Source: Chitinophagaceae bacterium (GTDB lineage Bacteria > Bacteroidota > Bacteroidia > Chitinophagales > Chitinophagaceae). Taken from it: a stretch of 64,000 nt of DNA. The translations under genes and the position numbers were made by a program. Location: contig SEAC01000015.1 of the NCBI GenBank assembly GCA_004173235.1, positions 186,001 through 250,000 of the forward strand, in the 5' to 3' direction. Positions 1 through 64,000 of this stretch are shown here, piece after piece (the stretch's first letter is position 1; each line of letters begins with the position of its first letter). Under the pieces are notes generated by a model. It was not told where the DNA came from and made no database searches. It saw only the letters and a program-made list of their open reading frames with translations.

Positions 1-239
1 TATCGCGGCAGCACGCGCACATCAGCTACGATGCTTCGTTGGGACAGTTCGTGCTTTTTGCCGACGCAGGCGGCTTGCCTCCGCACAACAAGACCAAAGT
101 AAAAAGCCTGGGTGCGGAGACAGCCGTGAAGCTGCAAAGCGCCGAAGTGCCGCACCTGCTGCGCAACGGCGACCAGATCATGCTCGGCAACACGGCTTTA
201 CTGGAATTCATCACCGATCAACCGGCCGCGCATGGGTAA
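1..239 (+). CDS. FHA-domain protein, C-terminal end (5' truncated)
   Basis: The reading frame is open from base 3 to the stop at 237-239 and enters the window already in frame, so only the C-terminal part is present. The visible 78 residues read as the second half of a forkhead-associated domain: an S-R-x-H-A-x-I core near the first residues, a following beta strand (GQFVLFADAGG), and the late L-x-N-G-D-x-I-x-L-G-x-x-x-L-x-F pattern. FHA domains bind phosphothreonine peptides. The last 8 bases overlap the start of the kinase at 232 (ATGGGTAA), so the two are very likely translationally coupled, and the FHA protein is a plausible substrate or reader of that kinase (inference). The N-terminal partner domains lie outside the window. 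Confidence 0.8.
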   Translation, partial: SRQHAHISYDASLGQFVLFADAGGLPPHNKTKVKSLGAETAVKLQSAEVPHLLRNGDQIMLGNTALLEFITDQPAAHG

Positions 240-2154
240 GGTGTTCACCATCACCTCGGGACTAGAGAACATGGGCGCGCTGAAGACCGGCGGGCAGGGA
301 TCGGTATATAAGGGAAAGCGCATTGGCGAGATCATCACCGCCGTGAAGCTGCTGCCAACGCCGATCCATTCAGAGTCTCCGGAAGACAAGCACTACGCCG
401 CCTTTCAAAACGAAGTGGCCAAGCTGCGGAAGGTGAATGAGTCGCCCAACCCGCATGTGGTGCGCATCCTCAGCTCGGGCCTCACCGAGAGCGGCTCTTT
501 TCCCTTCATTGAAATGGAGTATGTGGAAGGTCCCGATCTCGAAGAGTTGCTGAAGCCGCCGCACGAGCCCTTGTTTTCCATCAAGGAAGCGGTGCGCGTG
601 GCCGACCAGCTTTCGGATGCACTGGCACATTGCCACAAAGTGGGTGTGAAGCACGGCGATGTAAAAAGCAACAACGTCAAATACAATGTGAACACGGGCA
701 ATTATGTGCTGCTCGATTTCGGTATGGCCATTATGTCGGACGAGCAACGGCGTACCAGTATGCGGCATGCCGGAGCCATCGAGTTCATGGCACCCGAACA
801 GAATACGGGGCAGATCCTATTGCAAACCGATATCTACAGTTTTGGCGTTGTGTTGTTCGAACTGCTTGCCGGCACCGTGCCCTTCCCGCTCAACGAGCGC
901 GGCGAAACGGCACGTACGCAGGTGATGCTGGCGCATATGGAAACGGCACCACCCGATCTGCTTGCCCTTCGGCGGCAAAACCTGCCCGGGCACTGGAGCG
1001 AAGAGCGAAAGGCGCGTGAGCTGATGGTGCCGCAATGGCTGATCGATACAGTTTACATCTGCCTGCAAAAAGATCCGCAACGACGCTTCGGGCAGGGCGT
1101 TATGCTCCATGAGCATATCCTCATGCGCAGCACGCAGAAGAACGAACTCCTGGAGCCGGTAGCGAGCGCTCCTTTGCGCGACCCGGCGCAGGATGCGGAG
1201 GTGGCACGGCTTCGCCACGAGAACGAACAACTGCGTCGCCGCGTGGAGCAGCTGCAGGAGCGCGAGCGCAACGCACCCGCGCCGGCGCAAGCCCACGCCG
1301 CTATGCCCGAGATCAACTATCCCCGTGAGCGCAGGAACAACCTCTGGCCCATTCTGCTCGTGCTTGCGGTGCTTGGACTGGCTGCCTGGCTGGTGCTCGG
1401 CAAGCCCGGACTTTCCGCCGAAAAGACCAGGCCCGCCGCGGTGGAACAACCGGCCAACCTCGTGGAAGGGCAGTATATGGTGAAGGCTGCGCGCGCCTAT
1501 TTCTATGATACGCCTCAATTGGTTTCGCGCCGGAGTGCCTACCTCGTGCCTTCTCCGGATGTGATCAAAACAACAAAGGAAGAAGGCGAATTCGTGTACA
1601 CCGACTTCACCAACAGCCGCGGCCAGCGCTCCAAGGGTTGGATACGCAAGCGCGACCTGATGACGGTGGACGAGTGGAACGCACAACAGCAGCAACAACA
1701 ACGGCAACCCCCGGCGCTCACGCCGGAGGAGATCGACCGGCAGCTTGCCGATGCGCGGAATAAGCTGGACGGCGGACAGCTGCAGGAAGCGCTTTTCCTG
1801 TACCAGTTCCTGGCAGCCAAGGAAGTGCCCGAGGCGCAGTATGAATTTGGCAATCTCGCCCTGCAAGGCAAACACAGCGCGCTCGATTGCGGCGCTGCCC
1901 TCGAACTCGTGCTGAAGGCTTCCGACAAAGGCTATGTACCGGCAAAGCGCACGATGGGCTTCCTTTATGTGTTTGCAGACAACCCCGACGCGCTGCGGGC
2001 CAACAACTACGAGCGTTGCAGCTATGAGCGCAACGTGTATAAAGGCACGCGCCTGCTGATCGAAGCGGCGGCGCAGGGCGATGAGGCAGCGAAAAAGCTT
2101 GCCGACGAAATTCAATCCACCCCGGCGCCTGCCGACAACACCAACCAGCAGTGA
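232..2154 (+). CDS. membrane Ser/Thr protein kinase with SH3-like and Sel1-like C-terminal region
   Basis: 640-residue Hanks-type kinase. Residues 10-300 carry the kinase marks: Gly-rich loop GGQGSVYKG (20-28), ATP lysine K39, alpha-C glutamate E61, catalytic loop HGDVKSNN with D143/K145/N148, DFG at 162-164 and APE at 187-189. HGD replaces the usual HRD, so activation-loop control is probably of the non-RD type. A coiled stretch follows, then one membrane helix (WPILLVLAVLGLAAWLVLG, about 370-388), a bacterial SH3-like domain (about 410-475), a Q-rich linker and Sel1/TPR-like repeats to the end. The kinase is therefore cytoplasmic and the SH3/Sel1 part periplasmic. It overlaps the upstream FHA gene by 8 bases and the downstream lipoprotein by 4 bases, so all three form one operon. 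Substrate unknown. Confidence 0.92.
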   Translation: MGKVFTITSGLENMGALKTGGQGSVYKGKRIGEIITAVKLLPTPIHSESPEDKHYAAFQNEVAKLRKVNESPNPHVVRILSSGLTESGSFPFIEMEYVEGPDLEELLKPPHEPLFSIKEAVRVADQLSDALAHCHKVGVKHGDVKSNNVKYNVNTGNYVLLDFGMAIMSDEQRRTSMRHAGAIEFMAPEQNTGQILLQTDIYSFGVVLFELLAGTVPFPLNERGETARTQVMLAHMETAPPDLLALRRQNLPGHWSEERKARELMVPQWLIDTVYICLQKDPQRRFGQGVMLHEHILMRSTQKNELLEPVASAPLRDPAQDAEVARLRHENEQLRRRVEQLQERERNAPAPAQAHAAMPEINYPRERRNNLWPILLVLAVLGLAAWLVLGKPGLSAEKTRPAAVEQPANLVEGQYMVKAARAYFYDTPQLVSRRSAYLVPSPDVIKTTKEEGEFVYTDFTNSRGQRSKGWIRKRDLMTVDEWNAQQQQQQRQPPALTPEEIDRQLADARNKLDGGQLQEALFLYQFLAAKEVPEAQYEFGNLALQGKHSALDCGAALELVLKASDKGYVPAKRTMGFLYVFADNPDALRANNYERCSYERNVYKGTRLLIEAAAQGDEAAKKLADEIQSTPAPADNTNQQ

Positions 2155-2621
2155 CCGTAAGGCCAAAGATCGATATCGTAGTTCTACTGCTGCTTTCGCT
2201 GGCTGTTGCCTGTTCGGGCGAACGCAGCTACGAACAGGGAACGCACCTGCGCTACTTCCCGGAGTCGAACGTGTATTTTGATGAAGACAACAAGGTGTAC
2301 CTGCTGTTCGATACGGTGGCGCAGCAGTGGGAGCGTGAGGCGCAGCTCAACGAAAACCAGCTGGTACGGCTGGGACATAGTGTGGCGATTGCGCAGCCTT
2401 CCACGCCCGTGTACCGCGACAATGCCCAGCACCGGCTGATGTACGGAACGGCGCGCTACACCGACCCGGCTGTGCTGGCCCGCAAGCGCGTTGAAGATTC
2501 ACTTGCGTCGCTGCCGCCTCGTGCTGCGCTGCCACCAACAAGCGCAGAAGAGCCCAAAAAGAAAACCAGGGTGGGACGCTGGCTGCAAAAGGTTTTTGGT
2601 AAAAAAGACAAGCAGCAGTAG
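2151..2621 (+). CDS. small lipoprotein of unknown function, kinase operon
   Basis: 156 residues starting at GTG 2151, which overlaps the kinase stop (GTGA). The N-terminus has a lipoprotein signal with the lipobox LAVAC, predicted to be lipidated at Cys 21 and placed in the envelope. The mature part is hydrophilic with no recognised domain and ends in a strongly basic tail (KKKTRVGRWLQKVFGKKDKQQ-like composition). The overlap with the kinase gene argues that the product works with the kinase's periplasmic SH3/Sel1 half, but this is inference. No homologous family recognised. Confidence 0.7.
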   Translation: MTVRPKIDIVVLLLLSLAVACSGERSYEQGTHLRYFPESNVYFDEDNKVYLLFDTVAQQWEREAQLNENQLVRLGHSVAIAQPSTPVYRDNAQHRLMYGTARYTDPAVLARKRVEDSLASLPPRAALPPTSAEEPKKKTRVGRWLQKVFGKKDKQQ

Positions 2622-2639
2622 GGCCGAAGAAGCGCGGCC

Positions 2640-3443
2640 ATGGCAACTTTAACCGGTTTTAACAGCGATGGAAACCGGGAAAGAACGAGCTTGCGGCAAA
2701 TTCAGCACACATTGATCGTCATTATCTGCTTCTTCGTTGCCCACTGGTACCTTTCGCTTTTCTCCCAAACCTTCATGCAACACCGCTACGCCGCCCACAA
2801 GGCCTTTACGATGAGTAAGGGGTGGGAGCGTTTCTTCTTCGTGTTTGCCTGGATCACGCAAGGTTCGTCTTACCTCAGCCCCTGGGCCTATGGCATCATG
2901 CACCGCATCCACCACGCGCACACCGATACCGAACTCGACCCGCATTCGCCCGCATACGATAAGAACCTCTTTGCAATGATGCTCCGCACGAAGCGCACCT
3001 ATGCCGGCATCCTTTCACGCGAGATTCCGGTAGATCCGAAGTTCACGCGCAACGTGCCCGAGTGGCGCTCGTTTGACCTTTGGGGCAACAGCACGTTTTC
3101 GCGCCTGCTCTGGATCGCTGCTTACGTTTGGATCTACATCAGCTTTGCCGACCATTGGTGGCTTTGGTTGCTGCTGCCTTTCCAGGTAGTGATGGGGCCT
3201 CTGCACGGCGTCATCATCAACTGGTTTGCCCACAAGTATGGTCATGTGAACTACGAGACCGACAACACCTCGAAGAACCTTTTCAAGCTCGATCTTCTTA
3301 TGATGGGCGAGGGCTACCACAACAACCACCACGTGTATCCCGCGCGGAGCAACTTCGCTGCAAAGCGGGGCGAGTTCGACCTTTGCTATCCCATCATTCG
3401 CATGCTCCATTCGCTGCGCGTGATCCGCATTGCCAAAGGGTAG
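2640..3443 (+). CDS. membrane fatty-acid (acyl-CoA/acyl-lipid) desaturase
   Basis: 267 residues. The three histidine boxes of membrane desaturases are present: HRYAAH (48-53), HRIHHAH (88-94) and HNNHH (227-231), which bind the di-iron centre. Hydrophobic segments at about 24-45, 62-85 and 153-190 fit the four-helix topology. The family inserts a cis double bond, typically delta-9, into acyl chains using O2 and an electron donor, adjusting membrane fluidity. It is on the short side for stearoyl-CoA desaturases and has no fused cytochrome b5, as usual in bacteria. It follows the lipoprotein gene by 18 bases but has no obvious functional link to the kinase genes. Confidence 0.92.
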   Translation: MATLTGFNSDGNRERTSLRQIQHTLIVIICFFVAHWYLSLFSQTFMQHRYAAHKAFTMSKGWERFFFVFAWITQGSSYLSPWAYGIMHRIHHAHTDTELDPHSPAYDKNLFAMMLRTKRTYAGILSREIPVDPKFTRNVPEWRSFDLWGNSTFSRLLWIAAYVWIYISFADHWWLWLLLPFQVVMGPLHGVIINWFAHKYGHVNYETDNTSKNLFKLDLLMMGEGYHNNHHVYPARSNFAAKRGEFDLCYPIIRMLHSLRVIRIAKG

Positions 3444-3446
3444 CGT

Positions 3447-3454
3447 TACTTTTG
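3447..3454 (+). promoter_or_regulatory. Bacteroidetes-type -7 element before GH5 gene
   Basis: TACTTTTG matches the Bacteroidetes -7 consensus TAnnTTTG exactly and ends 17 bases before the ATG at 3472. It begins 3 bases after the desaturase stop. No convincing -33 TTG element at the usual spacing was seen. Confidence 0.5.
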
Positions 3455-3471
3455 AGGGAATAACCTTCCCT

Positions 3472-4776
3472 ATGTTCCAGCGCTTCCTCTTTTTTATCCT
3501 GCTTTGCTCTTCCCTCGGTAGCAGTGCGCAGTCCTTCGTGCAGGCGCGCAACGGCCAGTTTTTCCTCGACGGCCAACCGTATTACTACGTAGGCACCAAC
3601 TACTGGTATGGCTCGCTGCTGGGGCTGCAGCGCGATCCCGCACGTGGCATTGAGCGCCTCCGCTACGAACTCGACTTCCTGCAAAGCCAGGGCGTAACCA
3701 ACCTCCGCCTCCTCGCAGGAGCCGAAGGCAGCGGGATGATCAATGGAGTGCCGAGAGTGGGACCGCCGCTGCAGCCGCAGCCGGGTGTTTTCGATGAAGC
3801 CGTGCTCAAAAGCCTCGACCTCGTGCTCGCCGAAATGGGCCAGCGCAAGATGAAGGCGATCCTCATGTTGAGCAACAACTGGGAATGGAGCGGCGGCTTT
3901 CTGCAATACCTTAACTGGGCGGGCAAGTTGTCCGACTCCGTGATGCGGCGCAAACTCACGTGGGAGGAGTTCACGCAATACGGGAGCAACTTCTACGGTT
4001 GTGCGCCCTGCGTTTCGGCCTACCATGCGCAAGTGGATCTGCTCCTCAATCGTACCAATGTTGTGACAGGGAAGAAATACGTTGACGACCCTGTGCTGAT
4101 GGCCTGGGAGCTTGCCAACGAGCCGCGCCCGATGCGGCTGGAGGAGAAGGAAGCTTACCTTGCCTGGGCGCGCACCACCGCGGCGCATATCAAAAAGGCG
4201 GCGCCGCAACAGCTGGTTTGTCTTGGCCACGAAGGAACGATCGGCACCCAGATCCCGGAGCTTTACGAGCTATTGCATGCCGACCGCAACGTCGACTACC
4301 TCACCATCCACATCTGGCCGAAGAACTGGGCATGGTTCGCAGCCGACTCGCTCGAAGCGGGCTTTCCGAACGTGCAGGCGAAGACCGCCTCTTACATTAA
4401 CGAGCACGTGTTGCTTGCGCGCAGATTGCGGAAGCCGCTCGTGATCGAAGAATTCGGATTGCCACGCGACAACGGGCTTTTCGATACATCCGCCACCACT
4501 TCCTGGCGCGATTGCTATTATGAAATGCTGCTCGCGCAATGGGGCCAGAGCCGGAGTAACGGCGGCGTGCTTGCCGGCATTAACTTCTGGGCATTTGGCG
4601 GGAGCGCACGGCCGCAACCCGACCGGATCTTCTGGAAGGAAGGCGACCCCTATATGGGCGATCCGCCCATGGAGGAGCAGGGCCTCAACACCGTGTTCGA
4701 CTGCGACAGCAGTACGTGGACCCTCATCCGGCGCTTCACATCAAAGCCGCGCCCGGCGCAGGGAAAGCGCCATTAG
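3472..4776 (+). CDS. exported glycoside hydrolase family 5 (mannanase-like)
   Basis: 434 residues from ATG 3472; an upstream in-frame TTG at 3430 would overlap the desaturase and the promoter element, so it is rejected. A classic signal peptide (MFQRFLFFILLCSSLGSSAQ) opens the protein. The body is a GH5-type TIM barrel: acid/base glutamate in ANEPR (E217), nucleophile in VIEEFG (E327), and the early VGTNYWYG strand typical of beta-mannanase-like GH5 members. Expected activity is endo-hydrolysis of beta-1,4-mannan or a related beta-glycan outside the inner membrane; exact substrate cannot be read. No sorting domain or carbohydrate-binding module is visible. It has its own likely promoter at 3447. 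Confidence 0.85.
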   Translation: MFQRFLFFILLCSSLGSSAQSFVQARNGQFFLDGQPYYYVGTNYWYGSLLGLQRDPARGIERLRYELDFLQSQGVTNLRLLAGAEGSGMINGVPRVGPPLQPQPGVFDEAVLKSLDLVLAEMGQRKMKAILMLSNNWEWSGGFLQYLNWAGKLSDSVMRRKLTWEEFTQYGSNFYGCAPCVSAYHAQVDLLLNRTNVVTGKKYVDDPVLMAWELANEPRPMRLEEKEAYLAWARTTAAHIKKAAPQQLVCLGHEGTIGTQIPELYELLHADRNVDYLTIHIWPKNWAWFAADSLEAGFPNVQAKTASYINEHVLLARRLRKPLVIEEFGLPRDNGLFDTSATTSWRDCYYEMLLAQWGQSRSNGGVLAGINFWAFGGSARPQPDRIFWKEGDPYMGDPPMEEQGLNTVFDCDSSTWTLIRRFTSKPRPAQGKRH

Positions 4777-4842
4777 CATTTCTTTGGCACCGCCTGCATA
4801 CTAAAACGCCGGCGCAGCAGTTATCAATGCAAATCCCTTCCG

Positions 4843-5382
4843 ATGAAAAGATTTGCCTGGCTGCTTGCGCTCCTCAGCATCTCCACCCTCTCGTTTTCTT
4901 TTACGAAGAAACCGCTGCGCAAAACAAAGCGTGCATCGGTACGAAGCACCGTGGTTTTCCCGGTTGCCGGCAACGCCAGCCGCATCCGCGACAAATGGGG
5001 CGCCAGCCGCGGCGGCGGTATCCGCAAACATAAAGGCATCGATATACACGCGCGCAAAGGCACACCCGTGGTAGCGCTTGCCGACGGCATTATTACCGAG
5101 CGGGCACGCACGCCCATAGGAGGGAAGACGCTCTGGCTTCGTCCCAGCGGCTCTTCCTGGACGGCTTACTACGCGCACCTCGACAAACAATATGTGCGGG
5201 AAGGACAACGTGTGCGCAAAGGACAAGTGATCGGCACGGTGGGCAATACCGGCAATGCGCGGACCACGCCGGCACACCTGCACTTTGGCGTAAAGCGGGC
5301 AAAGCACTGGGTGAACCCGTTGCCCTACGTGAAGGGCGCACCGAAGACCAGCGCCCGCAAGCAGCGAAGAAAAGCACGCTGA
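4843..5382 (+). CDS. exported M23-family metallopeptidase (LytM-like)
   Basis: 179 residues with an N-terminal signal peptide (MKRFAWLLALLSISTLSFSF). The M23 fold marks are present: HKGIDIHA gives the H-x3-D zinc pair, YYAHLDK is the conserved central strand, and AHLHFG gives the H-x-H catalytic/zinc histidines. Such proteins cleave peptide cross-links of peptidoglycan, usually Gly-Gly or D-Ala-DAP bonds, in the periplasm. All metal ligands are intact, so it is predicted active rather than a regulatory EnvC/NlpD-like pseudo-enzyme. No LysM or coiled-coil module. A strong terminator follows at 5398. Confidence 0.9.
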   Translation: MKRFAWLLALLSISTLSFSFTKKPLRKTKRASVRSTVVFPVAGNASRIRDKWGASRGGGIRKHKGIDIHARKGTPVVALADGIITERARTPIGGKTLWLRPSGSSWTAYYAHLDKQYVREGQRVRKGQVIGTVGNTGNARTTPAHLHFGVKRAKHWVNPLPYVKGAPKTSARKQRRKAR

Positions 5383-5397
5383 CACTAGCAATGGTCG

Positions 5398-5425
5398 AAC
5401 GTCCTGCGCCAGCGCGCAGGACGTT
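5398..5425 (+). terminator. intrinsic-type terminator after M23 gene
   Basis: Perfect 11-bp stem (AACGTCCTGCG at 5398-5408 and its complement at 5415-5425) with a 6-base loop, 15 bases after the M23 stop. The T-run that follows is short (TTTGCTTT), so the termination efficiency is uncertain. Confidence 0.7.
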
Positions 5426-5455
5426 TGCTTTCGGGCCGTTGTCGCCCGCAAGCCG

Positions 5456-5463
5456 TACTTTCG
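5456..5463 (+). promoter_or_regulatory. -7-like element before aldolase
   Basis: TACTTTCG differs from the TAnnTTTG consensus at one base and lies 22 bases before the aldolase ATG at 5485, just downstream of the M23 terminator. The position fits a dedicated aldolase promoter. Confidence 0.4.
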
Positions 5464-5484
5464 GCCTTCAAATCAAAAAGAACT

Positions 5485-6552
5485 ATGGCTAAATATCAAC
5501 CCGGGGTGCTTTTCGGCGACGAGCTTCAGGCCCTGTACCAGGATGCGAAGGACAACGGATTCGCCCTGCCCGCTGTAAACACCATCGGCACCAATAGCAT
5601 CAATGCAACGCTCGAAACCGCCGCCAAGGTGGGCTCCCCGGTGATCATCCAGTTCTCAAACGGCGGTGCGCAGTTCATCGCCGGCAAGGGAATGCCCAAC
5701 AAAGAGCTGCAGGGAAATATCTCCGGCGCCGTGTCGGGAGCCCTCCACATTCACAACGTGGCAAAGCATTACGGCGTTCCCGTGGTGCTGCACACCGACC
5801 ACGCAGCTCATAAGTGGCTGCCCTGGGTGTCGGGCATGATCGATGCAGGTGAAATCTTTTTCCGCGAGAAAGGCCAGCCGCTTTTCAGCTCGCACATGCT
5901 CGATCTATCCGAAGAACCGCTCGAAGAAAATATCGCGACCTCAGTGGAATTCTACAAGCGCATGGCTCCGCTCGGCATGGGCATCGAGATCGAGCTCGGT
6001 GTGACCGGCGGTGAAGAAGACGGCGTGGACAATAGCGGCGTTGACAACGAAAAACTGTATACGCAACCCCGCGAAGTAGCCTACGCATTCGACGCGCTGC
6101 GCAAGGTGGGACCGATGTTCACCATCGCGGCTGCTTTTGGAAACGTGCACGGTGTGTACAAGCCGGGCAACGTAGAGTTGCGCCCCGACATCCTGCGCAA
6201 CAGCCAGGAGTATATCCAGAAAGAATTCGCAACCGGCGACAAGCCCGTTTACTTCGTATTCCATGGCGGAAGCGGCTCGCCGCAAAACCAGATCCGCGAG
6301 GCCATCAGCTATGGTGCCATCAAGATGAATATCGACACCGACCTCCAGTGGGCTTATTGGGAAGGTGTGCTCGAATTCTACAAGGCCAACGAAGCCTTCC
6401 TGCAAGGGCAACTTGGCAATCCCGAAGGCGCCGATAAGCCCAACAAAAAGTATTACGACCCGCGTGTGTGGCAGCGCAAGGGCGAAGAGCAATTCAGCAA
6501 GCGCCTCGAGCAGGCCTTTGAAGATCTGAACTGCATTGGCCGCAACTCCTAA
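5485..6552 (+). CDS. fbaA: class II fructose-bisphosphate aldolase
   Basis: 355 residues from ATG 5485 (MAKYQPGVLFGDEL). The protein follows E. coli FbaA-type class IIA aldolases along its whole length: zinc ligands in LHTDHAAHK, the ELGVTGGEEDGVDNS segment, FGNVHGVYKPGNV, FHGGSGS and KMNIDTDLQWA, ending in NKKYYDPRVW. It catalyses the reversible cleavage of fructose-1,6-bisphosphate to dihydroxyacetone phosphate and glyceraldehyde-3-phosphate in glycolysis and gluconeogenesis, cytoplasmic, zinc dependent. An earlier in-frame start at 5425 would place the start in the terminator stem and is rejected. The gene is bounded by terminators on both sides and appears monocistronic. Confidence 0.97.
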   Translation: MAKYQPGVLFGDELQALYQDAKDNGFALPAVNTIGTNSINATLETAAKVGSPVIIQFSNGGAQFIAGKGMPNKELQGNISGAVSGALHIHNVAKHYGVPVVLHTDHAAHKWLPWVSGMIDAGEIFFREKGQPLFSSHMLDLSEEPLEENIATSVEFYKRMAPLGMGIEIELGVTGGEEDGVDNSGVDNEKLYTQPREVAYAFDALRKVGPMFTIAAAFGNVHGVYKPGNVELRPDILRNSQEYIQKEFATGDKPVYFVFHGGSGSPQNQIREAISYGAIKMNIDTDLQWAYWEGVLEFYKANEAFLQGQLGNPEGADKPNKKYYDPRVWQRKGEEQFSKRLEQAFEDLNCIGRNS

Positions 6553-6619
6553 ATAGGAAGGCCCGGGAAAAATACGTTTTCTTAAAATCGTATGGCATGT
6601 CCCGGGCCGTCCTATTTTT
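6552..6619 (+). terminator. long bipartite hairpin terminator after aldolase
   Basis: A 17-base arm at 6552-6568 (starting AATAGGAAGGCC) pairs with 6600-6616, 16 of 17 positions matching; an inner 5-bp stem (ATACG 6572-6576, CGTAT 6589-6593) extends it. Five T residues at 6615-6619 follow. The arm begins in the aldolase stop codon. Confidence 0.75.
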
Positions 6620-6620
6620 G
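6613..6620 (+). promoter_or_regulatory. -7 element overlapping the terminator T-run
   Basis: TATTTTTG matches TAnnTTTG and coincides with the T-tract of the aldolase terminator. It lies 12 bases before ATG 6633, leaving an almost leaderless transcript if used. Confidence 0.45.
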
Positions 6621-6632
6621 CGCCGTTCCAGA

Positions 6633-7019
6633 ATGAGAGCTGCCTTCCTATATTTCCTTGCTCTGTTCGCTTTCCTCAACGGAAGCATTACCGCCGCACA
6701 CGGTGCAGGCCGCTATTTGCCTGTGTCCGAGGCGGAGCAAAACGTCTCCGCGCTCTTTCAGCACCAGCAGGCGGCGTCTGCCCTGTTGTTGCAACCGGCG
6801 TCCGTTCCACAATCCGCGGGCGCATCCTTCGACAGCGTTGAATTTGCCGATGACGACGATCCTGAGCTGCAGCCGCTGCTCCGCACACTCGCCGGTTTTC
6901 TTTCGGTTTACCTTCCGCTCCCGCGCCGCCACCTGGCCGCCGTGTACAGGCAATCCCTTCAATCGTTCTCGTTCCTGAGCACCGATCGCTATATCGGGCT
7001 ATGCACCTTCCGTATTTAA
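6633..7019 (+). CDS. small exported protein of unknown function
   Basis: 128 residues from ATG 6633. A longer frame opens at 6597, but that ATG lies inside the terminator hairpin and precedes the predicted -7 element, so 6633 is preferred. The N-terminus is a signal peptide (MRAAFLYFLALFAFLNGSITAAHG). The mature part is short, with an acidic stretch (FADDDDPELQ) in the middle and a C-terminal run rich in aromatic residues and leucine (SVYLPLPRRHLAAVYRQSL). No domain recognised. It precedes the efflux operon on the same strand with a 134-base gap, so a shared role in envelope efflux is possible but unproven. Confidence 0.55.
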   Translation: MRAAFLYFLALFAFLNGSITAAHGAGRYLPVSEAEQNVSALFQHQQAASALLLQPASVPQSAGASFDSVEFADDDDPELQPLLRTLAGFLSVYLPLPRRHLAAVYRQSLQSFSFLSTDRYIGLCTFRI

Positions 7020-7153
7020 TTCCGATCTGCTGTCTGTCGCGGGCTCATTGTGCCGCGTATCGCCGTGCGCCTTCCTCCGCACCGGCCCTGCACTTGCTGG
7101 CCCTGCTTGCTGCACGCATATCCTTCCCGGGCAATTTTCAAAACTAAATGACC

Positions 7154-8242
7154 ATGAAACTGAATCGTTCTGTACGGCGCGCCGGCCTGTGCCTGCTGCT
7201 GTGCGCAGCCGCCTGCACATCGGTGCACAATGACCACGAAGCTGCCGACACTTTTACTGTAACCAGTCCGCTTCGAACCGACACCTCATTTGCAAAAGAC
7301 TACGTGGCGCAGATCCGCTCGCGGCGCAACATCGAGCTGCGCGCGCAGGAGAAGGGTTATCTCGAAGCGATCTTCGTTGATGAAGGCCAGAGCGTGAAAG
7401 CCGGGCAGCTGCTGTTCCGCATCATGCCCAAGCTCTACGAAGCGGAATACCGCAAGGCACAGGCGGAGGCGCGCGCAGCCGAGATCGAATACGAAAACAC
7501 GCGTGTGCTGGCCGACAAGAAAGTGGTATCGCCCAACGAACTTGCGATGGCCGCGGCTAAACTGGAGCGCGAGCGTGCCGAAGTGTCGCTGGCTAAACTG
7601 CATCTTTCTTTCACGGAAATTCGTGCTCCCTTCGATGGAAGCATCGACCGCATCCCGCTCAAGCTCGGAAGCCTGATCGACGAAGGCGCTTTGCTCAGCA
7701 CGCTTTCCGACAACGGGCAGGTGTTTGCGTATTTCAACGTATCGGAACCGGAATACCTCGATTACAAAACCAGCATTTCCGGCCGCGCGGCACCCGAAGT
7801 GCAGCTGCTGCTGGCCAACAACACGCCGTTGCGCTGGCCGGGCACCGTGGAAACCATCGAGAGCGAGTTCAACGCCGAAACGGGCAACATCGCCTTCCGC
7901 GCCCGCTTTCCCAATCCCGACGGACTTCTGCGCCACGGCGAAACCGGCAAGGTGCGCATGACCGTTCCGCTGCGCAACGCGCTGCTTATCCCGCAAAAAG
8001 CAACCTACGAGATCCAGGACAAAGTATATGTGTTCGTCGTCGACGGGAAGGGTGTGATCCACTCGCGCAACGTGCAGGTGGCCGCTCAATTGCCCGATGT
8101 GTATGCCATTTCAAGCGGCCTCGATACCACCGACCACATCCTTCTGGAGGGCGTGCAGAAAGTGAAGGACGACAATAAGATCGAAACCCGTTTCATGGCG
8201 CCGCGCCAGGTGCTGGCAAGCCTTCGCGTAAAAGCCGAATAG
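7154..8242 (+). CDS. RND efflux periplasmic adaptor lipoprotein
   Basis: About 363 residues; ATG 7148 two codons upstream is an equally possible start. A lipoprotein signal ends at the lipobox CAAAC, so it is anchored in the membrane. The order of parts is that of AcrA/MexA adaptors: a first beta-barrel/lipoyl half (QEKGYLEAIFVDEGQSVKAGQLLFRI), an alpha-helical hairpin rich in Ala/Glu (about 95-140), the second lipoyl half (LSFTEIRAPFDGSIDRIPLKLGSLI), then the beta-barrel and membrane-proximal domains. It bridges the pump and the outer-membrane factor. It is the first gene of a three-gene operon, with 27 bases to the pump gene. Confidence 0.95.
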   Translation: MKLNRSVRRAGLCLLLCAAACTSVHNDHEAADTFTVTSPLRTDTSFAKDYVAQIRSRRNIELRAQEKGYLEAIFVDEGQSVKAGQLLFRIMPKLYEAEYRKAQAEARAAEIEYENTRVLADKKVVSPNELAMAAAKLERERAEVSLAKLHLSFTEIRAPFDGSIDRIPLKLGSLIDEGALLSTLSDNGQVFAYFNVSEPEYLDYKTSISGRAAPEVQLLLANNTPLRWPGTVETIESEFNAETGNIAFRARFPNPDGLLRHGETGKVRMTVPLRNALLIPQKATYEIQDKVYVFVVDGKGVIHSRNVQVAAQLPDVYAISSGLDTTDHILLEGVQKVKDDNKIETRFMAPRQVLASLRVKAE

Positions 8243-8269
8243 CGCATTTCACAATTAACGCTCCTAACA

Positions 8270-11200
8270 ATGTTTCAAAAGTTCATACACCGGCCGGTCC
8301 TTTCGATCGTGCTGTCGCTACTCATCGTCTTCCTGGGCGTGCTGTCGCTGATGCGGCTGCCCGTCACCCAGTTCCCTACCATTTCGCCACCAAAGGTCAA
8401 CGTGTCGGCAGAATATCCCGGCGCCAACGGCGAGCTGATGACCAAGGCGGTACTCATTCCGCTCGAGCGTGCCATCAACGGCGTGCCCGGCATGAAGTAC
8501 ATGGCTTCCGACGCCGGCAACGACGGCGAGGCCAGTATCCAGGTGATCTTCAACCTCGGCACCGATCCGAACCTCGCAGCCGTGAACGTGCAAAACCGCG
8601 TGGCCTCCGTAGTAAACAAGCTGCCGCCGCTCGTAGTGCGCGAAGGCGTGAAGATCACCCGCGAGGAATCGAACATGCTGCTTTACGTGAACCTGTTCAG
8701 CAGCGACACGACCCTCGACCAGAAGTTCCTGTTCAACTTCGCCGACATCAACATTCTTCCCGAGTTGAAGCGTGTAAACGGCGTTGGCTTCGCCGACATC
8801 CTCGGCAACCGCGAATACGCAATGCGGATCTGGCTCAAGCCCGACCGGATGCTCGCCTACAAGATCTCGTCGGACGAAGTAATGAAAGCCCTCGACGAGC
8901 AAAGCCTGGAAGCCTCGCCCGGCAAGGCCGGCGAGGCATCGGGACAACGCTCCGAAGCGTTTGTGTACGTGCTCAAATACCCGGGACGCTATACCACCAA
9001 AGAGGAATACGGCAACATCGTTTTGCGCGCGAGCGCCGGGGGTGAGCTCCTTCGCCTCAAAGACGTGGCCGACATTGAATTCGGCTCATCGATGTACGAC
9101 CTGTACTCGAACCTGAATGGGCGTTCCTCCGCGGCTATTGTGTTGAAGCAATCGTATGGCAGCAACGCGAGCCAGGTGATCGCCGACGTGAAAGCGAAGC
9201 TGAAGGAGATCAAGGGCAACAGCTTTCCGAAGGGCATCGACTACGAAATCAGTTACGATGTTTCCAAATTCCTCGACGCATCGATCGACAAGGTTTTGCA
9301 CACGCTGCTCGAAGCTTTCATCCTTGTGGGACTCGTGGTGTTCCTGTTTCTCGGAGACTGGCGCTCCACGCTGATTCCAGCCATCGCAGTGCCGGTGTCG
9401 CTCATCGGCACCTTCCTCTTTATGCAACTGTTCGGAATCACGCTCAACCTCATCACGCTCTTCGCGTTGGTGCTGGCCATCGGCATCGTGGTAGACAATG
9501 CGATCGTGGTGATTGAAGCGGTGCATGCCAAGATGGAGTTGAAGAACCTTGCGCCGGTGCAGGCTACCGAAGAAGCGATGCACGAGATCAGCGGCGCCAT
9601 CATTGCCATCACGCTTGTCATGGCGGCCGTATTTATACCGGTTGCGTTCATGTCGGGCCCTGTAGGCATCTTCTACCGGCAGTTCTCCATCACCATGTCG
9701 GTTGCGATCGTATTGTCGGGTATCGTGGCGCTTACGCTCACGCCGGCCCTCTGCGCGATGATGCTTCGGAATACGCACGGGCAGCAGCGGCCCAGGTCGA
9801 TCGTCAACCGCGGGCTGGATGGATTCAATGCCTGGTTCAACCGTGTTACCGGTCGCTATGGCAACCTGCTGCGACGCGTGGTGAACAAGCGTGTGCTCAC
9901 GTTTCTGCTGCTGGTGGGATTTTGCGGCGGCATTGCGTGGCTCAACGGAACGCTTCCCTCGGGCTTCATTCCAAACGAAGACCAGGGTATGTTTTATGCT
10001 GTGATCCAGACGCCGCCCGGCTCATCGCTCGAACGTACCAACGAACTGTCGCAGCAACTGCAGCAACTGGCCGAGGGCATTGAAGATGTGCAGTCGGTAT
10101 CGTCGCTCGCAGGCTACGAGATCCTGTCGGAGGGCACCGGTTCCAACACTGGCACCTGCCTGGTGAATTTGAAAAGCTGGGACGAGCGCAAGCACAATGT
10201 GCAACAGGTGATGGCAGAACTGGAAGAGAAGGCAAAGTCGCTCCCGGGTGCAAGCTTCGAATTCTTCCAGCCACCGGCCGTTCCGGGCTACGGTGCCGCC
10301 GGCGGTTTCGAGCTGCGCCTCCTGGACAAGGGTGGTTCGGGAGACTACCGCAAAATGGAGCAGGTGAGCCGCGACTTCGTGGCCGCGCTGAGCAAGCGGC
10401 CCGAGCTGACGTCGGTGTTCACCTTCTACAGCGCCTCTTTCCCGCAATACATCCTGCGCATCGACAACGACCTTGCGCAGCAAAAAGGCGTGACGATCGA
10501 GAACGCGATGAATACGCTCTCTACGCTCGTGGGCAGCAACTACGAAACGAGCTTCATCAAATACGACCGCCAGTACAAAGTGATGGTGCAGGCTTCGCCG
10601 CAATACCGCGCGCTGCCCGACGACATCCTCAAGCTGTATGTAAAGAACGATCGCGACGAGATGGTACCGTTCTCCGCATTCATGCGGCTGGAAAAAACCT
10701 ACGGCCTCTCGGAGATCACGCGGCACAACCTGTACAATGCTGCCGAGATCAGCGGCGCTTCGGCGCCCGGGTACAGCAGCGGCGCGGCCATCGCGGCCGT
10801 TAATGAAGTTGCGAAGACTGCGCTTCCGCGCGGCTTCGGCATCGACTGGGCGGGCATTTCGGCCGACGAAGTAGCACGCGGTAACGAGGCGATCTACATC
10901 TTCCTCATCTGCCTCGGGTTTGTATATCTACTGCTCGCTGCGCAGTATGAAAGTTTCCTGCTTCCTTTCCCGGTTCTGCTTTCGCTGCCCGCGGGGATAT
11001 TCGGCACTTTCTTCCTGCTCAAGGTGATGGGACTCGAAAACAACATCTACGCACAGGTGGCGATGGTAATGCTGATCGGCCTGTTGGGTAAGAACGCGGT
11101 GCTCATCGTGGAATTTGCCGTGCAGCAACACCGGTCGGGTCGTTCCGTGCTGGAGGCGGCCATCGAGGGTTCGGTGCAGCGCTTCCGCCCGATCCTGATG

Positions 11201-11473
11201 ACCTCGTTCGCATTCATTGCCGGGCTCATCCCGTTGCTGTTTGCAAGCGGACCGGGCGCGCTGGGCAACCGCACCATCGGCACTGCCGCGGCGGGGGGAA
11301 TGCTGTTCGGAACCATTTTCGGCGTACTGCTTATTCCCGGGCTGTATTACGTGTTTGGAAAGATCTCCGAGCGCAATCCGCTGGTGAAAGAAGAAAGGGA
11401 GAACCCGCTCACAGAGGAGATCGACAAGCACACCGAAACACTTGATTTTACGAAAAACGACAATTATGCTTAA
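8270..11473 (+). CDS. RND multidrug efflux pump, inner-membrane subunit (HAE1 type)
   Basis: 1067 residues, the usual size of AcrB/MexB. The protein starts MFQKFIHRPVLSIVLSLLIV, has twelve membrane segments in the 1+5+1+5 pattern and two large periplasmic loops. Known family landmarks are LPVTQFPTISPPKVNVSAEYPGA, GADAxx-like porter segments, and FVYLLLAAQYESFLLPFPVL near the second half. The proton-relay helix reads GIVVDNAIVVIEAV: D409 is kept, but the second acid of AcrB (D408) is Asn410; this variant recurs in Bacteroidetes pumps. It exports drugs, detergents or other hydrophobic compounds driven by protons. The stop overlaps the outer-membrane factor start by 8 bases. Confidence 0.97.
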   Translation: MFQKFIHRPVLSIVLSLLIVFLGVLSLMRLPVTQFPTISPPKVNVSAEYPGANGELMTKAVLIPLERAINGVPGMKYMASDAGNDGEASIQVIFNLGTDPNLAAVNVQNRVASVVNKLPPLVVREGVKITREESNMLLYVNLFSSDTTLDQKFLFNFADINILPELKRVNGVGFADILGNREYAMRIWLKPDRMLAYKISSDEVMKALDEQSLEASPGKAGEASGQRSEAFVYVLKYPGRYTTKEEYGNIVLRASAGGELLRLKDVADIEFGSSMYDLYSNLNGRSSAAIVLKQSYGSNASQVIADVKAKLKEIKGNSFPKGIDYEISYDVSKFLDASIDKVLHTLLEAFILVGLVVFLFLGDWRSTLIPAIAVPVSLIGTFLFMQLFGITLNLITLFALVLAIGIVVDNAIVVIEAVHAKMELKNLAPVQATEEAMHEISGAIIAITLVMAAVFIPVAFMSGPVGIFYRQFSITMSVAIVLSGIVALTLTPALCAMMLRNTHGQQRPRSIVNRGLDGFNAWFNRVTGRYGNLLRRVVNKRVLTFLLLVGFCGGIAWLNGTLPSGFIPNEDQGMFYAVIQTPPGSSLERTNELSQQLQQLAEGIEDVQSVSSLAGYEILSEGTGSNTGTCLVNLKSWDERKHNVQQVMAELEEKAKSLPGASFEFFQPPAVPGYGAAGGFELRLLDKGGSGDYRKMEQVSRDFVAALSKRPELTSVFTFYSASFPQYILRIDNDLAQQKGVTIENAMNTLSTLVGSNYETSFIKYDRQYKVMVQASPQYRALPDDILKLYVKNDRDEMVPFSAFMRLEKTYGLSEITRHNLYNAAEISGASAPGYSSGAAIAAVNEVAKTALPRGFGIDWAGISADEVARGNEAIYIFLICLGFVYLLLAAQYESFLLPFPVLLSLPAGIFGTFFLLKVMGLENNIYAQVAMVMLIGLLGKNAVLIVEFAVQQHRSGRSVLEAAIEGSVQRFRPILMTSFAFIAGLIPLLFASGPGALGNRTIGTAAAGGMLFGTIFGVLLIPGLYYVFGKISERNPLVKEERENPLTEEIDKHTETLDFTKNDNYA

Positions 11474-12890
11474 TGCAAACAGAACGCGCTTTGCAGCGTT
11501 GTTCCTCATCATATTATCGGCCTGCAAGGTGCCTGCACTGGTACAGGTGCAGCCGCACAACGCGCTGCCGGCGCGGTTTTCCGAAGGCGATAGCAGCGTT
11601 GCTGCCGCGCCGGGCTGGCGGCAGTTCTTTCCCGATGCGAACCTGCAACACCTGATCGATACGGCGCTGGCGCGCAACCAGGAGTTGATGATCACCTACC
11701 AGGAGCTGCAGGTCGTGCGCAACGAAGTGTTGCTGCGGCAGGCTGCGCTGCGGCCGTCGGTAGCAGCGCGTTTGGGCATGGGAGTAGAAAAGGTGGGCCG
11801 CTACACCAGCCAGGGTGCTGGTGATGCCAGCACCGAGATCGAAGATGGCAAGGAGATGCCCGAGCCGTTGCCCGACTTCACGGGTGCATTGTATGCACGG
11901 TGGGAAGCCGACATCTGGAAGAAGCTGCGAACGGCCAAGCAGGCCGCCGTTGCGCGCTACCTCGCAACGCAGGAAGGAAGGAACTTCCTGCAAACCGGCG
12001 TGCTCTCCGAAGTGGCGTCTGCATATTACGAACTGCTTGCGCTCGACAACCAGCTTGCGATCGTGGAGCGCAACGGTGCTTTGCAGCAGAACGCACTCGA
12101 GCTGATGAAAGTGCAGAAGGAAGCGAGTCGCGTGACGGAGCTGGCGGTACAGAAATTTTCGGCCGAAGTATTTCACACGCAAAGCCTCGCCTTCGATCTG
12201 CGGCAACAGATCCGCGAAACGGAGAATCGCATCAACCTGCTGCTGGGCCGTTACCCGCAGCCCGTGGCGCGGGCGAAGCAGGAATTGCTCGAACTGCCGG
12301 TGCCACAAACACCGGCCGGGTTGCCGGCTCAGTTGCTGGCCAATCGTCCCGATATACGACAGGCGGAGCTACAACTGCAGGCGGCGCGGCTTGATGTGCA
12401 GGTAGCACGTAAAGAATTCTATCCTTCCCTCGACATCAGCGCGACGCTGGGGCTGCAGGCCTTCAAGCCCGGCTACCTTGCAAAGCTTCCTGCATCGCTG
12501 CTGTACAACGTGGGTGCGGATCTCGCGGGTCCGCTGATCAACCGCAATGCCATCCGTGCGGAGTTCAACAGTGCCAATGCAAGGCAGCTGCAGGCGCTGT
12601 ATGGCTATGAGCGCAACGTGCTGAATGCATACCTCGAAGTGGCCAACGCACTTTCGCGCAGCGGCAATCTGGCACAGGGCTATGCGCTGCGCAGCCGCGA
12701 GGTGGAGGCCCTGAACCGGTCGACCGACATCGCCAACGACCTGTTCCGTTCGGCGCGCGCCGATTACCTCGAAGTGCTCATGACGCAACGCGATGCTCTG
12801 GAAGCGAAACTCGAGCTTGTGGAAACGAAGAAGGCACAGTTCCTCGCAGCCGTGCAGCTGTACCGCGCGCTTGGTGGAGGTTTGCGTTGA
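11466..12890 (+). CDS. TolC-like outer-membrane efflux lipoprotein (NodT family)
   Basis: 474 residues from ATG 11466, which overlaps the pump stop (ATGCTTAA). A lipoprotein signal ends at the lipobox IILSAC. The two repeated outer-membrane efflux (OEP) halves are visible, with long Ala/Leu/Gln-rich helices and the family marks LIDTALARNQELMITYQELQ, YYELLALDNQLAIVERN, LLANRPDIRQAELQLQAA and the second-half DLFRSARADYLEVLMTQRDAL. It forms the trimeric outer-membrane duct completing the efflux tripartite complex with the two preceding genes. No regulator gene is adjacent on this side. Confidence 0.95.
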   Translation: MLNANRTRFAALFLIILSACKVPALVQVQPHNALPARFSEGDSSVAAAPGWRQFFPDANLQHLIDTALARNQELMITYQELQVVRNEVLLRQAALRPSVAARLGMGVEKVGRYTSQGAGDASTEIEDGKEMPEPLPDFTGALYARWEADIWKKLRTAKQAAVARYLATQEGRNFLQTGVLSEVASAYYELLALDNQLAIVERNGALQQNALELMKVQKEASRVTELAVQKFSAEVFHTQSLAFDLRQQIRETENRINLLLGRYPQPVARAKQELLELPVPQTPAGLPAQLLANRPDIRQAELQLQAARLDVQVARKEFYPSLDISATLGLQAFKPGYLAKLPASLLYNVGADLAGPLINRNAIRAEFNSANARQLQALYGYERNVLNAYLEVANALSRSGNLAQGYALRSREVEALNRSTDIANDLFRSARADYLEVLMTQRDALEAKLELVETKKAQFLAAVQLYRALGGGLR

Positions 12891-12981
12891 TGTAACGGTT
12901 GCGTAATCACACTAATGCCTCCAAACTTTTTCGTCGCATTGTCCGGCTTTCGATAATATTACCGCGTCAATACGCTGCAAT

Positions 12982-15900
12982 ATGCGACACCTGCTCTTTT
13001 ATCCGCTTGTGCGATGGACATCCGTCCTAATTTGTTTTCTGTTCGCCGTCCACACCTCCGGCCAGGCTTTGCAGCTCGTGGTGCCTATGGGGCATCACCG
13101 GTTTTCGAACCCACGCCTCAATGGCCCCGGCGACTTGCTGTTGTCGCAGGAGAACCAGGTGTTGCTGGTTTGGGATGTCAAGTACCGGCGCGTGCTGTAC
13201 AACCTCACCGAATCGGGGCGCAAGTTGATCACGGCCGAATTCAGCCCTGGCGGCTACGAGCTGCTTGTAGTTACTGATGATTCGGCGGCGCGGTTGATCG
13301 ACCTGCGTACGGGAGCCCTGCGGCACCGGATAAGGTTTCGGAACACCAAGCTGGCCGATGCAGCGTTTTCGGGCGACGGCAACCGAATTATTACGGCCCA
13401 TGACGACAGCAGCATCGTAAGCTGGGATGCGGCACGGATGGTTGTTACATCGGTGCGGAAGTGGGACGGCATCCCGCTTTCGATTGCGTCGAACGCTTCG
13501 GGCGACTACTTGTTGATAGCGCACGACAGCACGGTGGTGGACGGGGCCAGCGGCGACGTTACCAGGACGCGCGTCCATCGCCTGTTGCATGTTGCTACAG
13601 GCAAAAAGAGGCCGCTCAACGGGTTTGTAGCCTTCGTGCCCGCGCGCAATGCATTGCTGCGCATGGCGTCTGCGGCGCGCCTCGAAGACGTGGCCACCGG
13701 ACGCCTGCTGCTATCGATGCCGCATTCTTTTAGCGGGGCCTGGTGCCTTTCGCCGGACGGCCGCTACTTTGCCACGGGCGATAATTTCGATATTCACGTT
13801 TGGAACCTGCAGCAGGGGAAGCTCGAAAAGAAGCTCCCGGTGCGCATCAGCAGCGGCGTGATCACGGAGCTGAAAATGCATGCCTTTGCCGACAGCAACC
13901 GGCGCATCATTGCCTCGTACGACCGCGAGGTGCAGGTGCTCGATTGGAAGGGCAGGGGCACGGAATTCACGGGCTGGGATAGCCTCCGGATGCTGATGGA
14001 TCCGCAAGCGCGAATTCCGGACGATATATCGGTAAGCCGAAACGGCAAGGCCATTGCCGGTAGCTACAGCGATGGTCGTATACGGGTATACCACTTCCCC
14101 GATTTGCATTTCCCTGCAGTGCTCGAAGGGCATTCGCCCATCGTAAATGGCATTCGCTACAACAAGCGCTATGGCCGGCTGTTCAGCATGCACAATTACA
14201 AAGATGTAAAATGCTGGAACCTGCAACGGATGCGTTTGGATTATACCATTACCGACACCACGTTTTGCGCCGCGGCCAACGCGTTTCGGTTTTGCCGGAG
14301 CGGGGAGAATCTTTTTGTAGATGTATGTGAGGGCTTTGAAGGCATTTTCGATGTAGCTACCGGGAAGCCCCTGAACATCGATAGTGTGGGCGAAGACTGC
14401 CGCAGCCCGCTTGCCAGCGCTGCTAACAAAACGCGGCTGCAGAAAGGGTATGTGCAGGGATGGTCGATCGTGGATGCCGACACGGATTCGTTGCTCCGCA
14501 TGATCGATTCCAGCGGGTATGTGAAACAGGCCTTTCTTTCACCCGGTGGCACCAAACTGGTGTTGACAACGAACCTGGTGGACGCTGTTGGTTTGGATAA
14601 GGGCATTAATGTGCAATTAATAGACCTCATCAAAGGCGATACACTGCAGTTGCTGCAATCGGCCGCCGAACTGGAAGATGTTCAGTTTGGTGACCGCGAA
14701 GACCAGATGGTGGTGCTCACAAAGGACCGTGGGGTCTTGCTCTTCGAGCAGGGAGCGAACGTGCCCTACTACCTCGGTGAGTATCGCTCCGCGGCATTCG
14801 TAGGCGACAGCCTTCTTGCCCTCGCCGATCTGTCGGAGATCGTTCTTTACCAACTGAAGCACCATCGTTTGCAGGCCCACCTCATCGCCCTGCAAGGCGA
14901 TGACTTCCTCGTGCTGCTGCCCGATGGCTATTATAGCGCGCACCTGCAAAACCTGGGCAAGCTGCATTATACCAGGAACGGAAAGATCGTGTCGTTCGAG
15001 CAACTCGACCTGCGCTACAATCGTCCCGACAAAGTGCTAACCGCCTTCGGCAGCAAAGACACGGTGCTGGTTGCCGCTTACCGCAATGCCTACCTGAAGC
15101 GCTTGCAGCGGCTGGGTATCGACACTGCTTCTTTTGCCGAAGGCTCCGCCGTGCCCAACGGCGACTTCGTAGGCCGCGAGCAGCTAGCGGCGCAGCAGCG
15201 CGGTCGAAAGCTCACAATCAGGTATCGCGCAACGGATAGTTTGTCCGCTCTTGAAGGTTTCAATGTGTGGGTCAATGAAGTACCTCTTTTCGGTTCGCGC
15301 GGGATGCGGCTCGATGGGCAACGGGCGCTCTTCGACACCACCATGCAGATCGTTCTATCGCGCGGCGAAAACCGCATTGAAGCATCGGTGCGCAACCGCG
15401 CAGGTTTGGAGAGCTACCGCATGCCGCTGTTCGTGAGCTACCTGCCTCCCGATTCGGTGGGCGGAAAGACGCATTTCATCGGGATCGGAGCAAACCGTTT
15501 TGCAGACAGCACTTACAACCTGAGCTGGAGCGTGAAAGATATCCGTGACCTCTGCGGCAAGTTGAGGGAAAAATACCCGGCCATGCTCGTCGACACTTTA
15601 TTCGATGAGCAAGTGACGCGCGAGAACATACTGGCCCTGAAGAAGAAACTTTTACTGCTGGACGAAGAAGACCGCGTGATCGTTTCGTATTCCGGGCATG
15701 GCGTGTTAAGCAGCAAGCTCGATTATTACCTGAGCACCTGGAATATCGGGTTCCAGAATCCGGCTAATAACGGATTGCCTTACGATGAGTTTGAGGCCCT
15801 GCTGGATAGCATCCGCCCGCGCCGGAAGCTGGTGCTGATCGATGCCTGCCACAGCGGGGAGGTAGACAAAGAGGAAGTAGCGAAGATCGAAGCGGGCAGG

Positions 15901-16257
15901 TCGCAGTTCGACAGCACAGGCGTTCGTCCACGCGGAATAGCGGTGACGAAGTCGAAGCAACGTTTGGGCATGCGCAGTGCCTTCGAGCTGATGCAGGAAT
16001 TATTCACCCAAGTGAGCAGGGGCACCGGCACCACCATCATAGCAGCCGCCGGCGGCACTCAGTTTGCCTTCGAGCGCGGCGACTTCGCCAACGGCGTTTT
16101 TACGTACAGTTTTCTCAATGCGCTGCAGCGCTTCCGGCATATCTCGGTTATCGAATTATCTGGTTGGCTCAGCGCACAGGTAGAGCAGCTGACGGGTGGC
16201 TTGCAGCGGCCCGCAAGCCGGGGCAGCAACAACCAAACTAATTGGATGGTTTGGTAA
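12982..16257 (+). CDS. exported WD40-repeat protein with C-terminal caspase-like (C14) domain
   Basis: 1091 residues. An N-terminal signal peptide (MRHLLFYPLVRWTSVLICFLFAVHTSGQ) is followed by about 620 residues of WD40-type blades (for example SPDGRYFATGDNFDIHVWNL and SRNGKAIAGSYSDGRIRVY), enough for two propellers. An Ig-like stretch (about 740-825) leads to a caspase fold from about 830: THFIGIGANRF strand, the catalytic histidine in SYSGHG (H906) and the catalytic cysteine in DACHSGE (C956). The catalytic pair is intact, so it is predicted to be an active cysteine protease of the bacterial orthocaspase/metacaspase group. Export is unusual for caspases, although WD40-caspase fusions with signal peptides occur in Bacteroidetes. 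Role unknown; it is not part of a visible operon. Confidence 0.88.
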   Translation: MRHLLFYPLVRWTSVLICFLFAVHTSGQALQLVVPMGHHRFSNPRLNGPGDLLLSQENQVLLVWDVKYRRVLYNLTESGRKLITAEFSPGGYELLVVTDDSAARLIDLRTGALRHRIRFRNTKLADAAFSGDGNRIITAHDDSSIVSWDAARMVVTSVRKWDGIPLSIASNASGDYLLIAHDSTVVDGASGDVTRTRVHRLLHVATGKKRPLNGFVAFVPARNALLRMASAARLEDVATGRLLLSMPHSFSGAWCLSPDGRYFATGDNFDIHVWNLQQGKLEKKLPVRISSGVITELKMHAFADSNRRIIASYDREVQVLDWKGRGTEFTGWDSLRMLMDPQARIPDDISVSRNGKAIAGSYSDGRIRVYHFPDLHFPAVLEGHSPIVNGIRYNKRYGRLFSMHNYKDVKCWNLQRMRLDYTITDTTFCAAANAFRFCRSGENLFVDVCEGFEGIFDVATGKPLNIDSVGEDCRSPLASAANKTRLQKGYVQGWSIVDADTDSLLRMIDSSGYVKQAFLSPGGTKLVLTTNLVDAVGLDKGINVQLIDLIKGDTLQLLQSAAELEDVQFGDREDQMVVLTKDRGVLLFEQGANVPYYLGEYRSAAFVGDSLLALADLSEIVLYQLKHHRLQAHLIALQGDDFLVLLPDGYYSAHLQNLGKLHYTRNGKIVSFEQLDLRYNRPDKVLTAFGSKDTVLVAAYRNAYLKRLQRLGIDTASFAEGSAVPNGDFVGREQLAAQQRGRKLTIRYRATDSLSALEGFNVWVNEVPLFGSRGMRLDGQRALFDTTMQIVLSRGENRIEASVRNRAGLESYRMPLFVSYLPPDSVGGKTHFIGIGANRFADSTYNLSWSVKDIRDLCGKLREKYPAMLVDTLFDEQVTRENILALKKKLLLLDEEDRVIVSYSGHGVLSSKLDYYLSTWNIGFQNPANNGLPYDEFEALLDSIRPRRKLVLIDACHSGEVDKEEVAKIEAGRSQFDSTGVRPRGIAVTKSKQRLGMRSAFELMQELFTQVSRGTGTTIIAAAGGTQFAFERGDFANGVFTYSFLNALQRFRHISVIELSGWLSAQVEQLTGGLQRPASRGSNNQTNWMVW

Positions 16258-16291
16258 TGCGTGTGGAGGGAAGTCGCCAAAAGCGCTTCGG

Positions 16292-18112
16292 TCAGGGCCG
16301 GTTGGCCAGCACAATCACTCCCATTGCCGGTATACGAACCTGCGCAAGCGCCTTGGTGGAAAGCGCGTCGCGGAACCCGGCTTTCCTCAAGCGCTCGTGT
16401 TGGAATAGAGCGGGTTGGGTACCGCGGTTGATGATCACGATCACTTCTTCCTCTCCGAGCTTCCGGCTGAAGGCGTACAATTGCTGCGCGTCATCTGCAG
16501 CAAGCGTTTCGTAACTGCCGGTGCGGAGCGCGGGATATTTTTTGCGGAGCCCGATGAATCGTTGGTACCACGAAAAAAGTTCTGCATTGAAGGAAACGTT
16601 GTCGGGGGCGTGGCGGCTTTGATCCGGGTTGTGGGTTTCGGCCTCGTAGCGCAGGTCCGACCATACCATCGGCTTGCGGCAATCCGGGTCGTTGGAGCCC
16701 CACATACCTGCTTCGTCGCCATAATAGATCATCGGCGCACCCAGGTAAAGCAGCTGGAAGGCCGCGATGAGCTTTTGCTTCTGCAATTGCGCGGGTGTTG
16801 GTTTGCGGGCGTTGTACGAAGCGTTGTTGCTCTTCTGGCTCCAGTTGAAATACTTTCCCCAGTCGCCAAAGCGCCTGCCATCCGGGTTGGCTACGGCGCT
16901 GCCAATGCGTGTGGCATCGTGGCTGTTCATCAGGTTTTGCATGTTGAGCGCCACGCCATTTCCAAAGGCTTCGCGAAGGGCGCGCAGACGCTGGTCGAAT
17001 TCGCTGGCCTTGATGGCAAGGCTGTCCTGCACAATGAAGTCGTGCACGATGAACGCGAAGTTGTAGTTCATCGTCGCATCAAACTCGTCGCCCTGCAGGT
17101 AGGGACGCGTGCGCTCGATGGGGTCCACCAGTTCGGCCGTCATGTAGGCTTCGGGGTTGATGGAGCGAACGTGGCGGCGCCAGTCTTTCCAGAACGCGTG
17201 GCTCACATCATAAGCGACGTCGAGGCGCCAGCCATCGATGCCGTGCGCGATGCCCTTGTTCATGGGGTTCATCCAGCGACGCGTTGCGTTGAAGATGTAT
17301 TGCTTCGGACCGGCCACGATGCCGGTGCTGTCTTCGCGAAATTCCGGCAGCGTGCGCACACCGAACCATCCCTTGTATTTGAACGGCGTGCCTTTGGCGC
17401 TGTCGCGAAAGCTCTGAACGATGAACCAGTCTTTGTATGGCGATCGCTCCTGGTTGCGCTCGAGGTCCTGGAAGGCGAAATTGCGGATGCCCACATGGTT
17501 GAATACGCCGTCGAAGATGATCCGCATCCCGCGACGGTGCACTTCGTCAATAAGTTTCAGCGCAAGCTTGTCGGCGGAGGTCCACACCCAACTTGCAGTA
17601 TCCAGCGGGTTCTCCGTTGCCATCAGCCGCTTGTCGCCTTCGGGGTCCGGACCGAACGTAGGATCGATGTGATGGTAAAGAAGTGCATCATACTTATGCG
17701 AAGAAGGCGACCAGAAGAGGGGCGTGGAGTAAATGGCTTCCACACCCAGCGACTTCAGGTAATCGAGCTTGTCGATCATACCCTGGATGTCGCCCCCGTA
17801 GCGGCGGCGCTGGAGGTTGAACCAGATGTTCTGGTGATTGTCCTGCTCGTAGGGCTGCAGCTGGTACCAATCGCTGGTCCAGGGATGCGTTTGGAAGGCC
17901 GAAGTATCATCGAAGGGATAAGCGCCGGTGAGGTCGCCCTTTTTCGGGTCGTTGGACCCATCGCCGTTGCGGAAGCGCTCGGGAAAGATCTGGTACCAAA
18001 CGATCCCCTTGCTCCAGTCGGGCGTATGGTCGTTCTGTGCGGCAACCGTTGAAGCCGAGAGGAGCGCGAGCATTCCGTAACAGGCGTTGCGAAGCGTGTG
18101 CATGATATTCAT
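16292..18112 (-). CDS. exported GH13 alpha-amylase/neopullulanase-type enzyme
   Basis: 606 residues with a signal peptide (MHTLRNACYGMLALLSASTVAAQ; starts at 18112 and 18103 are both possible). The body opens with KGIVWYQIFPERFRNGD, the mark of the cyclomaltodextrinase/neopullulanase group of GH13. Catalytic residues are intact: nucleophile D298 in DGWRLDVA, acid/base E327 in MTAELVD and the transition-state Asp D399 in NSHDATR. It should hydrolyse alpha-1,4-glucans or maltodextrins in the periplasm or outside. It lies 24 bases behind the GH13 lipoprotein gene, so both form one operon. It converges on the caspase gene with 34 bases between stops. Confidence 0.93.
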   Translation of the reverse strand: MNIMHTLRNACYGMLALLSASTVAAQNDHTPDWSKGIVWYQIFPERFRNGDGSNDPKKGDLTGAYPFDDTSAFQTHPWTSDWYQLQPYEQDNHQNIWFNLQRRRYGGDIQGMIDKLDYLKSLGVEAIYSTPLFWSPSSHKYDALLYHHIDPTFGPDPEGDKRLMATENPLDTASWVWTSADKLALKLIDEVHRRGMRIIFDGVFNHVGIRNFAFQDLERNQERSPYKDWFIVQSFRDSAKGTPFKYKGWFGVRTLPEFREDSTGIVAGPKQYIFNATRRWMNPMNKGIAHGIDGWRLDVAYDVSHAFWKDWRRHVRSINPEAYMTAELVDPIERTRPYLQGDEFDATMNYNFAFIVHDFIVQDSLAIKASEFDQRLRALREAFGNGVALNMQNLMNSHDATRIGSAVANPDGRRFGDWGKYFNWSQKSNNASYNARKPTPAQLQKQKLIAAFQLLYLGAPMIYYGDEAGMWGSNDPDCRKPMVWSDLRYEAETHNPDQSRHAPDNVSFNAELFSWYQRFIGLRKKYPALRTGSYETLAADDAQQLYAFSRKLGEEEVIVIINRGTQPALFQHERLRKAGFRDALSTKALAQVRIPAMGVIVLANRP

Positions 18113-18136
18113 AAGGAGAGGGTAGTTCGTTATTGA

Positions 18137-19828
18137 TTACGGCGTTTTCAAAACCAGGTATCCAAACGCGGGAAGGTTGATCGTGCCCGAAACGGTTACC
18201 GGCGCATTGCTGATTGCATTCGTCCAGCTGCTGTTGTTGAGTGCGGCCGGAACGGTATACACCTGCGCCGAGTTGCGCAGATTCGCCACAACGAGCACTT
18301 TTTCGGTGCCGAGCTCTTTTGTAAACACCGCCACGTTGGCGCTATGGTAGGTGGTGAGCGTGCCGCGGCGCAAGGCAGCGCTGTTGTTGCGGAAGCCGAT
18401 CACGCGCTTGTATTCTTCCTTGACGGCCGGGTTGAGCGTCCAGTCGATGTCCGCGCCGGTGAAAGGAAAAGTAAGCCGGAACGGCGTGCCTACTTCCTGC
18501 CCGTTGTAGATCATCGGAACGCCTTTCATATACGCGGTGACTACGAAGGAAGCCATCGACCCGGAGAGCCCGCCAAAGAGGTCGAGCGGCGTGCCATCGG
18601 ATCCATTTACGTCGTGGTTGGTAATGTAGCGCACCACCTGCTGGTTGTTCGTGGCGCCATTGAATTCCGACGTATTGAGCGCATCCAGGTTGGTGGCCGG
18701 CTGGTTGTTTTGCACGATGCTTTTCAGGCCGCCGTAGTAGTTGAATCCAAACGTGAAGTCGAAGCCCGCAGCGAAGTGGTCGCTGCGACTGCCTTCGGCA
18801 AGCAGCAAGAGGTTGTGCGTAGTGATGTTGCGCAGGGTATCAACGGCCTGGCGCCAGAACGATGCCGGTGGACCGTCGGCATAGTCGAAGCGGAAGCCAT
18901 CCACGTTTGCGGTGTATACCCAGTATTTCAGGTTGCGGATCATTTCGAGCCGCATCGTTGCATTGTTGAAGTCGAGTTGCGCCACATCGTTCCAGCCCAT
19001 TCCGGGCGGATTTTGAATCACACCGCTTCCGTTGCGCAGGTACCAATCGGGATGCGCGGCGATCCAGGGGTTGTCCCAGGCGGTATGGTTGGCCACGAAG
19101 TCGAGCAGCACGGCCATGCCGCGGTTGTGTGCTCCGTCGATGAGTGCGCGCAGGTCGGTGAGCGTGCCGAATTCGGGATTGACGGCCCGATAGTCGCGGA
19201 CAGCATAGGGCGAGTTCACCGCGTTGACGGTGCCCACCGGGTAGATGGGCATCAGGTAGATGGTGTTGATGCCGAGTGCCTTGATGGAATCGAGCCGCGC
19301 AATGACTCCCTGGAAGTTGGAGGAAGAACTGAACGCCCGCATGTTGACCTGGTAGATCACCGCGTCGCGGCGGTCGGGCACGGCGGAGAAGGGCGTACCG
19401 TATTGCGTGAAGTTAACGTCATCGGCCACCGTTAGTTCGAAGGTGCAGGAGCGGTTGCCGAAGGTGAGATTGAAGTAGGCGATGCCTGCCGAAGAGGGCG
19501 TGCCGGTGACGGCATAGCTGAGTGTTCCGCTGGCGCTGGTAAGCGTTCCTGCCTGCAGCGTGGCCGTCAGTCCCGTAACACCTGTGGAGGCGATAGCTGT
19601 GCCCGCTGCATATGCAACGCCGTTGCCACCCGTGTAAGGCAGGCTGATGGTGCCCGAATAGGCAAGGCCCGTGGTGGCGCCGGTGCTCGCGGTTCCGGTG
19701 CCGCAACCGACACCGGCGATGGTGGCGGCAGGAGCAGTGGGTGCAGGAGCCGGGCTGCTGGTGGCTGGCTTGGAACAGGAAGCGAAGAGCAGGATGAAGA
19801 AGAGCGATAAAGCAGGGATACGTTTCAT
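18137..19828 (-). CDS. GH13 alpha-amylase lipoprotein with N-terminal Ser/Thr/Gly-rich domain
   Basis: 563 residues from the second Met (ATG at 19828; another at 19834). Lipoprotein signal with lipobox LFASC. Residues about 20-140 are a Gly/Thr/Ala-rich beta-type domain that I could not assign. The GH13 barrel follows: AVIYQVNMRAFS, nucleophile D315 in VDGFRFDYADG, acid/base E345 in LLAEGSR and D406 in ITNHDVNG, then a C-terminal beta domain ending in NLPAFGYLVLKTP. A surface or periplasmic amylase for starch fragments is the likely role. First gene of the two-gene amylase operon; no SusC/SusD genes occur in the window. Confidence 0.92.
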   Translation of the reverse strand: MKRIPALSLFFILLFASCSKPATSSPAPAPTAPAATIAGVGCGTGTASTGATTGLAYSGTISLPYTGGNGVAYAAGTAIASTGVTGLTATLQAGTLTSASGTLSYAVTGTPSSAGIAYFNLTFGNRSCTFELTVADDVNFTQYGTPFSAVPDRRDAVIYQVNMRAFSSSSNFQGVIARLDSIKALGINTIYLMPIYPVGTVNAVNSPYAVRDYRAVNPEFGTLTDLRALIDGAHNRGMAVLLDFVANHTAWDNPWIAAHPDWYLRNGSGVIQNPPGMGWNDVAQLDFNNATMRLEMIRNLKYWVYTANVDGFRFDYADGPPASFWRQAVDTLRNITTHNLLLLAEGSRSDHFAAGFDFTFGFNYYGGLKSIVQNNQPATNLDALNTSEFNGATNNQQVVRYITNHDVNGSDGTPLDLFGGLSGSMASFVVTAYMKGVPMIYNGQEVGTPFRLTFPFTGADIDWTLNPAVKEEYKRVIGFRNNSAALRRGTLTTYHSANVAVFTKELGTEKVLVVANLRNSAQVYTVPAALNNSSWTNAISNAPVTVSGTINLPAFGYLVLKTP

Positions 19829-19869
19829 ATGCAACGGTTGTGGGAGCCGGTAAAGCGAAAGGTCCCTTT

Positions 19870-19877
19870 CAAAAATA
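19870..19877 (-). promoter_or_regulatory. -7 element for the amylase operon
   Basis: On the minus strand the bases read TATTTTTG, an exact TAnnTTTG match, 41 bases before the amylase start at 19828. No clear -33 element. Confidence 0.5.
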
Positions 19878-19922
19878 GGCAGGAAACGTGTGGTTCGTAC
19901 ACATTGCCGAAAGGAAACTAAT

Positions 19923-19948
19923 CCACTCCTCCATATATGGGAAAGTGG
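19923..19948. promoter_or_regulatory. nested inverted repeat in divergent intergenic region
   Basis: A perfect palindrome CCATATATGG (19931-19940) sits inside a second inverted repeat CCACT (19923-19927) and AGTGG (19944-19948). It lies between the divergent amylase operon and the glycosylase gene, about 70 bases upstream of the predicted amylase transcription start, so it could be an operator. Regulator unknown. Confidence 0.35.
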
Positions 19949-20047
19949 AAAACTGCATTTTAATGCGTTCAGAATGATGTATTTACCGTTTTATCAACGA
20001 AGGCGCTGCTTGGCTTCCTGCTTGCACCTATAGCATAAAGTGCGCGT

Positions 20048-20824
20048 ATGCCCGAAATACCTGACATCGAGATCTTTCGTGAAAACCTCAACGCGCGCTT
20101 TGCCGGCAAAACGGTAAAGTCTGTACACGTGCGCAACGGCCGCAAGCTTCCCGACAGTGCACGCAAGCTGTCGGGCACTTTGCGTGGTAAGAAGCTCGTT
20201 GAGGTGGGCCGATCGGGCAAAGAGTTGCGCTGGCAGTTCAGCGATGATACACTCCTGGGAATGCACCTCATGCTGACGGGCGATCTCTTTGCTTTCGAGG
20301 GGCGCAACGACCGGCCATTCACCATTGTAGAAATACTGTTCAGCGACGGCACCGGCATCGCACTTACCGACCGGATGCGCAACGCGTTTGTGCGCCTCGA
20401 CCCGGAAGACAAGGAAGGCATCGATGCGCTTGATCCGCACCTGAACTTCCGAAGACTGAAAGACCTGCTGCAACGCAAGGCGGTCATCAAGAATGTGTTG
20501 CTCGACCAGGATACGATCCGGGGCATCGGCAACGGCTATTCGGACGAGATCCTTTGGAAGAGCGGGATCTCTCCCTTCTCCATTGCACAGGCCTTGCCCG
20601 ACGGCAAGATTCGCGAACTGGCCCGCAACATACGGCAGGTGCTGCGCAGCGCCATCACGCGCATCCGCCGCAAATACCCGGGCAAGCTGCAGGGCGAAGT
20701 TCGGGACTTCATGCAGGTGCACGCACCAAGGCGCACGCATAGCCCAACCGGTTATCCCATCAAGGTGGTGAAGCGCGGGATGCTGAAAACGTATTACACC
20801 GATGAGCAGGTGCTGTACAAGTAA
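20048..20824 (+). CDS. Fpg/Nei-family DNA glycosylase lacking the zinc finger
   Basis: 258 residues. After removal of Met, Pro1 and Glu2 (MPEIPDIEIF) are the catalytic nucleophile and acid of the family, and K58 in RSGKELRW matches Fpg Lys57. The helix-two-turn-helix DNA-binding part is clear (DQDTIRGIGNGYSDEILW). The C-terminal zinc finger of Fpg is replaced by HSPTGYPIKVVKRGMLKTYYTDEQVLYK-like sequence; the whole protein contains no cysteine. This is the zinc-less-finger arrangement known from NEIL1 and plant/viral relatives. Expected role is excision of oxidised bases with beta,delta-lyase action; substrate preference (8-oxoguanine or oxidised pyrimidines) cannot be read. The DUF72 gene follows after 36 bases. 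Confidence 0.88.
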   Translation: MPEIPDIEIFRENLNARFAGKTVKSVHVRNGRKLPDSARKLSGTLRGKKLVEVGRSGKELRWQFSDDTLLGMHLMLTGDLFAFEGRNDRPFTIVEILFSDGTGIALTDRMRNAFVRLDPEDKEGIDALDPHLNFRRLKDLLQRKAVIKNVLLDQDTIRGIGNGYSDEILWKSGISPFSIAQALPDGKIRELARNIRQVLRSAITRIRRKYPGKLQGEVRDFMQVHAPRRTHSPTGYPIKVVKRGMLKTYYTDEQVLYK

Positions 20825-20860
20825 TGCCGCACAGGCAAAGCTTTTGCAGTTGATGACCGT

Positions 20861-21604
20861 ATGAGTGCTTCCGCATCGTTTTATTCCGGCACGAGCAATA
20901 TCGTGGTGCCCATCCGGCAGTCCGAATACCCGCCGGAGCACCAAGGTTCGAGCCGGCTCACGTATTATGCTTCGCAGTTCAATTCGCTCGAAGTGAATGC
21001 TACGTTTTACAAGCTGCCGCGGCCGGCAACGATCGGGGCGTGGGCGGAAAGTGTACCCGAAGGATTTCGATTTTCGTTCAAGGTACCTAAATGCATCACG
21101 CACGAAAAAGGCTTTCAGTACGACGTAGCGGAGATCGCGCGCTTTGCGGCGGCGGTTGCGCCGGCGGAGGGAAGACGGGGCGCACTGTTGGTGCAACTGC
21201 CGCCCTCCATTGGGCGCGACAAGCAGGAAGAGCTGGAAGGCCTGCTCGAATGCCTGGCCGATGATGCGCCCGGGTGGCCCGTTGCTGTCGAGTTTCGCCA
21301 CCGCTCCTGGTACGATTCTGCGATCTATCACATGCTGCAACACAAGAATGTGTCGCTCGTGCGGCAAGACCTGCCGGCATCGGCAACGCCTTTTACTGCG
21401 CCAACGGGGCCGTTTGTATTTCTACGGTATCATGGCCCGGAGGGCGGCTACCGCGGCAGTTACGACGATGCGCACCTGCAGCACGAAGCGCAGCATATAC
21501 AACGATGGCTTGGCGAAGGACGCGATGTATATGCCTACTTCAATAACACACTTGGCGCGGCGCTGCAAAACCTTCAGACGCTGAACAAATTCGTGCAAAC
21601 CTGA
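20861..21604 (+). CDS. DUF72 family protein
   Basis: 247 residues matching the DUF72 (YecE-like) TIM-barrel family over its full length: YSGTSNIVVP start, the substrate-cleft segments LTYYASQFNSLEVNATFY and FSFKVPKCITHEK, LLVQLPPSI, VAVEFRHRSWYD, and the late FVFLRYHGPEGGYRGSYDD. The biochemical function of DUF72 is not established. It follows the DNA glycosylase closely on the same strand, a neighbourhood seen for DUF72 in other genomes but without proven meaning. Cytoplasmic; no signal peptide. Confidence 0.92.
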   Translation: MSASASFYSGTSNIVVPIRQSEYPPEHQGSSRLTYYASQFNSLEVNATFYKLPRPATIGAWAESVPEGFRFSFKVPKCITHEKGFQYDVAEIARFAAAVAPAEGRRGALLVQLPPSIGRDKQEELEGLLECLADDAPGWPVAVEFRHRSWYDSAIYHMLQHKNVSLVRQDLPASATPFTAPTGPFVFLRYHGPEGGYRGSYDDAHLQHEAQHIQRWLGEGRDVYAYFNNTLGAALQNLQTLNKFVQT

Positions 21605-21632
21605 TGGGCCGGGAAGGATCGGGAGAGCTTCT

Positions 21633-21640
21633 TAAATTTG
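21633..21640 (+). promoter_or_regulatory. -7 element before esterase gene
   Basis: TAAATTTG matches TAnnTTTG exactly and ends 28 bases before the esterase ATG at 21669. A weaker copy (TAAATTCG) lies at 21657-21664. Confidence 0.5.
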
Positions 21641-21668
21641 TTTGCGGACCGAAAAGTAAATTCGCTTC

Positions 21669-22556
21669 ATGCGTTTGTCGTTACTCATCTACTGTAGCCT
21701 CGCGGTTTTCTTTGGTGTTGCCTCCAAGCCAGCAGGTGCGCAGGCGCCGGGCGCTTCCCGCAACGTACGCCCTTTTGTTCTGGGCCGCATCGATTCGATC
21801 CGCTCGGTTGCACTCGGCGAGACCCGCATCCTGAACATCTACATCCCCGAAGGTTACAATGCGTTGGACACGGTGCGGTACCCGGTTGTGTACCTCCTCG
21901 ATGGCTCCGCCGATGAAGACTTCATCCACATCTCCGGGCTGTACCAGTATTACAGCTTCCCCTGGATCAGGCGCGTGCCGCCAACCATCGTGGTGGGCAT
22001 TGCCAGCGTTGACCGGCGCCGTGATTTCACCTATCCCACGCAAATTGCAAAAGACAAGCAGCGCTTTCCTACAACGGGTGGGTCTGCCCGTTTTATTCGT
22101 TTTATCGAGGAAGAATTGCAACCGTTCATTCAGCAAAAATTCAAGACCAACACATCGCGCACGCTCATCGGCCAGTCGCTCGGAGGCCTGCTTGCCACCG
22201 AGATCCTGTTCAGTAAGCCCGCGCTCTTCAACCGCTACATCATTGTAAGCCCCAGCCTTTGGTGGGATAACGGCTCGCTGCTTGAACGAAAGCCGGAATT
22301 GCTTTCTGCCGACTTCAAGGAGCCGCTGGAAGTTTACGTCGGCGTTGGCAAAGAGGGCCTCGTTCCCGGCGACCATCCTCGTGTGATGGAAGTGGATGCA
22401 AACCTGTTGGCCGACCTTCTGCGCCAATCGGCCAGCAAAACCGTGCGCGTGCATTTCGATTACCTTCCCGAAGAAGACCACGCGACCATCATGCATCCGG
22501 CGGTGATGCATGCGCTGCGTTTCTTCTGGATGGCGGGGTCTGGCATCTCGAATTAG
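21669..22556 (+). CDS. exported alpha/beta-hydrolase, IroE/enterochelin-esterase-like
   Basis: 295 residues with a signal peptide ending near AGAQ (about residue 25). The fold marks are YPVVYLLDGSADEDF, the nucleophile elbow GQSLGG, and the late acid/histidine region EEDHATIMHPAVMHALRFF. The family (putative esterase, D-type) contains siderophore esterases, feruloyl esterases and antigen-85-like acyltransferases; the general ester-hydrolase call is safe, but the substrate is not. It is exported, so the substrate is in the periplasm or outside. No siderophore genes nearby. Confidence 0.85.
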   Translation: MRLSLLIYCSLAVFFGVASKPAGAQAPGASRNVRPFVLGRIDSIRSVALGETRILNIYIPEGYNALDTVRYPVVYLLDGSADEDFIHISGLYQYYSFPWIRRVPPTIVVGIASVDRRRDFTYPTQIAKDKQRFPTTGGSARFIRFIEEELQPFIQQKFKTNTSRTLIGQSLGGLLATEILFSKPALFNRYIIVSPSLWWDNGSLLERKPELLSADFKEPLEVYVGVGKEGLVPGDHPRVMEVDANLLADLLRQSASKTVRVHFDYLPEEDHATIMHPAVMHALRFFWMAGSGISN

Positions 22557-22709
22557 CCCGCGCTTCAACCCATGTATCGCTTGTCCTAACGGTGCGGTTT
22601 CTTTCCTTTCATTATCGACTTTAATCCCACCAATCCGGCTGTCGCTCCCGAATTGCGGCACCAAGGCCGGAAAGCGTTAATTTCAGTTTCCTCAATCCAT
22701 CCACGTCTT

Positions 22710-23318
22710 ATGCTCCCGAGCCGAAACGCAACGCCCGCGGAAGTAGCCCCGCTGCTTCAAATGTTATGCAGCGCCGGGCCGGTGTCAGCAAAGCTCGCAG
22801 CCTTCGTCACAGCAAAAGCGACTCCCTTAAGCCTTAAGAAGGGCAAGCTCCTGCTGAAGGAAGGTGAGTTGTGTACGCATATTTTTTTCATTCGCAGCGG
22901 CGTATTGCGTGGCTTCATCCGCAACGGCACCACGGACACCACAACCTGGATCACCACCGAGAATGAAATGGCGGCCTCCATCTCCAGCTTTGTGCACCAG
23001 GTGGAGGCACCCGATTATATCCAGGCGCTCGAAGACTGCGAGCTGCTTGCGATCAGCCACGCCGATATGGAAACCGCCTACGAGCAATATCCTCCGTTTA
23101 ATCTCATTGCCCGTAAATTTTACGAGAAGTATTATGTAGATGCCGAAAACAGGGCGCTCCTGGTGCGCCTGAAAAGCGCGGATGCAAAGTATACCAACCT
23201 GCTGCGTAAGCAACCTGAGCTCGCCAACCGGATTCCTCTGAAATACATCGCTTCCTATCTGGGTATTACGCTCGAAACGCTCAGCCGCGTGCGCAAGCGG
23301 CTTTCGCAGCCTGCCTAG
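22710..23318 (+). CDS. Crp/Fnr-family transcription regulator (first copy)
   Basis: 202 residues from ATG 22710; an upstream in-frame start at 22653 adds residues without family similarity. The N-terminal half is a cyclic-nucleotide-binding-type jelly roll (KKGKLLLKEGELCTHIFFIRSGVLRGF). The C-terminal winged helix contains YIASYLGITLETLSRVRKRL; the recognition-helix residues E-T-x-S-R are those of E. coli FNR (VETISRLL), not of CRP (RETVGR). The Fe-S cysteine cluster of FNR is absent (only isolated cysteines), so it does not sense oxygen in the FNR way; effector unknown. An exact FNR-type site lies just downstream at 23361. Confidence 0.9.
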   Translation: MLPSRNATPAEVAPLLQMLCSAGPVSAKLAAFVTAKATPLSLKKGKLLLKEGELCTHIFFIRSGVLRGFIRNGTTDTTTWITTENEMAASISSFVHQVEAPDYIQALEDCELLAISHADMETAYEQYPPFNLIARKFYEKYYVDAENRALLVRLKSADAKYTNLLRKQPELANRIPLKYIASYLGITLETLSRVRKRLSQPA

Positions 23319-23360
23319 GACATCAAAACCGCGGTTGCGCCTTCCCGTTATAAAAAAATA

Positions 23361-23378
23361 ATTTGATCTGGATCAAAT
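23361..23378. promoter_or_regulatory. FNR-type palindrome TTGAT-N4-ATCAA
   Basis: ATTTGATCTGGATCAAAT is a perfect dyad (8-base arms, 2-base centre) and contains the FNR consensus TTGAT-N4-ATCAA without mismatch. It lies 42 bases after the Crp/Fnr gene and 174 bases before the start of the giant gene at 23552. Confidence 0.6.
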
Positions 23379-23551
23379 AACGCATGCCATCGGTGATCCC
23401 AGACCTTTGCTGGGGGCGGGTTTGCATCCACAGCCAGTGTTGCCTGCATGGAAAGGCTTGTTTGAGACGAATCGGTGCGCTGCCGCTATAGCTACCTTTA
23501 AAGATGTTGCCCTTCGCCGCCAATGCACAAGGGCGCTACAACTGCTTAATA

Positions 23552-26500
23552 ATGAGAATTATCATCGCTGCACGCGGTTGCGCGCCCGTGCGCAAAACCC
23601 TCGCTTTTTGTTTTTTGACAATGAGCCTGCAGTGCCTCGCACAAAATCCCCTCGACCGGGTCGGTCTTACCGCAGCCACTCCTGCATCGCCGGCCTACTC
23701 GCTTCGCAAACTGAGTACTACTTACATGGGATATGCGATCAGGGTGCGCCGCGGAGCGGATGGCGCCTTCCAGGACGTGGGCTTTACTGCCGCCGGCGAC
23801 CTCGACACGGCAACCTTGAAAACATTCATTGGTAGCGGAGACGGATTCGTGCTCCGCTGGTATGATCAAAGTGGCTCGGCGCTGGACGTGTATGGTGCGC
23901 GGCCGGCCACCCAGCCCAGAATTGTGAACGCCGGCGTAGTGGAACGGCTCAACGGGCGCCCGGCCATTTGGTTCGGGGGCAGCCGCCTGGGCAGCGACAA
24001 CCGGGTAGTGTATACCACTGCCGCATCCATGGTGGGTGTGGCCAAGGGAACAGCCACAACGCCGTCCTCGTTCGTTACTAAGACCGGAGCGGCCGGACCC
24101 GTAAATCCAGGCTTTCCAGGGCCGTTCGATTATTCCAATACATCCGGTTTTTTCTGGACGGGCGACGCCGCTACCAATACAGGAAGCTACATTGAAACAT
24201 CCGCTACCACGCCGCGCGCCACCGTGAGTAGCGACGTTCCCGCAGCAGTGCATAGTTTCGTTATCCCCGGCTCGTCGGGTACATTCTACTGTTACATCAA
24301 TGGGGTAGAGGCGGGCAGCGCCACGGTTCAAGCCTTCAGCGATGGAGGCAATTCGCTAGTTATCGGCGATCGCAACGACCTGGGTGGGGGCAGCAGTTTC
24401 TGGACACCCGAGGTGGTGTTGTTCAACAAGGCACTCTCGCATGCAGAGCGCACCACGCTTGAAGCGGCGCAGAAAGCTTATTATGTTTCTGACGAAGCCG
24501 ATCTATCAGCACTGACCATTTCCTCCGCAGCCTTGTCGCCCGTTTTCTCGCCAGGCATTATCGCTTATTCGGCGGGATATGCCGACAGTGTAACGGTTAC
24601 ACCCACCACTTCGCTTGCCGGGGCTACCATCAGCGTGCGCAGCAATGGAGGTGCATACAGTCCTGTGGCCAGTGCAACTGCCTCGCCGGCCTTGCCGCTG
24701 AATGTGGGCGTCAACATTGTGGAGGTGCGCGTAACCAGCCAGAGCGGCGTCACGAAAACTTACTCCATCGAAATCAGCCGGCTCAATTCCTTCGATGTGC
24801 TTGGGCTCAATGCGTCGCTGGGCGCGGTTCCGGCCCTGTCGCTGCGCCGACTCGGAAGTGCGTATGCGGGCAAGGCCGTCAGGGTGCGTCGCAGCAGCGA
24901 TAACGCCACCCTTGACATCGGCTTCCTCGCCAGCGGCGACCTGGATACCGCTGCTCTCAAAACCTTCGCAGGTGCGGGGAATGCGTTTATTACCCGCTGG
25001 TACGACCAGAGTGGCAATGGTGTGGATATGGTACAGGCTTCCAACAGCAGCCAGCCGCGCATCGTAAATGCCGGTGTCATTGAGCGGATCAACAAGCGTC
25101 CGGCAATCTGGTTTGGCACGGCCAACCTTGCCACATCCAAACGGCTATTGTATTCCACGGCCGCATCGCTAGTGGGCGTGGCAAAAGGAGCCAACAGCAC
25201 GCCGTCGGCCTTCGTTACCAAAACCGGTACGGCGGCCGGTGCCAACCCAGGTGTGCCGGCTCCTTTCGATTTTACCAATACCAGCGGTGAACTAAAAGTA
25301 GGTAGCGCGGGTGCTGCGCTGGCCAATGCTATCAACGCTGCCACCACCATGCCCGTTTCGACAGTGAGTGCGGCCAACGGTACGGCGGTATACAGTTTCG
25401 TGATACCGGGTGCAGCCGGAACGTACTACAACTATCTCAACGGCGTTCAGGCCGGAAGCCAGGCGGTGACTGCTTTTGAGGACGGAGGCAATGAGCTGAT
25501 GATCGGGAACAACAACGATGGAAACTCCGCAGGCAACCTATGGGCGGGCGAGTTGGTCCTGTTCAATTCGTCGCTTTCAAATGCCGATAGGAACGTGGTG
25601 GAACAGGCACAGAAGGCATACTTTCTTTCCGACGATGCCAGCCTGTCGGCGCTCGCATTCTCTAATGGTTGGTTATCTCAAACCTTTTCCCCTGGCACGC
25701 TGAGCTACACCGCCACACTCCCTTACAATGCTACAATTATCCCCACTGCCAACAGTGGAGCGGCGCAAATCGAGCTTCGTGTCAACGGAGGGCCGTACAG
25801 CTTGGTGGGCACGGGTATGCCATCGCTGCCCATCCCGCTGAACTCCGGAGCCAACACTGTAGAAATACGGTTGACTTCCCAGGCCGGCAACCAGCAAACA
25901 TATACCATCACAGTCATGCGCAGCAGCGAACTGGATGCATTGGGAATTCCGGCGTCGGTGCCCGCGTTGCCAGCCTACTCGCTGCGCCGCCTCAGTGCCC
26001 AATATACCGGCAAAGCAATGCTGGTGCGCCGCAGCACCGACAACGCCCTGCTCGACATCGGCTTCACCACTGCGGGCGATCTCGATACGATTTCGCTCAA
26101 ATCCTTTGTGGGCGTTGCAAGCGGCTTCGTAGCGAGGTGGTACGACCAGAGCGGTTTTGGTGTGGATGCTGCACAACCCTCCAACGCACTGCAACCGCGC
26201 ATCGTGAATGCCGGGGTAGTGGATCGGATGAATGGCCGGCCGGCACTTCTTTTCGCCACCTCCAATCTCTTTACCGATTCGCTGGTGCTCTATCCAAGCG
26301 CAGTATCCATGCTGGGCGTAGCACGCGGAACCAGCGGAACGAATGGCTCGCTGGTAACTAAAACGGGCATGTATTCCGGTGTTCGGCTGCAATTTCCATC
26401 GCCGTTCGATTACGGAAATACTGCCGGGGCCTTCCTTGTGGGTGATGCCGAGGCGGAGCTACTTGGCGAGACCTCGATGGCGGGAAGCAGCCCGATATCT

Positions 26501-29500
26501 TCGGTAAGCAGCAGTGTTCCGGCTTCCGTTTACGGTTTTGTGATAGCGGGTGCAGGAGTGCCTTTTTACAGTTATCTCAATGGTACCCAGGTGGGCAGCG
26601 CCACTTCGATGAGTTACCGCGATGGCGGCGCGCCGCTGCGCATCGGCAATCGAAACGACGGCAATGGCTCGGGAAACTTCTATGCTTTCGAGCTTGTTCT
26701 GTTCAACTCGGCCCTTTCCACAACGATCCGCAATACGGCGGAAGAAGCACAAAAATCGTATTACGATATACCCTGCGCGGATGTAGCCACCACTGCACAG
26801 CCGTCCGGCACCCTGGCCTGTACCGGCACCGCCACCACCTTCAGTGTTTCTGCGACGGGGTCGAATGTAAACTACCAGTGGCTGCGCAACGGAGTGCCCA
26901 TCGGTGTCACCACTGCCGCGCTTTCGCTCAATGCCATTACCGCCGGCGATGCGGGAGATTACACCTGTGTAGTAAGCAACGGATGCCGTACCGAAGTGAG
27001 TGCTGCGGCTACACTTTCCATTCCAGGTGTAAACTATACGCTGCCCGGGCCAACGGTAGCCGGTGTGCGCAATGTGTGCACCGGCCAGGCGACCACTCTG
27101 AGTGCTACGGGGCTCCCGGGAGCTACGATGGATTGGTATACGCAGGGATCCGGTGGACAGGTGTTGCTGCATGGCAGTGTACTGGCTACCCCGGCGCTGA
27201 CGGCTGACACTACTTACTATGTGGCACAAACGCTCTGCGGAGTAGAAGGTACACGTCGCGCCGTAACGATATTGGTTACGGCGATCCCTGGCCAGCCTGC
27301 GCCATCGGCAGTGTCTGCCCTGCCTGCCTCCATCTGCCGGCGCGACTCAAGCTCACTTGTAGCCACCGTTGATGCGGCAGCAGGCCATAAGGTTCATTGG
27401 TACGACGCGCCCACGGGAGGCAACCTGCTTGCTGTAAAGGCGAGCGGCGATTCTTTCCGCGTCAGTCCGGCTGCCACCGCCACCTATTATGCGCAAAGCA
27501 AGGTGGCCGAAGAGTCGCGCACGTTTGTCTTTACAGGCGCGGTACAAACCTTCACCGTCCCGGCCGGCGTTACGTCGATACGTGTCGATGCATACGGCGC
27601 TGCTGGTGGTGGGTCGGGAGTGCTGGGCAGTTATGGTGTTTTTGCGGGCCCCGGGCTTGGGGGCCGTGTGCAAAGCACGTTGGCCGTTATGCCCGGTGAC
27701 GTGCTTTTTCTATATGTTGGCGGCAAAGGTTACGCGCCTTCGATGCACTCGGGAGCTGCTCCCGGCCCCTTTAACGGGGGAGGCGGCTCGAGCTATACGG
27801 GCAGTACGGGCGGCGGAGCAACCGACATTCGCATCGGCGGCCAGTTGTTAGCCGACCGGATCCTCGTTGCCGGAGGTGGCGGCGGTGGTTATGTGGGTGT
27901 AAACACGCGCGGCGGCGACGGCGGGGGGCTGCAGGGGCAGGCTGGCCAGTTCGGTTCTGCTGGCAATGGCGGCATCGGCGGTGGCGGCAAGCAGACGGAG
28001 GGTGGATTCCGCGGAAACCGCTTCGGCGTCTATTTTGGAGGCGCAGGCACCTTCGGCATCGGTGGCGTCGCCGGCGAGTGGGGGCAGTTCGGCGGTGGTG
28101 GTGGCGGCGGCTGGTATGGCGGTGGCGGTTCGGTGTACGGCGGCGGCGGCGGCGGGTCATCTTACACCAACCCCGCCTACGCGCAATCCGTGGTGCATAC
28201 GCAGGGTGTCAATAGTGAGGAAGGTCGCCTTGTCATCTCTTTCGCACCTGCACCCGATTGTGCCGACACGGCACGCGTACCCGTTACCGTTACTGTCGTC
28301 GAACTGCCTGTTGTTTCGGTACCGGACGATTTCCTCCACTGTGCCGGAGCTCCGCTCACGCTCAACGCAACCGGCGCTGCCAGCTACCTGTGGCAACCCA
28401 CGGGAAGCACGGGTTCCTCGCTGACCGTTGCACCAACGGCGACGACCACCTATACCGTATATGGAACCAATGGTACTGGTTGTGTTGATTCAGCGCGTAC
28501 AACGGTTAGGATTGAATTCGCGGCTACGGATGCTACGATCTGCGCTGGTCAGACGGCTACGCTGACGGCATCGGGTGCCGATCAATATTTGTGGACGCCC
28601 GGTGGAGCTACCACCGCATCGGTTCAGGTTGCGCCGGCATCAACAACGGTGTATACGGTACAGGCTACGAATGCGCAGTGCACCGCTTCTAAAAACGTCA
28701 CGGTCACGGTCAACCCGCTACCTGTTGTTGATGCAGGTTCGGACCAAACCATCACTGCAGGTAGCACGGCCAGCCTGTTGGCCTCTGGTGCCGACACCTA
28801 CCAGTGGCAGCCGTTGCAACTCAGTGGAGCCACTCTGATCGTTCGGCCCACTTCAACAACTTCATATTCCGTTACGGGTATGTACTCAAGCACGGGTTGT
28901 CAGAATACCGATGTGGTGCAGGTGAATGTGAACGCACTTCCTTCCGTAACCGGTACGACGGCACTTTGCTCCGGCGGAACTACAACGCTTGTGGCGAGCG
29001 GCACGGGTCCTTTCCAATGGTACGATGCAGCCTTGGGCGGTAACCTCGTTTTCACGGGCGCTTCCTTCACCACACCTCCTATCAACAACGATACGGCCTA
29101 TTGGCTTTCTGCCAACGGAAGTGCACGGGTAAAAGTAGGGATCACCACCACTTCCGCTTCGTTGTCGGCAACGCCCTCCTCCATTTGCGCGGGTTTCAGC
29201 ACGCAGCTAGGCGCATCGCCCGCCAGCCCGGCCAACGTGACCTGGTATGCCAGCCCGACGGACAACACACCCTTGCAAACAACAATCGCCGGTGCAGGCG
29301 CAGTTTTCACGCCTGCTTCAACAACTACATACTATGGCGCCGCAGCAACCGTCGAGCGTAGCCGCGCCTTTGAGTATACCGGCTCCGTTCAAACGTTTAC
29401 CGTGCCAGCGGGTGTCACTTCAATCCGCATCGATGCATACGGCGCATCGGGTGGCGGCAACGGAGGCATCAGCGGCATCGGATCATTTTCGGCTCCCGGT

Positions 29501-32500
29501 CTCGGCGGAAGGGTGCAGGGCACAATGAACGTGACGCCCGGAGACGTGCTTTATTTATACATAGGCGGCAAAGGTTATGAGCCTTCAGGTTCGGGGGCAT
29601 CACCCGGTCCGTTTAATGGGGGAGGCGGCTCCAACTACCTGGGTAGCACCGGTGGCGGCGCAACCGACATCCGTTTGGGCGGCCAGGCACTTACCGACCG
29701 CATCCTGGTAGCGGGTGGTGGAGGGGGCTCCTATATTGGCACCAACACCGGTGGAGGTAACGGCGGTGGTTTGCAGGGGCAGGACGGCCAGTATGGTTCT
29801 GCCGGAAGCGGCGGCATCGGCGGAGGCGGCACGCAAACAGGGGGTGGGTTTCGTGGAAACCGTTTCGGCGTTTACTTTGGAAGTGGCGGCTCCTTCGGGT
29901 TCGGCGGTGCCGCCGGTGAATGGGGACGGCACGGTGGTGGCGGTGGTGGTGGATGGTTGGGCGGCGGCGGCTCTGTGTATGGCGGCGGCGGCGGCGGGTC
30001 TTCTTACACCAGTCCGGCTCACATCTTGAACGTTTCGCACTGGCAGGGCTACAACGAAGGCAATGGTCAACTGGTGATTTCGTATGGAGCTGCCTGTATT
30101 GCTCCGCAACGCCAACCGGTAGAAGTGACGGTAACACCAGCCCCTGCGATAGGCGTTGTGGCAGACAAAGACACCACCTGCAGCATGGTGCAGCTCACGG
30201 CTTCTGGCGGCATTTCGTACGTATGGAACATTACGCCTGGCTTTCCTGCATCGGTCAAAGTAGCAGCCGGTCTTCATCAAATCGTCGCCACTTATAACGG
30301 CCCGGTTATACAATTACGCCGCACGTCCGACAATGCACTGCAGGATTTCAGCCTGGTGAACGGCGAACTCGACCTGGTAGCTATTGCTTCCTTCACCGGC
30401 GAAGCGACGGCCCGCTGCACCAGGCTCTACGACCAGTCGGGCAACGGAAACCATTTCGTGCAGACAAACGCCGCACGCCAGCCACTTTTTGTTGCATCAG
30501 GTATCAACGGCCGGCCGGTGCTGCGCGTGAGTTCCAGCCCGGCTACCTTCATGACGAATGCGGTATCGGTAACTCCTCCTTACACTGCAATCTACCTCGC
30601 GCGGCAAAATGGCCCCGCCCGTGGACGGATGCTTTCTTCGGTGAATACGAACTGGCTTTTAGGCTGGCATAACGGTAACAAAAGCATGGCCTTTTTCGAA
30701 GGGTGGGTATCGCCTTCGGGCAATATTGCTGCGGATGCACAGCCATATGTGTATGCAGCCACAAGAATGGGCAGCACCAGCAAAGTGTACGAAAACGGTG
30801 CACTTCTTTACTCCAGCTCCAGTGGCAGTAGCGGAATCGATGGCCTGCAGATGAATGGTTTCCAGGGACAGCCTATCGAGCTGTCGGATGCAGATTTTGC
30901 AGACATCCTTCTATTCGGCGAAGCTTTGAGCGCCCGCGCAAGAGGCGACGCCGAGCAGGCCAGCGCGCGGTATTATGGTATCGCTGCAAGTTTTTCGGGT
31001 TCTACGATCTCTCATATACCTTCTGCTCCATCGGCAACCTACACGGTTATTGGCACAGACGCCAACGGATGCTCCGCTGCCGCGAGTAAAAGGATCGTGG
31101 TAGACGGCAAGCCCCCAACGGTGCAATGCCCAGGCGACCAGCTGCTCCTTCTGAACGCCTCCTGCCAGGCAGCGCTGCCCGACTATCGGTCACTGCTAAC
31201 GGTATCGGATAACTGCACCCCTGCATCGGGGCTGGAAATTACACAAGCGCCCGCCCCGGGTACGCTGGTCACCGGCATCGATACGTTGGAAGTAGTGTTT
31301 ACGGTTCGCGACAGTGCCCTGCTTGCCAGCACCTGCAGCCTGCTGGTGCGCACGCGCGACACCACGGCGGTCCGCATTCAATGCCCGGCTTCGCGCCAGG
31401 TATTGCAGGAGATCGATTCCTGCGGAGCCCATGTAACGCTGGCGCCCATCACCGCAGCCAATTGCCGGTTGGCAGCGGTTGCTCAATCAGGCGGCATCGC
31501 CAGCGGCGCTCTTTTCCCGGTAGGAGCGAACACTGTTTCATTTACCGCTACCGACGCTGACGGCGCCACTGCCACGTGCAGCTACCAGGTTACCGTAGTT
31601 CCGATTGCGTACAGCGTGCGCGGCGCCGACACGGTGTGCGCCGGAGGCACTGCCCTGTTATCAGTAGACAGTGTTGCTGCCGGAACCATCGTCAATTGGT
31701 ACACGGAAGCCGGCGGTGGTAGTCTTATTGCGACGGGCAATCCGGTGAGTATGCCCATCGGCACCTTCTACGCCCGCTTCGCGGGCCCCTGCGGGCTCGT
31801 AGAACGCGCTGCTACCAATGTGAGCTCGGGTTCGGTTCCGTTGACGTTCAGCGGCGATACGACCCTATGCCCGGGCACGCGTGGGTTTCTTACAGCTACG
31901 GGTTATGGTGTTTTAGAATGGACTTACCTGAAACTTCCGGTCAACGTGGCCCAAGCACAGGCGCAGCTGGCTGTTGGACTCCGCTTGTTGAACAGTAGTT
32001 ATACGGGACCGCTCGTGCGCCTGCGCCGCTCCTCCGACGGAGCGGAACAAAACTTTTCGGCCAGTGGGGACCACCTGGACACAATAGCGATCCGCAGCTG
32101 GCTGGGCGCCGACGCTGCCTATTGTGTGACCCTTTTCGATCAGTCCGGTCAGGCGCACGACATCACGCAGGCCACTGCGGCTGCGCAACCGCAACTGATC
32201 CTCAGCAGCACCACCAACAACCGCCCCGCGCTCCGTTTCAACACCGCGCAGTATATGCAACTTGGCACTGAATTCACTACACCGTACACCATAACTTCGG
32301 TGGCAAGGCAAACGGGAGGCGTGCGTGCGCGCGTGCTTTCATCCGTGAATAACAATTGGCTGCTGGGCTGGCACGGTGGCCGGGAAGGGCAGGCCTTCTT
32401 TAACGGTTGGCTACGCCAGTCGGGCCCCGCGGCCGGCTCAACCCTAAAAGTTTATACCGGATCTTCTACAGGTGCGCTTGCGAAATTCTATGAGAATGGT

Positions 32501-35500
32501 GCGCTGCTCGCCTCGGGAACCGGCGGCCTGGCTGCTCCTTCCGGGCTGCAGCTGAATGGATTTGCCGGCAACAGTGAGCGCTCCGACTGTGAGATCAACG
32601 AGGTGATCGTTTTTGGTAGTGTGCTGCCCGACTCCGCACTGGTGCAGGTGGAACGCAGCGCGCTCGCTTATTTCAGAGTGTCGAACCGGCTGCCGGTGTA
32701 CGCTCCTGAAGTGAATGCCCCGCAAACCTTTACTGCGATCGCTTCGAGCACGGCTTGCGGCACAACCACCAGCAATACCGTAACCGTGCGCTCGGCAGCC
32801 GCCGGCGATCCTGCATCGTTCGGCGATGGCGTGTGGAATGTATACGCCTGGGGCAAAGGCGGCGCTTCAATCACGGCTGGCGCATGGAGCGAATACTATT
32901 CGGGCTACTACACTTCGAGCGGCCTCAACTTCAATACGGCTGCGCGCTGGACGAGCACGCCATCTTTGGCAAGCGGTTACCAGGGCTGTGCGGTTGCTAC
33001 CAGCGATCACTCGTGGAGCGCAAAACGAAAAGGCTTCCCCTGCTCCCGATATATGATCTCCATTGGAAGTCACGATGACGCAGGCCAGCTCTGGATAAAC
33101 GGGGTGAAGGTGTGGGAGCACAATGCGTGTTGCGACAGCCATTCGGATGTGTGGCGGGGATCGCTCGGCCCATCCGACTCTGTAGAATTTCGCGTTACGC
33201 AGGGCGTGGGTGGAAGCGAAGGCGCGATCATGATTACGGACCTCAGTTCCTTTTACACCCTCAATTATCCCATTTCGGCGGCATGCCGTTCGAACGGCGA
33301 TGTTGCTCCCACGATTTCGCAGGGGGGCGCGACATTCAGCGCAAGTCCTTCGGGCTTACTGATCGATCCGGCAACAGGCGTCATACAACCTGCGGCGAGC
33401 TTCGCGGGCACCTATACGGTGTCGGCATCCTGGCCACTTGCCTGTGGCATCCCGATCACTTCAACCGCCTCATTCACGGTCCTTCCAACGGCTGGCGATC
33501 CTTCCGTCTTCGGCACGGATGAATGGCGGGTCTATGTATGGAACTCAGGAGGCTCAGGCTTCAATCCTGGTGCCTGGAGCAACGGTTATGCAGGCTACTA
33601 CACTGCGTCCGGCCTCGACTTCAACAGCACCGCACAATGGGCCTCCGGTACGCCTCCTTCGGACGCCGCCGGCTACCAGGGATGCGCTGTTGCGGGCACT
33701 AACCACTCCTGGAGTGCAAAGCGCGAAGGATTTCCCTGCAGCTATTACCGCATTTCTGTTACCGGTCACGACGACGCCGCGCAGCTATGGGTGAATGGTA
33801 CCAAAGTGTGGGAACATGTTGATTGTTGCGATGCGCATACAGACGTTTGGGAGGGTGTACTCGGCACCAGCGACCGTGTAGAATTCCGAGTGTCGCAGGG
33901 TGTAGGCGGAGCCATGGGTTCCATCACCTTTGCTACGGGCTATGGCGTACGCTATTCCGGCGGCCCATACTGCACGTCTGCATCACCTGCCACGCCTGGC
34001 GTGACTCTTTCGGGAGGCGTGTTTTCGGCGAGCCCCGCCGGATTGCTCGTCGATAGCAATACGGGTGCGATCACACCTTCGGGCAGCCTGGCCGGAACCT
34101 ACACCGTTACCTACGCCACCATGGGCGGCTGCGGAGACACTGTGCGCAGCACCACTCCGGTGGTGATCATTGCACCGGAGGGCGACCCCACGGTAGCAGG
34201 CGTCAACGAATGGAAAGTTTATGTATGGGGCGCAGGCGGAAACAACGACACAATCCATTCCTGGAATACCCAGTACGCCGGGATGGTTAGCGTGTCTACG
34301 GAGAATCTGTATACCGACAACGCGTTTCCCTTTTACGATAACCCTTCGCAGGTGCCCGGCTTTGCAGGATGCCCGGTGAGCGGCTACAACTTTTCGTGGA
34401 GCGCCAAACGATCCGGATTCTCCTGCGGCAGGTACCGCATAAGGGTGCCCGAAATGTACGGCAGCGGCGAGTTGTGGATCAGTGGGACACGTGTGGCTTA
34501 CCTTCCGGAAGGCTCGGCCAACGACATACGCTGGGAGGGTTACCTTACCTCGGGAGATGTTGTAGAAATACGGGCACGCGGAAATGCCGATTTTGGCATG
34601 GCTGTGCGCCTGAACATTCAGAGTGTGGCTAACGACATCAGCTTCCACTACCCCGCCAACCAGTACTGCGGAGGGGCATTGCCGGAGACGGCCACCATGC
34701 TTCCCACTATCACGGGAAGCCGTGGCGGGATCTTCAGCGCCGCGCCTGCCGGATTGAGCATCGATTCAACCACTGGCATGATCGCTTTCGGCACCTCGCA
34801 AACCGGCGATTATACCATTACATACACATTTGCTACGCCCTGTGGCGCCATACTCACCAACACAACTTCGATGGCCTATCACCAGGTAGTGGGAGATCCT
34901 TCCGTTTTCGGGCAAAACCGGTGGAACGTATATGTATGGAACGGCGGCGGCGTCATCGACTCTGCTACATGGGTGAGTAGCTACTCGGGGTACTATGTTG
35001 ACAGCAATCTGAACCTTTACAGCACCGACCGCTGGAACGACGGGGAGCCACCTTCGAACGCATCGGGTTACGAAGGCTGCAAGGTTGGCGGTTCGAATAA
35101 TGCATGGAGCGCAAAACGCAAGGGATTCCCTTGCGGGTATTATCACCTGAGCATCGACAGCCATGATGACGAAGGCCAGCTTTGGATAAATGGCGTGAAG
35201 GTTTGGGAACACGCCGGATGCTGCGATAGTCATCCGTCTGCATGGGAAGGTCTTCTCGGACCAGCCGACAGCGTTGAATTCCGCGTCACCCAGGGTGTCG
35301 GTGGATCCAACGGCCGCCTGTCCGTCACGCCGGGGCAGCCCACACTCCGCTACACGAATGGCACCTATTGTCATTCGCAGGGCACTATAATGCCCACTAT
35401 CAATCTGGTTGGCGGAAATTATACAGCAACACCCGCCGGCCTCTCGCTCGATACGGCCACAGGTATTGTGGATGCACTTACGAGTGTTGCAGGCACTTAC

Positions 35501-38197
35501 ACGGTGTCTATGAGTTACGCTTCGCCCTGTGGCGATACGCTCCGCACTACAGGTTCGATCACCATCACGGCTCCTTCGGGCGATCCATCAGTGGCAGGCA
35601 ACGGCAGCTGGAATATTTACTTCTGGGCAGCGGGCAACCAGGAAGATTCAGCCCATTCGTGGAATACGGCCTACGCAGGTTATATGAATCTGGGCGGGCT
35701 CAATACTAACGTCAGTTTTCTCAACGGCGATCTTCCATCCAGTTATCCTGCTTACCAAGGTTGCCCCATCCCGGATGAAAAGTTCTCTTGGATCATGAAG
35801 CGCACCGGCTTTCCCTGCGGCCGGTACAACCTAACCGTGATTGTAAATGAAGGTCCTGCGCAGGTTTATATCAATGGAGTGCGGATCCTTTACATCGATG
35901 AGAACCCGTGGAACAACTTCAGTCCCCAATGGCAGGGTTTCCTCACGCCAACCGATATTGTAGAAATACGGATGCGGAGTGTGGCCGGGCAAGGGTCCCG
36001 CCTTCGGTTGAGCATTGCTTCCGTCGCCAGCAATGTCCGTTTTTCCTATCCCGCACCGCGCTACTGCGTTGCAGCAGGCGCATCCGACCCGCTCGTTCCG
36101 GTTCTGGACGGTGCCGGCAGCGGCACGTTCTCCGCCACGCCGGCCGGACTTTCGATCAACGCAGCAACCGGTGTGATCGACCAGCTTGCATCGGCACCCG
36201 GTTTCTATACCGTCACATTTACAGGAGTTTCGGTTTGCGGTGTTGCTGCGCGGGTAAGCACCACTATAGAGATGCACGCTATTGCGGGTGATCCTTCAGT
36301 GTTTGGAAGCAACCTATGGAATGTGTACGCGTGGAATGCCGGCGACTTGTCGGGGACGCCATGGGTGACGAATTATGCCGGCTTCTACACGGTGAACACG
36401 CTCAACCTGAATACGGCCGACCAGTGGTCGTCCGGTGGCAATCCGTCCGAGGCACCTGGCTACACCGGCTGCCCGGTAGAGGGAGACAGCCACTCGTGGA
36501 GCGCCAAACGCAAAGGATTCCCTTGCGGACGCTACCAGTTCAACATACCCGATCACGACGATGCGGTGGAGCTATGGGTGGATGGCGTCAAGGTATTCAG
36601 CCATGAATTCTGTTGCGACAGTCACATCAATGCGTGGACGGGCAACCTTGGGCCCACGAGTGAGGTGGAGTTTCGCGTGCGCGAGGGCGTAGGCGGCAGT
36701 GGTGGATCCCTAAATCTCGTTCTTGTGCAGGCCGCCAGCACGTGGACGGGCGCGATGGACAGCAACTGGAATAATGCGGCGAACTGGTGCGGCGGCATGC
36801 CGGATGCTACAACGGACGTGGTGATTCAACAAGGAACGAACCAACCTGTTGTGCTCAATGGCGGAACCGCGAACGTGCATGACCTGATCGTGCAGGCGGG
36901 AACATCACTTTCCGTGCTGGGAACGCTCAATCTTTTTGGAAACCTATCAAATAATGGCGGCACGCTCAACATGAGCTCGGGCCGCCTCGACCTGGAAGGA
37001 ACGGACCGTCAGGCAGTGCCTGCATTCATGGTGCATACCCTGAATGTGAACGGTGGCGGCGGGTTCACGCTTTCCGGTAGTTCTACGGTAAGCAGCGCGC
37101 TCAGCTTCGGAGCCTCGGGGGGCACTGTCATCCTGGGAGCTTTCGACCTTACGGTAGGCTCGGTGGCCGGTGGAGATGCCTACGCCTTCGTGGTAACCAA
37201 TGGTGCAGGTGCGCTCATTTGCAAAGCGCTAAATGGATCGCAACTGATGCCGGTAGGTGTGAGCAGCAGTAGCTATACGCCGCTCAACATCACTTCTTCG
37301 GAAGGGCTCGACTGGAGCGTGCGGCTGCAAAGCAGTTTTGCAGGCTACAACGCGGTCAACCAGGGCGCCGCGCTTCCGCGCATCTGGCATATCACGCCGT
37401 CGCTTACACCCACAACAGTCCCCGTTGACCTTGTGTTTACGTATCCCGATACGCTTTGGACCACACCGGCAACCGTGGCCGTATACAGGCATCACGTTGC
37501 TTCGGGCGGATGGGGGCTCGCCAACGCAAATGCCACGAATCTTCCCGCTACGCTCAATGGTAATTTGCGCAGTGTGACGCTGCAAGGGCAGCAAGGATTT
37601 TCGCCCTTCGCCATATCCGGTATGGGCGCCGCACTTCCAGTAACGCTGCTGCACTTCACCGGACGTGAAGACGGCTTGCATAACCTGCTGCAATGGCAAA
37701 CCGCGAGCGAGCAGAACAACCTGGGCTTCTTCGTGGAGCGCTCGGCGGATGGCCGCAGCTTCAGCGACATTGGCTTTGTGCCCAGCGCTGCCAACGGCGG
37801 CAACAGCAGCATCGTGCGCAACTATCACCTGCGCGACAGCACGTTTACCGGGCTGCGGCATTTCTATCGCCTGCGCCAGACGGACCTTGATGGTCAGCAT
37901 CGGTGGAGTCAGACGGTCTCGATCAGCAGGCAGACAACGGTAGTACGGTTTGTTGTATATCCGAACCCTGCGAAAGACGTGGTGCACGTACGCTTCGAGG
38001 TGCAGGAAGGCGGCAAGTACCACTGGTCACTTTCCGCCATCGATGGCAGGAGTGTGCGGTCGCAACAACGCAACATGCAGGTGGGAGTTCATACGGAAAC
38101 GATCAAGCTCCAAGGCCTTCCTGCCGGTATTTACCAGCTGCGTATTACCGACGATGCAGGAGCGCAAGTCGGCGTGACGCAGATCGTAGTTGAGTAA
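23552..38197 (+). CDS. giant multidomain T9SS surface protein (adhesin-like)
   Basis: 4881 residues from ATG 23552 (signal peptide MRIIIAARGCAPVRKT... ending SLQCLAQ; an upstream start at 23504 is less likely). Order of parts: three tandem arabinofuranosidase-B-like concanavalin modules (about 34-1073), the first two each followed by a cadherin-like beta sandwich; Ig-like domains; a glycine-rich domain (1323-1567); more Ig-like domains; a second glycine-rich domain (1938-2180); a fourth and fifth concanavalin-like module (about 2235-2480 and 2797-3047) around HYR-like domains; six PA14-like Cys-containing modules with Ig-like linkers (3085-4394); a G8-like stretch; and a C-terminal T9SS type A sorting domain (YPNPAKDVVHV... 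to VTQIVVE). It should be secreted and anchored on the cell surface for adhesion or polysaccharide binding. No catalytic residues for arabinofuranosidase were verified. Confidence 0.9.
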   Translation: MRIIIAARGCAPVRKTLAFCFLTMSLQCLAQNPLDRVGLTAATPASPAYSLRKLSTTYMGYAIRVRRGADGAFQDVGFTAAGDLDTATLKTFIGSGDGFVLRWYDQSGSALDVYGARPATQPRIVNAGVVERLNGRPAIWFGGSRLGSDNRVVYTTAASMVGVAKGTATTPSSFVTKTGAAGPVNPGFPGPFDYSNTSGFFWTGDAATNTGSYIETSATTPRATVSSDVPAAVHSFVIPGSSGTFYCYINGVEAGSATVQAFSDGGNSLVIGDRNDLGGGSSFWTPEVVLFNKALSHAERTTLEAAQKAYYVSDEADLSALTISSAALSPVFSPGIIAYSAGYADSVTVTPTTSLAGATISVRSNGGAYSPVASATASPALPLNVGVNIVEVRVTSQSGVTKTYSIEISRLNSFDVLGLNASLGAVPALSLRRLGSAYAGKAVRVRRSSDNATLDIGFLASGDLDTAALKTFAGAGNAFITRWYDQSGNGVDMVQASNSSQPRIVNAGVIERINKRPAIWFGTANLATSKRLLYSTAASLVGVAKGANSTPSAFVTKTGTAAGANPGVPAPFDFTNTSGELKVGSAGAALANAINAATTMPVSTVSAANGTAVYSFVIPGAAGTYYNYLNGVQAGSQAVTAFEDGGNELMIGNNNDGNSAGNLWAGELVLFNSSLSNADRNVVEQAQKAYFLSDDASLSALAFSNGWLSQTFSPGTLSYTATLPYNATIIPTANSGAAQIELRVNGGPYSLVGTGMPSLPIPLNSGANTVEIRLTSQAGNQQTYTITVMRSSELDALGIPASVPALPAYSLRRLSAQYTGKAMLVRRSTDNALLDIGFTTAGDLDTISLKSFVGVASGFVARWYDQSGFGVDAAQPSNALQPRIVNAGVVDRMNGRPALLFATSNLFTDSLVLYPSAVSMLGVARGTSGTNGSLVTKTGMYSGVRLQFPSPFDYGNTAGAFLVGDAEAELLGETSMAGSSPISSVSSSVPASVYGFVIAGAGVPFYSYLNGTQVGSATSMSYRDGGAPLRIGNRNDGNGSGNFYAFELVLFNSALSTTIRNTAEEAQKSYYDIPCADVATTAQPSGTLACTGTATTFSVSATGSNVNYQWLRNGVPIGVTTAALSLNAITAGDAGDYTCVVSNGCRTEVSAAATLSIPGVNYTLPGPTVAGVRNVCTGQATTLSATGLPGATMDWYTQGSGGQVLLHGSVLATPALTADTTYYVAQTLCGVEGTRRAVTILVTAIPGQPAPSAVSALPASICRRDSSSLVATVDAAAGHKVHWYDAPTGGNLLAVKASGDSFRVSPAATATYYAQSKVAEESRTFVFTGAVQTFTVPAGVTSIRVDAYGAAGGGSGVLGSYGVFAGPGLGGRVQSTLAVMPGDVLFLYVGGKGYAPSMHSGAAPGPFNGGGGSSYTGSTGGGATDIRIGGQLLADRILVAGGGGGGYVGVNTRGGDGGGLQGQAGQFGSAGNGGIGGGGKQTEGGFRGNRFGVYFGGAGTFGIGGVAGEWGQFGGGGGGGWYGGGGSVYGGGGGGSSYTNPAYAQSVVHTQGVNSEEGRLVISFAPAPDCADTARVPVTVTVVELPVVSVPDDFLHCAGAPLTLNATGAASYLWQPTGSTGSSLTVAPTATTTYTVYGTNGTGCVDSARTTVRIEFAATDATICAGQTATLTASGADQYLWTPGGATTASVQVAPASTTVYTVQATNAQCTASKNVTVTVNPLPVVDAGSDQTITAGSTASLLASGADTYQWQPLQLSGATLIVRPTSTTSYSVTGMYSSTGCQNTDVVQVNVNALPSVTGTTALCSGGTTTLVASGTGPFQWYDAALGGNLVFTGASFTTPPINNDTAYWLSANGSARVKVGITTTSASLSATPSSICAGFSTQLGASPASPANVTWYASPTDNTPLQTTIAGAGAVFTPASTTTYYGAAATVERSRAFEYTGSVQTFTVPAGVTSIRIDAYGASGGGNGGISGIGSFSAPGLGGRVQGTMNVTPGDVLYLYIGGKGYEPSGSGASPGPFNGGGGSNYLGSTGGGATDIRLGGQALTDRILVAGGGGGSYIGTNTGGGNGGGLQGQDGQYGSAGSGGIGGGGTQTGGGFRGNRFGVYFGSGGSFGFGGAAGEWGRHGGGGGGGWLGGGGSVYGGGGGGSSYTSPAHILNVSHWQGYNEGNGQLVISYGAACIAPQRQPVEVTVTPAPAIGVVADKDTTCSMVQLTASGGISYVWNITPGFPASVKVAAGLHQIVATYNGPVIQLRRTSDNALQDFSLVNGELDLVAIASFTGEATARCTRLYDQSGNGNHFVQTNAARQPLFVASGINGRPVLRVSSSPATFMTNAVSVTPPYTAIYLARQNGPARGRMLSSVNTNWLLGWHNGNKSMAFFEGWVSPSGNIAADAQPYVYAATRMGSTSKVYENGALLYSSSSGSSGIDGLQMNGFQGQPIELSDADFADILLFGEALSARARGDAEQASARYYGIAASFSGSTISHIPSAPSATYTVIGTDANGCSAAASKRIVVDGKPPTVQCPGDQLLLLNASCQAALPDYRSLLTVSDNCTPASGLEITQAPAPGTLVTGIDTLEVVFTVRDSALLASTCSLLVRTRDTTAVRIQCPASRQVLQEIDSCGAHVTLAPITAANCRLAAVAQSGGIASGALFPVGANTVSFTATDADGATATCSYQVTVVPIAYSVRGADTVCAGGTALLSVDSVAAGTIVNWYTEAGGGSLIATGNPVSMPIGTFYARFAGPCGLVERAATNVSSGSVPLTFSGDTTLCPGTRGFLTATGYGVLEWTYLKLPVNVAQAQAQLAVGLRLLNSSYTGPLVRLRRSSDGAEQNFSASGDHLDTIAIRSWLGADAAYCVTLFDQSGQAHDITQATAAAQPQLILSSTTNNRPALRFNTAQYMQLGTEFTTPYTITSVARQTGGVRARVLSSVNNNWLLGWHGGREGQAFFNGWLRQSGPAAGSTLKVYTGSSTGALAKFYENGALLASGTGGLAAPSGLQLNGFAGNSERSDCEINEVIVFGSVLPDSALVQVERSALAYFRVSNRLPVYAPEVNAPQTFTAIASSTACGTTTSNTVTVRSAAAGDPASFGDGVWNVYAWGKGGASITAGAWSEYYSGYYTSSGLNFNTAARWTSTPSLASGYQGCAVATSDHSWSAKRKGFPCSRYMISIGSHDDAGQLWINGVKVWEHNACCDSHSDVWRGSLGPSDSVEFRVTQGVGGSEGAIMITDLSSFYTLNYPISAACRSNGDVAPTISQGGATFSASPSGLLIDPATGVIQPAASFAGTYTVSASWPLACGIPITSTASFTVLPTAGDPSVFGTDEWRVYVWNSGGSGFNPGAWSNGYAGYYTASGLDFNSTAQWASGTPPSDAAGYQGCAVAGTNHSWSAKREGFPCSYYRISVTGHDDAAQLWVNGTKVWEHVDCCDAHTDVWEGVLGTSDRVEFRVSQGVGGAMGSITFATGYGVRYSGGPYCTSASPATPGVTLSGGVFSASPAGLLVDSNTGAITPSGSLAGTYTVTYATMGGCGDTVRSTTPVVIIAPEGDPTVAGVNEWKVYVWGAGGNNDTIHSWNTQYAGMVSVSTENLYTDNAFPFYDNPSQVPGFAGCPVSGYNFSWSAKRSGFSCGRYRIRVPEMYGSGELWISGTRVAYLPEGSANDIRWEGYLTSGDVVEIRARGNADFGMAVRLNIQSVANDISFHYPANQYCGGALPETATMLPTITGSRGGIFSAAPAGLSIDSTTGMIAFGTSQTGDYTITYTFATPCGAILTNTTSMAYHQVVGDPSVFGQNRWNVYVWNGGGVIDSATWVSSYSGYYVDSNLNLYSTDRWNDGEPPSNASGYEGCKVGGSNNAWSAKRKGFPCGYYHLSIDSHDDEGQLWINGVKVWEHAGCCDSHPSAWEGLLGPADSVEFRVTQGVGGSNGRLSVTPGQPTLRYTNGTYCHSQGTIMPTINLVGGNYTATPAGLSLDTATGIVDALTSVAGTYTVSMSYASPCGDTLRTTGSITITAPSGDPSVAGNGSWNIYFWAAGNQEDSAHSWNTAYAGYMNLGGLNTNVSFLNGDLPSSYPAYQGCPIPDEKFSWIMKRTGFPCGRYNLTVIVNEGPAQVYINGVRILYIDENPWNNFSPQWQGFLTPTDIVEIRMRSVAGQGSRLRLSIASVASNVRFSYPAPRYCVAAGASDPLVPVLDGAGSGTFSATPAGLSINAATGVIDQLASAPGFYTVTFTGVSVCGVAARVSTTIEMHAIAGDPSVFGSNLWNVYAWNAGDLSGTPWVTNYAGFYTVNTLNLNTADQWSSGGNPSEAPGYTGCPVEGDSHSWSAKRKGFPCGRYQFNIPDHDDAVELWVDGVKVFSHEFCCDSHINAWTGNLGPTSEVEFRVREGVGGSGGSLNLVLVQAASTWTGAMDSNWNNAANWCGGMPDATTDVVIQQGTNQPVVLNGGTANVHDLIVQAGTSLSVLGTLNLFGNLSNNGGTLNMSSGRLDLEGTDRQAVPAFMVHTLNVNGGGGFTLSGSSTVSSALSFGASGGTVILGAFDLTVGSVAGGDAYAFVVTNGAGALICKALNGSQLMPVGVSSSSYTPLNITSSEGLDWSVRLQSSFAGYNAVNQGAALPRIWHITPSLTPTTVPVDLVFTYPDTLWTTPATVAVYRHHVASGGWGLANANATNLPATLNGNLRSVTLQGQQGFSPFAISGMGAALPVTLLHFTGREDGLHNLLQWQTASEQNNLGFFVERSADGRSFSDIGFVPSAANGGNSSIVRNYHLRDSTFTGLRHFYRLRQTDLDGQHRWSQTVSISRQTTVVRFVVYPNPAKDVVHVRFEVQEGGKYHWSLSAIDGRSVRSQQRNMQVGVHTETIKLQGLPAGIYQLRITDDAGAQVGVTQIVVE
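23650..26770 (+). repeat. three-copy internal repeat, period about 1140 bp
   Basis: Copies begin near 23650, 24790 and 25930. Shared protein marks are SLRRL-x-Y-x-G-x-A, VRR-x-x-DN-x-LDIGF, GDLDT, RWYDQSG and QPRIVNAGV. The concanavalin-like part is followed by a cadherin-like sandwich in the first two copies. Confidence 0.85.
27521..28250 (+). repeat. glycine-rich domain, copy 1
   Basis: Encodes VQTFTVPAGVTSIRVDAYGA, then GGGATDIR and DRILVAGGGGGG within runs of glycine. The pattern is that of the glycine-rich domain also found in ALK/LTK receptors. A second copy lies at 29365. Confidence 0.75.
29365..30090 (+). repeat. glycine-rich domain, copy 2
   Basis: Close copy of the element at 27521, offset about 1845 bp: same VQTFTVPAGVTSIRIDAYGA opening, GGGATDIRLGG, DRILVAGGGGG and GGGGSSYT ending. 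Confidence 0.75.
32804..36730 (+). repeat. six PA14-like Cys-rich modules, order A-A-B-A-B-A
   Basis: Copies start at 32804, 33494, 34181, 34892, 35579 and 36287 (periods 687-711 bp), each beginning GDPS/T-x-x-G. A-type copies share GY-x-GC, SAKRKGFPC, HDD, LWINGVKVWEH, CCDSH and VEFRV-x-x-GVGGS; B-type copies (third, fifth) lack HDD and CCDSH. Each full copy carries an Ig-like linker, so unit length is about 230 residues. Confidence 0.85.
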
Positions 38198-38204
38198 GAG
38201 AATA

Positions 38205-41200
38205 TTAAAGTGGCTGAGCCCGGAATCGAACAGAAATGATCGTTCCGGGCTTTGCGTTTTCAACACGCAGCTGCCCACCGATGAAATGCACGAGATCGCG
38301 AATGATGATGAAGCCGAAGCCCTTGCCCTGGTTATCGGTCTCTTTCAACGCATTGCGCGGTGCTTCATCGCCGAGCAGTTTCATCTGAAGCGCTTCCGGC
38401 ATGCCGGTCCCGTCATCACGAACGCTCAAAACGAATGCATCGCCGTCGCGCCGAACGGCCAGCGTAGTAGTAGTGCCGCCGGAGTGCGCGATTGCATTGA
38501 GCACCAGGTTATACATGATCACCTGTACGGCATCTTTGTATTGATACACCTGTGTATCTGCCGGCCCCGCTACTTTGATCTCCTGTCCCTTCGATCGGGC
38601 AACGGGGCCGAGGAGGCTGCGTACATGATCCGACACCTCCGCAAAACTAAAGTGCTCGGGCACAACGTGCATTTGGCGGTGCTGCAGCTTGATCCAGTTC
38701 AGGAGGTTGATGGAAAGCAGTTCGAGTTCGAGCGACGTATCGTTGATGGAGTCTACCGCCTTTTCGCGGAGTACTGGATCGAGGGAGCGTGCATCGTCGC
38801 GCATCATCGTGGTGGCGCGGTGAATGTAGCGCAGCGGCGTTATGATGTTGTGGCTGATCACGGAAATAAGGCGTTCCTTGAGATCGTGCGCTTCGGAGAC
38901 CAATTGCAGCTGGTGCCGCAGCTGCCCTTTCTGATTTTCAATTTCCCTCGTCCGTAGTTCTACGGTTGCTTCCAGTTGCAGGCTTCTGCGGCGTAGCTGC
39001 CGTGTGCGCAGGAAGACGAATGCCCAGACCAGCAGGGAAGCAAGGAGCAACCAGAGCACGATCGCTCGTTGTGCCGCATACCAGGGCGGTGCGATCTCGA
39101 AGTGGAAGGAGCGGTGTGCGAAGTTGCCGGGCTGAAATCCGTTGAAGGTGCGCACTTCGAAGTCATACGCATCGGGCTTCAACGCGCTGAAGTTGAACAA
39201 CCGCTGCCGCGTGGGATCGAATTCGATCCACGATGATTCGCTTGCAGCTTCCCCCGTTCGGCGCAGACGGTACCAACCGTACAAGTTTTGCGGCGCGCTC
39301 CACGAAGGAATCGTTATGTCGAATTGAAACAACCGCGTTTGCGGATCCAGACGGTTGGTCGTTTGTAGCAGCTCGCGACCATCTGCCCTTGCACGAACGA
39401 GTATGATACCCGGGGGCGCTGCAATGCGGACCGAATCGGGATGCAACTGCGCGAGGCCACGGATGGTAGGGAAGGAGAGGGTGCCATCGGGGAGGCGGAG
39501 GTACGCCGGCGTGCAGCCGCCGTTCAGCTCCGTTTGTTCCAGCCCGTCTTCGCGGCCTAAGAAATAATAGCATACCGGCGATCCTGTTCCGGCCGAACGT
39601 TCGAGCGCTTTTTCGGAGACCTTGAACAACCCGTTGTTGGTGCTGATATAGCAAAAGCCATGTCCGTCGGGCACGATGGCATGTGCGAAACGCAGGTAGT
39701 TCGATTTGTCGCGGGGCAATGCGAGCACGCTGTCGTTGCGCAGCAGGAAGAGGCCCTCGCCATAGGTGCAGATGTATAAATTCTGGCCGCTACGCCACAT
39801 AAAGCGGACGGCTGCTTTATTTGACACCGTGAGCAACCGGCTCTGTTTCGTGGCAACATCGAAAAAGCGGATCCTGTTTCCATCGCCCAATGCAAATACA
39901 CCCGGCGCCCACTCCGTCGCGCTCGTATTGCGCATCGGCTCGCCACCATTCTCGCTCAGGGGCAGCGTGTAAAATACGCTCATCCGGTCGTGCTCCAGGC
40001 GTGCGAAATATCTTCCGCCCAGAAGATAAAGTTGTCCCTTCGTTTGTGCGAGCAGCGGGTAACCGGAGCCATCGAGCGAGTCGAACTGCTCGGACGTTTG
40101 CGTGATGAGGTTGTAGCGGAACAGGAAGTTGCCGATGGGGAAATAAATATGGTGGCCGAAAGGAACGAGGTGCAGCGTGCCCTGCACGGGCAGGCTTCTT
40201 CCCGGTATCGGCCCTTTGCGATCATACACGACACCGCTGTGCCCCATGATGTTTCCATCGGGCAGCAATGCCTGTCCATAGGTTACCAACTGCGCGCTGC
40301 TGATCCTTCCCGACGAATCGGTTAGCTGCCGGACACTGTTGCGCCGCAGCACAAAAATGCCGTTGATGCCATCACCCAAAACAATGGTGCCCTGTGCCGG
40401 AAGCTCACGCACAAAACGCGGGTACAGGTCGGAAGGCATTGCATCAAAAATCGTTTCGAGCCTGCATTCGCCGCTGTTGTTCGCAGGGAGCAATCGAAAG
40501 AGTTTGCGCCCGGCGTAGAACATCGGCGCCGCGCGTTCGGCGTTACGCAGGAAACGCACCTTCAACGGGTTCCAGCCCGGCGTGCACAGGCGTTGCATGC
40601 GGCGGGCGCGCGCATCGTAGCGCCAAAGGCCCTGCCTGTCGATGAGGTAGGCTTCATTGCCGAGATCGAAAAATGCTGGGAGTTGCACGCCCGTGCGCAG
40701 CAGCCGCGCATCCCCGCCGCGCCGGTCGTACAGCATTCCGTTGCGGCAGGTGAGAAAGTCATGGTCGGTGCCGGGAAGTGGTTGCAGCCAACCGGGCATC
40801 ACGGGTTGGGTGAGCGCGGCATGGCAGGCCACCAGAAAGGCACGCAGCGTAGTGTCGGACGGCGCAAAATCTTTATACATTCCGCGTTTACGGATCTGTC
40901 CCTGCTGCATTTCGTACAGCGACTGGTCGTCGCAATAAGCGTAGTGGATTCCCTTTCTTTTGTCGACGACTCCCAGGCGCAACACGCGTCCTTCCGTTTC
41001 TGTACGCGCCTCGAAATTGTTGCCGTCCCAGCGCACAAGTCCACCCTCGGTGCCGATCCACATCAGGCCGGTTGATTCATCCCACTCAAGGCCGGTTACG
41101 CCATTCGCGGGCAGCCCGTCTTTGTTGGTGTAGTGCGCGATGGAGTAGCGTGGTTGTGCCGCCGAAAGGAGCGTGCATCCGAAAAGCAACAGAAAAAGAA

Positions 41201-41213
41201 GCAGCTTCCGCAT
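38205..41213 (-). CDS. two-component sensor histidine kinase with periplasmic propeller (Reg_prop/Y_Y_Y type)
   Basis: 1002 residues. Signal peptide (MRKLLLFLLLFGCTLLSAAQ), then a large sensor of two-component-regulator propeller repeats (for example NGVTGLEWDESTGLMWIGTEGGLVRW), a Y_Y_Y-like Ig domain near 620-710, one membrane helix (IVLWLLLASLLVWAFVF), a short coiled coil and a kinase core. The phospho-accepting histidine is H788 in ISHNIITPLRY, an HN instead of the usual HE/HD. The ATPase part has NLVLNAIAHS, DDGTGMP and GKGFGF. Unlike hybrid two-component systems of Bacteroides it has no fused receiver or AraC domain and instead overlaps the start/stop of a separate response regulator gene upstream. 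It likely senses an extracellular glycan or envelope signal. Confidence 0.92.
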   Translation of the reverse strand: MRKLLLFLLLFGCTLLSAAQPRYSIAHYTNKDGLPANGVTGLEWDESTGLMWIGTEGGLVRWDGNNFEARTETEGRVLRLGVVDKRKGIHYAYCDDQSLYEMQQGQIRKRGMYKDFAPSDTTLRAFLVACHAALTQPVMPGWLQPLPGTDHDFLTCRNGMLYDRRGGDARLLRTGVQLPAFFDLGNEAYLIDRQGLWRYDARARRMQRLCTPGWNPLKVRFLRNAERAAPMFYAGRKLFRLLPANNSGECRLETIFDAMPSDLYPRFVRELPAQGTIVLGDGINGIFVLRRNSVRQLTDSSGRISSAQLVTYGQALLPDGNIMGHSGVVYDRKGPIPGRSLPVQGTLHLVPFGHHIYFPIGNFLFRYNLITQTSEQFDSLDGSGYPLLAQTKGQLYLLGGRYFARLEHDRMSVFYTLPLSENGGEPMRNTSATEWAPGVFALGDGNRIRFFDVATKQSRLLTVSNKAAVRFMWRSGQNLYICTYGEGLFLLRNDSVLALPRDKSNYLRFAHAIVPDGHGFCYISTNNGLFKVSEKALERSAGTGSPVCYYFLGREDGLEQTELNGGCTPAYLRLPDGTLSFPTIRGLAQLHPDSVRIAAPPGIILVRARADGRELLQTTNRLDPQTRLFQFDITIPSWSAPQNLYGWYRLRRTGEAASESSWIEFDPTRQRLFNFSALKPDAYDFEVRTFNGFQPGNFAHRSFHFEIAPPWYAAQRAIVLWLLLASLLVWAFVFLRTRQLRRRSLQLEATVELRTREIENQKGQLRHQLQLVSEAHDLKERLISVISHNIITPLRYIHRATTMMRDDARSLDPVLREKAVDSINDTSLELELLSINLLNWIKLQHRQMHVVPEHFSFAEVSDHVRSLLGPVARSKGQEIKVAGPADTQVYQYKDAVQVIMYNLVLNAIAHSGGTTTTLAVRRDGDAFVLSVRDDGTGMPEALQMKLLGDEAPRNALKETDNQGKGFGFIIIRDLVHFIGGQLRVENAKPGTIISVRFRAQPL
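38217..38251 (+). terminator. possible terminator of the giant gene, inside the convergent kinase gene
   Basis: AGCCCGGAA (38217-38225) pairs perfectly with TTCCGGGCT (38243-38251), with a 17-base loop, 20 bases after the giant stop; TTGCGTTTT follows. It lies within the last codons of the minus-strand kinase, so chance is not excluded. Confidence 0.4.
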
Positions 41214-41836
41214 CAGGGATTGATTTGGTGTGCGGATGCTTTATCGATCAGCTCTTTGAGGTTGGCAGCACCCACTTTTTCAAAGATGCGGCTCTTGAGC
41301 GTGCTTACTGTATTCTTATGCAGGTTGAGTGCGCTGGCGGTTTCGCCGATGGCTTCACCGCGCAGCAGGTAGTGCAGCACCTCAAGCTCTCGCGTAGAAA
41401 GTTGCGCGAATGGATTGCTGGCGGCTTCCCTGGCCCTTGGAGCGTCCGCACCATCGTTGAATAAAAAAGCACGGAGCGTGGATTCGATCTTTTCCTGTGA
41501 TGAGCTTTTATGCAGGTAAAAGGCAACGCCATGCTTGCGGAAGGCCGCCTCGTATACATCTGCGGGCAGCATGCTATACACCATCACCTTAAGCCCCGGA
41601 AAAAGGTTCACGAGCACCGGCATCAGTTCCAGCGAATTGCCGTCTTTGAAGATGCTGTCTACGATGAGGTGGGTGGGCTTGTTGCGCCGCACGCTGGCGA
41701 GGAGTTCGGCACACGAGTCGGCTTCGTAGTAGCGCGTGATGCCAAAACGGAGCTGGAGGACCATATGCAGACCGGTGCGCACGATGGTGTGATCGTCGGC
41801 CGTAAGCACTGAGATATCCTTCTGCAGGTCTTTCAT
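41213..41836 (-). CDS. NarL/LuxR-type response regulator
   Basis: 207 residues. Receiver domain with acid pair D14/D15, phospho-acceptor D60 in HLIVDSIFKD and K110 in YLHKSS; C-terminal LuxR-type helix-turn-helix (STRELEVLHYLLRGEAIGETASALNLHKNTVSTLKSRI). Its stop overlaps the kinase start by one base (TGATG), so the pair is co-transcribed with the regulator first, and the kinase is its natural partner. A perfect palindrome lies 35-52 bases upstream of its start, in the region it shares with the divergent DUF4907 gene, and is a candidate binding site. Confidence 0.93.
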   Translation of the reverse strand: MKDLQKDISVLTADDHTIVRTGLHMVLQLRFGITRYYEADSCAELLASVRRNKPTHLIVDSIFKDGNSLELMPVLVNLFPGLKVMVYSMLPADVYEAAFRKHGVAFYLHKSSSQEKIESTLRAFLFNDGADAPRAREAASNPFAQLSTRELEVLHYLLRGEAIGETASALNLHKNTVSTLKSRIFEKVGAANLKELIDKASAHQINP

Positions 41837-41870
41837 TGTTCAAAAATTGCCGGTTCCGTTCTAGGCGGGT

Positions 41871-41888
41871 GTAGTGCACGCACTACAA
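41871..41888. promoter_or_regulatory. perfect 18-base palindrome between regulator and DUF4907-giant operon
   Basis: TGTAGTGCACGCACTACA: 8-base arms with a 2-base centre. It is centred about 44 bases before the transcription start expected from the -7 element at 41910, a usual activator position, and lies upstream of the divergent regulator gene. Confidence 0.5.
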
Positions 41889-41909
41889 GGGGAACTACCT
41901 ATTCTTTCT

Positions 41910-41917
41910 AGGTTTGT
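41910..41917 (+). promoter_or_regulatory. -7 element before DUF4907 gene
   Basis: TAGGTTTG matches TAnnTTTG exactly; it would give a leader of about 80 bases before ATG 42004. Confidence 0.5.
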
Positions 41918-42003
41918 TGCCTTATGCTTCGGGCCCGAGAAGGTACTGCTTTCGGGGCGAGTGCAGCAAGAATAACTGCTCTTCCAACTTCCACTTCCAG
42001 CTT

Positions 42004-42351
42004 ATGACACGCATACTCTTTGTCTTTTTGCTTTGCGGCGCCTGTCATGCAGGCTTGGCACAAGCTGCCACCGCGGTTCCTGTTCCTTCGCCCGCAGCGT
42101 CCCAGTTCCGCAATGCACGCCTTTCCTACAAGATCATTCCCGCCGCCAATGGCACCTGGTGCTACGACATCTATGCCGATGGCAAGAAGATCATCCACCA
42201 GCCGAGCGTTCCTGGTTTGCCCGGAACGGAAGGATTCAAAAGCCGCGGCGGCGCAGAGCGCGTGGCCCAACTGGTGATCGACAAGATCAAAAAGGGACAC
42301 ATGCCACCGTCTGTTGAACTAGTCGAGATGAAAAAGCTCGGGGCCATCTGA
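42004..42351 (+). CDS. small exported DUF4907 protein
   Basis: 115 residues from ATG 42004 (signal peptide MTRILFVFLLCGACHAGLAQA; a longer frame from 41914 would start inside the promoter region). The mature part matches the DUF4907 pattern: NGTWCYDIYADGKKIIHQPS, PGLPGTEGF, then AERVAQLVIDKIKKGHMPPS and a short end. The function is unknown. It lies 44 bases before a giant Kelch protein on the same strand, and DUF4907 genes are often found next to Kelch-repeat proteins in Bacteroidetes, so a joint role on the surface is likely. Confidence 0.8.
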   Translation: MTRILFVFLLCGACHAGLAQAATAVPVPSPAASQFRNARLSYKIIPAANGTWCYDIYADGKKIIHQPSVPGLPGTEGFKSRGGAERVAQLVIDKIKKGHMPPSVELVEMKKLGAI

Positions 42352-42395
42352 ACGAAAAGAACACAACTGAACCAATACCAAAACAAACTACTGTC

Positions 42396-45300
42396 ATGAG
42401 AAAGTTCCTCACCGCCCTGTTCACGCTCGCCTCTGCGGCGCTGGCAGGCACGGGCTATGCCCAAACCACCAACGTCGTAAAAACCTACACCACATCGGGA
42501 ACGATCGTGTTTGGTGCAGGCGTTACCAACGTCAACGTGTCGCTGTGGGGCGGTGGTGGCGGCGGCTCCGGTGGCGGCATGACCGAAAACCCCGGCAACT
42601 CGCCCACCTTCTGGTGCGGTGGCGGCGGTGGCGGCGCCAACTGGAACGGCGGTAACGTGGTTGTGAACGCTGGCGTTCCCTACAGCTATGCGGTGGGCGT
42701 CGGCGGCGCGGCAGGCATCATCGACGGCAACGGTAACCCCCAATGGGGCGGCGACGGAACCGGTTCGGCATTTGGAGGCATTGCTTCGTATGGTGCCTTC
42801 GGCTCCAAGATATACGGCTGGATCGGCTATGGCGGCCCCCGCGCACTGAATCCCGTTCCTGACCCCGGGATCGGGTATGCGGCTGATGGTGCAAACGGCA
42901 CCCCCCAGCGCGGCGGCCAGGGCGGCTTGTCCAATAGCGGACCTTACGGACCATCGGCAGCACCCACGTTTGCAAACTATTCTTCAGGTAGTGGTTACCC
43001 CACGCCGTTCACCGACTATGGAAGCAGCGGCGTTCCAGGCCTGCGGCCCGGCGATGGCGGCGGTGGTGGCGGTTATCAAACCCTGCCGCACTTCCCGGTT
43101 ATATCATCCAGAATACCAGGCGGCCGTGGTGCAGACGGGGTAGTCATCTTCTATATTTCCTATCCCACCTACCGCATCACCCAACCACTCACGGCAAGCA
43201 AACTTTGCGGCCCCGGCACACCAACCATCACGCTGCGCTCGTCGGCGCTATCCACGGGCAATTACACGGTTACCTACAACACCAGCAATCCCACCACGAC
43301 GGGCAACACCGCCTTTATGAGCTACAATACGACGGCGGGCTTCGGAACCTTTTCCACGATCCCGCTGTCAAACACATCTACCATCACCGTTACCAACCTG
43401 GCATCGGGACAAACCTGCAGTGATGCCATCACGGTAAATAACACAGTGGTAGTGTCGGTGCAGAACCAGTCGTCCAACGATTGGGATGCAAATATCGACC
43501 TGCCCGGATCGGCCCGCAGCAATGCGGTATCGTTCGTTATCGACAACAAGGCTTACGTGGGCACCGGCAAGAACGGAACTACCTACCTGAGCGACTTCTG
43601 GCAATTCAACCAGGCCACGAACACCTGGACGCAAATAGCCAGCTTCGGCGGAGGGGTGCGCGCCGACGCCATAGGAATGGCCATAGGCACGAAGGGATAT
43701 GTGGGAACCGGCACCGATGGTACGAGCAACAAGAGTGATTTCTGGGAGTATGATCCCTACACCAACGTTTGGCGCACGCGTGCATCCTTTGGGGGCGGCC
43801 TGCGCTCGGGCGCGGCAGCATTCTCGTTCAGCGACTTCGGCTTTGTCGGCACCGGCGTCAATGGAGGCACCTACTACAGCGATCTGTGGCGCTACAACCC
43901 GCGCACGGATTCGTGGACGTCCAAAGCCGCTTTCCCCGGACCTGCACGAAGCGGAGCCACCGGGGTTGCCATCAGCAGCAGGGGCTACTTCGCGATGGGT
44001 AGCAACGGCAGCACGCTTTACAACACTTTGTATGAATACCATTCGGCCAACGACAGCTGGCAGCAACGCACTTCCTTCCCGGGAGCGGCGCGTTCGGGCG
44101 CAGCTGCGTTTGCGATCGGCAACTTCGGATATTTCGGCACCGGCTGGAATGGCACTGCAGGCACAAACGACTTTTATGCTTATGACTGGCTCAACAATAG
44201 CTGGGCCGCGAAAGCCACCTTCATTGGCACCGCGCGCCAAAACGCGGTAGCCTATGCCATCGGAAGTAAAGGATATTTCGCTACGGGCTTGTCGGGTGCT
44301 ACCGCTTTGAAAGACATCTATGAATACTCGCAGAGCAGTACCTCGGTAGTAACGGCTCCGTTATCCGCAACCTCATTCTGTGTGGGCGCATCCTTCACCG
44401 TTTCCTATACAAGCGGGTGCGTTGCATTCAACCCGGGTAACTATTTCATTGCCGAACTGAGCGACAGCACCGGTAGCTGGAATACGACCTATGGCCTGGG
44501 CCTCGGTTTCGCTGCAAACGGCAGCATCACAGCCACCATACCTTCTTATGTTCCCGCAGGATCGAAGTACCGCGTGAGAGTAGTAGCAAGCGATCCGCTT
44601 ACCATAGGAACCGACAACGGCGCCGACATCGCCATCAAGCCTTCCGTTACCACCCCGGTTGTAGCGACCATCAGCCAGAACAGCATCTGCCGCGACCTTC
44701 CGGTCCAGCTCACTGCGTCGGTTGCCACGGCAGCTACCAGCGACACGACCGTGCTCCTGAGTGAGAATTTCAACACCGGAACAACGTCCTGGCTGCTTCT
44801 CTGGAACAGTTCGTACCCAATCGATGCGGGGATCGCCGAGATCTTTGCGGACGGCCAGCGCGGCGCGCATAGCAACGATAACACGTCGTTTTTCGGAAGC
44901 ATCAGCAGCGGGCGCAATTCGACCGATGTTACCAATATGAGCCTGCAGTCGCCGGCATTCAGCACGCTCGGAGTCAACTCGGCATCGCTTACGTTCTACC
45001 ATCATTACCAATATGGCGGCTACAACAACAGCGATTCCATTCGCATCCAGGCGTCAACAGACAATGGCGTCACCTGGACCACGGTATTCCTGAACAATTC
45101 CGTAACGGTAGGAGATCCGCAGGATTCCCTGGGTTTTGTGAAGCAAACGGTGTCGTTGAACAACTTCGTCAACAATCCGTCCGTAGTATTACGGTTCAAC
45201 TATGGAGCGTATGGAGGCATGGGCCGCTGGTACTTCGACAATATCGTGCTCAAGGGTGTGAGCAGATCCAACAACTATTCCTGGACATCCAACCCTGCAG

Positions 45301-48300
45301 GCTTTACTTCCACGCAGCAAAACCCGGTTAACGTCATTCCAGCGACGGCGCCCGGAACTACAACCTACACCGTCGCCTTTACCAACAATTATGGTTGCGG
45401 CACCGTGTCGAACAGTGTTTCGGTTTATGTAAAGGATACCAGTAGCTCTACTAGCACCCTCAGCATTTGTAGCAGTGCGCTGCCTTTCCAGTGGAATGGT
45501 CTTACGTTCAATGGTGCGGGCACACAGATCGCGCACCTCGTGAATGCCGCAGGCTGCGACAGCGCTGCGAAGCTCGTGCTCGTTGTACGTCCAAACAGCA
45601 CATCCACAACCAACATAAGCATTTGTCCTCCCGAGCTGCCGTATACCTGGAATGGCCTTGTGTTTACAACAGCAGGCGCGCAAACGGCGCACTTCACCAA
45701 CAGCGTTGGCTGCGATAGCGCCGCTACGTTGAACCTGACGGTGAAGCGCCCGAGCAACTTCACGCAAAACCTTACTATTTGCGAATCGGCACTGCCTTAC
45801 ACCTGGAACGGCGCAACGCTTACGGCTTCCGGAAGCACCACCGTTCATTTTAGCAACGCAGTGGGTTGCGACAGCGCAGTGACGCTCCACCTGCTTACAA
45901 CGCCTTCGGTGACGTCGGCTACAGCAACAGCTACTTCGGTTTGTCCGGGTGCCGTTATCAGCCTGAGCGCGGCAGCAAGCTCCGGAGCTACAGTGACCGT
46001 GCTCAATGAAGGCTTCAACAGCACGCACAACGACTGGACGAAGATCAACCTGAGCAGCGGCGGCCTGGCAGACAGTGCGGCCTGGATGCTGCGACCGTAT
46101 AACTACGAAATTTTTAACGGCGTTGTCGGTATGACATCGAACGACAATTCTCAATTCTATCTGACCAACAGCTTTGCGCAAGGAACGAATGTTACCACGC
46201 ATACCATACTTCAGTCACCGGTATTCAGCACGGTAGGCCTCACTACCGCTACCATGAACTTCTACCACCAGTTTACCCACCAGACTAACTTCGCCAACGA
46301 TTCCATTCGCGTGCAGATATCTGAAGATGGAAGCAATTGGACTAACCTCTATGTAAATAAGAATACCACGGTTGGTTTCAACTCGCAGTTTCAACAGCAG
46401 ACGATCTCGCTCAACAGCTACCTCAACAAGCCCGCGCTGCGCCTGCGTTTCGTTTATAACGGCACACCCATGCCGGGCGGGTATACCAACTACTGGTGGG
46501 CCATCGACAACGTGACGGTGACCGGAACCATCGCTGCCAGCACGTTCGCCTGGACCTCGGTGCCCGCTGGTTTCACCTCGTCGCTCCAAAACCCGCCCGC
46601 GTTCACGCCGACGCAAAACACCACCTACAATGTAGCGGTAAGCAATGGCTACTGTTCGGCCGGCCGCAGCGTGATGGTCACGATGAACAGCTCGAATCCC
46701 AGTTCGGTTACCAACCTGGCCATGTGCCCGAGCAGCCTTCCGTATGTATGGAACGGGCTCACGTTTAATGGTGCAGGTACGCAAACGAAGGTGATTCATA
46801 CGGCAGGAAACTGCGATAGCTCGGCCACGCTGAACCTCACTATCACTCCCCAGGCAAGCTCGGTGACCAACCTCACCATCTGTCCTTCGGGCCTGCCTTA
46901 TACGTGGAACGGCCTCGTGTTCACGGCCGCCGGCAGCAAGACGAAACTGTTTGCTACCGGTGCGGCCTGCGACAGTGCTGCTACGCTGAACCTTACGGTG
47001 CAGACGTCGAGCACGAGCTCGAACAACTCGCTCACCATTTGCGACAATCAGCTTCCTTACACCTGGAACGGCCAGGTGTTCGCAGCCGCAGGAAGCAAAG
47101 TTGCAACGCTCACCAACAGCTTCGGCTGCGACAGCGTGGTGACGATGTTCCTATTTGTTTCGAACACGCCAACGGGCGTAACAGCATCTTCTACTGTCAA
47201 CGACATTTGCCCCGGAGCCTCCACGAATCTTAATTCTTCGGCTGCGCTGGTAGCTGCTACCATCTTCGATGAAACCTTTAACAACGGTGCAACGGGTTGG
47301 ACTACGCAAAGCAACAACACCGGCGGCACGCCCGCCAACGGCGCATGGACGCTTCGTGCGGATGGATACGTGTACACAGAGCTTTCGCAGACGTTCCATA
47401 GCAACGACAACTCCACATTCTACCTGGCCAACAGCCGTTCCCAGGGCATCGGTAGCTCTACCGACACTTACTTGCAGTCGCCCGTGTTCAGTACGGTAGG
47501 CTACAACACGGCATCGCTTACTTTTTACCACCATTACGTATCGAACAACAACGATTCGATCCGCATTCAGATCTCTACCGATTATGGCACCACGTGGACG
47601 CGTCTTTACAGCCGCAACATTGCCCTCCAGGGAAACAGCAGCAACTTCCAGTTGCAAACGATCTCGCTCAATGGGTATGTGAATCAGCCAGGACTGCGCC
47701 TTCGCTTCAACTATGGTGCCACCTACGACTACTATTGGTCGCTGGATAACGTGAAGATCACCGGCACTATGGCGCCACTCAGCTACAGCTGGACGTCGCT
47801 GCCAGCCGGGTATACATCGTCGCTGCAGAATCCGACCGGCGTTATGCCTTCCCAGCCCACCACTTACACCGTGGCGGCTACGAGCGCTGCCGGCTGCCGC
47901 AGCACTGCATCCATTTCAATCGCGGTGAAGTCAACCAGTACTTCTACAACCAGCCTGGCCATTTGTCCAACCAGCCTTCCGTTTGTATGGAACGGACTTA
48001 CGTTCCCCAGCGCAGGTACGCAAACGGCTCACCTCACCAACAGTGTGGGATGTGACAGTGCCGCAACCCTTGTGCTCACTGTGAAGGCGGCAACGGCTTC
48101 GTCGGCAACCACAAGCGTTTGTCCAGGGAGCTTCCCATACACGTGGAACGGCGTAGTATTCAACAGCGCCGGATCGCAGGTCGTGCACTACACGAATGCG
48201 GCAGGTTGCGATAGTGCGGCAACGCTTATCGTAACGATGAAGCCGGCAAGCACTTCCACGAGCAGCCAAACGATCTGCTCGGGTGCGCTTCCGTATAGCT

Positions 48301-51300
48301 GGAACGGTCTTACGTTCACCGCCGCCGGAAGCCAGACCGCACACCTTTTGAACAGCGTTGGTTGCGATAGCGCCGCTACGCTCACGCTTGCGGTCAATGC
48401 TGCGCCCGGATCGGTTACCGCTGCGGCGAGCAGTACCAGCATCTGTGCCGGCTCCAGCATCAACCTTACTTCTTCATCCACCGGCTCGGGCGCACCGGTA
48501 ACGGTATTCAGCGAAAATTTCAACGCGGCCACCAACAACTGGACGAAGACGAATACCACTACGGGAGGTAATGCGACTGCTTCGGCCTGGACTCTGTGGC
48601 CAGCCGGAAGCGGCCTGCAGAGCAACGACAACTCGCAGTACATGATGAGCCTCAACGTGAACCTCGATTACGGAGGCGTAACGCATACCACACTGCAGTC
48701 GCCTACGTTCAGCACGGTGGGACTTTCCAACGCATCGCTCTCGTTCTACCATGCCTACAGTCACAACCCGTATGCCTGGGATTCCATCCGCGTGCAGGTT
48801 TCGGTTAACGGCAGCAGCTGGTCGACGGTTTATCTCAACAACTCCACCAGCGTAGGAGCGCAGAACAACTTCGTGCTGCAAACGATATCGCTTAATGCCT
48901 ACCTGAACCAGCCGAACCTTCGTATCCGCTTCGATTACAATGCGGCCTGGTACAGCGACTGGTGGGGCATCGACAACGTGAAGGTTACCGGTCAGCCCAC
49001 GAACACCTACAGCTGGACTTCTTCGCCTGCAGGCTTCGCGTCGAACACGCAGAACCCCACCGGCGTGGCGCCCACCGAAACAACGACCTATACGGTTACT
49101 GCGTTGAATGCATCGGGCTGCACCAGTTCGCAGTCGGTGCAGGTGACCGTTAACCCGGCACCTTCCGCAACCATCAACTATGGATTTACTTCCAATTGTG
49201 TAACCGGTGGCACGGCTACTGTATTCCAGACCGGTACACCAGGCGGCATATATTCTGCCCCTGCAGGCCTGGCGCTCAACAGCAGCAACGGCGCTGTGAG
49301 CCTGCCTGCAAGTACACCCGGAACGTATACAGTAACGTACACGATCCCCGCTCAGGGTTTCTGTCCTTCGTTTGCTACAACGGGCAGCATCACCATCGAT
49401 CCTACCTATTCTATTGCAGCATCGGCCGGGCCGAATGGCACTATCAGCCCGGCGGGCACCACTACGCTGTGCAGTGGAAATACGGTAAGCTATTCCATTA
49501 CGCCCGGGCCCTGCTCGGTGATTGCCGATGTATTGGTAGACGGCAGGTCGATGGGCCCGATCAGCTCGTATTCGTTCAACGATCTTGCAGCCAACCACAC
49601 CATCAGCGCCAGCTTCACCGTGCAGGCAGCAGTGCCCACGGTAGTAGCCGGCGGCGGCACCACCATCTGCAGCGGCGGAAGCGTGCTCCTTACTTCTTCG
49701 CCGGGTGCCACCTACCAATGGTTGCTCGATGATGGGCCCATCAGCGGGGCCAATGCCCAGAGCTTTACAGCAACGGCAGCGGGCACCTACACGGTGTTCG
49801 TTACCAACGGACCTGGCTGCTCGGGCACTTCGACGCCGACGGTTGTGCAAAACAATATCGTCGCCAGCATTTCGTATCCTGGCTCGCCGTATTGTATTTC
49901 TACGGGAACCGCTCCTGTCTTCTTTAGCGGAAGCAACGGGGGCAGTTTCTCGGCAACACCGGCCGGACTCGTGCTCGACGCATCCACCGGCGCGATAGAC
50001 CTTGCGGCTTCAGCCAACGGCAATTATGTGGTTTCTTATGCACCCGCGGCAGGCTCCTGCGGTGCCGTGGCCACAGCTGCTGTATCGATCCGCCCGGGTT
50101 CGCTCATCGACGCACAGCCCAACGTAGTGTTGTGCGCAGGAACTACATCGGCGCCCATTCATCTCACCGGCGCTGCAGGCAGCGCGTTCACCTGGTCGTC
50201 TTCCAACCCCGCCATCGGTGTTGCAGCAACAGGTGCGGGCGATGTGCCCTCGTTCGTAGCTCAAAACAACGGAACGCAAAGCGTAGAGTCGAACATCTTC
50301 GTGATCGCCAGCGGCGGCACGGGATGCACCGCTGAAAAGCCCATGGTGTTCCGCATCACGGTTATGCCCGCACCTTCGATAAGCGCCGTTGCTAACCAAA
50401 CGCTGTGCGCAGGATTTGCCACTGCAGCCATCAACTTCAGCGGTCCGGATGCGACGACGGTCTATACCTGGATCAACAACAATCCTTCCATCGGACTGAT
50501 CCCGGCTGGCACAGGCTCGATCGCACCATTTATAGCCGTAAACAATAGCGGCAGCACGCAGGTGGCAAGCATCCGGGTAGTACCCGTTGCCAATCACTGC
50601 TCTGGTGCTCCCCTGACGTTTACCATCTCGGTTGCTCCTTCAGCAGGTTCCATCTCTTACCCGCAGGCCTCCTATTGTCCAAAGTCGTGGGCCTACGCAA
50701 CACGCACGGGCTCGGCAGGCGGAACGTTTACGGCAACACCGGCCGGCCTTGCCATCGAGTCTGCAAATGGCGCGGTTAACCTCGCGGCCTCATTGGCAGG
50801 AACGTACACGGTTACCTATACCACCGCCAGCGCCGGCGCCGGATGCGCCAACAACACCAGCACTCAGATCACCATACTCCCGACCGCGACGGTGAACGCG
50901 GTGCCCAACGTGGTGCTGTGCAATGGAGCCGTAGCACAGGCGGTGGCATTCAGCGGTGGAACGACCTACGGCTGGGTGAATACAAATCCTTCCATCGGCC
51001 TGGCGCCTTCCGGAAGCGGCACTACACTGCCGGCATTCATCGCCGTCAACACAAGCAATGTTCCGGTGTATGCCTACATCACCGTGACGGCGCTCGCGGG
51101 TCCGGGCACGGGCTGCCCGGGTCGCTCGCTGGTGTTCCGCATCACCGTCAACCCCACACCGGTCATCAACGCGGTGGCAGCGCAGGCGGGTCTTTGTCGC
51201 GGTATGCTGACGGCTCCTGTTGCCTTCGCAGGCAATGGCGTTGCCGGAACCACCTATGCCTGGACCAACAGCGATGTGCGCCTGGGACTGGCAGGTCGCG

Positions 51301-51734
51301 GTACGGGCAACATCGGTTCATTCATCGCGCAGAACCCGACGCCTTCTACACTGACATCCACGGTTACTGTCACCGCGGCCGCCAACAAATGTTACAGCAC
51401 GCCCATGACGTTCATCTACTCGGTAGGCAACTGCCTCACGCAGGCTGCTCCTTCGGGGGATGACGGAAGCACGGCACGCCAGGCAACAGGCCTCGATGTG
51501 CGCGTGAGCCCGAACCCCGTACAGGACCGCCTCACAGTTACTGTAACTCCGGCTCCTGAAGGTGCATGGACGGTGAAGCTCGTGAGCGTGGACGGAACAC
51601 CGATGCTTCGCCCGCGCACTGCAACCGGCGCCCAAACTACACTCAGCACAGCAGGCGTTACGCCGGGGATGTACGTGCTGCGCGTAGAAACGGCCAAAGG
51701 GGAGGTGCTTCAGAAGCAGGTGGTGAAATTGTAG
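42396..51734 (+). CDS. giant T9SS surface protein with glycine-rich, Kelch and repeat domains
   Basis: 3112 residues. Signal peptide MRKFLTALFTLASAALAGTG; a glycine-rich domain (about 29-255); an Ig-like stretch; six Kelch blades (364-645) of the pattern GTGxNGxTYxSDFWxYNP..W, forming a propeller; four MAM/jelly-roll-like modules (785-957, 1199-1379, 1619-1792, 2034-2199) with the marks N-D-N-S, LQSPxFSTVG, LSFYHxY and WxIDNVxVTG; nine copies of a 51-residue Cys-pair repeat in three triplets between them; Ig-like, InlB-like and PKD-like domains (2250-3010); and a C-terminal T9SS type A sorting domain (VRVSPNPVQDRLTV to LQKQVVKL). Predicted surface-attached adhesin or carbohydrate-binding protein. 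Its own terminator lies at 51756. Confidence 0.92.
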   Translation: MRKFLTALFTLASAALAGTGYAQTTNVVKTYTTSGTIVFGAGVTNVNVSLWGGGGGGSGGGMTENPGNSPTFWCGGGGGGANWNGGNVVVNAGVPYSYAVGVGGAAGIIDGNGNPQWGGDGTGSAFGGIASYGAFGSKIYGWIGYGGPRALNPVPDPGIGYAADGANGTPQRGGQGGLSNSGPYGPSAAPTFANYSSGSGYPTPFTDYGSSGVPGLRPGDGGGGGGYQTLPHFPVISSRIPGGRGADGVVIFYISYPTYRITQPLTASKLCGPGTPTITLRSSALSTGNYTVTYNTSNPTTTGNTAFMSYNTTAGFGTFSTIPLSNTSTITVTNLASGQTCSDAITVNNTVVVSVQNQSSNDWDANIDLPGSARSNAVSFVIDNKAYVGTGKNGTTYLSDFWQFNQATNTWTQIASFGGGVRADAIGMAIGTKGYVGTGTDGTSNKSDFWEYDPYTNVWRTRASFGGGLRSGAAAFSFSDFGFVGTGVNGGTYYSDLWRYNPRTDSWTSKAAFPGPARSGATGVAISSRGYFAMGSNGSTLYNTLYEYHSANDSWQQRTSFPGAARSGAAAFAIGNFGYFGTGWNGTAGTNDFYAYDWLNNSWAAKATFIGTARQNAVAYAIGSKGYFATGLSGATALKDIYEYSQSSTSVVTAPLSATSFCVGASFTVSYTSGCVAFNPGNYFIAELSDSTGSWNTTYGLGLGFAANGSITATIPSYVPAGSKYRVRVVASDPLTIGTDNGADIAIKPSVTTPVVATISQNSICRDLPVQLTASVATAATSDTTVLLSENFNTGTTSWLLLWNSSYPIDAGIAEIFADGQRGAHSNDNTSFFGSISSGRNSTDVTNMSLQSPAFSTLGVNSASLTFYHHYQYGGYNNSDSIRIQASTDNGVTWTTVFLNNSVTVGDPQDSLGFVKQTVSLNNFVNNPSVVLRFNYGAYGGMGRWYFDNIVLKGVSRSNNYSWTSNPAGFTSTQQNPVNVIPATAPGTTTYTVAFTNNYGCGTVSNSVSVYVKDTSSSTSTLSICSSALPFQWNGLTFNGAGTQIAHLVNAAGCDSAAKLVLVVRPNSTSTTNISICPPELPYTWNGLVFTTAGAQTAHFTNSVGCDSAATLNLTVKRPSNFTQNLTICESALPYTWNGATLTASGSTTVHFSNAVGCDSAVTLHLLTTPSVTSATATATSVCPGAVISLSAAASSGATVTVLNEGFNSTHNDWTKINLSSGGLADSAAWMLRPYNYEIFNGVVGMTSNDNSQFYLTNSFAQGTNVTTHTILQSPVFSTVGLTTATMNFYHQFTHQTNFANDSIRVQISEDGSNWTNLYVNKNTTVGFNSQFQQQTISLNSYLNKPALRLRFVYNGTPMPGGYTNYWWAIDNVTVTGTIAASTFAWTSVPAGFTSSLQNPPAFTPTQNTTYNVAVSNGYCSAGRSVMVTMNSSNPSSVTNLAMCPSSLPYVWNGLTFNGAGTQTKVIHTAGNCDSSATLNLTITPQASSVTNLTICPSGLPYTWNGLVFTAAGSKTKLFATGAACDSAATLNLTVQTSSTSSNNSLTICDNQLPYTWNGQVFAAAGSKVATLTNSFGCDSVVTMFLFVSNTPTGVTASSTVNDICPGASTNLNSSAALVAATIFDETFNNGATGWTTQSNNTGGTPANGAWTLRADGYVYTELSQTFHSNDNSTFYLANSRSQGIGSSTDTYLQSPVFSTVGYNTASLTFYHHYVSNNNDSIRIQISTDYGTTWTRLYSRNIALQGNSSNFQLQTISLNGYVNQPGLRLRFNYGATYDYYWSLDNVKITGTMAPLSYSWTSLPAGYTSSLQNPTGVMPSQPTTYTVAATSAAGCRSTASISIAVKSTSTSTTSLAICPTSLPFVWNGLTFPSAGTQTAHLTNSVGCDSAATLVLTVKAATASSATTSVCPGSFPYTWNGVVFNSAGSQVVHYTNAAGCDSAATLIVTMKPASTSTSSQTICSGALPYSWNGLTFTAAGSQTAHLLNSVGCDSAATLTLAVNAAPGSVTAAASSTSICAGSSINLTSSSTGSGAPVTVFSENFNAATNNWTKTNTTTGGNATASAWTLWPAGSGLQSNDNSQYMMSLNVNLDYGGVTHTTLQSPTFSTVGLSNASLSFYHAYSHNPYAWDSIRVQVSVNGSSWSTVYLNNSTSVGAQNNFVLQTISLNAYLNQPNLRIRFDYNAAWYSDWWGIDNVKVTGQPTNTYSWTSSPAGFASNTQNPTGVAPTETTTYTVTALNASGCTSSQSVQVTVNPAPSATINYGFTSNCVTGGTATVFQTGTPGGIYSAPAGLALNSSNGAVSLPASTPGTYTVTYTIPAQGFCPSFATTGSITIDPTYSIAASAGPNGTISPAGTTTLCSGNTVSYSITPGPCSVIADVLVDGRSMGPISSYSFNDLAANHTISASFTVQAAVPTVVAGGGTTICSGGSVLLTSSPGATYQWLLDDGPISGANAQSFTATAAGTYTVFVTNGPGCSGTSTPTVVQNNIVASISYPGSPYCISTGTAPVFFSGSNGGSFSATPAGLVLDASTGAIDLAASANGNYVVSYAPAAGSCGAVATAAVSIRPGSLIDAQPNVVLCAGTTSAPIHLTGAAGSAFTWSSSNPAIGVAATGAGDVPSFVAQNNGTQSVESNIFVIASGGTGCTAEKPMVFRITVMPAPSISAVANQTLCAGFATAAINFSGPDATTVYTWINNNPSIGLIPAGTGSIAPFIAVNNSGSTQVASIRVVPVANHCSGAPLTFTISVAPSAGSISYPQASYCPKSWAYATRTGSAGGTFTATPAGLAIESANGAVNLAASLAGTYTVTYTTASAGAGCANNTSTQITILPTATVNAVPNVVLCNGAVAQAVAFSGGTTYGWVNTNPSIGLAPSGSGTTLPAFIAVNTSNVPVYAYITVTALAGPGTGCPGRSLVFRITVNPTPVINAVAAQAGLCRGMLTAPVAFAGNGVAGTTYAWTNSDVRLGLAGRGTGNIGSFIAQNPTPSTLTSTVTVTAAANKCYSTPMTFIYSVGNCLTQAAPSGDDGSTARQATGLDVRVSPNPVQDRLTVTVTPAPEGAWTVKLVSVDGTPMLRPRTATGAQTTLSTAGVTPGMYVLRVETAKGEVLQKQVVKL
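43485..44330 (+). repeat. six Kelch repeats
   Basis: Six units of about 47 residues, each with a hydrophobic strand, a G-x-G, an aromatic dipeptide near FWxY and a W-T turn, as in Kelch beta-propellers. Unit boundaries at roughly 141-bp intervals. Confidence 0.8.
45430..48415 (+). repeat. nine 51-residue Cys-pair repeats in three triplets, super-period about 1245 bp
   Basis: Triplets at 45430-45905, 46690-47165 and 47930-48405. Consensus marks: ICPSxLPYxWNGLTF, AGxxTAHLTN and GCDSAATLxLTV. Each triplet is preceded by a MAM-like module, and a fourth module follows the last, so the block is (M-R-R-R)x3-M. Confidence 0.85.
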
Positions 51735-51755
51735 CGGTCATAGGTTAAATAATAG

Positions 51756-51784
51756 AGGCTGTCCATACCGGGCAGCCTTTTTTT
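51756..51784 (+). terminator. intrinsic terminator after second giant gene
   Basis: 9-bp stem with one G-U pair (AGGCTGTCC at 51756-51764, GGGCAGCCT at 51770-51778), 5-base loop, followed by seven T residues (51778-51784). 22 bases after the stop. Confidence 0.9.
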
Positions 51785-51833
51785 ATCAACAACCTGTGAA
51801 ACGCATGTTTGGAAATGCAGGTTCCTGCTTTGG

Positions 51834-51841
51834 TATCTTTG
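51834..51841 (+). promoter_or_regulatory. -7 element before metal ATPase
   Basis: TATCTTTG matches TAnnTTTG exactly, with a TTTG at 51808-51811 22 bases upstream (usual spacing about 19). It gives a leader of about 60 bases before ATG 51909. Confidence 0.55.
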
Positions 51842-51908
51842 ATCGGGAGGCGGCATTCATCCTCAACAGGGATCAGGCGCCCCCTGGTGCGTTGAAAAAT
51901 TGAAGGAT

Positions 51909-53954
51909 ATGGAAACTACAAAAAGCCCGGAACACGTGCACACAGCTTTAAACGCCGGTGCAGCGCGAAATCACGATCACGACCACGGGCATGATCATGC
52001 GGACGGAGGAATATTTGGCGAGCGCACGGAATTGTTCTTCGCCATCATTTGCGGAGTCTTTCTGGCGGCGGGTTTCGCGCTCTCTTTCGTCAGCGGGCTT
52101 CCGGGCCTCGTTGCCATCGCATTATATGTGATCGCGTATTTCTTTGGCGGATTCTATACTACACGTGAGGCGATCGATGGCATCCGCAAGGGAGCCTTCG
52201 AAATTGATTTTCTCATGCTCGTGGCAGCAGCGGGCGCGGCCATCCTTGGCGAGTGGGCCGAAGGGGCCTTGCTGCTCTTCCTGTTCAGCCTTGGGCATTC
52301 GCTCGAGCACTATGCGATGGGCCGCGCCCGTAAGTCGATCGCAGCGCTCACGGAGCTTACACCCAAAACGGCGCTGCGCAAAAAAGGTGCAGATGTGGAA
52401 GAAGTTGCCATCGCCGACCTGCTGGTTGGCGATACCGTAGTTATACGGCCCAATTCGCGGATACCCGCCGATGGCGTGGTGCGCGCCGGCAGCAGCAGCG
52501 TCAACCAGGCGCCGATCACCGGCGAAAGCATCCCCGTAGACAAACGGGCTTACGATGCGGGCACTGTGGATATTGCTGCAGCGGATAAGCTCGCGCCGGA
52601 ATTCCGCCTCTTTGCAGGCACCATCAACGGCAGCGGCACTTTGGAAGTTCTTGTAACACGCATCGCCGCCGATAGCACCATCGCCCGACTGGTGAAAATG
52701 GTAAACGAAGTGCAGACGCAGAAATCACCAACGCAGAATTTTACCGACAAGCTCGAGCGCTACTATGTGCCCTCCGTGCTGATTCTCGTGCTGCTCCTCC
52801 TTTTCGCCTTCCTGGTTATCGACGAGCCGTTCAGCAGCAGCTTTTACAGGGCCATGGCGGTGCTGGTTGCTGCAAGCCCTTGTGCGCTGGCCATCTCTAC
52901 GCCCAGCGCCGTACTGAGCGGCGTGGCACGTGCGGCTCGCGGTGGCGTGCTGGTGAAAGGCGGCCGCCCGCTCGAAGAACTGGGCTCCCTGTCGGCGATC
53001 GCCTTCGATAAGACGGGCACGCTTACCGAAGGCAAGCCGAAACTTACAGGTGCCTATCCGCTCGGCGACGTGACGGAAGCACAATTGCTCGAAATAGCGG
53101 TCGCGGTGGAAAAACTGAGTGACCACCCGCTGGCCGCCGCAATCGTGAAGGGAGGAGTAGAAAAGTTAGGGCATGATGTTGCGCCTGCAGGCAGCGTGGA
53201 AGCGATCACGGGTCGTGGTGTGCGGGCCACCTACAACGGATCCGTGGTACACATCGGGAATAAAGAGCTGTTTATAGAAAAAGACCACTCACTACCTGCT
53301 GACATCCAGACGCGCCTGGAAGGCTTCGAAGCGCAGGGCAACACGAGCATGCTGGTGCAGCAGGACGGCAGGTTTGCAGGCGTCATCACCCTCATGGACG
53401 TTGCGCGAAGCGAGGCCCGCGGCACGCTCGCAGCGTTGAGTGGACTAGGCATCCGCAAGATGATCATGCTTACCGGCGACAACCAGAAAGTGGCGGAAGC
53501 CATTGCCCGCGACATCGGCATCACCGACGCGATGGGCAACCTGCTGCCGGAGCAAAAGGTGGCCGCCATCGAGCAACTTCGGGCAGGGGAGAAGCGCGTG
53601 GCAATGGTAGGCGATGGTGTGAACGATGCACCCGCAATGGCGCGCAGCACAGTGGGCATTGCAATGGGTGCTGCCGGCTCCGACGTGGCATTGGAAACCG
53701 CCGACATCGCGCTGATGGCCGACAAGCTGAGCAACCTGCCCTTCGCCATCGGGCTCAGCAAGAAGGCACACTCCATCATTCGTCAAAACGTCGTCATCAG
53801 CCTCGGCATGGTGGTCATCCTCATCCCGCTTACACTTCTGGGAATTGCGCACATGGGGCCTGCGGTCATCGGTCACGAAGGATCCACGTTGCTCGTTGTG
53901 TTCAATGCGCTCCGGTTGCTGGCTTACGATCCGCCCAAAACGGTACAGATCTGA
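51909..53954 (+). CDS. P1B-type heavy-metal ATPase (SPC/HEGST, P1B-4-like)
   Basis: 681 residues from ATG 51909. Phosphorylation motif DKTGT with D367, TGES actuator loop, membrane metal motif SPC at 323-325, and HEGSTLLVVFNALRLL in the last membrane pair, which together mark the P1B-4 group (Co2+, Fe2+ or Zn2+ export) rather than Cu ATPases with CPC. There is no HMA domain at the N-terminus; instead a short His/Asp-rich segment (NHDHDHGHDHADGG, about 21-34) could bind metal. Six membrane segments as expected for P1B-4. Metal specificity is uncertain. The gene stands alone behind its own promoter and after the strong terminator. Confidence 0.9.
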   Translation: METTKSPEHVHTALNAGAARNHDHDHGHDHADGGIFGERTELFFAIICGVFLAAGFALSFVSGLPGLVAIALYVIAYFFGGFYTTREAIDGIRKGAFEIDFLMLVAAAGAAILGEWAEGALLLFLFSLGHSLEHYAMGRARKSIAALTELTPKTALRKKGADVEEVAIADLLVGDTVVIRPNSRIPADGVVRAGSSSVNQAPITGESIPVDKRAYDAGTVDIAAADKLAPEFRLFAGTINGSGTLEVLVTRIAADSTIARLVKMVNEVQTQKSPTQNFTDKLERYYVPSVLILVLLLLFAFLVIDEPFSSSFYRAMAVLVAASPCALAISTPSAVLSGVARAARGGVLVKGGRPLEELGSLSAIAFDKTGTLTEGKPKLTGAYPLGDVTEAQLLEIAVAVEKLSDHPLAAAIVKGGVEKLGHDVAPAGSVEAITGRGVRATYNGSVVHIGNKELFIEKDHSLPADIQTRLEGFEAQGNTSMLVQQDGRFAGVITLMDVARSEARGTLAALSGLGIRKMIMLTGDNQKVAEAIARDIGITDAMGNLLPEQKVAAIEQLRAGEKRVAMVGDGVNDAPAMARSTVGIAMGAAGSDVALETADIALMADKLSNLPFAIGLSKKAHSIIRQNVVISLGMVVILIPLTLLGIAHMGPAVIGHEGSTLLVVFNALRLLAYDPPKTVQI

Positions 53955-53967
53955 TCTTTTCCGGAAT

Positions 53968-54855
53968 TTACGCGTCACCCAATTGAACCGAGGTCATCGT
54001 TAGCGAGCCGGCGATCGTTTTATCATTGAAGAAGCGCACGCTCTCCTTTTCGTCTTTCAATCCGAGGGTGTACATCAGGGGCAGGTAGTGCTCCGGGGTA
54101 GGGATGGCGAGCAACGCTTCCCTTCCGATGCGCTCATACTGAATGAGTGACTTGTGGTCGCCCTCTGTGATCAGCTGCTTGAATTTGTCGTTCATCTGAA
54201 GGGCCCAATCGTAGCCGTACTCCTGTTCGTTGAGCCGATCCCAGGCGGCCATGCGCAGGTTGTGCACCATGTTGCCGCTGCCGATGATAAGCACGCCCTT
54301 CCGTCGCAGGGCCTGCAGCTCGCGCGCAAGGTCGTAGTGGTATTGCGGACCTTTGGTATAGTCGATGCTCAATTGCAGTACGGGTATGTTGGCCTCCGGG
54401 TACATGTGGCGCACGATCGTCCAGGTGCCGTGATCGAGGCCCCAGTCGTGATCAAGCTCCACCTGCACCGAATGCAGCAGGTTGGCTGTTTCCTGCGCCA
54501 GCGCCGGGTTCCCGGGCGCCGGGTATTGCACCGCAAACAACTCTTTTGGGAAGCCACCAAAGTCGTGAATGGTTTTAGGGAAGTCCATCGCAGTGATGCG
54601 CGTGCCTTTCGTGAACCAGTGCGCGGACACCACGAGCACCGCCCTGGGCGTTGGGATCTCCTTTGCCATTTTCGTCCAGCGCCGGCTGAACTCCGTGTCT
54701 TCAATACCATTCATCGGCGAGCCGTGGCCCACAAACAGAACGGGCATGAGCCCCTCTGTTGCGGGCAGGTCGCGCGTAAAGTTTCGGAATGCGGATAATG
54801 TAGTCATACCTATTGCGCCTGTTACGATCGTTTGAATGAAATGTTTCCGTTGCAT
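53968..54855 (-). CDS. LigB-type extradiol dioxygenase (DODA/YgiD-like)
   Basis: 295 residues. LigB-fold marks: VLFVGHGSPMNGI, SAHWFTKGT, LDHGTW and LIIGSGNMVHNLR, whose histidines bind the active-site metal in 4,5-DOPA extradiol dioxygenases. An N-terminal hydrophobic segment (MQRKHFIQTIVTGAIGMTTLSA) suggests export or membrane attachment, unusual for YgiD but frequent in Bacteroidetes copies. The natural substrate is unknown; catechol-ring opening is the family activity. Last gene of the four-gene minus-strand operon, 18 bases behind DoxX. Its end converges on the metal ATPase. Confidence 0.88.
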   Translation of the reverse strand: MQRKHFIQTIVTGAIGMTTLSAFRNFTRDLPATEGLMPVLFVGHGSPMNGIEDTEFSRRWTKMAKEIPTPRAVLVVSAHWFTKGTRITAMDFPKTIHDFGGFPKELFAVQYPAPGNPALAQETANLLHSVQVELDHDWGLDHGTWTIVRHMYPEANIPVLQLSIDYTKGPQYHYDLARELQALRRKGVLIIGSGNMVHNLRMAAWDRLNEQEYGYDWALQMNDKFKQLITEGDHKSLIQYERIGREALLAIPTPEHYLPLMYTLGLKDEKESVRFFNDKTIAGSLTMTSVQLGDA

Positions 54856-54873
54856 GGTTCTCGTTTATAAACT

Positions 54874-55341
54874 TCAGATGGCAAGTGCGCCCGCCTTTGC
54901 AGGCGCCTGGCCCGCGGTGCGTAGCGCAGCCCTGCGTTGCAGCAGGTAATCAACCGAATACCTGCCGCTACCCGCGAAGAGGAGAACGCTATAAACGAGG
55001 AGATAAAGCAGCGCAGGCTCTTTCGCGGTCAGTGGGTCGGCAGCGTGAATGAGGAGCACGGCCACCAGCATGGTGAACGCAAGTGGGAATGCCGCAAGCC
55101 TTGTAGCAAAGCCTGCGATGAGCAAGATCGAGCAAAACACTTCTGCAAATACGGCAAGTGCCAGTGAGGTCTGCGCATCCATGCCCAGCACGGGCGGGAA
55201 TTGTAAAGGCGCGCCAGAGAAGAGCATCAGCATTTTCGGAATGCCGTGGGTGAGCATGAGCACGCCTACGGCGACCCGTGCAGCAAGCAACGCCGTATCG
55301 GTGCCGCGATTGGTAAGTCCGGTGTGGAATATCTTTTTCAT
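54874..55341 (-). CDS. DoxX-family membrane protein
   Basis: 155 residues with four membrane helices (for example LLAARVAVGVLMLTHGIPKML, LALAVFAEVFCSILLIAGFA, LAFTMLVAVLLIHAADPL and LLYLLVYSVLLFAGSG). The pattern, with G-x-x-K early and GRYSVDY at the end, fits DoxX/DoxD. In other bacteria such proteins form membrane complexes linked to thiol redox homeostasis; the present role is not readable. Third gene of the operon, 43 bases behind YceI. Confidence 0.9.
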   Translation of the reverse strand: MKKIFHTGLTNRGTDTALLAARVAVGVLMLTHGIPKMLMLFSGAPLQFPPVLGMDAQTSLALAVFAEVFCSILLIAGFATRLAAFPLAFTMLVAVLLIHAADPLTAKEPALLYLLVYSVLLFAGSGRYSVDYLLQRRAALRTAGQAPAKAGALAI

Positions 55342-55384
55342 GTTGTTTGATTTGAATAAAGGGAAAGCGTGGGTTGAAGAAAAA

Positions 55385-55957
55385 TTATTGAACGAACTCG
55401 CCGTCGGCCTTGATGCGTACTTCGTCGCTGATGACGGCGGTGGGGAAGCCGCTGCCTACGTTGAAATCGGAGCGCTTGATGACGCCGGTTACCTGGAATC
55501 CGACCGTCTGCTTCTTGCTCATCGGGTTCTCTACCGAGCCCTTATAGGCAACGTTGAGTACAACGGGCCGCGTGACGCCGTGGAGCGATAGGTCGCCATA
55601 CATCTTGTACTTGTTCTTCCCGGCCTTCTTTAGTTTCGTGCTTTTGAAGGTCATCGTGGGAAACTTCTCCACGTCGAAGAAATCGGCGCTTTTGAGGTGG
55701 TTGTTGCGTGCATCCACCCGGGTGTCGATGGAGGATGTGCGTGCTGTGAGCTCAAAACGCGCGTCGCTGAAGTCGGGTTTCGAAGCGTTGACGGTTACGT
55801 CGATGTCATTGAACGTTCCCGACACGTCGGCGATGCCGAGGTGCGTCACGGTGAAGCCGAGCTGCGAGTGCGGATCGTCGTTGGCCCAGGTGCCGGTGAA
55901 TGTGGTAAACGCGGTGAGGCCAGTAAATGCCAGGAGGACAAAAATTGCTTTTTTCAT
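55385..55957 (-). CDS. exported YceI-family lipid-binding protein
   Basis: 190 residues with a signal peptide (MKKAIFVLLAFTGLTAFTTFTG). Lipocalin-like YceI marks: DPHSQLGFTVTHLGIADVSGTF, the ARNNHLKSADFFDVEKFPTM loop, GDLSLHGVTRPVVL and the C-terminal VIKRSDFNVG. YceI proteins bind polyisoprenoid lipids in the periplasm and appear in stress operons. Second gene of the four-gene operon, 25 bases after the oxidoreductase. Confidence 0.95.
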   Translation of the reverse strand: MKKAIFVLLAFTGLTAFTTFTGTWANDDPHSQLGFTVTHLGIADVSGTFNDIDVTVNASKPDFSDARFELTARTSSIDTRVDARNNHLKSADFFDVEKFPTMTFKSTKLKKAGKNKYKMYGDLSLHGVTRPVVLNVAYKGSVENPMSKKQTVGFQVTGVIKRSDFNVGSGFPTAVISDEVRIKADGEFVQ

Positions 55958-55982
55958 TGTTGTTGTTTGAATGGTTAGGGAA

Positions 55983-56645
55983 TCAGTGGTGGAGTATTTT
56001 CCAACCCGCGAGCCAGTTGTAATTGTTTTTAAGTCCGAGTTGGATGAGCAGCAGCTGCATTTGCTCGAGCGTGCGGCTCACGGGCAGCTTTCCGGCCGCA
56101 ATGGGGTTGAAGCCGGCGGTGGTGACCAGGTCGGATACCGTCGCAACGGCCTCGTCGTCGTTGCCCGCAACGAAGGCGTCTGCCTGCTGGCCCGCGATGA
56201 CGGGTGTAGTGAAGTCCGAAGCGAACGTCGTGTTGAATGCCTTCACCACTTTGGAGTGCGGCAGCAGCAGCTGCAGTTCTTCTGCCGCGCTTGTGCCCGG
56301 ATCGGTCACCAAAGCGTCGAAGCTTGCGTTGAGCGGGTTGGAGATCGAAATGACGATCTTCTGGTTGGCTACCTCGCGGATGGTACCGGCGATCTCTTTC
56401 TCTGCAGCGTAGGGCACCGCAAGAATGATCAGGTCTGCCTCCCAGGAAGCGTTTGCAGGGCAGTCGAGCGCCTCCACTTCGGAAGCAGCGTTACTGTTTT
56501 TTATGTCGGCCGCAAGAGCTTCCGCCTTCTCTTTGTCGTTCGCAAACAGCAGCAGGCGGTTATTGCCTTTCGCCAGGTTCCTGCTGATGGCGGAGCCCAT
56601 GCTGCCGTTGGCTCCGATGATGGCTATGGTTTGTTTCGTGTTCAT
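55983..56645 (-). CDS. NAD(P)-binding F420-reductase-like oxidoreductase
   Basis: 220 residues. Rossmann fold with IAIIGANGSMGSAISRNLA (residues 7-25), the glycine motif G-A-N-G-x-M-G, then DLIILAVPYAAEKEIAGTI and KIVISISNPLNASF, as in the NADPH-dependent F420 reductase/NAD-binding family. Substrate is unknown; F420 is not expected in Bacteroidota, so F420 activity is unlikely. First gene of the operon, with a -7 element at 56665 and an FNR-type palindrome at 56735 upstream. Confidence 0.85.
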   Translation of the reverse strand: MNTKQTIAIIGANGSMGSAISRNLAKGNNRLLLFANDKEKAEALAADIKNSNAASEVEALDCPANASWEADLIILAVPYAAEKEIAGTIREVANQKIVISISNPLNASFDALVTDPGTSAAEELQLLLPHSKVVKAFNTTFASDFTTPVIAGQQADAFVAGNDDEAVATVSDLVTTAGFNPIAAGKLPVSRTLEQMQLLLIQLGLKNNYNWLAGWKILHH

Positions 56646-56664
56646 TTGATTGTTTTTGATAACA

Positions 56665-56672
56665 CAAAACTA
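56665..56672 (-). promoter_or_regulatory. -7 element of the four-gene stress operon
   Basis: On the minus strand it reads TAGTTTTG, an exact TAnnTTTG match, 19 bases before the start at 56645. Confidence 0.55.
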
Positions 56673-56734
56673 CCTCCACCCCGTGCCTTGCACCCTTGCG
56701 CTGGAACAAGAAATGGCGTTGACCGCGCGCAGCA

Positions 56735-56762
56735 AAAAGCATTGATGCAGATCAATGCTTTT
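56735..56762. promoter_or_regulatory. FNR-type perfect dyad TTGAT-N4-ATCAA
   Basis: AAAAGCATTGAT (56735-56746) and its exact complement (56751-56762) flank GCAG, so 28 bases form a perfect dyad containing TTGAT-N4-ATCAA without mismatch. Its centre is about 90 bases upstream of the transcription start predicted for the oxidoreductase operon, and it follows the Crp/Fnr gene by 35 bases. It could also fold as a terminator for that gene. Confidence 0.65.
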
Positions 56763-56797
56763 CGATGGATGCAATAGGATCCTTGCTGAAGTTGCAG

Positions 56798-57379
56798 CTA
56801 CTTTTTGCCGCTGAGGCGGCTTCGCACGCGGCTGAGCGTTTCGGGCGAAAGGCCCATGAAAGAGGCGATCATATGCTGCGGAACACGCTGGAAGATGCTT
56901 TCGCACATCTGCTGAAATGCGATATAGCGTTCGTCTACCGACAGGTGCAGCGTGTTAACGACGCGCTGCTGAAGCGCCACGTATGCATCGGTGATGAGCA
57001 TGCGAATGTAGTTGCCGTATTTGGGAAAGCGCTCCAGCAATTCATCGTGCGCCGGGCGGCTGATCAGGATGAGCTCGCAGTCTTCCAGTGCATCGATGTT
57101 GAGTGTAGCCGGCGTTTGCTTGAAGAAGCTCGAGAGGTCGGCGATCGTCCAGCCCTCCAATGCAAATGCGGTGATCTGCTCGTCGCCTTTATCATCCACG
57201 AGGTAGGCTTTCAACGCGCCTTTTTCCACAAGGCAGATATGTTTGCACACATCGCCTTCCTGCAGGAGGTATTGCTTTTTGCGCAGCTTTTTGGGCGTGA
57301 GGTATTGTTTCAGAAATGTTTCTTCCTCCGGTGTGAGCGGCACTTTTTCGTTAAAGGAGCGGAGGAATACTTCAAACAT
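56798..57379 (-). CDS. Crp/Fnr-family transcription regulator (second copy)
   Basis: 193 residues from the Met at 57379 (MFEVFLRSF); a longer frame from 57469 lacks family similarity and overlaps the promoter region. Cyclic-nucleotide-type sensor half (KKQYLLQEGDVCKHICLVEKG) and winged helix with MIASFMGLSPETLSRVRSRL, again with the FNR-type E-T-x-S-R recognition residues. No Fe-S cysteine cluster. The protein precedes the four-gene stress operon on the same strand and is its likely regulator through the dyad at 56735. Confidence 0.9.
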   Translation of the reverse strand: MFEVFLRSFNEKVPLTPEEETFLKQYLTPKKLRKKQYLLQEGDVCKHICLVEKGALKAYLVDDKGDEQITAFALEGWTIADLSSFFKQTPATLNIDALEDCELILISRPAHDELLERFPKYGNYIRMLITDAYVALQQRVVNTLHLSVDERYIAFQQMCESIFQRVPQHMIASFMGLSPETLSRVRSRLSGKK

Positions 57380-57397
57380 CGGGAAGCGATTATCAAC

Positions 57398-57405
57398 CGA
57401 AAATA
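57398..57405 (-). promoter_or_regulatory. -7-like element before second Crp/Fnr gene
   Basis: Minus strand TATTTTCG, one mismatch from TAnnTTTG, 18 bases before the start at 57379. Confidence 0.4.
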
Positions 57406-57529
57406 ACGATGGCGCGTGGATCTGCAAGTCATGAAAGCGATGATAGCTCCTGTCGTTTCCCTTACTCAACGCTACAAAAATGCGCCCGCAAGTGCTGCGG
57501 GAAGCTGCTGCGCGCTAAATTGGCTCCTG

Positions 57530-58246
57530 ATGCTATCGAAGAACTCGTTCCTCCTCCGTTACATCCGGAAACTTTCGCTGCCGGTGCTGATCTTCCTGGT
57601 CCTCATCTTCCTCGTGTTGTTTGGCTTCGCCTATATCGCACACGAAGTGTTGTGGGAGAAAGAGGAAGCCATTGATCAGCAGATCTTTTCGTTCCTGGCA
57701 ACGCACGTGGTTAGCGACAGCCGTACGCCGTTCATGGAATCGGTTACGTATTTCGCATCGGCGCGTTTCCTCCAGATCGCTTATGGATGCCTTTTCGCAT
57801 TATACCTGTTGCTGAAGAACTTCAAGCGTGCTTTCGAGGTGATCGCCATCGGCGCGGGAGGCTTCCTGGTCAACTATTTCATGAAGCTCTCCTTCCAGCG
57901 CGTGCGGCCGCCCAACCCGCTCATTGAGCCGCTGAACAACTTCAGCTTTCCGAGCGGCCACGCCACGTCCGCATTCATTTTTTATGGGCTGCTCGCTTAC
58001 CTGCTCACCAAAACGAGGTTGCCCGGCTGGCTGAAATACGCCATCGGCATCCTGCTCATTTCGTTCTCCCTGCTCATTGGCTTCAGCCGCGTTTACCTCC
58101 GCGTGCACTATCCGAGCGATGTGGTGGCGGGCTTCTTCATTGGTTTCGCGTGGCTGCTGGTAACGATCTACCTGATGGAGCGCCAGAAGAAAAAGGCCGA
58201 CAAGGAAGAAGGCGGCAGGGGAGAGGCGCTGCCACAGGGCTCGTGA
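57530..58246 (+). CDS. PAP2-family membrane phosphatase
   Basis: 238 residues from ATG 57530; an in-frame start at 57416 is possible but has no similarity. The three PAP2 active-site motifs are intact: KLSFQRVRPPNPL (K-x6-RP), SFPSGHATSAF (PSGH) and SRVYLRVHYPSDV (SR-x5-H-x3-D). Five to six membrane helices. Family members dephosphorylate undecaprenyl pyrophosphate, phosphatidate or related lipid phosphates; undecaprenyl-pyrophosphatase activity is a fair guess in a bacterium. Divergent to the second Crp/Fnr gene. Confidence 0.92.
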   Translation: MLSKNSFLLRYIRKLSLPVLIFLVLIFLVLFGFAYIAHEVLWEKEEAIDQQIFSFLATHVVSDSRTPFMESVTYFASARFLQIAYGCLFALYLLLKNFKRAFEVIAIGAGGFLVNYFMKLSFQRVRPPNPLIEPLNNFSFPSGHATSAFIFYGLLAYLLTKTRLPGWLKYAIGILLISFSLLIGFSRVYLRVHYPSDVVAGFFIGFAWLLVTIYLMERQKKKADKEEGGRGEALPQGS

Positions 58247-58270
58247 AGCCGCTGCGTCCCGGGCTGCCCA

Positions 58271-58288
58271 TCCCGTACTTCTACGGGA
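58271..58288 (+). terminator. short hairpin after PAP2 gene
   Basis: TCCCGTA-CTTC-TACGGGA, perfect 7-bp stem with a tetraloop, 24 bases after the PAP2 stop. No T-run follows, so terminator activity is doubtful. Confidence 0.4.
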
Positions 58289-58318
58289 GCTGCAGGACCC
58301 GGAGCCGGAACTTTTTCT

Positions 58319-58326
58319 TAGCTTCG
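58319..58326 (+). promoter_or_regulatory. -7-like element before the second two-component system
   Basis: TAGCTTCG, one mismatch from TAnnTTTG, 23 bases before the kinase ATG at 58350. Confidence 0.4.
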
Positions 58327-58349
58327 GGCATTGCCTTGACCCAATCCGT

Positions 58350-60275
58350 ATGATCCCGATCCGACCCCGAGGGCAGCGGTCATTCATTTCGCTGCTCCTG
58401 ATGCTGTGCACGCTCGGCTCCGCTGCCCAGCCACCGTCCCTTTCGGTGGACTCGATGCTGCGCGCCCTTCCCGGGCTCATGCGCACCAACGAAGCGCGTG
58501 CGCGGCAAATGATTGCGAGCCTGGAGCAACAATCGGCTGCGCAGCGGCACGGCCACGGGTTGGTGCAGGCTGCATTCTTCCGGGCCTGGCTCAGCTACCG
58601 CCACGAAGCGCCGGAGCGCGCCATTGAAAGAATTGACAGCGCTTTACAAAAGATAGTTGGTATCGACCGCGATACCGCCCTCGTGAAATTCTACATACTC
58701 AAGGGACAGTGCTACGTGAAGAAAGCAGCGTTTGAGCAGGCGCTTGCGCAGTTCAACAATGCGCTTCGCGTGGCGCGGCAGCGCGGCGATGCGGCGAGCG
58801 CCACCAGCACGCTCATCAGCATTGGCTGGGCATACATGGAAAGCGGGAAGCCCCTCGATGCCATCCGCTTTTTTGATGAAGTGCTCCAGTTGAACCCGTC
58901 ACCGCAGTACGAAAACCGCGCTGTGTTGTTGTGCAATAAAGCCTCCTGTTACAATATGATCGGCGATTTTCGAAAAGCCGAAGAGTTTGCGCGGATGGGC
59001 ATAGCGGTTGCGCGCAGCCGGGACAGCCACATCGATCTGGGCAACGGCTTAAACATCCTCGGGCGAAGCTATTACATGCAGGGGCGGCTTTCCGAGGCCC
59101 TGGCGCTGCTGCAGGAGGCTGCACTCACCCGCGAAAAGATCGCTGACCCATCGATGCTTGCTTCCGACTACCTCGAACTGGCCGACCTTTTTCAAAAGAC
59201 CGGAAACTACCAGCAGGCGGTGCGCTGGGCAAGCAAATCGGAGCAGCTCAGTGCGCGCCTGGGCAACTACCTCAAACTAGCCGATGCGTACAAGGCACTT
59301 TCGGAGAACTACGAAGCGATGGGCAATAGCGCCATGGCGGCATCTTATCTGAAGAAGCTATTGGCGCAACGCGATAGCGTGGAGGCCGACCGGTATAACA
59401 GGGCCTTCGCGGAAATGCAGGTGAAATTCGAAACGCAGAAAAAAACCACCGAGAACCTGCTGCTCAAGAAAGAGAACCTCGAGGCCCGTCTGCGCAACAG
59501 CCAGCAGCAGCGCCTGCTTTTTCTCCTCGGCGGAGTGACGCTCCTGCTGGTAGCTTCAGGTATCTACGTCTCTAAATTGATGAAAAGCCGTTACCAGACC
59601 CGTCTCGCGCTGGAAGCAATGGAAGAACAACGCAAACGCAGCCTTGCAGTGATGCAGGCCGAAGAAGCGGAACGTCGCCGTATTGCGGGCGAACTGCATG
59701 ATGGGGTTGCGCAGACACTGGCGGCAGCCGGAATGCAACTGGCAAAGGCGCGCTCCGGCCAGCCCACACTTGCGCGCGTGGATGAATTGCTGGGGCAGGC
59801 AGGGGCGGAGATCCGCTCGCTGTCACACCAGGTGACGCCCGAGCTCCTGCTGCACTTCGGGCTTGCAAAAGCAATGGCGCAAACGATCAATGAGTTGAAT
59901 GATGCCAGCGACAAGCTTCACTTTTCGCTCTTCACCCACGTGGACGAACCGCTTCACGACGATCTCCTTTCGCTCGCCCTTTACCGCTCTTTCCAGGAAT
60001 TGTGTAACAACATACTGAAGCACTCCACGGCCACCGAAGCAACGGTGCAACTGACCACTGATCGCGAGGAAGTGCAATTGCTGGTGGAAGACAACGGCAA
60101 GGGCTTTGACCCAGGTAAAGTGGCCGAAGGCCTTGGACTTAAGAATCTGCAAAGTCGTATCGCCTTTTTTGATGGAACTGTCTCGGTGGACAGTACGCCC
60201 GGGCGGGGAACGACCGTAATTATACAAGTGCAGCTGCCGCTAGGCGGGCGTACGGAAACAAAAAATGCTGACTGA
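58350..60275 (+). CDS. TPR-domain sensor histidine kinase (HisKA_3 type)
   Basis: 641 residues. Signal peptide (SLLLMLCTLGSAAQ), about 300 residues of TPR repeats in the periplasm (for example AYMESGKPLDAIRFFDEVLQLNPS), one membrane helix (LLFLLGGVTLLLVASGIYV, about 390-408), a coiled coil and the HisKA_3 phospho-acceptor region with H450 in RRIAGELHDGVAQTLAA. The ATPase part has ELCNNILKHS, DNGKGFD and GLGLKNL. This is the NarX/DegS-like class that pairs with NarL-type regulators; the regulator follows with an overlapping start. The signal is unknown. Confidence 0.94.
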   Translation: MIPIRPRGQRSFISLLLMLCTLGSAAQPPSLSVDSMLRALPGLMRTNEARARQMIASLEQQSAAQRHGHGLVQAAFFRAWLSYRHEAPERAIERIDSALQKIVGIDRDTALVKFYILKGQCYVKKAAFEQALAQFNNALRVARQRGDAASATSTLISIGWAYMESGKPLDAIRFFDEVLQLNPSPQYENRAVLLCNKASCYNMIGDFRKAEEFARMGIAVARSRDSHIDLGNGLNILGRSYYMQGRLSEALALLQEAALTREKIADPSMLASDYLELADLFQKTGNYQQAVRWASKSEQLSARLGNYLKLADAYKALSENYEAMGNSAMAASYLKKLLAQRDSVEADRYNRAFAEMQVKFETQKKTTENLLLKKENLEARLRNSQQQRLLFLLGGVTLLLVASGIYVSKLMKSRYQTRLALEAMEEQRKRSLAVMQAEEAERRRIAGELHDGVAQTLAAAGMQLAKARSGQPTLARVDELLGQAGAEIRSLSHQVTPELLLHFGLAKAMAQTINELNDASDKLHFSLFTHVDEPLHDDLLSLALYRSFQELCNNILKHSTATEATVQLTTDREEVQLLVEDNGKGFDPGKVAEGLGLKNLQSRIAFFDGTVSVDSTPGRGTTVIIQVQLPLGGRTETKNAD

Positions 60276-60912
60276 TATGGGGCACATCAGTGTTGTATTG
60301 GTGGACGATCATGAAATCCTGCTCGATGGCATCGCGTCCATCCTCGGCGATCAGCCGGGCATCCGCATCGTAGGCAAGGCATCATCCGCAGAGGCCGCAG
60401 AAGCGCTTGTAGAACAGTTTCATCCCGATGTACTGATCACGGATGTAAGTATGGGTGGCCGCTCCGGGCTTTGGCTTACAGAAGAAGTGCGTGCCCGCTT
60501 CCCGCTCACCAGGATCATCGTTCTTTCGATGCACGATGGCGTGCAACACATACACAGCCTGCTTGAAGCCGGCGCCGACGGCTATCTGCTGAAGAGCGTA
60601 AAGCAGGAAGAATTGTTACAGGCAATCAGCAAAGTGATGGCTGGTGAGCAGTACCTGCAGCAATCCCTTGCACCATCGTACGCGCGCGCACTTCGCCAAC
60701 AGCAGGATGCGGAGCAGCAGAGTACGCTATCGCCACGCGAGATCGAAATATTACGGCTCGTGGTTCAGGGCCATTCCACTGCGGAGATCAGCGCACGGCT
60801 TTATTTGTCCGAGATGACCGTAAAGACGCACCGCAAGAACATTGGTCGCAAAACCGGCGCTAAAACGCCGCTCAGCCTGGCGCGGTATGCCGGAGACAAC
60901 GGGCTGATGTGA
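60265..60912 (+). CDS. NarL-family response regulator
   Basis: 215 residues from ATG 60265, overlapping the kinase stop by 11 bases (an alternative start is at 60277). Receiver domain with D14/D15, phospho-acceptor D60 in VLITDVSMGG and K110 in YLLKSV; LuxR-type helix-turn-helix (SPREIEILRLVVQGHSTAEI and LSEMTVKTHRKNI). Cognate to the preceding kinase. The next gene downstream starts inside a perfect hairpin and may belong to its regulon, which is inference. Confidence 0.95.
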   Translation: MLTDMGHISVVLVDDHEILLDGIASILGDQPGIRIVGKASSAEAAEALVEQFHPDVLITDVSMGGRSGLWLTEEVRARFPLTRIIVLSMHDGVQHIHSLLEAGADGYLLKSVKQEELLQAISKVMAGEQYLQQSLAPSYARALRQQQDAEQQSTLSPREIEILRLVVQGHSTAEISARLYLSEMTVKTHRKNIGRKTGAKTPLSLARYAGDNGLM

Positions 60913-60954
60913 CGAAGTACTTTACCTACTGCGAGGTATTGAACACACGGCAGG

Positions 60955-60994
60955 CATATGCGTCTTTTGTGCTCACCCACAAAAGACGCATATG
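60955..60994 (+). promoter_or_regulatory. perfect 17-bp hairpin covering a start codon
   Basis: CATATGCGTCTTTTGTG (60955-60971) is complementary to 60978-60994 without a mismatch, with a 6-base loop (CTCACC). The last three bases of the right arm are the ATG of the gene at 60992. An A-run, not a T-run, follows on the plus strand, so a terminator for the plus strand is unlikely. Confidence 0.75.
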
Positions 60995-61714
60995 AAAAAA
61001 AATCTTCTCTCCCGCATTCTCTGTTTCCTCACCGTGATCGCGTTGTCGCTTGCCATGCCGACTAATGCTGTGGCACAAACGCGCGACGAGATTATTCACT
61101 CCAGCTATTTCGTAGCCTTCGGCCGCTATGCCAACGCAGGCGAGCTCGCCTACTGGCGGCAGAACGTCGGCAACCGCGACATCAAGCAGATGGTGCAGAA
61201 CCATAAGCAATACCTGGCTTCCAACCAAAGCGAGCGCGAACAGGCCGTGAAGCGTTCTTTCAACGATGCCTTTGGCTGGAATCCAGGCAGCGACGAACTG
61301 CGCCAGTGGTCGGCAAAGGGACAGACCTATGCCGAGATGATGAATTACCACATCAACCAGTGGCTCAACGTCTACTCCGACCGCAAGGCGCACGTGATCA
61401 AGCAATCGTATTACAAAGTATTCAACCGCACGGCCGATGCGAATGAGCTGCGCTACTGGATGTCGCAGCCAACCTGCTCGTTCGTGCAACTGGTGGCGAT
61501 GCATACCACCTGGAAGCAGCAAAACCAGCGCACTTCAAAAATGGGTCGCATGAATCCGAACATCCGCGACAACGGCGTGTCGACAGCCGCACTAAGCAGC
61601 GGTGCCGCTGCGGGCGTAGTAGCCGCGGGAGGCATGAACCTCATATCGCCCAGCGGTGGACAGGTAGTGGCGGCCGGCGGACTGAACGTGATTGCGCCTG
61701 GTGGCGGCAATTGA
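60992..61714 (+). CDS. exported protein with three DUF4214-like repeats
   Basis: 240 residues. Signal peptide MKKNLLSRILCFLTVIALSL ending near AVAQ. Three repeats of about 45-50 residues follow, with the DUF4214-like pattern SYF-x-AFGR-x-ANAGELAYW, SFNDAFGWNPGSDELRQW and SYYKVFNRTADANELRYW. The C-terminus is low-complexity Gly/Ala/Val (SSGAAAGVVAAGG). The start codon lies in the hairpin at 60955 and no Shine-Dalgarno sequence is seen. DUF4214 occurs in surface and adhesion proteins; the present role is unknown. Adjacent to the response regulator gene, 79 bases away. Confidence 0.78.
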   Translation: MKKNLLSRILCFLTVIALSLAMPTNAVAQTRDEIIHSSYFVAFGRYANAGELAYWRQNVGNRDIKQMVQNHKQYLASNQSEREQAVKRSFNDAFGWNPGSDELRQWSAKGQTYAEMMNYHINQWLNVYSDRKAHVIKQSYYKVFNRTADANELRYWMSQPTCSFVQLVAMHTTWKQQNQRTSKMGRMNPNIRDNGVSTAALSSGAAAGVVAAGGMNLISPSGGQVVAAGGLNVIAPGGGN

Positions 61715-61753
61715 GCTGGAGCAATAAGATGAATACGACAAACACCACAATTT

Positions 61754-62194
61754 ATGATCAGGATATTCTCGCTACTCCCGGCCCTTGCGCTTCTTGCCTG
61801 TGCCGATGGCGCTGCCGAACGTAATACAGATGCCGCACCCACTGCACCTGTCAAACGCTATCGCGGCGCCATTTCGAACGGAATGAAAGGCGACTCGCTG
61901 TTCTTCGAAATTTCGCCCGATGGCAGGCAGTTGCGGAACCTCACCTTTAAAGGATACTGGCGTTGCAGCGGAAGGCTGGAGCAAACAACTGTCGGCCCCG
62001 AAGGAAGCTTCGCAGTTGTAGGTGGGAAGGCAAAAGGTCATCTCGCCGAGCCTCCCGGGGGCGGCTCCACTGCGTGGCGCTTTGAAATAGATGCGAGCAT
62101 TAGCAGGACGACAGCTGCGGGGACCTTCCGGATGAACATCAACAACCTTGGTTGCGATACCTACTTGTTGAAGTGGACCGCTACAACCTACTGA
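61754..62194 (+). CDS. small lipoprotein of unknown function
   Basis: 146 residues with a lipoprotein signal (MIRIFSLLPALALLAC, lipobox ALLAC). The mature part is a beta-rich stretch with a repeated polar/hydrophobic alternation (GDSLFFEISPDGRQLRNLTF, WRFEIDASISRTTAAGTFRM) and two Cys (YWRCSG and LGCDTYL). No domain recognised. It lies 39 bases after the DUF4214-like gene on the same strand and probably belongs to the same transcript, ended by the terminator at 62293. Confidence 0.65.
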   Translation: MIRIFSLLPALALLACADGAAERNTDAAPTAPVKRYRGAISNGMKGDSLFFEISPDGRQLRNLTFKGYWRCSGRLEQTTVGPEGSFAVVGGKAKGHLAEPPGGGSTAWRFEIDASISRTTAAGTFRMNINNLGCDTYLLKWTATTY

Positions 62195-62292
62195 CCTGTC
62201 GCCCGCCTCTGAGATTTTTCGGCAGCGCGCACATTGAGCACAACGCGCTGCCTGAGTCGTCCAACCAACTGAAAGCTTCATTTTTGGAAGCG

Positions 62293-62322
62293 AACCCTCC
62301 GCAATGGAGGGTTTTCGTTTTT
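62293..62322 (+). terminator. intrinsic terminator after lipoprotein gene
   Basis: AACCCTCC (62293-62300) and GGAGGGTT (62306-62313) form a perfect 8-bp stem with a 5-base loop, followed by TTCGTTTTT. It lies 98 bases after the lipoprotein stop. Confidence 0.75.
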
Positions 62323-62423
62323 GATCGCGAAGAGATCGTAACCGACCGCGGAACGTTTTACGGGATCGCGAGTTACGAAATAACGGATGGCGAGATCCGG
62401 GTCTGGTTTCCGAAACACGCACT

Positions 62424-64000
62424 TCACTTCAATTCAAGCAGCAGCATTTGCATTGGCGGCACCGTGATTGATTCATCCATTGCGTACGCAACGCCAGAGA
62501 GAATGTCCGTAGCCCGTTTGAAGCCGTTTGTTCGTTCAGGGAACCTGCTAAAAGGCACTTTCTTTGCCTCTCCTCCGGCATTAAGCACACACATGATCGT
62601 TTGTTTCGCATCGTAGCGGAAATACGCATACACATCGTCCACGGGCACATATTGCATCAGCTTGCCTGTAGCGAGCGCTGAAGACGTTTTCCGATAGGTG
62701 CCGAGCTGCCTCACCAGGTCCTGCACTTCTTTTTGGCGAATGGTGAGACCTTCACCCGTGAATGCATTGACGCGATCGCCGGCCCACCCACCCGGCATGT
62801 CGGAGCGCACCAGTCCGTCGGGATTGGTAAAGCCTTTCATCCCTATCTCGGATCCATAATAGGCCTGCGGAACACCCCTGCAGGTAAGCAGCCACTTGTA
62901 ACCCGTCTTGAGTTTTTCCCAGTCTTCACCCACCACGGAAAGAAAACGCGGCTCGTCGTGATTATCGAGCAACAGCACATTTCTTGTGGCATCTTTATTC
63001 AGGAAATCGCTCGCCAACGTATTGTACAAACTATTGACGCCTTCCATCCATCCCGTTGCCTGGGTCAGCGCGGGTTTGATTCCGTTATAGAGCAACTGGA
63101 AATCGACGGAGCCGGGAAGGTTGCTCCGGTATTTCGTAGTGAAAATATTCTGATTGAAATAAGCCTGGTTGGCAGGGCCGAACACACGTGTCTCGCCGAA
63201 CATGTGAATACGCGGATATTCCGCGATGATCGCGGCATTACAGCGGTTGGAAAATTCGAGGTCGCTGTAGGTATAGGTATCGATGCGCACTGCATCTACA
63301 CCAAATTCCTCGATTTGCCAGAGCATGCTTTGAATGAGGTAGGCGGCCATGTGCGGGTTGTCGTGATTGATGTCGGGCATCCCATCGTCGAACCAGCCGT
63401 CGCTCATGCGCTTCCTGTCGGATGGCGCGGCATGGGGATCGAAGAGTGTTTGCTCGCGGTAGGTGGTCTGTGTGTAGCGAGGCCAGCGATGCATCCAGCT
63501 GCTGTCGGGCGGGTCAAGCTCGAGATGATGCTGGAGTCCCGTATGATTATACACTGCGTCCATCACGAGTTTCATGCCCCGGCGGTGCAGGGAATCGGAG
63601 AGCGAGCGGTAGGCGGCGTTACCACCAAGCCGAGGGTCAACTCGGTAATGGTTGGTGATGGCATATCCATGCTCGGTTCGGTTGGGGCGGTCGTTTTCCA
63701 GAACGGGCAGCAGCCAGAGCGCCGTTACACCGAGACCGTCGAGGTAGTCGAGATGCTGACTGATTCCGTGCAGGTCGCCGCCATGGCGGTGATACATCGA
63801 ATCGCGGTTCATCGTTTGCTCCCGCATCCCTGGTATTCTGTCGTTCGAAGGGTCGCCATTGGCAAAGCGATCGGCTATGGCGAGGTACACAAAGTCTGCC
63901 GAAGTAAGTCCCTGTGCGAACTGCTTGCCCCTGCCTGCGCGCCGCTCTTTCAACTGCCACCGGATCGAATTCGATGTCCCGTTCCTGCGCTTCAGTATGA
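62424..64000 (-). CDS. GH13 cyclomaltodextrinase/SusA-like enzyme (5' truncated at window end)
   Basis: The frame is open from 62424 to the window end with no start codon of its own at 63953 (that codon is TTG within WQLKERRAG), so at least 525 residues are present and the N-terminus lies outside. Marks of the neopullulanase/SusA group: DFVYLAIADRFANGDPSND, HGGDLHGISQHLDYLDGLG, MDAVYNH, nucleophile in VDAVRIDTYTY, acid/base in MFGETRV and LLDNHDEPRF, and a C-terminal beta domain. It is a third GH13 enzyme for maltodextrin breakdown, separate from the amylase operon at 16292-19828. The missing N-terminus probably holds the signal and the CBM-like N-domain. Confidence 0.92.
   Translation of the reverse strand, partial: ILKRRNGTSNSIRWQLKERRAGRGKQFAQGLTSADFVYLAIADRFANGDPSNDRIPGMREQTMNRDSMYHRHGGDLHGISQHLDYLDGLGVTALWLLPVLENDRPNRTEHGYAITNHYRVDPRLGGNAAYRSLSDSLHRRGMKLVMDAVYNHTGLQHHLELDPPDSSWMHRWPRYTQTTYREQTLFDPHAAPSDRKRMSDGWFDDGMPDINHDNPHMAAYLIQSMLWQIEEFGVDAVRIDTYTYSDLEFSNRCNAAIIAEYPRIHMFGETRVFGPANQAYFNQNIFTTKYRSNLPGSVDFQLLYNGIKPALTQATGWMEGVNSLYNTLASDFLNKDATRNVLLLDNHDEPRFLSVVGEDWEKLKTGYKWLLTCRGVPQAYYGSEIGMKGFTNPDGLVRSDMPGGWAGDRVNAFTGEGLTIRQKEVQDLVRQLGTYRKTSSALATGKLMQYVPVDDVYAYFRYDAKQTIMCVLNAGGEAKKVPFSRFPERTNGFKRATDILSGVAYAMDESITVPPMQMLLLELK

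Follow-up and report, generated by a model that had tools for sequence, protein, structure and literature searches.

The start codon of a gene for a secreted-looking protein in a Chitinophagaceae bacterium is embedded in a perfect hairpin whose other arm appears to contain part of the gene's own promoter. The best reading of this arrangement, which we favour with moderate confidence and which is built on sequence comparison and folding calculations, is that a regulator-activated promoter lies inside the hairpin and that the hairpin would silence only RNA reading through from the operon upstream. In the window, that is, the whole 64,000-nucleotide stretch of DNA that was analysed (the features between 58350 and 62314 named below lie on its + strand), the hairpin consists of a left arm (60955–60971), a loop of 6 nt (60972–60977) and a right arm (60978–60994). 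The arms measure 17 nt each and are 100% complementary, the ATG (60992–60994) of the open reading frame (ORF) at 60992–61714 forms the last bases of the right arm, and eight A residues follow directly 3′ of it. The initial annotation had already pointed to a perfect 17-bp hairpin with a 6-base loop ending in the ATG and followed by an A-run, and in these respects it was accurate. It had also remarked on the missing Shine-Dalgarno sequence, and we likewise saw none by eye before the ATG at 60992; according to the available account, such sequences are naturally absent in Bacteroidetes (PMC6847099).

The hairpin stands out in its own genome. No other perfect inverted repeat with a loop of 3–12 nt reaches its length in a 464,000-base sample made up of the window and 20 further stretches from the same contig. 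The runners-up have arms of 16, 15 and then four times 14 nt, several of the next-longest being GC-rich and terminator-like by eye, and in three first-order Markov replicas the longest perfect inverted repeat did not exceed 12. The region 60913–61060 folds with a z-score of −5.14, none of 200 shuffles being equally stable. A search of the genome with 16 of the 17 bases of the arm found no second exact copy. The idea that the hairpin is a dispersed repeat was tried and rejected: allowing up to three mismatches, the arm matches 22 places in its own genome (both arms counted) versus 30 for the reversed control. Elsewhere in the window, a near-perfect 18-nt inverted repeat (6551–6617; 94%, 31 nt apart) overlaps the crude ORF start at 6597.

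The setting of the gene is that of a regulatory operon followed by its possible target. According to Pfam matches, the upstream genes encode a TPR-containing sensor histidine kinase (HisKA_3 and HATPase_c; 58350–60275) and a LuxR/NarL-type response regulator (Response_reg and GerE; 60265–60912), the presumed activator. For the + strand, the listing of terminator-like sites has no entry from 60912 to 60992, and because of this lack of a recognisable terminator between the regulator and the gene we infer that read-through occurs. The product of the gene itself (60992–61714), characterized by a profile match and alignments, is a protein of 240 aa with a signal-peptide-like N-terminus, as seen by eye, a Gly-rich C-terminal tail and a sub-threshold match to DUF4214 (22.4 bits versus the cut-off of 23.2); neither an NCBIfam match nor a sequence relative in the PDB was found for it. 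Since the protein of the sister species (G010) aligns from residue 1 with 76% identity, ATG 60992 is probably the true start codon. Next comes a lipoprotein-like ORF (61754–62194) that has no Pfam or NCBIfam match and has a similar ORF as its counterpart in G010, and a terminator-like stem taken from the terminator listing (62292–62314) possibly marks the end of the unit. In G010, an additional ORF (L010:2260–3099), with a DUF4214-like N-terminal part and cysteine peptidase-like by eye, lies between the two downstream genes. A tail of NVIAAGGGN-like repeats is common to the C-termini of the window protein and of its relatives at L010, L056, L057, L058 and L059, as well as L028 and L029.

Between the regulator and the gene, three elements together look like an activated promoter of the Bacteroidota type. 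The first is a predicted regulator site at 60923–60938, a 7-2-7 dyad TACCTAC-TG-CGAGGTA, which resembles NarL sites in form and position as these are given in PMC4549865. It deviates by two mismatches from a perfect dyad, whereas the dyad of G010 is perfect. The second is TTG (60939–60941), the predicted −33 element, conserved in G010 and replaced by TTT in the homologous loci of G215 and G435. The third, separated from the dyad by exactly 23 nt here and in G010, G215 and G435, is GTCTTTTG (60962–60969), the predicted −7 box, which keeps TTTG of the consensus TAnnTTTG and lacks its TA. A Bacteroidetes promoter consensus of TTTG/TANNTTTG at −33/−7 has been deduced (PMC6847099), and for Flavobacterium psychrophilum TAnnTTTG is reported at −12 to −5, with a median leader of 24 nt (PMC9723704). 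Given the −7-like box at 60962–60969 and the position of TAnnTTTG in those mapped promoters, transcription very probably starts at about 60974, within the loop, which would give a leader of 18 nt. Counted from this predicted start, the dyad covers −51 to −36 with its centre at −43.5, so that the NarL-like placement near −43 of its inverted heptamers, with two bases between them, holds to the extent that the start does. The left arm would then be promoter DNA that is not transcribed from the gene's own promoter, and the right arm would supply the leader and the start codon. The right arm also contains a mirrored −7 box; no matching −33 element for an opposite-strand promoter was seen by eye.

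Comparison with relatives suggests that the dyad and its spacing are what has been retained. The closest relative is represented by contig NZ_SJZI01000050.1 of Flaviaestuariibacter flavus (Chitinophagaceae), and G010, the sister species, belongs to the same genus as the window. The intergenic region of G010 retains two blocks, TTTACCTAC....AGGTATTGA and TCTTTTGT..[C/T]TCACCCACAAAAG, separated by a spacer that has diverged in sequence and is of equal length. The first block corresponds to the 7-2-7 dyad and the second opens with the −7-like box. The stem in G010 is reduced to a 7-bp core, CTTTTGT/ACAAAAG, with the outer nine pairs absent. We examined the upstream DNA of eight homologues (the window, G010, G215, G435, G107, G363, G304 and G193), leaving the part-length relatives L011–L013 and L028–L030 out of the dyad count. 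TACC-N8-GGTA is present in five of the eight, and in four of them NNNTTTTG follows at exactly 23 nt despite diverged spacers; in G107 the dyad is found at 22 nt. All four homologues that adjoin a kinase/LuxR-type regulator pair, representing two genera, have the exact 23-nt spacing between dyad and −7 box. The dyad is absent from the 260 nt upstream of the homologues in G363, G304 and G193, the last of which contains an in-frame stop. Near the homologues of G107, G304 and G363, no LuxR-type regulator was seen by eye among ORFs of at least 150 aa in 11.8–14 kb, and in G363 kinase/receiver ORFs of another type lie 2–5 kb away. The pair is divergently arranged in G215 and G435, where the regulators are 34–35% identical to that of the window and, as read from translations, the sensor part of the kinase differs. 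It is of the membrane type at these loci (L061, L067) and of the TPR type in the window (58350–60912); gene order varies as well, while dyad and spacing stay constant. Across the 18 genomes of the genus, the dyad plus TTG occurs at 21 places, and reading of the flanks placed copies before this gene only in the window and G010. G012 encodes a regulator 63% identical to that of the window, and its 3.6-kb locus contains no TACC-N8-GGTA.

The same combination of elements recurs throughout the family. The composite TACC-N8-GGTATT-N24-TTTTG was found at 143 places, some of them within coding sequence, in 100 of 394 Chitinophagaceae genomes, versus 13 places for the reversed pattern. In these 394 genomes, TACC-N8-GGTATT with TTTTG at a fixed distance (L071–L100) thus outnumbers its reversed control by a factor of about eleven. 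When the gap was left free in a scan of 107 genomes, the spacing of 23 nt, set before that scan, was the peak, accounting for 21 among the 150 places listed (Poisson P ~4e-6); among the same places the other 20 spacings averaged 6.45, the next peaks being 14 nt (14 places) and 22 and 31 nt (11 each). Because the dyad alone, with up to three mismatches, is not enriched (94+94 versus 121+121), only the composite that includes the −7 box is informative. The composite thus probably represents a promoter module of the NarL-activated type that is widespread in Chitinophagaceae.

What the hairpin does to translation would depend on where the RNA begins. According to the folding calculations, opening positions −10 to +9 around the start codon costs 16.7–21.2 kcal/mol in RNA with both arms and 1.8–2.3 kcal/mol in RNA starting at 60972–60978; in the long transcript the computed probability that the ATG is unpaired is 0.00–0.02. 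Ranked against 338 starts, taken as crude longest-ATG ORFs with contexts of 80 nt versus 17 nt upstream, the gene is first in the long-minus-short difference (19.1, with a median of 0.8 and a 95% quantile of 6.3) and fourth in the long context alone. The top opening energy among the 338, 25.1 kcal/mol, belongs to the crude ORF start at 6597, and this ORF may be false. The initial annotation had the hairpin blocking initiation; by these energies this would hold for RNA containing both arms and is unlikely for the main transcript, which is predicted to start at about 60974. For RNA that reads through from the kinase-regulator operon, sequestration thus remains plausible, and if such RNA is made, the stem is likely to block its translation. 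In the homologous loci, the long and short opening energies are 7.4–10.4 versus about 3.4 in G010, 6.1–7.5 versus 3.4 in G435 and 1.9–2.5 versus 1.2 in G215, and there is no difference in G107. On these figures, read-through RNA would be silenced strongly in the window and less so in the codirectional sister species, with little or no effect in the two divergent homologues. The pattern fits a filter against read-through and, with two loci versus two, is weak evidence for it. We further read 31 composite loci (30 from the family scan and that of G435), 10 of which, including the window, have a nearby ORF start; the 'coding' label of such loci is unreliable and marks the window site too. Among these 10, a large long/short difference was found only in the window (18.2, the next being 5.6), and read-through silencing is therefore not a general feature of the dyad/−7 module.

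Taken together, the proposed course of events would be as follows. The adjacent LuxR-type response regulator would bind the 7-2-7 dyad and activate a promoter whose −7 box sits in the left arm. Transcription would begin in the loop, at about 60974, and the regulated mRNA, with its 18-nt leader and no left arm, would expose the start codon. Any RNA reading through from the kinase-regulator operon would carry both arms, and its start codon would be folded shut. A comparable arrangement is known from IS10 and IS50, where the initiation region is covered by a fold in read-through RNA and left free in native RNA, although the genes there are transposases at the ends of insertion sequences. In a closer parallel, the long transcripts of phage T4 gene e and I-TevI are described as folding over the initiation region, while RNA made from the late promoters lacks the 5′ half, an effect that amounts to about 100-fold for gene e (PMC3014915, PMC2988022). 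Like these, the present gene would be translated solely from RNA started at its own activated promoter: by computation a long transcript would hide the initiation region, and a gene-adjacent promoter, here a predicted one, would give the translated RNA that lacks the 5′ half. However, those are phage genes with a late sigma factor and Shine-Dalgarno sites, whereas here a response-regulator operon precedes a bacterial gene that has no Shine-Dalgarno sequence, and the stem contains the predicted −7 box. As to the regulator site, the accessible description of NarL places 7-2-7 sites at −40 to −49 (napF) and −38 to −47 (yeaR) and gives TACCCCTAAAGGGGTA as an engineered site (PMC4549865). The window dyad has the form of the latter and the position of the former. 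It shares with the E. coli sites the TACC-N8-GGTA pattern, a centre at about −43 and a LuxR/NarL-type regulator, but it is a predicted site in another phylum and promoter type, and the half-sites here are TACCTAC or TACCGAC. The promoter, in turn, resembles the −33/−7 promoters of Bacteroidetes as reported (PMC6847099, PMC9723704) in having TTG and TTTTG about 20 nt apart, a short leader and no Shine-Dalgarno sequence; it differs in that its −7 box lacks TA and overlaps a hairpin arm. Literature searches returned no fitting title or abstract for a similar case in Bacteroidota, which is not proof of absence.

The main rival explanation accepts the same promoter and regards the perfect stem as having arisen neutrally. 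An inverted repeat of 7–8 bp would have existed earlier, and a template switch there during replication would have copied the right arm onto a poorly constrained promoter spacer, producing a stem that has no selected role and may still silence read-through. We consider this rather unlikely, even though the core found in G010 without the outer nine pairs could represent such an older repeat and the unchanged distance between dyad and −7 box in the window is what one would expect if spacer bases had been replaced in place. Template switching is reported to create perfect stems in one event (PMC8794818) and accounts for the origin without requiring a function; moreover, no other composite promoter that we inspected has a long stem. 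A selected role is favoured by the exact coincidence of the end of the stem with the start codon and by the location of the gene: the operon before it has no recognisable terminator, and silencing would be of use there. Since the 18 genomes compared within the genus include only one close relative, the direction of the stem change cannot be told. That selection has kept the stem for read-through silencing is a proposition to which we give slightly less than an even chance.

Other explanations fare considerably worse. The initial annotation had proposed a translational switch controlled by temperature, a regulator or antisense RNA. In the form considered here, the main start of transcription would lie before 60955, and the hairpin would govern translation in response to temperature, a ligand, a protein or an antisense RNA. 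The very stable fold of RNA that includes the left arm agrees with this proposal, but a switch on the main transcript is unlikely because the predicted main transcript lacks that arm. A start downstream of 60971, an outcome that the initial annotation itself had regarded as telling against its switch, is just what the dyad/−33/−7 promoter with its cross-genus spacing predicts. In addition, a perfect 17-bp stem of about 21 kcal/mol would be hard to open by temperature, the window has no Rfam matches at gathering scores, and the sister species does without the long stem, so that we regard such a switch as improbable. Its suggested link to the response regulator is supported, albeit as a transcriptional one through the NarL-like site instead of a post-transcriptional one. 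A role for the repeat at the DNA level, as an operator spanning the start site and recognised by a repressor or some other regulator, also seems quite doubtful. Small repeats mirroring the −7 box were found near the predicted start in G010 (7 bp; L014), G435 (TTTTGTT-TG-AACAAAA; L065) and G268 (TAGTTTTG-CCC-CAAAACTA; L092), and they could be taken as traces of an operator, yet their arms and loops vary, most inspected composite promoters have only 2–6 bp there, and the arm has no second exact copy in the genome. CAAA after −7 boxes was also rejected as a general motif, occurring in one of 10 promoter-like sites (found among 335 crude gene starts) versus 1.04 in shuffles. Finally, the position of the hairpin just downstream of the regulator gene might suggest an intrinsic terminator ending the regulator operon, but the stem is followed by eight A instead of a T run, and the listing of terminator-like sites does not include it for either strand, while the flanking dyad and its exact spacing oppose a spurious insertion by misassembly; either possibility is hardly credible.

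Returning to the regulator-activated promoter inside the hairpin, we tentatively suggest, at somewhat below even confidence, that it may serve as a filter of transcript origin for a cellular gene without a Shine-Dalgarno sequence, making output strictly dependent on the activated regulator. To our knowledge, few regulatory sites have been mapped in Chitinophagaceae, and the NarL-like dyad, with its −7 box at a constant distance of 23 nt, would offer a testable promoter module for this family. Should our reading hold, it would illustrate how a target gene that immediately follows its regulator operon, with no terminator between them, may stay silent until the regulator is active.
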